From: Candidatus Omnitrophota bacterium
Lineage (GTDB): Bacteria; Omnitrophota; Gorgyraeia; JABMRJ01
Assembly (NCBI GenBank): GCA_016783555.1
Contig: JADHWH010000017.1
Coordinates: 1 to 34,068 of the forward strand
Length of the DNA stretch: 34,068 nucleotides
Direction: 5' to 3'
Both the position numbers and the translations under genes were made by a program. Each line of letters opens with the position of its first letter. Positions within the stretch are counted from its first letter, which is position 1. The notes under the pieces are model-generated. The model made no database searches, was not told where the DNA came from, and saw only the letters and a program-made list of their open reading frames with translations. Positions 1-34,068 of the stretch are shown one piece after another.

Positions 1-115
1 ATTCTGCGAAGCCAAGCTTTCATTTCTCTTAGGCTCGGCGAAGCAGAATCTCGTTTCACGTCTCCATTCTGCGAAGCCAAGCTTTCATTTCTCTTAGGCT
101 CGGCGAAGCAGAATC
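1..115. repeat. Two identical 50-bp repeats with internal dyad symmetry
   Basis: Bases 1-50 and 66-115 are identical, separated by a 15-base spacer. Each unit starts with ATTCTGCGAAGCC and ends with GGCGAAGCAGAATC, so its ends (ATTCTGC/GCAGAAT) can pair into a hairpin. The right unit overlaps the stop codon of the MrpE gene (TGA at 114-116). The centre GCTTTCATTTCT resembles the centre of the palindromic element at 9695-9743. No gene is visible in 1-113. The array may continue left of the window. Confidence 0.9.
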
Positions 116-608
116 ATTCGAATATTCTCCTCAATATCTTCTCAAACTTCTCTACTACTATCTTCGTCGCTCTCTCAGTATCTTTATCCTTTACCTCAAT
201 CCAGTGAATATATAAATAGCCGTTATCCTTATCGATATCGACAGTTAAGGTTCCGGGCGTAAGGGTAATGGAATTCGCAAGAAACGTCAAACCTGTATCG
301 GATTTCAGACTTGTCTTTACCTTGACGATACCGGGATGTATCGGTATATCAGGATGGCCCACCCTGTATGCGACGTCGATATTGGCTTTAAAACATTCCC
401 ATAAAAATATAGGGACATAATATGCAAACCATAAATAGCGCTTAATATTCTTAAACAGATGCGGCCTCTTTACGAACATATCCCCCGTCAAATATGCGAC
501 TAAGGATGCGATGAATATGCCGGCTACAAAGTGCTGCCAATCCGGCGGCCAGCATAACAACATCCAGATAATAAGCGCTAATATAAATAAGATGATGCTG
601 CTTCTCAT
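114..608 (-). CDS. mrpE: Mrp/Mnh antiporter subunit E-like protein (MbhA type)
   Basis: A 164-residue protein of the MnhE/MrpE family, a small membrane subunit of Mrp cation/proton antiporters and of the matching module in Mbh-type hydrogenases. Two hydrophobic stretches lie in the first 60 residues, followed by a soluble domain with the family-typical segment SITLTPGTLTVD. The ATG at 608 overlaps the stop of the MrpD gene by four bases (ATGA), indicating translational coupling. It is the last gene of the hydrogenase operon visible here. MrpF and MrpG subunits, which usually follow, are not in the window and may lie to its left. The stop codon falls at the edge of a 50-bp palindromic repeat. 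Confidence 0.88.
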   Translation of the reverse strand: MRSSIILFILALIIWMLLCWPPDWQHFVAGIFIASLVAYLTGDMFVKRPHLFKNIKRYLWFAYYVPIFLWECFKANIDVAYRVGHPDIPIHPGIVKVKTSLKSDTGLTFLANSITLTPGTLTVDIDKDNGYLYIHWIEVKDKDTERATKIVVEKFEKILRRIFE

Positions 609-2098
609 CTAATGCTCCCGAATACTATCTTTGCGTAGCCATTCCCTGCCGATAAAACCTTCGCGGCCGAATTTATAAAAAGGTCAAAGACCTGCGGCAA
701 TAGAAGCAGTCCTCCTGCGATACAGATAGCCGCCAGCGCTATCATCGCCAGCTTCATAGTGAGGGGCGCTTCCTTTACCTTCTCCAACCCCTCGCCGAGC
801 GTTCCAAAGAAAGCCTCTTTCTGTAATTTCAGGTAATAGGCAAGTGTTATTATGCTTACCGATGCGGCTATAGCCGCCATAGCATAATACTCCGCCTGCA
901 CAGCCGCCAATATAATTATCAGTTTACTCCAGAATCCGCTTAGAGGCGGCATACCGGAGATAGACATTGAGCCTATCAAGCTGGTCGCGCCTGTAACCGG
1001 CATATGCGAATTTAATCCGCCCATCTTCTTAAGATCCCTCGTTCCCGTAGAATATTCGATAGCGCCGGAATTCAAGAATAGAAGACTCTTAAACGTCGCG
1101 TGGTTAAAGAGATGAAAGAGCGCGCCGGCAATCGCCATAGGCGTAGCTATTCCTATTCCCAACATTATATAACCTATCTGACTTACGCTGGAATATGCCA
1201 GCATCCTCTTTATATCATGCTGCCCTATCGCCAGGAACGCCCCCAGGGTCATAGAGATCACGCCAAGGATCATCAATACAAAATATGTATTCTGGGAAAC
1301 GCCAAGCACATTAAAAAATATTCTCATCAACGCGTATATACCCAATACCTTTATAAGCAGGCCGGAGAGCATCGCTGATATCGGCGCAGGCGCCGAAGGG
1401 TGCGCATCGGGAAGCCAGGCGTGGAAAGGCATTATGGCCGCCTTAAGGCCGAAGCCCAGTATAAAGAGCGGCACGACAAAACCGACTATCTTTCCCGGCC
1501 CCTTGGCAAGCAATACGTTGCTCATATCCGCCATATTTAAGGTAGAGGTGTAACTATATAAAAATATTATCCCCAGTAATATAAAAGAGGAGGCTAAAGT
1601 CCCCATGACCGCATATTTAAACGACGCCTCTAACTCCTCGTGTTCTATGCCGAAGGCGACCAGCGCATAACTTGCTATAGCGGCTATCTCTAAAAAGACA
1701 TATAGGTTAAATATATCGCCCGTAGCAATTACCCCGTTCATGCCGGCCAGCATTAATAAAAAGAGCGTATAGAACTTCCACTTGGCAGTATACCTGGCCA
1801 TATAGCTTATAGAGTAGAGGGTAATGAAGAACGCTATTATATTAACGGTCACCAGCATAAAGCACGTAAGGCCGTCTAAGACAAGGGATATTCCTACAGG
1901 CGGCGCCCAACTACCGATCTTGTAGACAAGCATACCATGTTCCCTGACTATACCTACAGATAAGAGTGATAGGATGCCCAGAGAAGCAGTGCATAGATTA
2001 GCCAGGAGATCCGGCAAAATCTTGATCCGCCTGCCGAATAAAGATACGAGGAAGGCTGCCCCTAATGGTATAGCTATAAATAACGGGATTATACTCAC
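605..2098 (-). CDS. mrpD: Proton/sodium-conducting antiporter subunit, MrpD/NuoN-like (MbhH type)
   Basis: A 497-residue multi-spanning protein of the NuoL/M/N-MrpD family, which forms the ion channel of complex I-like machines. The key residues for translocation are present: Glu137 in FLEIAAIASY (the position of the essential MrpD glutamate), Lys219 in GLKAAIMPFHAWLPDAH and Lys250 in LLIKVLGIY. The start is GTG at 2098, overlapping the MrpC stop by four bases (GTGA). Length is normal for MrpD. In context it should form one of the two channels of the membrane arm attached to the group 4 hydrogenase. The pumped ion (Na+ or H+) cannot be decided from sequence. Confidence 0.93.
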   Translation of the reverse strand: MSIIPLFIAIPLGAAFLVSLFGRRIKILPDLLANLCTASLGILSLLSVGIVREHGMLVYKIGSWAPPVGISLVLDGLTCFMLVTVNIIAFFITLYSISYMARYTAKWKFYTLFLLMLAGMNGVIATGDIFNLYVFLEIAAIASYALVAFGIEHEELEASFKYAVMGTLASSFILLGIIFLYSYTSTLNMADMSNVLLAKGPGKIVGFVVPLFILGFGLKAAIMPFHAWLPDAHPSAPAPISAMLSGLLIKVLGIYALMRIFFNVLGVSQNTYFVLMILGVISMTLGAFLAIGQHDIKRMLAYSSVSQIGYIMLGIGIATPMAIAGALFHLFNHATFKSLLFLNSGAIEYSTGTRDLKKMGGLNSHMPVTGATSLIGSMSISGMPPLSGFWSKLIIILAAVQAEYYAMAAIAASVSIITLAYYLKLQKEAFFGTLGEGLEKVKEAPLTMKLAMIALAAICIAGGLLLLPQVFDLFINSAAKVLSAGNGYAKIVFGSIR

Positions 2099-2430
2099 CC
2101 CTTGAGCCTCCTTATCTTTGTTATATCGAATGTGCCGTACCTATCATAAACCCTCATAGCGATAGCGACTATCAAGGCCGTGACCGCCAGCCCTATAACG
2201 ATAGCGGTCAATATCAATGCCTGCGGCAGGGGATCGACAATCTTTAAGATCTCCTGATCGGGCGCAAGGATAGGCGAGCGGCCCCCTTTGCGGTAACCGA
2301 CTAATATAAATAATAGATGCGTAGCGTATTCTATTATTATCAATCCGATAATAATCTTGATGAGATTCCTCTTTCGTAAGACGCCGTAAAGCCCGATAGC
2401 AAATAATACCATACACAAAAAGTAGATCAT
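2095..2430 (-). CDS. mrpC: Mrp antiporter subunit C / NuoK-like protein (MbhG type)
   Basis: About 111 residues with three hydrophobic helices, matching the MnhC/MrpC-NuoK family. The segment PLPQALILTAIVIGLAVTA is the family signature near the last helix. I chose the ATG at 2430 because an AAGGAAG ribosome site lies just upstream and because typical MrpC proteins begin with this hydrophobic segment. The reading frame is open to an earlier start at 2472, but that would add 14 charged residues and overlap MrpB by 40 bases. The ATG directly follows the MrpB stop. It packs next to MrpA/MrpD-type subunits in the membrane arm. Confidence 0.92.
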   Translation of the reverse strand: MIYFLCMVLFAIGLYGVLRKRNLIKIIIGLIIIEYATHLLFILVGYRKGGRSPILAPDQEILKIVDPLPQALILTAIVIGLAVTALIVAIAMRVYDRYGTFDITKIRRLKG

Positions 2431-2431
2431 G

Positions 2432-2896
2432 CTATTCTTCCTTCTTAAGAATTTGTAAAAAGACCAGCGCAATAAATATAGCGAACAGCCCCGCCCCTAC
2501 CTTAAGTGAGATCGCGATATTGCACAAAGGGATGATGCCTGCGCTGAATAAATCGAAAGGTCTGCCCTTACGTATAAAATTCAAGAAAAAATACCCCCCG
2601 GTGAAGCCCAGAAGGGCAATAGTCAAAAATAGTATCCCGCCTAAACTTTCAAATATTGAGGCCGCGGCTTTAGAGAACTTCTTTAACGCCAGATCCTTGC
2701 CGAACGCCAGCATAAGATGGATAAATGAAAGCGCTATAATAAGACCACCCGCGAAACCGCCGCCCGGCGTCAAGTGGCCATGGACAACTATATAGACCCC
2801 GTATAAAAATATAAGCCCTACAGTAAGACGTGTGATAGTCTTGACTATCAGAGTCATGCCGGGTTCTCTAGGGCCTCGCTTACTCGTCTTCTTCAT
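2432..2896 (-). CDS. mrpB: Mrp antiporter subunit B-like protein (MbhF type)
   Basis: A 154-residue membrane protein of the MnhB family. The conserved loop HLTPGGGFAGGLI is present at residues 45-57, followed by two or three further helices. The ATG at 2896 overlaps the preceding gene by 17 bases and has a GAGG site six bases upstream. A second ATG 13 codons in (MTLIVKTITRL) is closer to the usual family start and cannot be excluded. It belongs to the Mrp-like module of the operon, which in Mbh-type complexes exchanges Na+ for H+ using the gradient made by the hydrogenase. Confidence 0.92.
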   Translation of the reverse strand: MKKTSKRGPREPGMTLIVKTITRLTVGLIFLYGVYIVVHGHLTPGGGFAGGLIIALSFIHLMLAFGKDLALKKFSKAAASIFESLGGILFLTIALLGFTGGYFFLNFIRKGRPFDLFSAGIIPLCNIAISLKVGAGLFAIFIALVFLQILKKEE

Positions 2897-3428
2897 TCAC
2901 AACCTCATCTATCTTTTTACGTCCGATCTTCCGCATAATTGTAATAACGCCTATCACGGCTGTAAATAATACGGTGGCCTCGCCCAATGTATCGTACGCC
3001 CTGAAATCCAGAATCACAGACGCAACTAAATTAGCCGCGCCGGTTTTTTTCAACCCTTCAGCGATATAAGTCCCGGCCACTCTCAAGATAGGCGAACCAA
3101 ACTCAGGTAGATCCTTTATAGCAAAATATGCTACGCCTAAAAAGACGGCTATAAAAATAAACGTGACTACGGTATTTAAAAGCCAGCGGCCGCTCGTTGA
3201 GAAAGGCAGGTCGCGCTTTAGCGTAAGCCTTATCAAGATTATAAGTATTAATATCTCAACGACCAACTGCGTAATGGCGAGGTCCGGAGCCTTGAGTATC
3301 AGAAACGCGATAGAGACACCCAGGCCTACGGCGCCCACAGCGATGACGCTGGATATCATATCCTTGATCTCCAGGGCTATCACAGCCCCTATAATCATAA
3401 ACGACAACAAGATGTATAACTCTAACAT
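2880..3428 (-). CDS. MbhD-MbhE fused membrane subunit (DUF4040/MrpA C-terminal-like)
   Basis: A 182-residue protein that joins two parts seen as separate genes (MbhD and MbhE) in Pyrococcus-type Mbh operons and as the C-terminal tail of MrpA in Mrp operons. Residues 1-80 carry the DUF4040-like helices with APDLAITQLVVEILILI. Residues about 85-165 carry the MbhE-like part ending in ILDFRAYDTLGEATVLFTA. A charged tail of about 20 residues follows. The ATG at 3428 comes three bases after the stop of the NuoL-like gene. This subunit links the MrpA/NuoL-like channel to the small MrpB/C subunits. Confidence 0.88.
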   Translation of the reverse strand: MLELYILLSFMIIGAVIALEIKDMISSVIAVGAVGLGVSIAFLILKAPDLAITQLVVEILILIILIRLTLKRDLPFSTSGRWLLNTVVTFIFIAVFLGVAYFAIKDLPEFGSPILRVAGTYIAEGLKKTGAANLVASVILDFRAYDTLGEATVLFTAVIGVITIMRKIGRKKIDEVVNEEDE

Positions 3429-3431
3429 GCT

Positions 3432-5234
3432 CTACCTCAATACGAAAAAGAGAATAATAACACCCAATAAACACCACGCTAGATAAGTAGAGAGCACCCC
3501 ATTATGCAGCCGCTGCAAGATACGCGTAAAGAAAAACAGAATATTCCTAAACTGGTCATATATATCAAAGAGACCTCTTTCTGCCCATCTATAAAAAAGA
3601 GAGAGTACAGGTATATCCTCTATAGTCTGATAGAATCTTACGCCGGAGACCTTCATATCTTCCCTTAGCGGCTCCCCGCCTATGAAAGGCTCGTCCACCC
3701 TTAGATTCTTTATGCTGCCGATCGCGTAAATTATAAAACCTACCACTATGCCTATCAGAATAAGGCCTGTACTCAAAGATGCGTTCCACATCCCCGGATA
3801 GGTTATCGTCTTTGATATGGATGGCTGAATGAAAAACCTTATAGGAATTTGATAGGCGAATACTCCGAAGAGAACACAGAGCCCGGCCAGTACGGCCGCT
3901 GGAAGCCACATGGCAACCCCGACTTCCTGACGTTCGCATCTTCCTTCAGGACACTGCCCTAAAAATACGGCGTGCGTCAACTTCATAAAGCTGGCCAGGG
4001 TAAGCGCGCTTCCGAATATAGCGGCTGTGAGCCATATAACCCACAATCTGCCTCCGGAGTTTCCCAACTCTATCAATCCCTGATAGACCATCCATTTCGA
4101 AACAAATCCATTAAGCGGCGGCACGCCCGATATAGCCAGGGCCGCTATGAGGCATGATATATAGGTAATAGGCATCGCCTTTGACAAGCCGCCTAATTTA
4201 TCAAGGTCCGTAGTCTTCCTTTTATGCTCAATTGCCCCGCTGCATAAAAAGAGCCCATACTTATATATGGCATTATTCAACATATGGAAGAGTCCCCCGG
4301 CTATACCGATGGGATTTCCGGTTCCTATCCCCAGGACCATATAACCCACCTGGCTTACAGCGTGGTACGCAAGGAGCTTCTTTAAGTTATGCTGGACAAG
4401 CGCCATCATTACGGCGGCCAATATAGTAATCGCGCCAAGGGCCAATAAAATAATCGACACCGTTGATCCCGTCTTAATAATAAACATATCCAGCGAAATC
4501 CTAGCCAGAAAATATATGCCCAACAACTTATCTAAAGAGGCGGGAATAAAAGCCATAACCGGCACAGGCGCGACTTCTGAAGATTCAGGTATCCATGTAT
4601 GTAAGGGCATTGCCCCTGCCTTCGCAAATGCGCCGCAGGCCAGAGTTAAAAATGCCGCTATCGCCAGTCCGTTGTTCAAAGGCAAAGAGAGACCGGCCAT
4701 CGAAAAAGACTTTGTCATAAAGTATATGATACCCACGCCCAGTATCATAAGGGCGTCGCTTCCACCAACGATGATGAGCGCCTTCTTGCTTGCGTATGCC
4801 GCATCCGGGCCGCCCATATTTATTAAGAGATACAACGTTATGCCCAAGAATCCCCAGAAGGCGAGGAAGCATATCAAATCGTTAGAGAGCACCGCGCCTA
4901 TCGAGCCTCCTAAGGTCATAAGCATATAGCCGTAGTACTGGTTTAACCTATCCTTGCCCTTCATAAATCCGAACGAATATACGATAATCAATAACGCAAA
5001 GGCGGCGATAAAGAGCGTGACGAAACCGCTCAAGTTGTCCAATTGCAGAAGAAGGGTATTTCCTAAAGTGAAAGAGAGGGGCTTTAGCCTGAACAGGCCG
5101 ATAACGATAGACAATACAAAGACCGATGTTAAGAGCGCGATAATCTCTTTTACAAATTTTATCCTTTTCGGCATTAAGAGCGTTATTATGCCCGCGATAA
5201 AAGGTATGATTATCGGATAAAAAAGGCTATTCAT
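3432..5234 (-). CDS. NuoL/MrpA-like ion-conducting membrane subunit
   Basis: A 600-residue protein of the proton-conducting transporter family (NuoL, HyfB, MrpA N-terminal domain) with about 14 hydrophobic segments and a C-terminal extension that includes a soluble FIGGEPLREDMKVSG stretch. Lysines for ion transfer are present (Lys205 in GAFAKAGAMPLHTW, Lys236 in SLDKLLGIY). The TM5 glutamate of the family signature W-E-x-x-G is replaced: residues 127-131 read WGFLG, with Gly128 at the glutamate position. The paralogue MrpD in the same operon keeps its glutamate. The start ATG at 5234 overlaps the large-subunit stop by four bases. It probably contacts the hydrogenase arm, and its pumping role is uncertain given the substitution. 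Confidence 0.9.
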   Translation of the reverse strand: MNSLFYPIIIPFIAGIITLLMPKRIKFVKEIIALLTSVFVLSIVIGLFRLKPLSFTLGNTLLLQLDNLSGFVTLFIAAFALLIIVYSFGFMKGKDRLNQYYGYMLMTLGGSIGAVLSNDLICFLAFWGFLGITLYLLINMGGPDAAYASKKALIIVGGSDALMILGVGIIYFMTKSFSMAGLSLPLNNGLAIAAFLTLACGAFAKAGAMPLHTWIPESSEVAPVPVMAFIPASLDKLLGIYFLARISLDMFIIKTGSTVSIILLALGAITILAAVMMALVQHNLKKLLAYHAVSQVGYMVLGIGTGNPIGIAGGLFHMLNNAIYKYGLFLCSGAIEHKRKTTDLDKLGGLSKAMPITYISCLIAALAISGVPPLNGFVSKWMVYQGLIELGNSGGRLWVIWLTAAIFGSALTLASFMKLTHAVFLGQCPEGRCERQEVGVAMWLPAAVLAGLCVLFGVFAYQIPIRFFIQPSISKTITYPGMWNASLSTGLILIGIVVGFIIYAIGSIKNLRVDEPFIGGEPLREDMKVSGVRFYQTIEDIPVLSLFYRWAERGLFDIYDQFRNILFFFTRILQRLHNGVLSTYLAWCLLGVIILFFVLR

Positions 5235-6433
5235 CTCAACTCTTTTCCTGTCATTCTTTTATAAAGCCGCCTGGTCTTCTCCTGTGACAATTTTATCATA
5301 TCATCGCCGGTAAAGCTTCTCTTTCGGGTCTTTTGGTTTACAGCCGTCATCTTTCGTTCTGTGCAGCAATAGCATGGGTCTATTGCGGCCAGTATTATTG
5401 TGGCATCCGATATGGTCTCGCCTATGACCGTCGCCTTGAATGTCGGGAAATTCATATATGTCGGAGCCCTTACCTTGTAGCGCGCGGGTGAATTTGTGCC
5501 GTCTGACCTTATATAATGGAAGACCTCGCCCCTGGGGGCTTCCGCATGGCCTATGCCCTCCCCCGGAGGTATCTCTTTAGGGTTTGAATCTATCGACCCT
5601 TTCGGCATCTTCTGTACGCACTGTTTTATTATGCTGACCGATTCATACATCTCTAATATCCTTATAACAGCCTTGGCAAATACATCGCCTTCTTTTTGAG
5701 TAATGACGTTCCACTTTACCCTGTCATAAGCGGCATATGGGTCGTCGCGTCTTACGTCTTTGTCGACACCCGACGCCCTTGACGTCGGGCCTAACGCGCT
5801 GTAACTCAATGCGTCCTCTTTAGACAAAATTCCAATTCCTTTTAAGCGCGCGCCCAAGACCGGGTCATCAAGAACCGCACCCTTAAACATATCCAGCGCC
5901 CTTAAGGTGTCGTCCATGCCTTTTATGAGTCCGGGTATGTACTCATCCTCTATATCACGCTGGACGCCTCCTACCTTCATCATCGCGTAACTCTGCCTGC
6001 TTCCGGTTATAGCCTCAAAGAGGTCGCAGACGATCTCTCTATATTTCCATGCCCACATCCAGACTGTATTATACCCCAAAAAGTGGCCTGCCAGCCCCAG
6101 CCACAACATATGCGAATGCAGTCTCTCAAGCTCCGCCACTATAGTCCTTATATAAAGCGCCCTGTCCGGGACTTCTATGCCGCCTGCATCTTCGATCGCC
6201 TGAACAGAAGCTATTGGGTGGCTCGTCGAACATATACCGCATATGCGCTCTACCAAAAATATTATCTTGTGATAACTCATGGATTCCGCTAATTTCTCTA
6301 TGCCCCTGTGGACATATCCTATCCTTACATCTATATCTATGACCGTCTCTCCGTCAACAGTGAGCTGATAAAATTCCGGCTCTTCCTGCAGCGAATGGTA
6401 TGGCCCGATAGGAATCGTAACTTTGTGGCTCAT
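5231..6433 (-). CDS. Group 4 [NiFe]-hydrogenase large subunit (NuoD/HycE/MbhL-like)
   Basis: A 400-residue catalytic subunit. Both nickel-binding motifs of [NiFe]-hydrogenases are intact: Arg63-x-Cys65-Gly-x-Cys68 (RICGIC) and Asp352-Pro-Cys354-x-x-Cys357 (DPCYCC). This separates it from NuoD of true complex I, which has lost these cysteines. After DPCYCCTER comes a tail of about 40 residues. HycE of E. coli is cut after the equivalent arginine by HycI, so proteolytic maturation is likely, but no protease gene is in the window. It forms the H2-evolving or H2-oxidising site of the membrane complex. ATG at 6433 overlaps the previous stop (TAATG). Confidence 0.95.
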   Translation of the reverse strand: MSHKVTIPIGPYHSLQEEPEFYQLTVDGETVIDIDVRIGYVHRGIEKLAESMSYHKIIFLVERICGICSTSHPIASVQAIEDAGGIEVPDRALYIRTIVAELERLHSHMLWLGLAGHFLGYNTVWMWAWKYREIVCDLFEAITGSRQSYAMMKVGGVQRDIEDEYIPGLIKGMDDTLRALDMFKGAVLDDPVLGARLKGIGILSKEDALSYSALGPTSRASGVDKDVRRDDPYAAYDRVKWNVITQKEGDVFAKAVIRILEMYESVSIIKQCVQKMPKGSIDSNPKEIPPGEGIGHAEAPRGEVFHYIRSDGTNSPARYKVRAPTYMNFPTFKATVIGETISDATIILAAIDPCYCCTERKMTAVNQKTRKRSFTGDDMIKLSQEKTRRLYKRMTGKELR

Positions 6434-6918
6434 TAACTCTTTCCCTCTTCTTTCTCTGCCTTTCTGATCTCGTAATCCTCTTCCTTATAATCCCTTCTTA
6501 AAGGATAAAGCCCCTCCGGCCAATCATCGGGTAAAAGAAGCTTCCTCATATTCGGGTGGTTCTTAAATTCAACGCCGAATAACTCGTGGATCTCCCGCTC
6601 TATCCACTCTGCGCCCTTCATAATCGAAGTCAACGATTCTATGACAAGACTCTTCTTATCCAAAGAGGCCCTCAGGCTTACTACCAGGCTCGCCTTTGCG
6701 AAGCTGAAGTGATAGAGTATCTCCATGCTGTCAAGCATATCTACACAGCTTGCCGTATTGAACCTTGCCTCCGATTCGTTAAAGATAAATTTCACAAAAT
6801 CGGTCAGGTCTTTAGGATCTATGTCGATATAGATCCTCTTATAGGACTTTTCGAAAATATTTCTTATCCTATCTCCGAATCTTTCCTTAGTCTTCTTTAA
6901 GAGTTCGTCTTTTGTCAT
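6433..6918 (-). CDS. NuoC/30-kDa-like hydrogenase subunit (HycE N-terminal/MbhK type)
   Basis: A 161-residue soluble protein of the NADH dehydrogenase 30-kDa family. The C-terminal half has the family signature with WIEREIHELFGVEFKNHPNM followed by LLLPDDWPEG and a PLRRDY segment. In Mbh and Ech complexes this subunit clamps the large subunit to the NuoB-like small subunit; in HycE it is fused to the large subunit, here it is separate. The ATG at 6918 overlaps the NuoB-like stop by four bases. The last 15 residues are highly charged. Confidence 0.93.
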   Translation of the reverse strand: MTKDELLKKTKERFGDRIRNIFEKSYKRIYIDIDPKDLTDFVKFIFNESEARFNTASCVDMLDSMEILYHFSFAKASLVVSLRASLDKKSLVIESLTSIMKGAEWIEREIHELFGVEFKNHPNMRKLLLPDDWPEGLYPLRRDYKEEDYEIRKAEKEEGKS

Positions 6919-7343
6919 TTCTTTTTGCCTTTAATCTTCTCTATTAATTTAACCACGCCCAGTATAATCGCCTCCGGCTTAGGGGGGCATCCCGGAATAT
7001 ATATATCTACGGGTATAACCTGGTCTAATGGTTTGCCGCATGCATAGCTCCCCCTGAATACCCCTTGAGAATTCGCGCAGTTTCCTACTGCCACAACTAA
7101 GCAGGGTTTCGGTGTCTGGTTATAAATCCTCTTTACGCGGGATTCGCCCAGTTTATTCACTATTCCGGTGCAGAGAAGCACATCGGCGTGCCGCACGCTT
7201 CCGACTAAGAGCATGCCGAATCTCTCTATATCATATCTTGGCGTAATACAGTCGAGTATCTCTATGTCGCAGTTGTTGCAGCTCCCGGAACATAAGTGGA
7301 ATACCCACGGTGATTTTAACAGCGCCTTTAACTTTATGCTCAC
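6915..7343 (-). CDS. Group 4 hydrogenase small subunit (NuoB/MbhJ/EchC-like)
   Basis: A 142-residue Fe-S protein carrying the proximal [4Fe-4S] cluster next to the NiFe site. Probable ligands are Cys22 and Cys25 (SCNNCDIE), Cys89 (VGNCA) and Cys119 (PGCPPKPE). The start is GTG at 7343, giving MSIKLKALLKSPWVF, as expected for the family. Notably the GTG and its GGAGG ribosome site nine bases upstream both lie in the arm of a palindromic repeat (7343-7390). The next gene overlaps its stop by four bases. It passes electrons between the polyferredoxin and the catalytic subunit. Confidence 0.95.
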   Translation of the reverse strand: MSIKLKALLKSPWVFHLCSGSCNNCDIEILDCITPRYDIERFGMLLVGSVRHADVLLCTGIVNKLGESRVKRIYNQTPKPCLVVAVGNCANSQGVFRGSYACGKPLDQVIPVDIYIPGCPPKPEAIILGVVKLIEKIKGKKK

Positions 7344-7390
7344 CCCGTTAGACCTCCTTACCCCGTAGACCTCAAAAAGGTCTAACGGGG
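7341..7390. repeat. CCCCGTTAGACCT palindromic repeat, copy 1 (donates RBS and GTG start)
   Basis: Perfect 13-base arms CCCCGTTAGACCT (7343-7355) and AGGTCTAACGGGG (7378-7390) enclose 22 bases, which include a third, one-base-shorter unit CCCCGTAGACCT (7361-7372). On the minus strand the left arm reads GGAGGTCTAACGGGGTG and so supplies both the ribosome binding site and the GTG start of the NuoB-like gene. The element fills almost the whole 53-base gap between the NuoH-like and NuoB-like genes. Three more copies flank hypD, hypC and hypF. Confidence 0.93.
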
Positions 7391-7396
7391 CTCATC

Positions 7397-8323
7397 TTAT
7401 TTCCCCAAAAATGCCAATACGACGGCAAGCACGGCAAGCCCCGTTATAGGGCCCCAGAATAGCTTTACCGCCTGGTCGATCCTTAATCTGGGATTCGTAT
7501 TCCTTATCAAAATAATTATTACAAGAAGGCCTACAATTTTCAATATACCCCATATCGCGGCCGGAAATGCCAGCTCTATGCCGCCGATAAATATAATAAC
7601 CAAAAATACCGGCAGGGTAAAGAGCATCATGGCGCGCGTCAATTTATACATCGCAAGCACCGTGCCTGAATATTCTATAATGGGGCCTCCTATTAACTCT
7701 GTCTCGGCCTCGGGCATATCGAACGGCACCAGCGCCAGCTTTGCCTGCATGCATATTATGGCTACTACCAGCGCTATCGCGCCTGATGCGCTTCCGGCAA
7801 ATACGCCGTTATGCGCCTGGTAATTCAGGAGCTGGCCGATTTTTATTAAGCCTCCGGACTTTATAACAGGCACCAATATCGCAAGGATAAAAGGAAGTTC
7901 GTAGCTCAACAGAAGTTTCATCTCACGGGACGCCCCAATCGAGGCGATAGGATTGCCCGACGAGAATCCGCCCATTATGACGCTTATCGAAGGAATCGCC
8001 AAAAGATACAATACCACTATGAGGTCGCCTATGAAGCTTGCATTTGGGTTTGCATCCATAATCCATAGCAGGGTGGATACGAGGGTTATGCCGACAAGGC
8101 CTATGACAGGGCTTAGAAGAAACGTGATCTTATTTGCTGTGCTGGGCAGTATTGTCTCTTTGCCCAATAGTTTTACTATATCTATCAAAGGCTGTAAAAA
8201 CGGCGGGCCTACCCTCCACTGCACCCGCGCCGTTACCTTTCTATCTATCCAGCTTGAAAGAAGCCCGGCTGCGGCAGTAAATAGAAAACCCGGCAATATT
8301 AAAAAGTAGAACAGCACCTTCAT
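7397..8323 (-). CDS. Hydrogenase membrane anchor subunit (NuoH/HycD/EchB/MbhM-like)
   Basis: A 308-residue protein with about eight hydrophobic helices, matching the NuoH/HycD family that docks the peripheral arm on the membrane arm and forms the coupling region. Family segments visible are DRKVTARVQWRVGPPFLQPLID near residue 30, and the charged loop FDMPEAETELIGGPIIEYSG around residues 200-220, rich in the acidic residues thought to matter for coupling. The ATG at 8323 overlaps the ferredoxin stop by four bases. The intergenic palindrome 7343-7390 follows seven bases after its stop. Confidence 0.95.
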   Translation of the reverse strand: MKVLFYFLILPGFLFTAAAGLLSSWIDRKVTARVQWRVGPPFLQPLIDIVKLLGKETILPSTANKITFLLSPVIGLVGITLVSTLLWIMDANPNASFIGDLIVVLYLLAIPSISVIMGGFSSGNPIASIGASREMKLLLSYELPFILAILVPVIKSGGLIKIGQLLNYQAHNGVFAGSASGAIALVVAIICMQAKLALVPFDMPEAETELIGGPIIEYSGTVLAMYKLTRAMMLFTLPVFLVIIFIGGIELAFPAAIWGILKIVGLLVIIILIRNTNPRLRIDQAVKLFWGPITGLAVLAVVLAFLGK

Positions 8324-8829
8324 TTTTTAGCGGCCTTCTTAACTTCGTCTCTCTCCCAATGCACCGAATGAACTACTACATTCTTTCCTATCGCGTACAA
8401 ATTCTTCTCTTCGTCTTCTTTAAAATCGCCGTATTGTATCGCGCCGCACTTACATACCTCTACGCACTCAGGAAGCTCGCCCTCTTCTAAACGCTCCAGG
8501 CAGAGGTCGCAGTTGTAGGACATGTAAGGAATAAAATCCGGAAGTATTACGCCGGAATGACAGGCGTGGGAACATGTCTTACAGCTTGTGCAGCGCATAT
8601 TATGCCTTCTCAATATCTTATCCGGACCCTTCTCGAGAGCCTCGAACGGGCATGCGCTTACACAGTTTTCTCTTTCGCATTTGCGGCATATAAGCGCGTA
8701 TGTCGCCATCTCCTGAAGGGATAAGATCCCGTAATTTCCGGGATGGTAATAATAACTGCATTCTCTGGCGCACTTCTTATCATGTTCTTCGAACTTATCC
8801 AGGTCTATGAACAACCGGTTCAATCCCAT
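8320..8829 (-). CDS. Polyferredoxin electron-transfer subunit (HycB/HydN-like)
   Basis: A 169-residue ferredoxin with cysteine sets for about three [4Fe-4S] clusters: Cys49-x2-Cys52-x4-Cys57-x3-Cys61-type (CRKCERENCVSACP), CTSCKTCSHACH near residue 80, and CDLC with ECVEVCKC around residues 107-128. The arrangement resembles HycB/HydN-type subunits rather than the two-cluster MbhN/NuoI ferredoxin. Its position between the HydG-like flavoprotein and the hydrogenase core suggests that it wires the diaphorase to the NiFe arm. The ATG at 8829 overlaps the HydG-like gene by 10 bases. Confidence 0.9.
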   Translation of the reverse strand: MGLNRLFIDLDKFEEHDKKCARECSYYYHPGNYGILSLQEMATYALICRKCERENCVSACPFEALEKGPDKILRRHNMRCTSCKTCSHACHSGVILPDFIPYMSYNCDLCLERLEEGELPECVEVCKCGAIQYGDFKEDEEKNLYAIGKNVVVHSVHWERDEVKKAAKK

Positions 8830-9635
8830 ATGTTCGGATAATCCTTTATTGTTTTATATGAAAATACAGGGCCGTCTTTACATGCGTAGGAGTTGCCTAT
8901 GCGGCAATGGCCGCACTTTCCTATGCCGCAGCTCATATTCTTCTCCATCGAAAGATATATATCTTCAGGTTTATACCCTATCTCGAGCAGTTTAAATGTG
9001 ACAAACTTCATCATTATAGGCGGACCGCATACTACGGAAACGCTCTTATTAAGGTCGATCTTAAGATCTTCTAAAATAGTCGTAACAAGCCCTACATTAC
9101 CTTTCCATTTAGCGTCGCCGGCATCAACGGTTAATTTCACGTCTGACCTTCCGTCCTTAGACCATCTATCCACTTCGTCTTTATACATTATATCGGGCGG
9201 TGTCTTTGCGCCGTATTTTAAGTATATCTTTTTATAATTATCCAGCTGGTTAAATAATGCGTATATAAGACTTCTGATCGGGGCAAGTCCTACTCCGCCG
9301 CCTACTATAAGTATCTCCTTACCTTTAAATTCCCCCAGGGGATAACCTTTGCCGTAAGGCCCTCTTAAGCCTACTACGCCGCCGGTCTTCATCCTGTGGA
9401 GCGCGCCTGTGACCCTTCCCACATCCATTATGGTGAATTCTAATTTTGTATCATCCTTGGGGTTGGATGACGGCGTAAAGGGCCCCTCGCCAAAGCCCGG
9501 TATTGCCACCTCCATGAACTCGCCTGTCTTAAAAGAGATCCTCTCCTTCGGCTTTAAGACAAATGTCTTTATTGTAGGGGTCTCATCCTTGACATCTATT
9601 ATCTCCGCTTCAATAAATTTATAGGGGTTTTCCAT
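8820..9635 (-). CDS. HydG-like FAD/NAD(P)-binding flavoprotein (sulfhydrogenase gamma type)
   Basis: A 271-residue protein of the ferredoxin-NADP reductase family. The N-terminal FAD-binding barrel (to about residue 100, with GPYGKGYPL) is followed by a nucleotide-binding domain starting at VGGGVGLAPIRS (111-122). A C-terminal [2Fe-2S]-type cysteine set, Cys236, Cys241, Cys244 and Cys252 (CGIGKCGHC...C), matches HydG of Pyrococcus hydrogenase and dihydroorotate dehydrogenase electron-transfer subunits. It should oxidise or reduce NAD(P)(H). HydG normally accompanies soluble group 3b hydrogenases, so its place in a group 4 operon is notable. ATG at 9635; only a weak AAGG site is visible upstream, within a palindromic repeat. 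Confidence 0.92.
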   Translation of the reverse strand: MENPYKFIEAEIIDVKDETPTIKTFVLKPKERISFKTGEFMEVAIPGFGEGPFTPSSNPKDDTKLEFTIMDVGRVTGALHRMKTGGVVGLRGPYGKGYPLGEFKGKEILIVGGGVGLAPIRSLIYALFNQLDNYKKIYLKYGAKTPPDIMYKDEVDRWSKDGRSDVKLTVDAGDAKWKGNVGLVTTILEDLKIDLNKSVSVVCGPPIMMKFVTFKLLEIGYKPEDIYLSMEKNMSCGIGKCGHCRIGNSYACKDGPVFSYKTIKDYPNIWD

Positions 9636-9639
9636 CTTA

Positions 9640-9692
9640 AATGAGGCCTTGACTTACGGAGCGCAAGCGAACGTAAGTCATATGGCCGAATT
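9640..9692 (+). repeat. 53-bp palindromic element, family with 11372-11424
   Basis: The element begins AATGAGGCC and ends TATGGCCGAATT, with pairing inner arms TGACTTACG (9650-9658) and CGTAAGTCA. The reverse complement of 11372-11424 has the same length and frame, with matched changes in both arms (TAACTTAGC pairing with GCTAAGTTA). The element occupies the HydB-HydG intergenic gap. Confidence 0.88.
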
Positions 9693-9694
9693 TA

Positions 9695-9743
9695 ATCCGC
9701 CGTAGCCATGCTTTCATCTTTACATGCACGTGCGAAGGCGGAT
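9695..9743. repeat. ATCCGCC...GGCGGAT palindromic element
   Basis: Outer arms ATCCGCC (9695-9701) and GGCGGAT (9737-9743) pair perfectly and enclose GTAGCC, a GCTTTCATCTTT centre and GCGAA. The ends match the element nested at 19032-19057, while the centre resembles that of the repeats at 1-115. It sits between the HydB-like stop and the 53-bp element. Confidence 0.8.
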
Positions 9744-9749
9744 ACTTCT

Positions 9750-10784
9750 CTATTTACCCTGAACAATTTTCTTTAAGACCTCGCGAATGTCAATCTTTCC
9801 GGGACATGCCTCTATGCAGCGGCCGCAGCCCGTGCAGCCGAAGATACCTAATACATCCGGGAAGAACTCAAATTTCTTATCGAATCTGTTTCGCAGTCTT
9901 TCGTAAAGATGCCTGCGGGGGTTTGCGCCCCCGGCCACCCTCGCGTAGCTGTTATATAGACATGCGTCCCAGGATTTATACCGCGCCTTTATATTATCCT
10001 TCTTCTGATCGCTCAAACCAAAGCAGTGGCACGCGGGGCAGCAGTGGTTACATCCGCCGCACTCTATACATGTGGAAGCGAAATGGTTCCATATATCGCC
10101 GACGGCGTAACTCTTCTTTATACTCCCCGTTATAGATTTTTTATCCGGTGTCTCCTTCTCCTGAGCCTGGCTCTTTAAGCTATTCTTAAAAGACTCTCTT
10201 TTTGCGGATCTATTCTTAATCTGAGTCTCATCCGCTTTGGAAAAGAGGTCTCTATTCTCCGCTATAAGATTCCTCCCCTTTTCGGATCCCACTTCAACTA
10301 TAAAATCGTCCGCCTCTTTGGAGAGGTTAAGGTCAAAACCTTTTTCCGGATAAGGGGTTATATCCAAGGCCACGCAGAAGCATGTCTCCCGCAATAGATT
10401 GCAGTCGCAGGAGATTATTGTTGTATCCTCCCTCATCTTTATATAAAAAGGGTCTTTCGGATCATTATCCTTAAAGACAAAATCCTGTATTGCAAGCGAG
10501 GTGATGTCGCAGTTCTTTACTCCCACTAATATCTGTTTATTATGTCCGCGGCCAGCGGGGGGGAATGTATCTACCTTCTCTCTTGAGTGCGTGAGAAAAC
10601 TCTTAATAGGCTCTGAGGCGCGGATCTGGTCTGGTATGTATTTTTCCTCGTATTCAGGGTCGAATTTTTCATAAGAGATAAAATCATTCTTCTTTGCCGG
10701 GGCATAGACGTCTCTCTCTTTTGAAAGGTTTAAAAGGAAGGTCCTGAAGTTTTCGCTGTTTATTACGTAATACTCTCTGGCCAT
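9750..10784 (-). CDS. HydB-like iron-sulfur subunit (sulfhydrogenase beta / AsrA type)
   Basis: A 344-residue protein of the family that includes HydB of archaeal sulfhydrogenase and anaerobic sulfite reductase subunit A. The N-terminal domain has the family pattern VKNCDITSLAIQD near residue 90 and a cysteine-rich CDCNLLRETCFC (126-137). The C-terminal ferredoxin domain has two cluster sets, CIECGGCNHCCPAC (239-252) and CTGCGRCIEACP (317-328). A polar, lysine-rich linker lies at about 180-228. It passes electrons between HydG and the ferredoxin subunit. It is the first gene of the hydrogenase operon, with a consensus promoter 53 bases upstream; no strong ribosome site precedes the ATG at 10784. 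Confidence 0.92.
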   Translation of the reverse strand: MAREYYVINSENFRTFLLNLSKERDVYAPAKKNDFISYEKFDPEYEEKYIPDQIRASEPIKSFLTHSREKVDTFPPAGRGHNKQILVGVKNCDITSLAIQDFVFKDNDPKDPFYIKMREDTTIISCDCNLLRETCFCVALDITPYPEKGFDLNLSKEADDFIVEVGSEKGRNLIAENRDLFSKADETQIKNRSAKRESFKNSLKSQAQEKETPDKKSITGSIKKSYAVGDIWNHFASTCIECGGCNHCCPACHCFGLSDQKKDNIKARYKSWDACLYNSYARVAGGANPRRHLYERLRNRFDKKFEFFPDVLGIFGCTGCGRCIEACPGKIDIREVLKKIVQGK

Positions 10785-10836
10785 AATGCAGAAGTTGTTA
10801 AAAATATATTAAAAATAGTTTTTAGTTTAAGCTTAA

Positions 10837-10866
10837 ATTATAATATAAAGCGCACGATTCTGTCAA
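10837..10866 (-). promoter_or_regulatory. Consensus sigma-70-type promoter of the hydrogenase operon
   Basis: On the minus strand TTGACA (10866-10861) and TATAAT (10842-10837) are separated by 18 bases; both hexamers match the consensus perfectly. The predicted transcript start is near 10830, giving a leader of about 46 bases that contains the palindrome TTAAGCTTAA. The -35 box begins six bases past the NIL-ferredoxin stop codon, so the hydrogenase genes can be transcribed apart from the hyp genes upstream. Confidence 0.85.
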
Positions 10867-10871
10867 GCGAA

Positions 10872-11279
10872 TTAAAACTTTACGATCATAGCCCGGGGCG
10901 GACACGCCTTCACGCACAATTCGCAGGCTATGCATTTGGAAGGATCGAAATCGACCATCATTGTCTTTTTATTTACAACGAGCGCGCTGGTGGGACATAC
11001 GCTTACGCACGCGCCGCAGTGGGTGCATATCTTCTCGTCGCGAGTTACATCCTTATCCAAAGGCTGAATCTTAACGCCGTTATCCTGCAGATATTTTACG
11101 CCGCTGGCATACTCCTCTTTCTTGCCGCCCAACTCCAGCACCATCAATCCCTCTTCTTTAGGCGTGATCCGTGCCTGGAGTATATTGAAGATGAGGCCGT
11201 AATCCTTAACCAATTTATATACAATGGGCTTATCCAGTAATTTACGCGGAAATGTCAATACCAATCTCTTCTTAACCAT
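10872..11279 (-). CDS. NIL-domain ferredoxin (homocysteine synthesis-associated type)
   Basis: About 135 residues: an N-terminal NIL domain (residues 1-75, beginning MVKKRLVLTFP) followed by a two-cluster ferredoxin with CTHCGACVSVCP and CIACELCVKACP. Fusions like this, together with COG1900 and COG2122 proteins, are implicated in sulfide-dependent homocysteine synthesis in anaerobes. The upstream neighbour is a COG2122 (UPF0280) gene, which supports the link; a COG1900 gene is not in the window. I chose the ATG at 11279, which has an AAGGAG site eight bases upstream. The longer open frame to 11369 runs through palindromic repeats. Confidence 0.87.
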   Translation of the reverse strand: MVKKRLVLTFPRKLLDKPIVYKLVKDYGLIFNILQARITPKEEGLMVLELGGKKEEYASGVKYLQDNGVKIQPLDKDVTRDEKICTHCGACVSVCPTSALVVNKKTMMVDFDPSKCIACELCVKACPPRAMIVKF

Positions 11280-11295
11280 CTCTATTCTCCTTGTC

Positions 11296-11370
11296 ATTGC
11301 GAGGAGGCTGCCGAAGGCAGCCGACGAAGCAATCTCAGAGATTGCTTCGCTCTCTTTGTTCGCTCGCAAT
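11296..11370. repeat. ATTGCGAG...CTCGCAAT composite palindrome
   Basis: Outer arms ATTGCGAG (11296-11303) and CTCGCAAT (11363-11370) enclose two inner hairpins: GGCTGCC-GAA-GGCAGCC (11306-11322) and GAAGCAATCTC-A-GAGATTGCTTC (11326-11348), both perfect. It lies between the UPF0280 and NIL-ferredoxin genes, just upstream of the latter's ribosome site. Confidence 0.85.
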
Positions 11371-11371
11371 T

Positions 11372-11424
11372 AATTCGGCCATATAACTTAGCTTCGCTTA
11401 TGCTCGCTAAGTTATGGCCTCATT
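11372..11424 (-). repeat. 53-bp palindromic element, inverted partner of 9640-9692
   Basis: Read on the minus strand it starts AATGAGGCC and ends TATGGCCGAATT, as in 9640-9692, but with inner arms TAACTTAGC and GCTAAGTTA. The UPF0280 stop codon (TAA, 11414-11412) and its last two codons lie inside the element, so the element sets the end of that protein. Confidence 0.87.
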
Positions 11425-12128
11425 AACTTTATCTTGCCCCAGGTGCCGAACTTGCTTCCTACTATCACGATAACGCCTTCAACCCCCTGGATAGACTTTG
11501 CAAAAGATATGCCCCTCTCTATGTCATCCGCGCTCTTTACTATATTTCCGGTAGCGGTCGCAGCCGCATCCGCAAGAGCTGTATCCTTAGATATTACGCA
11601 TGCCGCATCGGCCTTTCCTAAGCTTAAAGAATGGCCGACTGTGCCGCTGGATGTGCAGATACCTAGAGGGGTATCGCTAGCTATTATCTCAAATGTAAGC
11701 CTTCCTGTCAATACCGACTTTCCGGCGAATACGCCGAATCTTCTCATCTTTGAGCTCTTGATAAATATATCCCCGCCGTTCTCTACGATGACATCCTTCG
11801 AAAAGCGCAATAGCCCCCTGCCCACGAATTCCGCAACAGCCCCTGCAATCGCCGCCATAGGCCCTACGCCGGAGCGTCTTCCCGCCTCTATCATCCTCTC
11901 TATAATAGGCGGCGCGCTCTTCTTTGCCTCAATCGGCTCCAGCGCCTCCTTAAACGCCGGATCCATCCCGATATAATCCTCTATCTCCTTCCTATATTTA
12001 CGTATCAGCCCCAGCGCCTCTCTCCCCAGATCCCTCTCTCCTATAATACAGATATCCGTCTCCTTATAAGAGACGACCGTCCTCGTCAAATCATCACTCT
12101 TTATCCAATCCCTATATTTTCTTAACAT
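11412..12128 (-). CDS. UPF0280 (COG2122) family protein, ApbE-like fold
   Basis: A 238-residue protein of the UPF0280 family, distantly related to the ApbE FAD transferase. Visible family segments are GVGPMAAIAGAVAEFVGR (about residues 87-104), VENGGDIFI (116-124) and GICTSSGTVGHS (156-167). In Methanosarcina a COG2122 protein has been tied genetically to sulfide assimilation and homocysteine formation. The next gene here encodes a NIL-ferredoxin of the same proposed pathway. The ATG at 12128 overlaps the hypE stop by seven bases. The final Arg-Pro and stop come from a palindromic repeat (11372-11424). Confidence 0.87.
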   Translation of the reverse strand: MLRKYRDWIKSDDLTRTVVSYKETDICIIGERDLGREALGLIRKYRKEIEDYIGMDPAFKEALEPIEAKKSAPPIIERMIEAGRRSGVGPMAAIAGAVAEFVGRGLLRFSKDVIVENGGDIFIKSSKMRRFGVFAGKSVLTGRLTFEIIASDTPLGICTSSGTVGHSLSLGKADAACVISKDTALADAAATATGNIVKSADDIERGISFAKSIQGVEGVIVIVGSKFGTWGKIKLMRP

Positions 12129-13126
12129 ATGCGGGGGAGTTGCTCGCTTGCGAGCATCTTAAGGAGGCGCAGGCCGCCGGTTTCGGTCTTGAGGCAGACC
12201 TTGCCTTTATAGCCGTTTACAATTTCGCCTATGATGCGTGCGCCTTTTCCCTGCGGATGGTTCTTTAACAAGCTTAATGCCTTCTTTGAAGCTTTTTTTG
12301 AAACAATGATTACGACCCTGCCCTCATTGGCCATATAGAGCGGATCAAAACCCAATAGTTCACAAACACTCTTAACGGGGCCTGATACGGGTATCTCACC
12401 TTCATCTATGACTATCCCGAATCTCCTTCCCTCGACGAATTCATTTAAAGTAGTGGCCAATCCGCCCCTCGTCGGGTCGCGCATGAACCTTATCTCGCCC
12501 GATAACCCGCCCATCCGCGAAAGAAGGCCGTTAAGAGGGGCGCAGTCGCTCTTTACTTTATTGTCAAATTCAAACCCTTCGCGTGATGACAATATACTCA
12601 CACCATGCCGGCCGATAGAGCCGCTTATTATGATTTGATCGCCGGTCCTTACGTTATCCAAAGATAGATTAAAATTCTCCAGTCTTCTACCCACTCCGCT
12701 TGTATTTATAAATATTTTATCGCACATCCCCTTCTCGACAACCTTCATATCGCCGGTTACGACATTCACCTTTGCCAGACGAGTAGCGGTCTTTATGGAT
12801 TTCGTCACCCGTTCCAATATCTTCATCTCGAGTCCATCTTCGATAATCAGTCCGACGGATATAAAGAGAGGCCTTGCCCCGCATACGGAAAGGTCGTTTA
12901 CGGTGCCGTATATGGAGAGGCTTCCTATGTCGCCGCCTGCGAAAAAGATGGGGTTTACGACATAAGAGTCGGTCGTAAATAGAATCTTCTCCCTGCCTAT
13001 ATTAAGGCAGGCTCCGTCATCAAGCTTCGACAAAAAGGGGTTCTTCAATTCCTTAATGAAGAGCCCCTTTATCAAATCATGCATGAGCCTGCCGCCGGAA
13101 CCGTGGCTCAATGTTACTCTTTTCAT
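12122..13126 (-). CDS. hypE: Hydrogenase maturation protein HypE
   Basis: A 334-residue AIR synthase-like protein. HypE dehydrates the thiocarboxamide on its own C-terminal cysteine to thiocyanate, making the cyanide ligands of the NiFe site. The obligatory C-terminal motif is present (the protein ends PRIC). The N-terminal segment SHGSGGRLMHDLI and the ATP-binding segments TTDSYVV and GTVNDLS are typical, as is RDPTRGGLATTLNE near residue 217. The ATG at 13126 overlaps the nadE stop by four bases (ATGA). It works with HypF and HypC/HypD encoded upstream. Confidence 0.97.
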   Translation of the reverse strand: MKRVTLSHGSGGRLMHDLIKGLFIKELKNPFLSKLDDGACLNIGREKILFTTDSYVVNPIFFAGGDIGSLSIYGTVNDLSVCGARPLFISVGLIIEDGLEMKILERVTKSIKTATRLAKVNVVTGDMKVVEKGMCDKIFINTSGVGRRLENFNLSLDNVRTGDQIIISGSIGRHGVSILSSREGFEFDNKVKSDCAPLNGLLSRMGGLSGEIRFMRDPTRGGLATTLNEFVEGRRFGIVIDEGEIPVSGPVKSVCELLGFDPLYMANEGRVVIIVSKKASKKALSLLKNHPQGKGARIIGEIVNGYKGKVCLKTETGGLRLLKMLASEQLPRIC

Positions 13127-14739
13127 CTAAAAAATCTGTTTACTATCGGCATCCTTCTGTCTCTGCCGAACGCCTTTGGGGTAATCTTGACCCCCGGCGG
13201 CGACTGCCTCCTTTTATACTCGTTTCTGTCCACCATCGATACGACCTTATTGACTATGCCCTTTTTAAAACCGGCCCTTATTATATCTTCCTTCGCCTTA
13301 TCCTTTTCCACATAAGCGTCGAGTATCCTGTCCAATACCGGGTATGGCGGCAGTATATCCTGATCCCTCTGTCTTTTTTTCAATTCAGCTGTCGGCGCGC
13401 GTTTGATTATTGATACAGGGATACATCTTTGTTTCTCTTTTTTGTTTATGTGCTCGACTAATCTATAGACCATGGTCTTCGGCACATCCTTGAGCGCCGC
13501 GAATCCGCCCACCATATCTCCGTAGAGCGTGCAGTACCCGACGCTTATCTCGCTCTTGTTGCCGGTCGATACGACGAGCCACTTAAATTTATTGGAGAGG
13601 GCCATAAGGATATTTCCCCTTATGCGGGCCTGAAGATTCTCCTCAGCAACATCAGGCCTTCTTTTTTTAAACTCACGCTTAAGATCCGATAGATAGACAT
13701 TATAAATATTATTTATGGGCATGGTAATCAATCTGATACCCAGGCCCCTTACAAGGCTTCTGGTATCCTTCTTTGTCCTCGCCGAGGTAAACCTTGAAGG
13801 CATAGATACGGCGATTACATTCTCGCGCCCGAGCGCGTCACAGCAGACCTTGGCCGTAAGCGCGGAATCTATCCCGCCGCTTAATCCTAAGACCACTTTC
13901 TTAAAGCCATTCTTCCGGACATAGTCTCTCATGCCCAAGACTAAAGCGGAATATACCTCATCAAGCGGTTTAAGGGGTCTCTCCACCCTTCCCAAGCTCT
14001 CTCTCGGTCTTTTGATATCCAGGTCCACGATGGCGAGGTCTTCCTTAAACTGTCCTGCCCTCATTATGATATTACCCTTCGGCCCGATTATAATGCTTCC
14101 ACCGTCGAAAACAAGCTCATCCTGTCCGCCCACCATATTACAATAACATACAAAGGCCTTATTCTTTACAGCCCTTTCTCTAAGCATCCTCTGTCTCTGG
14201 ACGATCTTACCCGCGTGATAGGGCGAAGCCGAGATATTGATTACGAGCCTCGCCTTGCCTTTTCTGCACGCGGTCCTGTGCGGGCCCCGGGGATGCCATA
14301 TATCCTCGCATATACTTACGCTGAATGCGGTATCGCCAAAAGGTATTACCGGTACATTATCACCCGGGTAAAAATACCTCTTTTCGTCAAAGACGCCGTA
14401 ATTAGGAAGGGTTATCTTGCGGTAAATATCTATAAGCTTCTTGTCGTAAATAAGCGCCGCCGCATTGTATCTCCCGTTTCCAGAGTAATGAGGAAAACCG
14501 ACAACCGCAAATATAGACTTTGTCGCGCCTATTATACGCCTGAGCTCTCTCTTGTTTTCTTTAAAGAAGTTCTCTTTCAAAAGCAAGTCTTCCGGCGGGT
14601 AACCGCACAGCGCTAGTTCCGGAAATATAACTATATCGGCTTTTTGATCCCGCGCCTTTAATATATAGTTTATTATCTTATCGGCGTTTCTCTGAATTGC
14701 GCCTACTGTCGTATTTATCTGTGCAACCGCTATTCTCAT
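13123..14739 (-). CDS. nadE: Glutamine-dependent NAD+ synthetase
   Basis: A 538-residue two-domain enzyme that makes NAD+ from deamido-NAD+, ATP and glutamine. The N-terminal nitrilase-type glutaminase has its catalytic triad: Glu41 (FPELALCGYPP), Lys108 (RKITLPNYG) and Cys144 (SICEDIWHP). The C-terminal synthetase has the ATP-PPi loop SGGIDSA at 287-293, and STGNKSE downstream. Length is normal for the bacterial fused form. ATG at 14739 overlaps the PEBP gene stop by four bases. Its placement between hydrogenase maturation genes may reflect shared demand for NAD by the HydG-containing hydrogenase, but that is inference. Confidence 0.97.
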   Translation of the reverse strand: MRIAVAQINTTVGAIQRNADKIINYILKARDQKADIVIFPELALCGYPPEDLLLKENFFKENKRELRRIIGATKSIFAVVGFPHYSGNGRYNAAALIYDKKLIDIYRKITLPNYGVFDEKRYFYPGDNVPVIPFGDTAFSVSICEDIWHPRGPHRTACRKGKARLVINISASPYHAGKIVQRQRMLRERAVKNKAFVCYCNMVGGQDELVFDGGSIIIGPKGNIIMRAGQFKEDLAIVDLDIKRPRESLGRVERPLKPLDEVYSALVLGMRDYVRKNGFKKVVLGLSGGIDSALTAKVCCDALGRENVIAVSMPSRFTSARTKKDTRSLVRGLGIRLITMPINNIYNVYLSDLKREFKKRRPDVAEENLQARIRGNILMALSNKFKWLVVSTGNKSEISVGYCTLYGDMVGGFAALKDVPKTMVYRLVEHINKKEKQRCIPVSIIKRAPTAELKKRQRDQDILPPYPVLDRILDAYVEKDKAKEDIIRAGFKKGIVNKVVSMVDRNEYKRRQSPPGVKITPKAFGRDRRMPIVNRFFR

Positions 14740-15260
14740 CTCTTAAATTTCCCGATGATCTGGGCCTCCCCTAATATGTGGCCTTCCATCCTCTTAAGGA
14801 GTTCTTTTTTCGTAGCTCCAGGCTCCAGCCCGAGTTTCGTATCCAATGCATAGAGTTTAAAGAAATATCTGTGAGGTCTGCCCGGAGGGGGGGCCGGCCC
14901 GCCGTATCCTATCTTTCTAAAATCGGTTATGCCCTGCATTGCGCCGTTATCCAATCTCTTCTCTTTTGGAATGCCTTCACTAAGGCCTCTCTCTTCGGGC
15001 GGGATATTATAGACTACCCAATGTACCCATGTCATCATGGGCGCATCCGGGTCATCGCATATAAGCGCCAGAGACTTTGTCCCTTCAGGCGCGCCTCTCC
15101 AGGTAAGAGGCGGCGATAGATCCGCGCCTTCACAGGTATACTCTTTGGGAATAGAACTTCCTTCTTCAAATGCCGGACTCTTAATTTCGAGAGCCATAAC
15201 TTCACCCCCTGTAAAAGTCAAAAATAATAATAAAATTATAATTACAAAAATCTTACCCAT
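14736..15260 (-). CDS. Secreted YbhB/YbcL-type PEBP family protein
   Basis: About 174 residues. The phosphatidylethanolamine-binding-like core is clear: CDDPDAPMMTWVHWVVYNIP, then a GYGGPAPPPGRPHRYFF segment. Bacterial members of this family have no firmly known function. A signal peptide is visible (about residues 1-22, GKIFVIIILLLFL core, cut near VMA-LE), so it is exported. I chose the ATG at 15260, with AAGGAG nine bases upstream; the frame stays open to 15302 but that stretch is a palindrome. It overlaps nadE by four bases. Confidence 0.9.
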   Translation of the reverse strand: MGKIFVIIILLLFLTFTGGEVMALEIKSPAFEEGSSIPKEYTCEGADLSPPLTWRGAPEGTKSLALICDDPDAPMMTWVHWVVYNIPPEERGLSEGIPKEKRLDNGAMQGITDFRKIGYGGPAPPPGRPHRYFFKLYALDTKLGLEPGATKKELLKRMEGHILGEAQIIGKFKR

Positions 15261-15277
15261 ATAATTCATCTCCTTGA

Positions 15278-15302
15278 ATGATTGAAGTCCGACTTCAATC
15301 AT
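15278..15302. repeat. Perfect 12-bp-arm palindrome before the PEBP ribosome site
   Basis: Arms ATGATTGAAGTC (15278-15289) and GACTTCAATCAT (15291-15302) flank a single base. It lies five bases past the AmrS-like stop and directly before the AAGGAG site of the PEBP gene. No T-run follows on the minus strand, so it does not look like a terminator. It could be an operator or a leader hairpin near the ribosome site. Confidence 0.75.
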
Positions 15303-15306
15303 TTTA

Positions 15307-16317
15307 TTAAAACAATCCCTTTATGACCGCGCCGCACTTTGAGCATTTCGAATCTTTTAAGCCTGCGTTCTCTGCCGCAAACCCTGATCTCTTTATTAAA
15401 AGCGCACTACAATTATAGCACATAGTATTATCCGATTCACCTAAAACATTACCGATATAGATATAGCGCAACCCCGCCTCTCTTCCTATCGCCTCTGCTC
15501 TCTTTAGCGTCTTTAAGGGCGTCGGCTCTGAACGCGCGTATTCGTAATCCGGATGAAACCGGCTTATATGCCAGGGAATATCTATATCGACACCGGCTAT
15601 AAATCCGGCTATATCCCTTAACTCCTCGTCGGAGTCATTCTTACCCGGCAGAACCAAGGTCGTAATCTCAACCCAGATGCCCAATCTCTTCATAATCTTA
15701 ATCGATTCTAATACGGGCTCAAGGGCTGCCTTGCAGATATCCTTGTAGAAATCCTCGCGGAATGACTTCAAATCGACATTGCAGGCATCGAGATACGGCT
15801 TGATGGTCCCAAGCGCTTCTTCTGTCATGAAGCCGTTGGTTACAAAACTGTTATATAATCCTTCTTTTTTCGCTATCCGCGCCGTTTCATACGCGTACTC
15901 GAAGAATATCGTCGGTTCTGTATAGGTATATGATATACCCCTGCACCCGCCTTTTTTGGCCTCGCGCACCACCTCTTCGGGTTTTAATTCATATCCCGAC
16001 ATATCCGGCGCGACTCTTTTGTTAGACTGGGAGATCTGCCAATTCTGGCAGAAGCCGCATCTAAAATTGCATCCGACCGTAGCTATAGAATATGATCTCG
16101 TTCCAGGAAAAAAATGATAAAGAGGTTTCTTTTCTATGGGGTCTACATGGGATGCTATCACTTCGCCGAATACATGGGTATATAGCTTACCTTCTCTATT
16201 CTCTCTTACGCCGCAGAACCCGAATTGTGAATCAGCGATCTTGCAATGATGGTTACAGAGATAGCAATGGACCTTCTTACCCTTAAGCTTCTCATATAAC
16301 ATCGCTTCTTTCATCAT
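15307..16317 (-). CDS. amrS: AmrS-like radical SAM enzyme (COG1180, AmmeMemoRadiSam type)
   Basis: About 336 residues. The radical SAM cluster motif CNFRCGFC is present, with SYTYTEPTIFFEY and HISRFHPDYEY downstream, all typical of AmrS/PflA-like activases. A cysteine-rich N-terminal segment (CYLCNHHCKI) and a C-terminal zinc-like set (CYNC...CSKC) are also seen. AmrA and AmrB partner genes are absent here. The ORF can start at TTG 16332, but the ATGs at 16317 and 16314 follow an AAGGA sequence, so I place the start at 16317. It follows hypD by about 20 bases, suggesting co-transcription. The substrate is unknown. Confidence 0.88.
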   Translation of the reverse strand: MMKEAMLYEKLKGKKVHCYLCNHHCKIADSQFGFCGVRENREGKLYTHVFGEVIASHVDPIEKKPLYHFFPGTRSYSIATVGCNFRCGFCQNWQISQSNKRVAPDMSGYELKPEEVVREAKKGGCRGISYTYTEPTIFFEYAYETARIAKKEGLYNSFVTNGFMTEEALGTIKPYLDACNVDLKSFREDFYKDICKAALEPVLESIKIMKRLGIWVEITTLVLPGKNDSDEELRDIAGFIAGVDIDIPWHISRFHPDYEYARSEPTPLKTLKRAEAIGREAGLRYIYIGNVLGESDNTMCYNCSALLIKRSGFAAENAGLKDSKCSKCGAVIKGLF

Positions 16318-16338
16318 ATCCTTAACCGCCAACCCGCT

Positions 16339-17424
16339 TTACTTATACATAAAGTAGGCGCTGCATGCGCCTTCAGATGAAACCATGCACGGACCGACAG
16401 GATGTCCGGGGGTACACCCCTTGCCGAAGAGCCTGCAGTCTGTCGGGACCCTCTTTCCCTTTAAGACCTCGCCGCAGATACACCCTTTTTTATCGCGCGG
16501 CCTTTTAGGCAATCTTATTTTAAAATTCTCCTCGGAATTGAAACTACGAAAATCTTTCTTGATCGCAAGCCCGCTTGCCGGGATAACGCCGATACCGCGC
16601 CATTCTGAATCGGCCGTCTTAAAGACCTCTTTCATAAGCAGTTGCGCGAGCCTGTTTCCCGTCGGCCTGACTACCCTGTCATACTGAATCTCCACTATGG
16701 GATCTTTCTTTACAACCTGCCTTATCAGCATATAGATACCCTGCATGATATCGAGCGGCTCAAAACCGGCTATCACGCAGGGGATTTTATAACTCTTGCT
16801 TATGAAACCATATGGCCGCGAGCCTATTATAGCGCTTACATGCGCCGGCAATATGAACCCGTCCAGATTAACGTCCCTGTCGCTTATAAGCGCCTTTAAC
16901 GCGGGGGGCATTACCTTGTGGCCGCAGAGCACAAAGAAGTTTTTTATTCTCTTCTTCTTTGCCTCCTTTATAGCCGCTGCGATTGTAGGGGCTGTCGTTT
17001 CAAAACCAATACCCAAAAATACTATTTTCTTATCAGGATGCTTTACGGCCAACCCCAGCGCATCGAGGGCAGAATATACAATCTTTACATTCCCCCTTTC
17101 CGATCTTACCTCCCTTAAAGACGATCTTGACCCGGGGACGTTCACCATATCGCCGAAAGTAGCTATTACTACGTCTCTCAATCCGGAATAAGAAATTGCC
17201 TTATCGATGTAAGACGTGGGCGTAACGCAGACAGGGCATCCTGGACCGGAGAGGAGTCTTACATTAGGCGGTAAAAGAGCCTTTAAGCCGAACCTCGCTA
17301 TTGCCATAGTATGCGTCCCGCAGACCTCCATGAATCTATATTCTCTTCTTTCCGCGGCTTTCTTTATCTCATCCGCCAGAATCTTTATCAATCTTTTGTC
17401 TCTATACTCGTCGATATACTTCAC
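16339..17424 (-). CDS. hypD: Hydrogenase maturation protein HypD
   Basis: About 361 residues. HypD is an Fe-S scaffold that, with HypC, assembles the Fe(CN)2CO unit. Conserved segments include MEVCGTHTMAIARFG, SGPGCPVCVTP, VLCGHKVMPPA and the cysteine-rich C-terminus with GEVLKGKRVPTDC and CTPGHPVGPCMVS. I choose GTG at 17424, giving MKYIDEYRD as in other HypD proteins. GGAGG lies nine bases upstream. Both the GTG and the GGAGG are in a palindromic repeat arm (17424-17530). An in-frame ATG at 17442 would add six repeat-derived residues. Confidence 0.96.
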   Translation of the reverse strand: MKYIDEYRDKRLIKILADEIKKAAERREYRFMEVCGTHTMAIARFGLKALLPPNVRLLSGPGCPVCVTPTSYIDKAISYSGLRDVVIATFGDMVNVPGSRSSLREVRSERGNVKIVYSALDALGLAVKHPDKKIVFLGIGFETTAPTIAAAIKEAKKKRIKNFFVLCGHKVMPPALKALISDRDVNLDGFILPAHVSAIIGSRPYGFISKSYKIPCVIAGFEPLDIMQGIYMLIRQVVKKDPIVEIQYDRVVRPTGNRLAQLLMKEVFKTADSEWRGIGVIPASGLAIKKDFRSFNSEENFKIRLPKRPRDKKGCICGEVLKGKRVPTDCRLFGKGCTPGHPVGPCMVSSEGACSAYFMYK

Positions 17425-17530
17425 CCCGTTAGACCTCCTCATTACTCTTCTGCCTGTAGGGCAGGCTAAAGCCTGCCCTACAAGTCCTGAGTATTATCTC
17501 CCCTCAGCCTCTATTAGAGGTCTAACGGGG
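17422..17530. repeat. CCCCGTTAGACCT palindromic repeat, copy 2, with nested palindrome
   Basis: Arms CCCCGTTAGACCT (17424-17436) and AGGTCTAACGGGG (17518-17530) are identical to those of copy 1. The 81-base interior contains a second perfect palindrome, TGTAGGGCAGGC-TAAA-GCCTGCCCTACA (17455-17482). On the minus strand the left arm provides the GGAGG and GTG start of hypD. Confidence 0.93.
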
Positions 17531-17534
17531 TTCA

Positions 17535-17576
17535 CCCCGTTAGACCTCTTCGTCATCTTTCAAAGGTCTAACGGGG
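17535..17576. repeat. CCCCGTTAGACCT palindromic repeat, copy 3
   Basis: Arms 17535-17547 and 17564-17576 are perfect 13-mers around a 16-base loop. It begins directly after the hypC stop codon (TGA at 17580-17578); together copies 2 and 3 make up the whole hypC-hypD gap. Confidence 0.92.
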
Positions 17577-17577
17577 T

Positions 17578-17790
17578 TCATAGCCTAAGCTTTTTATAAA
17601 GCGTTATGGTCTCCGCCGCCCTTTTTTTGTCAATCTTCTCTATGGCAAAACCTGCGTGAATAATAACAAAATCTCCGATATCTACTTCTTTTAAAAATCG
17701 CAAGTCTACTTCCCTCTTAAGGCCTTCGGTTCTCGCGATTGCCTTTTTATCATCTATCTTTATTATCTCCATCGGGATACCCAGGCACAT
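17578..17790 (-). CDS. hypC: Hydrogenase maturation chaperone HypC
   Basis: A 70-residue HypC/HupF family protein. The N-terminus MCLGIPMEI carries the essential Cys2, which with HypD holds the Fe(CN)2CO precursor and delivers it to the large subunit. The central DLRFLKEVDIGDFVIIHAGFAIEKID segment (residues 29-54) is family-typical. A GAGG site eight bases upstream of the ATG at 17790 lies at the edge of repeat copy 4. It follows the hypF stop by two bases. Confidence 0.96.
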   Translation of the reverse strand: MCLGIPMEIIKIDDKKAIARTEGLKREVDLRFLKEVDIGDFVIIHAGFAIEKIDKKRAAETITLYKKLRL

Positions 17791-17792
17791 AT

Positions 17793-18941
17793 CTAGTTCC
17801 TCGCCCCGTTAGACCTCTTCGTTATATTTGAAGGTCTAACGGGGCTCGCTAGGGCTATTGCGGCCTGCCCCACAGAAATGCCGGCGTCTGTCGCCGGGAA
17901 GGCGCGATGCGTATAGAGATCAAAGCCCGAATGATTGAGCAGCGCAAGCGCTTTTTCAAATAGCAGTCTATTTTGAAAGACTCCGCCGCCGAACGCCACT
18001 CTCTTTATGCCGCTCTCTCTTCTTAAACTCCTGCATACAGTTAATATAATATTGCTTATGCTGTTATGAAACCGCGCTGCGATTATAGGCGGCCCTATCC
18101 CATCTTCAATATCTCTTACAATACCCCTTATCATCTCTTTAACGTCAATAACGTAGATACCCTTTCTTCTTATGACATTATTTTTGTACCTTCCTTTTTC
18201 GCCGAATGCCTCTTGAGCGGATTTCTGCAGATCTATAGCCGCTTCGGCTTCAAAATTTACCTTAAATATGCAGAGTATTATCGATGAGACGGCATCGAAG
18301 AGCCTGCCCACGCTGCTTGTGAGAGGTGAGTTTATCTTTCTCTCCACGGCATATTTTAATTTATGCCAATCGTCTTTATTAAGCCTTCTTACAAATGGTA
18401 TCTTCAAATCCAGAAATTTATCCCCAAAACTATTCTGTAAGTAAGCCGCCGCCATCCTCCATGGTTCTGCCACGGCTTTATCTCCGCCCGGCATGGGAAG
18501 ATACTCAAGGTGGGCCGCCCTCTTAAAACTCTTAAATGTGGATATTAGAAATTCGCCGCCCCATATGCTGCCATCAGGGCCGTATCCTGTGCCGTCGAAC
18601 GCGACACCTATCACCCTGCCCTTTAAGTCGTTATCCCTCATGCAGCTCGCTATGTGGGCGTGGTGATGCTGGACTTTAAATAGCCTTGCGCTATCGGGCA
18701 TTATCTCCTCGGCGAGGTCTGTAGAATTATAACCCGGATGCATATCAGAGACTATTATCCCGGGGCTTGATCTCTTTAATTCACGCTTTACGGCTTTCTC
18801 GAACCTCGAGAAGTTATCGTAATCGGCCAAATCCCCGAAGTCCCTGCTCACAATAAGCCTGCGCCCTTTCTGAAGGGCATAGACTCCCTTAGACTCCGCC
18901 CCTAACGCCAATACCGTCTCTCTAACTCTGCGCTTCTTCAT
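17793..18941 (-). CDS. hypF: HypF C-terminal half only (Kae1-like carbamoyltransferase domain)
   Basis: A 382-residue protein, about half of normal HypF (about 750). Only the Kae1-like domain that transfers carbamoyl to HypE is present: VLALGAESKGVYAL at the start, metal-binding HHHAH (about 92-96), VAFDGTGYGPDGSIWGGEF and AFGGGVFQNRLL. The acylphosphatase, zinc-finger and YrdC domains that make carbamoyl-AMP are absent, and the upstream 166 bases hold only a promoter and a repeat. Either the N-terminal half is a separate gene elsewhere or the protein uses another source of activated carbamoyl. The last 16 residues (from PVRPSN) are encoded by a palindromic repeat (17804-17844). Confidence 0.9.
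   Translation of the reverse strand: MKKRRVRETVLALGAESKGVYALQKGRRLIVSRDFGDLADYDNFSRFEKAVKRELKRSSPGIIVSDMHPGYNSTDLAEEIMPDSARLFKVQHHHAHIASCMRDNDLKGRVIGVAFDGTGYGPDGSIWGGEFLISTFKSFKRAAHLEYLPMPGGDKAVAEPWRMAAAYLQNSFGDKFLDLKIPFVRRLNKDDWHKLKYAVERKINSPLTSSVGRLFDAVSSIILCIFKVNFEAEAAIDLQKSAQEAFGEKGRYKNNVIRRKGIYVIDVKEMIRGIVRDIEDGIGPPIIAARFHNSISNIILTVCRSLRRESGIKRVAFGGGVFQNRLLFEKALALLNHSGFDLYTHRAFPATDAGISVGQAAIALASPVRPSNITKRSNGARN
17804..17844. repeat. CCCCGTTAGACCT palindromic repeat, copy 4, inside hypF 3' end
   Basis: Arms 17804-17816 and 17832-17844 are perfect 13-mers around a 15-base loop. Unlike the other copies it is translated, forming the C-terminal extension of the HypF-like protein after the natural end ISVGQAAIALAS. 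Bases just outside the arm give the GAGG site of hypC. Confidence 0.9.
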
Positions 18942-18949
18942 AGCATTAT

Positions 18950-18978
18950 ATTATACCAAATAGCAAGCCACATTTGAA
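18950..18978 (-). promoter_or_regulatory. Extended -10 promoter of hypF operon
   Basis: On the minus strand TTCAAA (18978-18973) and TATAAT (18955-18950) are 17 bases apart, and the -10 box is preceded by TG-G (extended -10). A second overlapping TATAAT lies at 18950-18945. The ATG of hypF is only eight bases past the first -10 box, so the message would have almost no leader. Confidence 0.7.
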
Positions 18979-19000
18979 ATAATTTGTAAGGGGGCTGACT

Positions 19001-19103
19001 ATAGTGTAAAGTTTAAAGCGCCGCCGACATGTCCGCCGTAGCCTTGGCGAAGGCGGAAGGCGGCACCACAGCTTTGCGCTTTTCGCTTTGCACTTTACGC
19101 TAT
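19001..19103. repeat. Long imperfect palindrome with nested TCCGCC...GGCGGA element
   Basis: Outer arms ATAGTGTAAAGTTTAAAGCGC (19001-19021, split as ATAGTGTAAAG and TTTAAAGCGC) and 19076-19103 (ending CACTTTACGCTAT) pair imperfectly. Inside, TCCGCCGTAGCC-TT-GGCGAAGGCGGA (19032-19057) is a smaller palindrome whose ends match the element at 9695-9743. It fills the gap between the arginine decarboxylase stop (19108) and the hypF promoter. Confidence 0.8.
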
Positions 19104-19107
19104 CGTT

Positions 19108-19677
19108 TTAGAATAAAAAGACGGCGGCGGCGATAACAGTAGAGTACCATCCGTTAGTGCCGATGACGGTGGATTGGGTAATATTGGTAGTGCGGACAAT
19201 CTTGTCGCTTATCCTAAAGGTCTCCTTCTTTTCGTCCCAGCCACGGTCTTCGTCAAATTCCAGGCCCAGGGTGGACGCAAGCATAGCGGCAGCTAAGTCT
19301 TCGGCGTAATCCCCCGCTGCCTCCTCGGTCTCTCCGTAGGCGTGATGTTCGCTTAAGTAACCGTATGCGTCTTTATCGGCGGGTATGGCGCATCCGATGG
19401 AGGCCGCGATAAGCCTGTGCGGCTCGCGGCCGGAGCATTTAGCCAGGACGGCGAACGTGACCATGCCGGGGATGAGCTCCTTAAGACCTTCATTCTTTGA
19501 GATAGTCTTGCAATTGGGCGGGAAGATGCTTGAGACGTGCACGATATTGCATTTTTCTATGCCGCCGTCTCGCAGGGCAAGCTCATAGGACCTGAGCTCT
19601 TCCTTATGAGAACCGACGCCCTTGGTAAGAAACATCTTCTTGGGGACTAATATCTTCTTGCCGGCGGTCAGTATCAC
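19108..19677 (-). CDS. pdaD: Pyruvoyl-dependent arginine decarboxylase
   Basis: A 189-residue proenzyme that converts arginine to agmatine. The self-cleavage site Ser49-Ser50 lies in [10 protein letters not shown], where the second serine becomes the pyruvoyl group; the glycine-rich N-terminal segment [22 protein letters not shown] and the C-terminal [11 protein letters not shown] are family-typical. The start is GTG at 19677, overlapping the agmatinase stop (GTGA). Together with agmatinase it forms a two-step route from arginine to putrescine. No spermidine synthase gene is in the window. Confidence 0.95.
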
Positions 19678-20603
19678 GTATTATTATTTTCCTTTTTAGG
19701 AGAAATTCTTTTATCGTTTAAGAGAAAATTATACCCCAGGATCTTATATATAAGTTTTGCTGCCATAAAATCGGGCGCTATCATATCTTTGATAGGGGTA
19801 AGCTCCACAACATCAAAACCAACGATATTCTTATACTGCATTATAAAACGGATGAGATCCAAGACCTCATACCATCCCAATCCGCCCGGTTCGGGGGCGC
19901 CGACAGAAGGCATGATAGAGGGGTCAAAGACATCGAGGTCTATGCTTAAATATACGTTTTCGGAAAGGGCGTCTTTTATCTTCTCCCTCCAATTGGGAAT
20001 ATCGAGTATATCGTAGACACTGAATACCGTTACATTTGGATTCGGAAGAAAACTCTTGTCTTCCTTTGACAGATTTCTTGTGCCTACTATGACGGTATGG
20101 CACATCTCGCTTATGCGCCTTGCGACGCAGGCATGGTTAAAGCCGGTATTGTTATAGGTATCCCGAAGGTCGTGGTGGGCATCCAGATAGAATACGCTTA
20201 AATCTTTATAACTCTTCTGCATGGCCTTCACGGCACCTATGGCTACCGTGTGTTCACCCCCGACGGTAACAGGGAATTTAGAATCTTTTATTAAAGATGT
20301 TATTCTTTTCTCAACCTTCGATACCATCTCCTCTGGGGCAAGATTCTGCACCTCCGGCGCATCTATTGTATGGATTCCTATTTTATAGGTATCCTTTCCG
20401 ATCTCCTCATCAAAAAGCTCTATGTTGCCCGAGGCATTTATTATAGCGGCCGGCCCTTCTTCTGTCCCTTTCCTATAGGTAACGGTCTTCCCGTACGGCA
20501 CAGGCACTATTACCACCTTAGACTTTTCATAAATAAAACAGCTGTTGTCCTGGCCGCCGAACCTCGCCTGAACAAACTCCTCTTGAGATATCTTATCTTC
20601 CAT
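19674..20603 (-). CDS. speB: Agmatinase (ureohydrolase family)
   Basis: A 309-residue enzyme that splits agmatine into putrescine and urea. All manganese ligands of the ureohydrolase fold are visible: His118 (GGEHT), Asp141, His143 and Asp145 (DAHHDLRD), and Asp222 and Asp224 ([10 protein letters not shown]). Family segments [19 protein letters not shown] and GFDVVELTP are also present. The ATG at 20603 overlaps the upstream methyltransferase gene by 11 bases, and its stop overlaps pdaD, so the three genes are translationally coupled. Substrate preference (agmatine over arginine) rests mainly on the pdaD neighbour. Confidence 0.94.
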
Positions 20604-21648
20604 AAATCTCCTTTAATCTATTTGAAACAGCTATATTAAGATCTAAAACGCGGTCGGCCTCTTCGATATCCATCGTGCCCAAGCCGCAGCTCGGTGTAAC
20701 CATGAGCGAATCTAAAATCTGGCCTTCTTTAATGCCTTTTTTTGTCAAATACCCAAAGCCTTCTTTTAGTCTCTCTATAAGGCCGTCTTCTTTCTCCCTC
20801 TTTATCGCGTCGGAAGTCGGCGATATGCCCCATGCCAACACTCCCCCGTTGTTTAAAAAGTTCTTTACGGCCTCCGGATAAAGTGATATAGACTTTGGAT
20901 AGTTATACGCATCGAAGTTTAATATATCCAGATCCAGCCCCAAAAGGATCGACCAGTCGGTGTTGCCGCAGCAATGTATACCCGCGAGCGCGCCCTCTTC
21001 GTGTATAGCCGCCACGATCTCTCTTATCTTTGTCGTTACGTCCTCGGTCTTTATATTGATCACGCTTGAACCTATCGACACAAGATACGGCTCATCAATA
21101 AAGATTATCACGTCGCTAAAAACGCTCTTTAGTCTTCTTATCTGGTACTTCGCCTTTATGGCCAATACCTTTACCAGCGTCTCCGAAAGCTCCGGATGGT
21201 ACAAGATAGACTGCTTATTCTCATCGGTAACCGAGAGCCCGAAGCTTATCGGCCCCGTAATATGGCCCTTCAAGAAAGAGACATTTTTCAAATCTGCATT
21301 CTCAGCCAGAGAGAGAAACGCGTGAAACCCCGCCGCGGCCTTTTTCGTTATTGAAAAATACTCGCAGTCCTCTTCAAGGATTCTCTGGTAGGTCTTCTCT
21401 ATCTCACCCAATAAATCTTTAGAGGTATCGATCCATACCTTATTTTTCGCTTCATCAATCACGGCGCAGGGGAAGCCCTCCAGAAACTGCGCATACATAT
21501 TTTCAAAGAACGCGCGTTTAGGCATCTGCGGCCAGAAAGGTATCTCTTTGTAATTTTTTAGTATATTTTTACAAACCGCGACTTCATCAGTATGCGGGAC
21601 GCTTCCTATCGCAGTCGCGTAAAATTTTTTTTTCAACTTTTCTTTCAT
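20593..21648 (-). CDS. MetE-core/UroD-fold zinc methyltransferase
   Basis: A 351-residue protein of COG0620, the catalytic half of cobalamin-independent methionine synthase without the N-terminal folate domain. It starts with ATAIGSVPHTD and has GHITGPISFG. Zinc ligands can be placed at His225 and Cys227 (GIHCCGNTDW) and Cys321 (TPSCGLG). The glutamate ligand of MetE appears replaced by aspartate (Asp246 in NFDAY), so exact function is uncertain: it could be a folate-independent methionine synthase or another methyltransferase. It heads the polyamine operon, and a homocysteine-associated gene pair lies 9 kb away. A near-leaderless promoter precedes the ATG. Confidence 0.8.
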   Translation of the reverse strand: MKEKLKKKFYATAIGSVPHTDEVAVCKNILKNYKEIPFWPQMPKRAFFENMYAQFLEGFPCAVIDEAKNKVWIDTSKDLLGEIEKTYQRILEEDCEYFSITKKAAAGFHAFLSLAENADLKNVSFLKGHITGPISFGLSVTDENKQSILYHPELSETLVKVLAIKAKYQIRRLKSVFSDVIIFIDEPYLVSIGSSVINIKTEDVTTKIREIVAAIHEEGALAGIHCCGNTDWSILLGLDLDILNFDAYNYPKSISLYPEAVKNFLNNGGVLAWGISPTSDAIKREKEDGLIERLKEGFGYLTKKGIKEGQILDSLMVTPSCGLGTMDIEEADRVLDLNIAVSNRLKEIYGR

Positions 21649-21658
21649 TTACAAAACA

Positions 21659-21687
21659 AATATATCATAAAAAAATTACTTTTGCAA
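21659..21687 (-). promoter_or_regulatory. Promoter of the methyltransferase-speB-pdaD operon
   Basis: On the minus strand TTGCAA (21687-21682) and TATATT (21664-21659) are 17 bases apart, with TG-A directly before the -10 box (extended -10). The ATG is 10 bases past the -10 box, so the leader would be only a few bases, as at hypF. Confidence 0.7.
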
Positions 21688-21724
21688 ACTCCCGCGCAAG
21701 TTTTTTTAAAATTTATTATAAAGG

Positions 21725-22570
21725 CTAAATCTTGAGGGATTGGAGACGCTCGACTCTCTTTTCGATAGGCGGGTGCGTGGAAAACAGCGTTGCCAGGAAA
21801 TTTCCCCTTAAGGGGTTTACGATAAAAAGATGCGCCGTCTGTGGTGATGCGTTCATACGGTGACGCCCGGCGGCGTCATCCAATTTCTTAAGGGCGCCTG
21901 CCAGGCCGTGCGGTGAATGCGCAAAACCCGCTCCCCGCTTGTCTGCGGCATACTCCCGCGTGCGTGATATCGCAAGCTGGACTATCATCGCTGCAACCGG
22001 GGCGAGTATTGCCACCGCCAATAAAGAGAAGATGCTTCCGCCCCTGTTTCTGCCTCTCCCGCCGAATCCGCCGAATATAGCCGCCCACCTCGCCATGCTC
22101 GCAATCATCATGATAGCCCCCGCGACGGTAGCGGCGATGGTCATTATCAGCGTATCTCTATTTTTAATATGGGCCAATTCATGCGCCAAGACGCCTTTTA
22201 ACTCATCCTCCGTTAATAAATTCATTATACCTTTTGTTACGCAGACAGCGGCATGGTCAGGGTCCCTGCCTGTCGCAAAGGCGTTGGGGACTTCCTGCGG
22301 CATTATGTAGACGCGGGGCATGGGGAGTTTCGCATCTATGATCAGATCCTCGATTATGCCGTATAGCTCCGGCGCCTCGTTCTTTGAAATTTCCTTCGCG
22401 GCATACATCTTAAGGACAATCTTATCGCTGAACCAGAAACTGCCGACATTAAGCACGAGCGCGAATGCAAAAGCTATCATCGCCCCTCTCGGCCCGGCAA
22501 ACATATTGCCTATCCCTATAAGCAATAGCGTAAGAGTCAAAAGTAATACAAATGTTTTCATGTAATTCAC
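21725..22570 (-). CDS. htpX: Membrane zinc metalloprotease HtpX
   Basis: About 281 residues of the M48B family, an inner-membrane protease that degrades misfolded membrane proteins. The zinc motif HELAHIKNRD is present, with four hydrophobic segments (two N-terminal, two after the motif), SRTREYAADKRGA with the third ligand, and FSTHPPIEKRVERL at the end. I chose GTG at 22570 because a long Shine-Dalgarno match (GAGAGGTGAT) fits it best. ATGs at 22576 and 22561 are alternatives. It lies alone between the methyltransferase promoter and a large palindromic repeat. Confidence 0.95.
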   Translation of the reverse strand: MNYMKTFVLLLTLTLLLIGIGNMFAGPRGAMIAFAFALVLNVGSFWFSDKIVLKMYAAKEISKNEAPELYGIIEDLIIDAKLPMPRVYIMPQEVPNAFATGRDPDHAAVCVTKGIMNLLTEDELKGVLAHELAHIKNRDTLIMTIAATVAGAIMMIASMARWAAIFGGFGGRGRNRGGSIFSLLAVAILAPVAAMIVQLAISRTREYAADKRGAGFAHSPHGLAGALKKLDDAAGRHRMNASPQTAHLFIVNPLRGNFLATLFSTHPPIEKRVERLQSLKI

Positions 22571-22591
22571 ATCCATCACCTCTCGATATTT

Positions 22592-22784
22592 AAAATTCGA
22601 AATTCGAATATCGAATTTCGAAACAAATTCGAATCACCGAAATTCGAATGACCAAAACGTAATGTTTTAAACATTTGTCCCGTATAAAGTTTCTTCAGAT
22701 GAAATTCTACGGGATCCCGCCAAAAACGGGGAAACATTCGGATTTTGGATTTGTTTCGAATTTCGGATTTCGTGCTTCGAAATT
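22592..22784. repeat. Large TTCGAA-rich palindromic element, copy A, with nested hairpin
   Basis: About 193 bases. Left arm (AAAATTCGAAATTCGAATATC..., through AAACAAATTCGAA) pairs imperfectly with the right arm (GGATTTGTTTCGAATTTCGG...TTCGAAATT). A second hairpin with arms CCCGTA (22679-22684) and TACGGG (22708-22713) and inner TTTC/GAAA is nested inside, making this copy longer than copies B and C. It fills the gap from HtpX to the GH94-type gene and abuts the latter's stop codon (22786). Confidence 0.85.
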
Positions 22785-22785
22785 A

Positions 22786-25209
22786 TCATCCCATTATCAC
22801 CTTGACCTTATAGGTCTTGCCCTTCTTGCCCGGCTTGATGACCTTTCCCTTCATGAGTTCACCGTCAATGTAAATCTCTTTTACCCCCTTTTCGACACCC
22901 TTGGGGTTTTTTATCTCTATATCATAGATAGCCCCCCTGAAAGGCCGTCTTATCTTACAACTCTTCCACTTCGAGGGTATAGCAGGGTCTATCAGCAGAC
23001 CTTTGTAATCCTTGCGGGCGCCCAATAGATACTCTGTCCCCGCCAGGAACGTCCAGCCGGCCGTTCCCGTTATCCAGGTAAACGCGCCCTCGCCGTAAAG
23101 GTAAGGATGTTCGGGTCCGACAAGATATTCGGCATAGACATAAGGCTCTGTCTTATAGCGGTCATAGTCATCCTGGCAGTTAGGCATAATCTTTTTCATG
23201 GAGCTGTACGCCTTATCTCCCCTTCCCGCCAGGCACTCCGCAGCAACCTGGAATGTGGCGGCATGGCAGAAGACGGCGGCATTCTCCTTTGTGCCTTCGG
23301 AGAACATGCTTATCCTTCCCAACCGGGCATCGAACTTGCTGTAAGCGGGATAGAATAATGCTATGCCGTGTTTTCCGTCGAGATATTTATCCACGGCCTT
23401 AAGCATCTTCTTGGTCCTCTCTTTGTCCGCAACGCCGGATAGTATCGCCCACGATTGGCTGTTTATATAGATCCTGCCTTCCTTATTTTCACTCGAGCCG
23501 TAAACGGTCCCGTCATCGGTAAATCCCCTTGCGTACCACTGGCCGTCCCAGCATAGGGAGTTAATCCTGTTATGCATGGTACGCGCCTTATTTTTAAGAT
23601 CCTTGGCCTCATCGTTCTTACCTATTAATCCCGCAAACTCCGATAGGATCTTAAGGGATCTGACAAGCGCCATGGCAAGCCATACGCTTTCACCCTTCTC
23701 TTTGATGCCGGCGGCGTCTATAGCGTCGTTCCAATCGGCGTGGCCTATCAGCGGAAGCCCTCTCTTGCCTACGTCGTTGAATGTGAAGTTCAGATTTCTC
23801 TCAAGGTGTTCAAAGAGCGTTCCTTCGCCGTCCGCCCTTCCTCCTCCCTTGAAATTAGCGTCTATCTCCCAACCCCTTATCCATCTGTCTTTAAGATACG
23901 GGAAATATTCATTCAGGACCTCTGTGTTTCCGGTCTCGTTTATATACGCCGCGACTGTAGCGGTAAGCCATATCTGGTGGTCTTTATTCGGCCTATGCCC
24001 CGCGGCCCCTAATGTATCCGCCCAGCCCGGCGCGGATGTGCCGTCTCTTCGTATCAATGACGCAATCTTTTTTATCTTTTCATAGGCATGGCCGGAGTCT
24101 ATAGACATGATTGCTTCCGCGTCCTGGCACGAGTCCCTGTAACCCTTTCCTCCCGAACCTTCGTGATAGTAACTGGGTGAGCGGGACCAGAAGTTGCATA
24201 TGTAAAGCTGGTACTTGACCCATATATTAATCATTAAATCGAAGTCTTTATCCGGCGTCTCTACTATGATATTATCGAGGATCCTCTTTCTCCAGAGCTC
24301 TTTTACTTCTTTTAATTCCTTCTTAGCCTGGGGAATACTGCGGTATTTCGTAAGCATCCTTCCCGCTTCATGAACCGCATCTGCCTGTCCCAATACAACC
24401 GCGAATTCCTTCGTCTTCTTCGCAGGAATTGTTAAGTTATGTTTGAATACAGCGACTCCGTCCTCGCCGGAGCAGAAAGGCGCGGTCTTGAATTTACCGC
24501 TTATCACGCTCTCGGGTCTCTCTTCCGTATTATACCTTCCCAGAAATGCGTCTTTTCTCGTGATGTAACCTTTCACAGGAAGGCTTGAGCCGAAAAACGC
24601 AGTATGGTGGAACGCTTGTATATTAAAGTCGCCCCACGCGGCGGTCTTCTTCGCAAAGATGCTCTTATGGGCCTTGTCGAACCATATCCTGTTGTAGAGG
24701 TTCATTATGTTTCTGTATCTAAGCTCTAAATGATAATCGCCCAGAAGCCATTCTATGTAGGGAAAAACTTCCAGAGATCTTTTTCTATTCGTATTATTCT
24801 TAACTTCCACCAGACATACTTCGCATGTGTCGTTTTTTGGAACGAAGAATGTTATCTTTGTCTTTATGCCGGAATATTCTGTCTCTATCTGTGTATATCC
24901 GAGACCGTGCCTTGCTTCATAAGAAGTCTGTTTTGCCCTTACGGGCTGGTATGTTGCGGACCAGTATTTCCTGCTTTTTTTGTCCCTTAAGTATAGGTAT
25001 CTCCCCGGTCTGTCAAAATGCCAGTTTTCGGGAAGCCATCTCAAGAGCCTGTCGGTCCTGCAGTCTTTATAGAAACTGTATCCGCCACCCTGGTGTGAGA
25101 CTATAGCGCAATAGTTCTCGTTCGTAAGGTAATTTATCCAGGGCCGCGGCGTATTGGGGTTAGTCACTACAAACTCCAAACCGTCTTTCGAAAAATGTCC
25201 GTATTTCAT
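22786..25209 (-). CDS. GH94-type glycoside phosphorylase (cellobiose phosphorylase-like)
   Basis: An 807-residue protein. An N-terminal beta-sandwich (to about 300) precedes an (alpha/alpha)6 barrel with GH94 signatures: YRDSCQDA (357-364), the ADWND motif (491-495) that contains the catalytic acid of the family, and SEGTKENAAVFCHAATF with substrate and phosphate-binding residues. The C-terminus has YLVGPEHPYLYGEGAFTWITGTAGW. No signal peptide, so it is probably cytoplasmic. Members cleave or make beta-glucosides (cellobiose, laminaribiose, sophorose and others) with phosphate; the linkage cannot be told here. An own promoter (25268-25295) drives it, and AAGGAG lies 12 bases before the ATG at 25209. 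Confidence 0.9.
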   Translation of the reverse strand: MKYGHFSKDGLEFVVTNPNTPRPWINYLTNENYCAIVSHQGGGYSFYKDCRTDRLLRWLPENWHFDRPGRYLYLRDKKSRKYWSATYQPVRAKQTSYEARHGLGYTQIETEYSGIKTKITFFVPKNDTCEVCLVEVKNNTNRKRSLEVFPYIEWLLGDYHLELRYRNIMNLYNRIWFDKAHKSIFAKKTAAWGDFNIQAFHHTAFFGSSLPVKGYITRKDAFLGRYNTEERPESVISGKFKTAPFCSGEDGVAVFKHNLTIPAKKTKEFAVVLGQADAVHEAGRMLTKYRSIPQAKKELKEVKELWRKRILDNIIVETPDKDFDLMINIWVKYQLYICNFWSRSPSYYHEGSGGKGYRDSCQDAEAIMSIDSGHAYEKIKKIASLIRRDGTSAPGWADTLGAAGHRPNKDHQIWLTATVAAYINETGNTEVLNEYFPYLKDRWIRGWEIDANFKGGGRADGEGTLFEHLERNLNFTFNDVGKRGLPLIGHADWNDAIDAAGIKEKGESVWLAMALVRSLKILSEFAGLIGKNDEAKDLKNKARTMHNRINSLCWDGQWYARGFTDDGTVYGSSENKEGRIYINSQSWAILSGVADKERTKKMLKAVDKYLDGKHGIALFYPAYSKFDARLGRISMFSEGTKENAAVFCHAATFQVAAECLAGRGDKAYSSMKKIMPNCQDDYDRYKTEPYVYAEYLVGPEHPYLYGEGAFTWITGTAGWTFLAGTEYLLGARKDYKGLLIDPAIPSKWKSCKIRRPFRGAIYDIEIKNPKGVEKGVKEIYIDGELMKGKVIKPGKKGKTYKVKVIMG

Positions 25210-25267
25210 CTTTGATCTTCTCTCCTTCTATTAGACTTAATTTTGATATATTTATATGGAAATTTAA

Positions 25268-25295
25268 TTATATACCATTATATATAAATGTCAAG
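25268..25295 (-). promoter_or_regulatory. Consensus promoter of the GH94-type gene
   Basis: On the minus strand TTGACA (25295-25290) and TATAAT (25273-25268) are 16 bases apart; both boxes are perfect. The leader would be about 52 bases. The -35 box starts three bases after the arm of the terminator-like hairpin at 25298-25361. Confidence 0.82.
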
Positions 25296-25297
25296 GA

Positions 25298-25361
25298 AAA
25301 ATAGGGACAGGTCCATTTTTATTGTGTCTTTCTCGGGAAAAATGGACCTGTCCCTATTTTT
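25298..25361 (-). terminator. 23-bp perfect inverted repeat, likely terminator of the PilZ gene
   Basis: Arms AAAAATAGGGACAGGTCC-ATTTT (25298-25320) and its exact complement (25339-25361) flank an 18-base loop. On the minus strand the hairpin starts at the stop codon of the PilZ fusion gene and ends in CCCTATTTTT, a short T-run as in intrinsic terminators. The repeat also resembles dispersed REP-like sequences, so it may be a repeat that serves as a terminator. Confidence 0.75.
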
Positions 25362-27358
25362 TAATTTTCGGTGGGGGGTAATTTTAGGGGATTGTAGCCT
25401 TTGATGGCAAAGACGCCGTAGGCCGTTCCGCTTACAGAACCCGTATCCTTTCCTCCCGGGGTGCGCCATCCATGGCCTGTGTCTGCATTACCCTGGGTCG
25501 CATACGGGAGACATCCGCCCCCCTGTCCTGACCGCGAAGGGCTTGTTATGACCATTTTTTCCAGCTCATTTAAGTAAAATTGCGCCTTATCATAATAGAC
25601 CCCGGCCTTCTCGTTATCGCCCAGATCCAGATAAAAATTGCTCATCATCTTCAATGAGACTATCATCTGAGCGGTCCATTCACTCGAGACAACCCCTCCC
25701 CTTCCCAGATTCTTATGCTTGGCGAAATCAAATCCGGTTACCTTGACTATCTTCCCGTCGGGGCGTACAAAATCTACGGCGGTCTTACAGTTATCCTCTG
25801 CGAATTTCATTATCGCGTCGGGGTCCATCCCCACGTCCAGAAGAGTCTTTGGTCCTATGGCCGCTATAGACCACGCGAATGTGTCGGTAGCTATCGTGGA
25901 ATCGCCCTTGCCCCTCCTTATCCTGCCCCCGCTGCCGGTATAGGCGTATCTGGCTATCCAGGACAATGTCCTATCCGCGGCTTCTCTGTATTTTATATCG
26001 CCTGTCTTTTCATAAAGCATCTCAAAATATGCATACGCATCCAGATTATGCTCTGTTGAATACCAAGCAACATCCGGGCCGCCCCTTATTCCGTAATCCG
26101 AATCCTTCTTCTGTATGTCGATAACCCAGTCTCCGATATCTTTTGCCAACATAAGATATCCCTTATCACCCGTCTTATCCATATACTGCATAAGGGCGAT
26201 GCCCAGCCATAGATTAGGTCCGCAATGGACTGTACCTTCGATGACAGCGCCGTTAGTCGATGCGTAAGCGTTAACAAACCCGCCCTCGTATCTTTTGGCC
26301 TTATATTGGTAAAAATCAAATATTGATTTTGCGCTTTCTGCGTCATCCTCAAGCAGAAAGACCTGAGCAATGAGCGCCTGGTCATATGTAAAAGCCGTGT
26401 TCTTCAGCGCGGAGTCGCCTTCATAACTTGTGACAAGGCCTGTTCTTCTATTCTGATGCGACTTTAACCAGCGGTACATATTTTCGACAGTAGCTTCTTC
26501 CAGCCTTTTGCGTTTCTCTTCTATCTTTCTTAACTCATTCTTCCTCTTCTCTTCCTGAAGGGCTATCTCAGCCAGCTTTCCATCAAGACTCTCTTTGTCC
26601 GAATTGGCCTCTTGTAAAAGAGCCTCGAGGCTTTCAAGAGAGCGTCTGCTCATATCGAGCTGCGCCTTTAGTATCTCCATATCCTGCGCCGTTTCGTTTA
26701 GTTCTTTCTCCTTCGCGGCAAGTTTTCTCTTTTCCTCTTCGATCATTGCCACGTTCTCTTCTTGCAGTTCTAACCTCGTCAATAAAAGGCCCTTTTCTTG
26801 ACTGGCCTTCTCTATGAGCTCGAGGATAGCGCTCCTTTTTTCTATGACCTCTCCGAGCTCCTGTACGATAAGCCTGTTTTTCCTCCTTAACTTTATCTCA
26901 TCTGCCCTGTTGGAACCAAGCGCAATCAACATCGCTAAGAGCAATGCCGCCATCAACTTAGGCGCCCTGTATAGGCTCCCGGCATACCCGACGAGCCTTC
27001 TTCTATCCTTATCGCCTATCTTCTCGAACGAAAGGCCTATAAAACAGATGCTCTTCTTCGCTTCCCTGATAATCCTTATCCAGACAACACTGGAGATAGC
27101 CTCGATCGGCTTTGAGCCGACGGGTATCTCTATGTCTAAAGATATCTTGGCGGTCTTCTTCTCGATCATATCGGTCAATTGAGAATCCAGATTATTCGCG
27201 CGCAAAAGAATGCCGCCTTTGGAAACATCGGCCGTAAACCCCTGAAGGGCCTCAGACAGCACATTCTGTCCATCCAGGCTCAACAGCTTAAACCCTACGG
27301 GAAAGACCGATTGAAGCCTTATATATTTTCGTCGTTCGATACCTTTATACTCTCTCAT
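25361..27358 (-). CDS. PilZ domain - membrane helix - coiled coil - (alpha/alpha) toroid fusion protein
   Basis: About 665 residues from the ATG at 27358. Order: PilZ domain (about 1-125) with both c-di-GMP motifs, RxxxR (RKYIR, 10-14) and DxSxxG (DVSKGG, 44-49); one hydrophobic helix (about 134-148, LMAALLLAMLIALG); a charged coiled coil (about 155-293); then a six-hairpin toroid-like domain with WLGIALMQYMDKTGD, YEKTGDIKYREAADRTLSWIA and a C-terminal YGVFAIKGYNP. The layout suggests cytoplasmic c-di-GMP sensing joined to an extracytoplasmic glycan-binding or glycan-cleaving domain. I cannot name catalytic residues. The frame is open to 27424 but that part is repeat sequence. An ATG at 27367 is also possible. 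Confidence 0.82.
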   Translation of the reverse strand: MREYKGIERRKYIRLQSVFPVGFKLLSLDGQNVLSEALQGFTADVSKGGILLRANNLDSQLTDMIEKKTAKISLDIEIPVGSKPIEAISSVVWIRIIREAKKSICFIGLSFEKIGDKDRRRLVGYAGSLYRAPKLMAALLLAMLIALGSNRADEIKLRRKNRLIVQELGEVIEKRSAILELIEKASQEKGLLLTRLELQEENVAMIEEEKRKLAAKEKELNETAQDMEILKAQLDMSRRSLESLEALLQEANSDKESLDGKLAEIALQEEKRKNELRKIEEKRKRLEEATVENMYRWLKSHQNRRTGLVTSYEGDSALKNTAFTYDQALIAQVFLLEDDAESAKSIFDFYQYKAKRYEGGFVNAYASTNGAVIEGTVHCGPNLWLGIALMQYMDKTGDKGYLMLAKDIGDWVIDIQKKDSDYGIRGGPDVAWYSTEHNLDAYAYFEMLYEKTGDIKYREAADRTLSWIARYAYTGSGGRIRRGKGDSTIATDTFAWSIAAIGPKTLLDVGMDPDAIMKFAEDNCKTAVDFVRPDGKIVKVTGFDFAKHKNLGRGGVVSSEWTAQMIVSLKMMSNFYLDLGDNEKAGVYYDKAQFYLNELEKMVITSPSRSGQGGGCLPYATQGNADTGHGWRTPGGKDTGSVSGTAYGVFAIKGYNPLKLPPTEN

Positions 27359-27368
27359 ATTACACATT

Positions 27369-27508
27369 AAATCCGAAGCACGAAATCCGAAATTCGAAAC
27401 AAATTCGAATTTTCTAATTTTCAAATGGCCAAAACAGCAGTTTAGGACATTTAAATTTTGAAAATTTGAACATTGTTTCGGATTTCGATATTCGGATTTC
27501 GAATTTTT
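27369..27508. repeat. Large TTCGAA-rich palindromic element, copy B
   Basis: About 140 bases filling the gap between the PilZ fusion start and the GH116-type stop. Left arm reads AAATCCGAAGCACGAAATCC... through AAACAAATTCGAA; right arm reads TTGTTTCGGATTTCGATATTCGG... to GAATTTTTA. The GH116 stop codon (27509-27507) lies in the arm's end. Arms match copies A and C closely. Confidence 0.87.
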
Positions 27509-29636
27509 ATTTTGTTATCGCTTTGAGAGTCTTCTTTAGGCCCGGATCAACCTTTGCCAGCGCTAAGAATATCCCCCAGATATCCATATTTCTCATATAG
27601 TAATCGCCGAAGAGCCCTCTTCCGGTCTTCCGGTCAACAACATCAGGCTGATTCCATGCCGCTTTTATATTATAAGCGAAATTCTCCCAGACCCTCCTGG
27701 CAAGGTCAAGCCCCTCTCTTTTAAATCCCTCGAATACGCAGAGGCTGGCAAAGGCGTAGCTCATGCCCGGGAAGACATTCTTTGAATGAAAAGAGTTGGT
27801 GTTAACCCTGCCGTCTGAATAGACCGCGTTTACGAGACCATATTGCGACTTTGTGCCGTTAAGTTTTAAAATAGTCTTCACAGCCCTTCTTATCTTTTTT
27901 TTGTCCGCTATGTAACCCAGCCCTAACATGTGCGCATACCATTGGCCGTTTAACTGCCCGATAGTGCAGCTATTCTCGAGACCCTTCTTACTGCATATAT
28001 AATTGACAAAATAACGGTGGTTCCAAAGCTTCTCCTCGAAGCTCTTTCTGCCTTTCTTAAACCACTCTCTATAGATCATCTCGTGTTTTTTATCGCCGAA
28101 CATCCGCGCCATCTTCTCTGCCGCAAGGAGCGCGGCCAGGAATATGCTGGATGTGTATGAATTCGCGCCGTAGAAATTCCACATATCGAAAGTCTGATCC
28201 TGGCCTTCGTCATCGGGCAGAAAGTCCCTGTTCTTATCCTGCGCAAACTGCCATTCCATGGCCTTCTTGACATTCGGATAGATCTTCTTTAAAAACCTTC
28301 TGTCTTTTGTCGTAAGGTAGTCTCTGTAACACAAAAGGACAAACTTAGAACAGAGATCCTTCCACCTGTAATATGTGGTACCGTCGCTGGGCAGATCGAT
28401 TCTCTTCTTTCCGAGGTCGTGCGGTATGTATCCGTCTTTTCTCTGTGCCGCTGCGAACTGTCTCATGGATGTAAGCTCCAGATCCGGAAAGAGAAGCCCC
28501 AGCGGTATTGAGCCGTAGAATCTCACATCGAGCGTTCCCATCAGAGGACATACCATAGGCGCCTCATAGGCAGCAAACTCCCCCTTCCTGCCATACCATG
28601 TGCCGGAAAAGAGAGGATAGAGATTATTAACCAGGGCGTCTTTAAACCAATTCGGAAGCCCGCTCGATAAGACCTTATCATGCCAGGCCCGCGTTTGTAT
28701 ATAGAGTCTCTTTTGATGCGCAAACATATATCTCGCAACTTCCCTGGAATTCCTAAACCACTTCGCATACGCGTGGCCGACTGTATGGACAGGGAAGAAC
28801 CAGCTGTATATAACAGGTATCTCTTTTGTCTGGCCCGGCCTTAAATCGAATTTTACGCAGAGTGCGCCGCCCAACTCCCGGGATTCGCTCTCTACGACAC
28901 TCCCGGTGCTGATATTGGGAAGTCTTCCCATCTTCGAGAAATATTCCCAGGCATCGAGCTTCAGGCAGTTCTCTTTTAATCGAAAACACTCGCCCTGCAG
29001 ATTCCATTCCCCCATATACATGATTTCGCCTGAATTCCGCCCAACGCTTATGGTCATATCGCCGAGAGAGAAGTCATTTCGGATGGGTTCTTTACGGCGG
29101 CTGGCAAATGTAAGATGTGTGAAATCTTTATCTCGGGTAACGGTATTGAATCTGCCTATTCCCCAATCGCCGACGGTATTTCTGCCCATAATCAACAATG
29201 AGGCGGTTATAGTCTTTCTCGTAGGATTTTTCAGCTTAAACGTGAAGAATGCGCCGGGCAGGCTCGAATCTTTGGTATTCCGCGGGATGAGTGATGAGAA
29301 ACTTGAGAGTTCTATATTAAGCGGGATCTTTCTGTCATGGTACTCAAGGCGCGCAAAGGGGAAACTTCCTTCGTACTCTATCCTTTCAACGCGGGGGAAT
29401 GAATTTATCTTATGGGTCTGTAAGAGCTTTGCGGTTTTTACTCCGTCTGATTCTGCATATATACCGAAGTGGAATCCCAGCACCCCGGCCTTATTGTTTT
29501 TTAAGGGTTCGCTCCAGTTATTTTGGAAGGTGATAAAGTTGAAGGAACCGTTGGGCATTATCTCTATCTTTCCCGCCCCTATGCCTCCCAACGGCACGCC
29601 GGAATTCACATTGTCGCGTGAAGTATACTTTGGCAT
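27507..29636 (-). CDS. GH116-type beta-glucosidase-like protein
   Basis: A 709-residue protein of the GBA2/GH116 type. The N-terminal beta-sandwich begins with SGVPLGGIGAGKIE and FNFITFQNNWSEP. The (alpha/alpha)6 barrel contains the two family motifs: Glu358 in AAYEAP followed by GTLDVRFYGS, the likely nucleophile, and Asp484 in GQDQTFDMW followed by FYGANSYTSSIF, the likely acid/base. These assignments are by analogy with characterised GH116 enzymes. It lacks a clear signal peptide and may be cytoplasmic. GH116 members act on beta-glucosides or beta-xylosides. The ATG at 29636 has a TAGGTAAGGGG purine-rich site. It is flanked on both sides by copies of the same palindromic element. Confidence 0.88.
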   Translation of the reverse strand: MPKYTSRDNVNSGVPLGGIGAGKIEIMPNGSFNFITFQNNWSEPLKNNKAGVLGFHFGIYAESDGVKTAKLLQTHKINSFPRVERIEYEGSFPFARLEYHDRKIPLNIELSSFSSLIPRNTKDSSLPGAFFTFKLKNPTRKTITASLLIMGRNTVGDWGIGRFNTVTRDKDFTHLTFASRRKEPIRNDFSLGDMTISVGRNSGEIMYMGEWNLQGECFRLKENCLKLDAWEYFSKMGRLPNISTGSVVESESRELGGALCVKFDLRPGQTKEIPVIYSWFFPVHTVGHAYAKWFRNSREVARYMFAHQKRLYIQTRAWHDKVLSSGLPNWFKDALVNNLYPLFSGTWYGRKGEFAAYEAPMVCPLMGTLDVRFYGSIPLGLLFPDLELTSMRQFAAAQRKDGYIPHDLGKKRIDLPSDGTTYYRWKDLCSKFVLLCYRDYLTTKDRRFLKKIYPNVKKAMEWQFAQDKNRDFLPDDEGQDQTFDMWNFYGANSYTSSIFLAALLAAEKMARMFGDKKHEMIYREWFKKGRKSFEEKLWNHRYFVNYICSKKGLENSCTIGQLNGQWYAHMLGLGYIADKKKIRRAVKTILKLNGTKSQYGLVNAVYSDGRVNTNSFHSKNVFPGMSYAFASLCVFEGFKREGLDLARRVWENFAYNIKAAWNQPDVVDRKTGRGLFGDYYMRNMDIWGIFLALAKVDPGLKKTLKAITK

Positions 29637-29661
29637 AACCCCTTACCTACCCCCCATCTTA

Positions 29662-29794
29662 AAAAATTCGAAGCACGAAATCCGAAGTTCGAAACAAATA
29701 CGAATTACCAAAATCGCGAATGACCAAAACAAAAAGTTTTGAAAATTCGAATTTCGAATTTGTTTCGGATTTCGATATTCGGATTTCGAATTTT
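29662..29794. repeat. Large TTCGAA-rich palindromic element, copy C
   Basis: About 133 bases between the GH116 start and the stop of the membrane-anchored TIM-barrel gene. Left arm AATTCGAAGCACGAAATCC..., right arm TTTGTTTCGGATTTCGATA...CGAATTTTA; the neighbouring stop codon (29795-29793) lies at its end. The right-hand 35 bases are nearly identical to copy B. Confidence 0.87.
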
Positions 29795-31094
29795 ATTTCC
29801 TCCAGAATTTCTTCAGTATATAATAGGCCTTCTTTGGAACCCTTTTATTTATGGCCCCTCCCCCTTCGGTGGTCAGGCCGACAATACCCCACCACTCTTC
29901 ATTCATATTGGTACCGATCTTTGCGTCGTAGTAATAGGCGCTGTTGGCCCAGCTTCCTTTGGCGTCATGTCTCTTCCAGCCGGCAGTCCGCTGTTCGTCA
30001 TACTTCCACCACTCGTCATTCCACTCAAAGATGAAACCTCCTAAGCTGTTTCCCTCTCCTTTCTTACCGGCGCTGTTATCCACTATCTCCTGGCACAACA
30101 TCTGTAAAAATAGCGCCTGATGGTCTTCGTCCTCTTTCTTGTTATACCCGTCGTATCTGTCACAACCGTATTCTATCATAACGGCGGGCTTTCCGAAATT
30201 CCTTTTAAGGCGCTTCCAGAAAGTGCCGAATGTCCTCCCGGTATAGACTATACCGCCTAAGATATCTATATCGGCGCAGAGCTCCCTGGCTGTCTCTATC
30301 GAGGCGAGCTCACCGTTTCCCATAACCACAGGATGGTTCGGGTCTATCTCCTTAATCGCCTTTGCCAGGTCGTTTACAAACGTATAATATATGCGCGCCT
30401 TCGCTTCTCTCTTCGCCCTGGGATTCTCTATGGCCTCAATCTCGTCGGTAGTCCATGGATTTACATTTCTGTCAAAACTGTAGTTATTCTCATTTCCCAG
30501 AATCCAGAAAAGCACCCCCGGTTCATCTTTATAATCCTTGACCATCTGTATAACTTCCTCTTTTATCCGCGCCCTTATCTCGGGCCGCGCGTAATTCGGC
30601 GGCGGATACTTCCAGAAGTCGAGGTAATGGCCCAGGGCGCTTCTTATGCCGTAGAGCTCATAAAATGTCCTTATGACTTTCCTTCCGCTTTCGGCATTCT
30701 TTGTATGAAAGTAAAAACGGACCGTATTGATACCCATATCTTTCATCAATTTTCCGTCCGTAAGCCAGGGCTCGTTCGAATCGGTCCAGACGTCATAATC
30801 ATATCCCTTCCCGATAGGTGTGGGTATATAACAGACGCCTTTAATAAAATAAGGTCTTCCGCCGAGCAAGAGCTGGTAATCGCCGTTCTCCGATTGCGCC
30901 ACTGAAACTTTTTGGAGAGGTTTTGGCGTCCGGGATATTATGTATCCTGCGACGGCAATCGCAGCCACAATAAATGGGACTACTACAGCCGCTATAATTA
31001 CAGACTTTTTATTCACAGCGTGACCTTTCCTGTCTTCTTTGTCTTTCTTCTCTTTAAAAAGCGGATTTTTTGACATTATAAAATATTTATTCAT
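29793..31094 (-). CDS. Membrane-anchored GH2/GH5-like TIM-barrel glycosidase
   Basis: A 433-residue protein with a cytoplasmic lysine-rich N-terminus, one membrane helix (about 31-55) and a glycosidase-like TIM barrel outside. The barrel starts at NGDYQLLLGGRPYFIKGV, has a likely acid/base Glu202 in WILGNENNY and a likely nucleophile Glu308 in VMIEYGCDRY. The C-terminal FIFEWNDEWWK and NEEWWGIVGL are shared with the paralogue at 32509-34068. The N-terminal helix is not followed by a cleavage site, so it probably acts as an anchor. AGGA precedes the ATG at 31094 and the CBM-like lipoprotein gene ends seven bases upstream. Substrate unknown; a beta-glucan is plausible. Confidence 0.85.
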   Translation of the reverse strand: MNKYFIMSKNPLFKEKKDKEDRKGHAVNKKSVIIAAVVVPFIVAAIAVAGYIISRTPKPLQKVSVAQSENGDYQLLLGGRPYFIKGVCYIPTPIGKGYDYDVWTDSNEPWLTDGKLMKDMGINTVRFYFHTKNAESGRKVIRTFYELYGIRSALGHYLDFWKYPPPNYARPEIRARIKEEVIQMVKDYKDEPGVLFWILGNENNYSFDRNVNPWTTDEIEAIENPRAKREAKARIYYTFVNDLAKAIKEIDPNHPVVMGNGELASIETARELCADIDILGGIVYTGRTFGTFWKRLKRNFGKPAVMIEYGCDRYDGYNKKEDEDHQALFLQMLCQEIVDNSAGKKGEGNSLGGFIFEWNDEWWKYDEQRTAGWKRHDAKGSWANSAYYYDAKIGTNMNEEWWGIVGLTTEGGGAINKRVPKKAYYILKKFWRK

Positions 31095-31101
31095 CGTTTT
31101 C

Positions 31102-31809
31102 CTATTCGTATATTATATCATCTAAATAAAAGACCATCCCGTCAGGATTATCAAGCGCGCTTGCCACCCAGGCGAAACCGCCTATTATATAGGAAAGATC
31201 AAGCTCCGTAAGGTCTATGGTGTACTGCTGCCACTCCTGAGTCAGCGTTACAGGGCCGATACTTGCGGTATCGGTATCGGGATAGGCGCCGGATATGCCG
31301 CCCATCTTAAACTCCCTTATAGCCTCGCCGCCTTTTTCGCCGCGCGCCCAGAATGTGAGCTTCGCGGCCTTCTCAAGGTCGAATCCCCCGCCTTCTCTCA
31401 TGCCCCAGTTATTCTCGGGATTCTGCCAATATATGCCGGCCCATCTATTTCCCTGCTTGGCCTCCGCCGTATATTCAATCCTTATACACGACTTTCTGGA
31501 ATGGACATTATCCTTCCAGTTCGGGTTAAATTTCATGTCGCCGTAATCCCCCATCCACCCCGAGGGAATAAAATTATTCCTGAAGTATCCATTGTCTACA
31601 TAGACAGCAAAACTCCTCCACTCGCCGCGCTGAAGAGATGAGATACCCACAAGCTCTTCGCTCTCCTCTTCTGTATAGATAAGTTCCAGCTCTTCCTCGG
31701 GAAGGTCAAGCTTTACCTTCTCCTCAAGCTTCTCTTTTGAACATCCAGCAATAACGATTATGCATGCGCATAACATCAAGGAAAGAAGAACAAAATTTCT
31801 TCCACGCAT
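31102..31809 (-). CDS. Lipoprotein with beta-sandwich carbohydrate-binding-like domain
   Basis: About 235 residues. A lipoprotein signal peptide ends at the lipobox IAG-Cys23, with Ser at +2, which suggests outer-membrane sorting. A short acidic linker (25-55) precedes a jelly-roll-like domain with FIPSGWMGDYGDM, GIYWQNPENNWG, KLTFWARGEKGGE and the end FYLDDIIYE. The domain is closely related to the secreted protein encoded next door (31881-32462). Such domains often bind carbohydrate, but no binding residues can be assigned. AGGAGG lies before the ATG at 31809; the open frame to 31953 runs through a palindrome and is not used. Confidence 0.82.
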   Translation of the reverse strand: MRGRNFVLLSLMLCACIIVIAGCSKEKLEEKVKLDLPEEELELIYTEEESEELVGISSLQRGEWRSFAVYVDNGYFRNNFIPSGWMGDYGDMKFNPNWKDNVHSRKSCIRIEYTAEAKQGNRWAGIYWQNPENNWGMREGGGFDLEKAAKLTFWARGEKGGEAIREFKMGGISGAYPDTDTASIGPVTLTQEWQQYTIDLTELDLSYIIGGFAWVASALDNPDGMVFYLDDIIYE

Positions 31810-31822
31810 CTCGCCTCCTCTT

Positions 31823-31879
31823 TTCGTATATAGTATATCGTAAAAAACGCAATACGATATACCATATACGATATACGAA
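31823..31879. repeat. CGTATAT-rich palindromic element
   Basis: Arms TTCGTATATAGTATATCGTA (31823-31842) and 31853-31879 (starting TACGATATACC, ending ATACGAA) pair with one seven-base gap. It fills the gap between the two CBM-like genes and abuts the stop codon (31881) of the upstream one. Confidence 0.82.
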
Positions 31880-31880
31880 A

Positions 31881-32462
31881 TTATTCGTACGTTATGTCGT
31901 CCAGGTAAATAGTGAATCCTTCGGGGTTGTTGCTCCTGCTCGCGGACCAGCAAAAACCGCCGCTTATGTAGGAGAGATCAACGCCGTCAAGGCTTACTGA
32001 GTACTTCTTCCAATCATTAGTTAAGACGACCGGCCCTATACCCGCTGAATCGGAATCGCCGTATTCCCCGGTTATGCCGCCTATCTTAAACTCATTAATG
32101 ACCTCGCCGCCTTTTTCGCCGCGCGCCCAGAATGTAACAGCCTTGGCACCGGTGAGATCGAAACCTCCGTCTCTTGAACCCCAGTTATTCGCAGGATTCT
32201 GCCAGTAGATACCGCACCAGCCAGCGCCTTGAGATGACTTGGCGAGATACGTTATCTTAATACACGTCTTGCCGGTATAGGTATCCTCGGTCCAGCCGTC
32301 GTTGAGCGACATGTCGTTATAATCCCCCATCCATCCCGAAGGGATGAAGTGGTTATTAGGCGCCCATCTATCGGTATAGACGTCAAAGCCTTCAAAGGCA
32401 TGCGCCATCCCGAATAAACAGAACGCAAAAGAAATCGCCAAAAATAAGGCTTTCTTCTTCAT
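31881..32462 (-). CDS. Secreted beta-sandwich carbohydrate-binding-like protein
   Basis: A 193-residue protein with a Sec signal peptide (about 1-22, cut after AHA) and a single jelly-roll-like domain: FIPSGWMGDYNDM, CIKITYL, GIYWQNPANNWGSRDGG, AVTFWARGEKGGE and YLDDITYE. It matches the domain of the neighbouring lipoprotein almost motif for motif, so the two are paralogues, one soluble and one lipid-anchored. A strong GGAGGAGG site lies six bases before the ATG at 32462. It sits between the two TIM-barrel genes and probably binds the same glycan that these act on. Confidence 0.85.
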   Translation of the reverse strand: MKKKALFLAISFAFCLFGMAHAFEGFDVYTDRWAPNNHFIPSGWMGDYNDMSLNDGWTEDTYTGKTCIKITYLAKSSQGAGWCGIYWQNPANNWGSRDGGFDLTGAKAVTFWARGEKGGEVINEFKIGGITGEYGDSDSAGIGPVVLTNDWKKYSVSLDGVDLSYISGGFCWSASRSNNPEGFTIYLDDITYE

Positions 32463-32508
32463 AGCTTACCTCCTCCTTTTCTTCTTTTTTCTTTCTTCTC
32501 CATATACT

Positions 32509-34068
32509 TTACTCATTCCACAATTTCTTATATGAATAATAGCTCTTTCGCAGCTGCCTTAAATACGGGCTTTTCGAACCGTCTCCCTGTCCCGCGATTC
32601 CAAACCATTCTTCATATACCCATCCTCCGGGAAAAGGTCCTGTGTATAGCCCTTCGGTATCGTGTATATCCGGCTCATATGCCTTCCACCATTCGTCCAG
32701 CCATTCAAAGACAACCCCGCCTATGGAATTGCCCGCGCCTTCGAAGCCGGCTGAATTGTAGAGTATATCCTCCCATTCACCCTGATGGTACTTTGCCTGA
32801 TCCACCTCTGCTATCTCGCTGGACCTTCCTCTCTGATAAGCGGGGCAGCCGTATTCCGTCACCATGACCGGCTTATCGCAGAGCCTCTTGACGGATCCCC
32901 AAAATCCTATGCCGAAACCTTGTTCGCCGCGGTAGCTGTTGGAACCATAAATATCGACTTCGGGCGCGTATTTTGCGAAGACATCCAGATAGAGAAGGTC
33001 GCCGCTGCATACAGCGACAGGTCGGGTTGGATCGATCTCTTTTATCATCTTTGCGACATCATTTACAAATTTATAATAACTCACGGGATCCTTCTTTGCG
33101 TTGTTGGCCACGCCGTAATTATTCTCGTTTCCCAGGACCCACATAAGCACATATGGCTCATCCTTGTACTCCTCCACCATCTCCTTTACGCTTCTTTTCA
33201 TGTTCGTCTGGTGTATCGGATTGGAATAGTCCGTGCCGTCGTGCCAGGTTGCGCCGGAGCCGATTGCGTAAGCGCCGATAAAATCCCCCATAAGCACCAT
33301 AAGGCCGTACTCCTCATAGGCCGCGCGGAAGAAATCTTTATTCTTGTTATAAGCATGGTGATATACCCTTATAGAATTGGCGCCCATATCATCAAGGAGC
33401 TTGAGATCGCCTACCCTTTCTTCGTTCCGGTCTTTTTTGTTGTTTAAGTTGCTATCCACCCATGAATCATACGGACCATCTATCAGGTCGTTTCTGTTGT
33501 AATCCTCAAGGGTCCAGTCTTTGAGCGTCCCTTTATCGGGACTCTGCCCTATAACGGTCGGCGTATATGCGACGGCCTTAACGAGTATCGGTTTTCCGTC
33601 GAGCATAAGCTGCCAGTGGCCGTTCTCATACTGCACCAACTCAACCTTAGGCCCTCCGATTCTCTTCACCGCCTTAAGACCGGTTAATGCTTTGTGTTCT
33701 ACGATGAGCTCTTCGGGAGCGCATCTTATAATCTTCCCCGGGTTGACATTTATTACGTCGTTTCTTATATCAAAATCGAAGCTGTTCTCCACTACTATAT
33801 CGGCTCCTACCAGCTTCATGCGGAGTTCCGGATGCTTCCTTGTAAGATATTTTATCTTATCTATAGCGACCTGTCCTACATACCATGGCGTCTTCCAGTA
33901 TGTCCAGCTTATAGTCTTCGGAAAATGCACAACCACGGCGTAGTAGGCCTTTATGGCGTGCTTATAATGCATGGCTTTCTCCAATACGTGCGCGGTATAA
34001 TATAACTTTACTCCCGGGTCCTCCGCGGCAGTCGCCCATTTGTAAAAATTAGCCTGGAGATTCGGGGA
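32509..34068 (-). CDS. TIM-barrel glycosidase-like protein with helical N-terminal region (partial)
   Basis: The frame is open from the stop at 32509 to the window edge, so the true start lies beyond 34068; the TTG at 33984 is internal. The visible N-terminal 80 residues (ANFYKWATAAEDPG..., YYTAHVLEKAMHYKHAIKAY) look like TPR-type helices. A GH2/GH5-like TIM barrel follows: NGHWQLMLDGKPILVKAV, likely acid/base Glu in WVLGNENNYG and likely nucleophile Glu in VTEYGCPAY, ending with VFEWLDEWWK and YEEWFGIAG. It is a paralogue of the membrane-anchored protein at 29793-31094. Location in the cell cannot be told without the N-terminus. Confidence 0.85.
   Translation of the reverse strand, partial: SPNLQANFYKWATAAEDPGVKLYYTAHVLEKAMHYKHAIKAYYAVVVHFPKTISWTYWKTPWYVGQVAIDKIKYLTRKHPELRMKLVGADIVVENSFDFDIRNDVINVNPGKIIRCAPEELIVEHKALTGLKAVKRIGGPKVELVQYENGHWQLMLDGKPILVKAVAYTPTVIGQSPDKGTLKDWTLEDYNRNDLIDGPYDSWVDSNLNNKKDRNEERVGDLKLLDDMGANSIRVYHHAYNKNKDFFRAAYEEYGLMVLMGDFIGAYAIGSGATWHDGTDYSNPIHQTNMKRSVKEMVEEYKDEPYVLMWVLGNENNYGVANNAKKDPVSYYKFVNDVAKMIKEIDPTRPVAVCSGDLLYLDVFAKYAPEVDIYGSNSYRGEQGFGIGFWGSVKRLCDKPVMVTEYGCPAYQRGRSSEIAEVDQAKYHQGEWEDILYNSAGFEGAGNSIGGVVFEWLDEWWKAYEPDIHDTEGLYTGPFPGGWVYEEWFGIAGQGDGSKSPYLRQLRKSYYSYKKLWNE

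Follow-up and report, generated by a model that had tools for sequence, protein, structure and literature searches.

One chain from a PilZ domain to a probable glycan-enzyme barrel

Can a single polypeptide join a receptor for the second messenger cyclic di-GMP (c-di-GMP) on one side of a membrane to a carbohydrate-related domain on the other? The question is raised by one gene in the window, that is, the whole 34,068-nucleotide stretch of DNA from a Candidatus Omnitrophota bacterium that was analysed. The gene (25361–27358, minus strand, as are all genes and protein features of the window given below) is a stop-free frame with an ATG start and encodes a protein of 665 residues, P0001. An alternative TTG start at 27424 would extend the frame across an intergenic repeat element (27369–27507); the ATG at 27358 is therefore the better start. 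The protein consists of a PilZ domain (residues 8–125), a transmembrane (TM) helix (129–147), a helical stalk of about 140 residues and a C-terminal domain of about 380 residues. A sequence-only reading had proposed this layout, with a stalk of 140 and a toroid of 370 residues; translation, Pfam matches, the single hydrophobic helix and a barrel predicted by AlphaFold2 bear it out, and the sizes are correct to within about ten residues.

A scan for the toroid across the contigs of 84,980 species genomes returned 22 loci, all of which encode PilZ, TM helix, stalk and toroid in this order. The layout recurs at 22 of 22 loci and in dozens of further genomes, and is therefore neither chance nor misassembly. 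Our preferred reading, to which we give a probability of roughly 0.5, is that P0001 is a membrane-anchored periplasmic glycan-processing enzyme under c-di-GMP control. The architecture, its conservation, the predicted fold, a conserved acidic core, the export of relatives and the glycan context are directly supported here.

The PilZ domain keeps its receptor motifs

The PilZ domain (26984–27337) matches Pfam PF07238 with 25.3 bits over the whole chain and 30.4 bits for the domain alone (Pfam cutoff 22.5), and PF07238 is matched in all 23 aligned orthologues. Among PDB entries it matches YpfA (5vx6, E = 5e-5). The RxxxR motif (R10-x-x-x-R14; 27317–27331) has R10 in 80 of 80 orthologues and R14 in 79, with Lys in the remaining one; in the DxSxxG motif (D44-V-S46-K-G-G49; 27212–27229), position 44 is Asp or Asn in 79/80, S46 is kept in 53 (Gly in 24) and G49 in 79. 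The window protein carries three marks of a PilZ receptor, namely a PF07238 score over the cutoff, RxxxR and [D/N]xSxxG (as DVSKGG), and the PilZ domain is intact, as the sequence-only reading had stated. The alignment of about 80 orthologues includes one or two with damaged N termini (L067 and L068). In one of these, L068:946–2637, the TM helix is missing along with the latter half of PilZ and stalk and toroid remain in frame, which is either an assembly error or a real deletion.

PilZ might instead mediate protein contacts without binding c-di-GMP, leaving an envelope enzyme outside second-messenger control. The Gly at position 46 in 24 of the 80 orthologues and the moderate score of the window protein would suit such a role. 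However, both arginines and G49 are essentially invariant, D/N44 is nearly so, and the profile match to the YpfA PilZ domain spans R, R and NxSxGG. The genome of the window itself encodes 18 PilZ and 9 GGDEF domains, which makes c-di-GMP signalling plausible and counts further against a PilZ domain that does not bind the ligand. We consider this alternative unlikely.

A single membrane helix and a stalk of variable length

The membrane helix (26918–26974) was identified by hydrophobicity and by comparison of orthologues. Its mean KD value is 1.72, against an average of 2.3 (range 1.7–2.9) over 23 orthologues, and the hydrophobic stretch behaves as a single TM helix in all the aligned orthologues, in keeping with the sequence-only reading. 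Counted over 15 residues on each flank of the helix, Lys and Arg average 4.3 towards PilZ and 2.9 towards the stalk in the 23 orthologues (mean net charge 3.7 versus 1.5), which argues for an orientation with the N terminus inside and the C terminus outside. The window protein is an exception to this rule, with four such residues on the PilZ side and six on the stalk side.

The toroid is probably periplasmic, judging by relatives that lack PilZ and are mostly exported. Such relatives were found in Omnitrophota, in a second phylum, in rhizobia, Massilia and Streptomyces, and in a phage. Under a strict rule, 26 of 35 have a signal or anchor segment, compared with 131 of 486 background open reading frames (27%); the 35 are 42 pooled proteins minus 7 PilZ proteins missed by the motif rule. 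Several of the nine signal-negative relatives have N termini that resemble signal peptides by eye.

The stalk (residues 148–284; 26507–26917) is helical, of the coiled-coil type, in the AlphaFold2 model and by orthologue comparison. In the model, which was run on 23-row alignments and reached a pLDDT of 86.0 and a pTM of 0.74 for the whole chain, a helix starts where PilZ ends, crosses the membrane and enters the stalk almost without a break (residues 116–226 and 228–300). The L157-to-W297 distance differs between orthologues, the shortest being 80 and the longest 188 residues. Raw lengths suggested a heptad-locked stalk, with 62 of 80 equal to 0 or 1 modulo 7; this idea was dropped, since of 31 length changes traced on the tree just 16 differ from a multiple of 7 by no more than one residue, against about 13 expected. 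Given this variable length and the lack of a heptad phase, there is no strong preference for an allosteric switch as opposed to recruitment.

The sequence-only reading had the protein carry a signal across the membrane, a claim that goes beyond the anatomy, which also fits an enzyme merely tethered or recruited by c-di-GMP. In that case the toroid would be a constitutively active periplasmic glycan enzyme that PilZ and c-di-GMP only position at a synthase complex, with no transmembrane allostery. A stalk free to vary in length is what a spacer would be expected to show, a bridging role has been proposed for the periplasmic domain of Alg44 (PMC3815931), and a rhizobial toroid without a PilZ domain of its own lies near a GT2 gene (see below). 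By contrast, tethering alone would need neither the near-continuous helix nor the fixed domain order of every full orthologue, and most orthologues have no gene for a partner synthase next to them. We hold recruitment without allostery to be possible, at clearly less than even odds.

The toroid resembles carbohydrate enzymes and matches no Pfam or NCBIfam family over cutoff

AlphaFold2 and Foldseek identify the C-terminal domain (residues 285–665; 25364–26506) as an (α/α)6 toroid, a 12-helix barrel that begins at about residue 285 and that, modelled alone, has a pLDDT of 87.6 and a pTM of 0.90. The PDB matches listed by Foldseek are (α/α)6 barrels, nearly all of them carbohydrate enzymes. They include the endo-β-1,2-glucanase 5gzh (E = 2.7e-8), which we take to be of the GH144 type, the endomannosidase MmpH (7qsj; TM-score 0.63 by query and 0.70 by target), cellobiose and glucose 2-epimerases, GH76 mannanases, the GH15 enzyme KfIG (5z3a–e) and GH88. 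The glycan-type toroid of the sequence-only reading therefore has a carbohydrate-enzyme fold, and with PilZ-less relatives that are mostly exported, neither a cytoplasmic location nor an unrelated fold was found.

No Pfam or NCBIfam family matches the toroid above its cutoff. The nearest relatives by sequence profile are GH76 proteins in the PDB (6u4z, E = 5e-7, with toroid family profile A3), that is, α-1,6-mannanases of the same fold; the GH76 Pfam profile gives a weak match below its cutoff in 7 of 23 members (best 4e-4) and none in the window member. Membership of GH76 was judged by the catalytic Asp-Asp ahead of the conserved Trp of helix 4 and was rejected, as this position aligns with G380-P381-N382-x-W384, invariant in the 23 aligned orthologues, so that G-P-N replaces the Asp pair. 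AGE and cellobiose 2-epimerases use a His pair in catalysis. Membership of this group was likewise rejected, since H437 is present in only 13 of 26 members of the wider family and the likeness is one of fold alone; the idea of a lyase, which rested on H437, fails for the same reason.

GH15 enzymes have a catalytic acid Glu in the α5–α6 loop, a base Glu in the α11–α12 loop and a Tyr in the α1–α2 loop (PMC12446779). The toroid shares with KfIG the barrel, the α1–α2 Tyr (Y325) and the α5–α6 Glu (E436); however, its other invariant Glu (E560) lies in the α9–α10 loop and no superfamily-invariant acid is found in the α11–α12 loop, and we rejected GH15 membership. In MmpH, whose target-normalised TM-score is among the best, the catalytic candidates comprise Asp47/Asp50, close to the first inter-helix loop, together with Glu262 (PMC9883506); D326 and E560 would correspond to this Asp acid and Glu base by order alone, and MmpH differs in having about 13% identity and neither PilZ nor stalk.

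An acidic core is kept across distant relatives

Residues were surveyed in 26 PilZ-less relatives from Omnitrophota, Phyllobacterium, Rhizobium, Massilia, Streptomyces and a Coprococcus phage, in which Y325, E436, G483 and E560 are invariant. The pair Y325-D326 (26381–26386) lies in the α1–α2 loop; Y325 is found in 26/26 relatives and D326, a candidate catalytic acid, in 24/26. E436 (26051–26053), in the α5–α6 loop at the start of helix 6, and E560 (25679–25681), in the α9–α10 loop, are also candidate catalytic residues and occur in all 26 relatives and all 80 orthologues. D492 (25883–25885), in the α7–α8 loop, is kept in 25 of 26 relatives and 79 of 80 orthologues. Within the PilZ-bearing orthologues, D326, E436, H437, D440, D486, D544, E560 and H629 are all present in 80/80. 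In the model, the Tyr and these acids are located where helices 2, 6, 8 and 10 begin or immediately ahead of that point, in odd-to-even loops, which would put these residues on one mouth of the barrel.

From this conservation, the toroid appears to be an active glycan enzyme that works by acid catalysis and forms a family of its own. It could alternatively be a glycan sensor or scaffold, a non-catalytic binding or docking pseudoenzyme that couples the state of surface glycans to c-di-GMP effectors; the G-P-N in place of the GH76 Asp pair, the fact that no known family's catalytic residues are all present and the want of any Pfam or NCBIfam family over threshold would fit. Against this, E436, E560, D492 and D326 are kept across phyla, in exported relatives and in a phage protein, at what the model suggests is a single barrel mouth, and a binding-only domain is not expected to keep the same acids at 20–30% identity. 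A pseudoenzyme is, in our judgement, quite improbable.

The fusion is mainly an Omnitrophota feature

The 22 loci of the wide scan mostly come from genomes named Omnitrophota; one record is called Elusimicrobia and three have no phylum in their name. Of the 193 Omnitrophota genomes sampled, the toroid is present in 97 at E ≤ 1e-8 and in near full-length form in 66 (E ≤ 2e-135). The frames of these 66 toroids span 564–726 residues in 64 cases, 1056 residues in one and, in one that starts near a contig end, 452 residues. In a second group, the phylum to which the genome of locus L039 belongs, the toroid is present in 22 of 120 genomes, for the most part in proteins about 500 residues long, and the PilZ form occurs only in the L039 genome itself; the fusion thus appears to be mainly a feature of Omnitrophota.

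Several variants of the architecture were seen. At L044:3919–7089 (also L105), an M48 Ste24-type peptidase is fused in frame to PilZ-TM-toroid in a 1056-residue protein, which looks like the case of a single genome. The genome of the window has a paralogue of 461 residues (L022:2741–4123, contig C54) with the order TM-PilZ-TM-coiled coil and no toroid, indicating that the PilZ-TM-stalk module is reused. Toroid relatives also occur inside giant Omnitrophota frames (G109:C2, 70,450 residues; G103:C6, 57,099 residues; and L097).

Glycan genes adjoin the locus

In the window, the next gene downstream encodes a GH94 phosphorylase (22786–25209; PF17167, 4e-107; PF06165, 2e-71) and the next upstream a GH116 protein (27507–29636; PF04685, 2e-84; PF12215, 6e-49). 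Farther upstream lie a membrane-anchored TIM-barrel glycosidase-like protein (29793–31094; PF02836, 4e-6) with an N-terminal hydrophobic helix, two related small exported proteins of choice-of-anchor or CBM-like type (31102–32462), one with a lipobox-like GCSKE, and a second TIM-barrel glycosidase-like protein that is GH2/GH72-like (32509–33984; PF02836, 2e-13; PF03198, 1e-5, just below the cutoff). This GH116/GH94/TIM-barrel cluster also occurs at about nine other loci, one of them only probable. Across 57 surveyed loci, a TPR-DUF3857-transglutaminase gene is a neighbour in 28, an endonuclease-III-like gene in 25 and a separate M48 peptidase gene in 11. With 28 of 57 loci having the transglutaminase-type neighbour, not glycan genes, a β-glucan substrate may hold for one branch only.

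No polysaccharide synthase is encoded within the window, and a PF02364 search found no match in its genome, nor in any control genome, which makes this negative uninformative. Two Omnitrophota relatives combine an N-terminal toroid with a PF02364 glucan-synthase match on one chain, and a third has GT2, radical-SAM and B12-binding domains with the toroid on a single chain (frames of 2300–2900 residues). On Phyllobacterium and Rhizobium plasmids, the toroid gene is clustered with genes for an HlyD adaptor and a GT2 'cellulose synthase catalytic subunit'; rhizobial BgsA, a mixed-linkage glucan synthase activated by c-di-GMP (PMC5567048), is of the same general kind as this GT2. Toroid relatives on a Massilia plasmid (L141) and in a Coprococcus phage (L145) adjoin tail-fibre and endolysin genes, and are possibly phage depolymerase-like enzymes.

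Two repeat families are present in the cluster. Directly 3′ of the gene, at 25297–25361, lies a 24-bp perfect inverted repeat, AAAAATAGGGACAGGTCCATTTTT, whose half-site has 19 matches genome-wide, mostly in facing pairs; it is a member of a REP-like hairpin family and possibly also serves as a terminator. Three gaps of the cluster (22593–22785, 27369–27507 and 29664–29794) contain a TTCGAA-rich element, about 139 bp long and bounded by inverted ends; it is MITE-like, and the genome has about 20 copies of it that are nearly full length, at 73–86% identity.

Comparison with known systems

In the BcsA/BcsZ cellulose system, and likewise in the clostridial CcsZ system, sensor and glycosidase are separate proteins, BcsZ being a GH8 (α/α)6 barrel, whereas the window protein has sensor and glycosidase-type barrel on one chain. 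LapD senses c-di-GMP through degenerate GGDEF-EAL domains and not through PilZ. According to PMC5231407, LapD is alike in that one membrane protein relays the c-di-GMP state from cytoplasm to periplasm, and differs in acting on a periplasmic protease partner, LapG, instead of being the enzyme itself. The two cellulose systems, BcsA/BcsZ and clostridial CcsZ (PMC7710045), resemble the present case in combining PilZ control of glycan export with a periplasmic or extracellular glycosidase.

The nearest precedent is Alg44 of Pseudomonas, which has a cytoplasmic c-di-GMP-binding PilZ domain, one membrane region, a periplasmic domain and a role in exopolysaccharide production (PMC3815931). The window protein has this PilZ-TM-periplasmic order, its periplasmic part being placed there by its exported relatives. 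The periplasmic domain of Alg44, however, is of the membrane-fusion (MexA-like) type and not an (α/α)6 barrel, and its gene stands in an alginate operon with that for the glycosyltransferase Alg8; the Pfam scan of the window protein returned no HlyD family. A literature search, which most subscription papers lay beyond, yielded no paper that links PilZ to a toroid or to Omnitrophota biology, and no described PilZ protein that ends in a glycosidase-type barrel. The statement of the sequence-only reading that no characterised protein has such a layout accordingly needs narrowing: Alg44 is a precedent for PilZ-TM-periplasm, and the glycosidase-type barrel at the far end is new.

Proposed function and implications

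In the mechanism that we favour, for which we infer ligand binding, catalysis, substrate and transmission, PilZ would bind c-di-GMP in the cytoplasm, and one helix would cross the inner membrane and continue as the helical stalk. The (α/α)6 barrel would process exported or nascent polysaccharide in the periplasm, probably a β-glucan in the lineage of the window. Its chemistry would most likely be that of a hydrolase or transglycosidase, with the catalytic acids among D326, E436, D492 and E560, and c-di-GMP binding would act through the helix on the activity of the enzyme, its oligomeric state or its docking to partners. In a stronger form, a single protein would do the whole task throughout the phylum: cytoplasmic c-di-GMP would directly switch, through the TM helix and with no partner needed, a periplasmic enzyme of an unclassified (α/α)6 family that cuts or rearranges glycans; this we put forward only tentatively and think rather doubtful.

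Known PilZ receptors control synthases and flagella, and Alg44 extends into the periplasm; we found no description of one with the glycan enzyme itself attached across the membrane. Omnitrophota, across which the PilZ-toroid protein is widely found, form a large phylum that is uncultivated and for which epibiotic or predatory traits have been reported; its giant proteins are described as poorly understood in function (PMC10066038), and toroid relatives give some of these giant frames a candidate carbohydrate-enzyme domain. The toroid represents a widespread family, enzyme-like and with its acidic core invariant, that has no Pfam or NCBIfam entry over cutoff; a new carbohydrate-enzyme family could be named from one biochemical assay on the rhizobial member. 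For the cell, the fusion suggests that a surface-sugar enzyme can be switched or placed directly with cyclic di-GMP.
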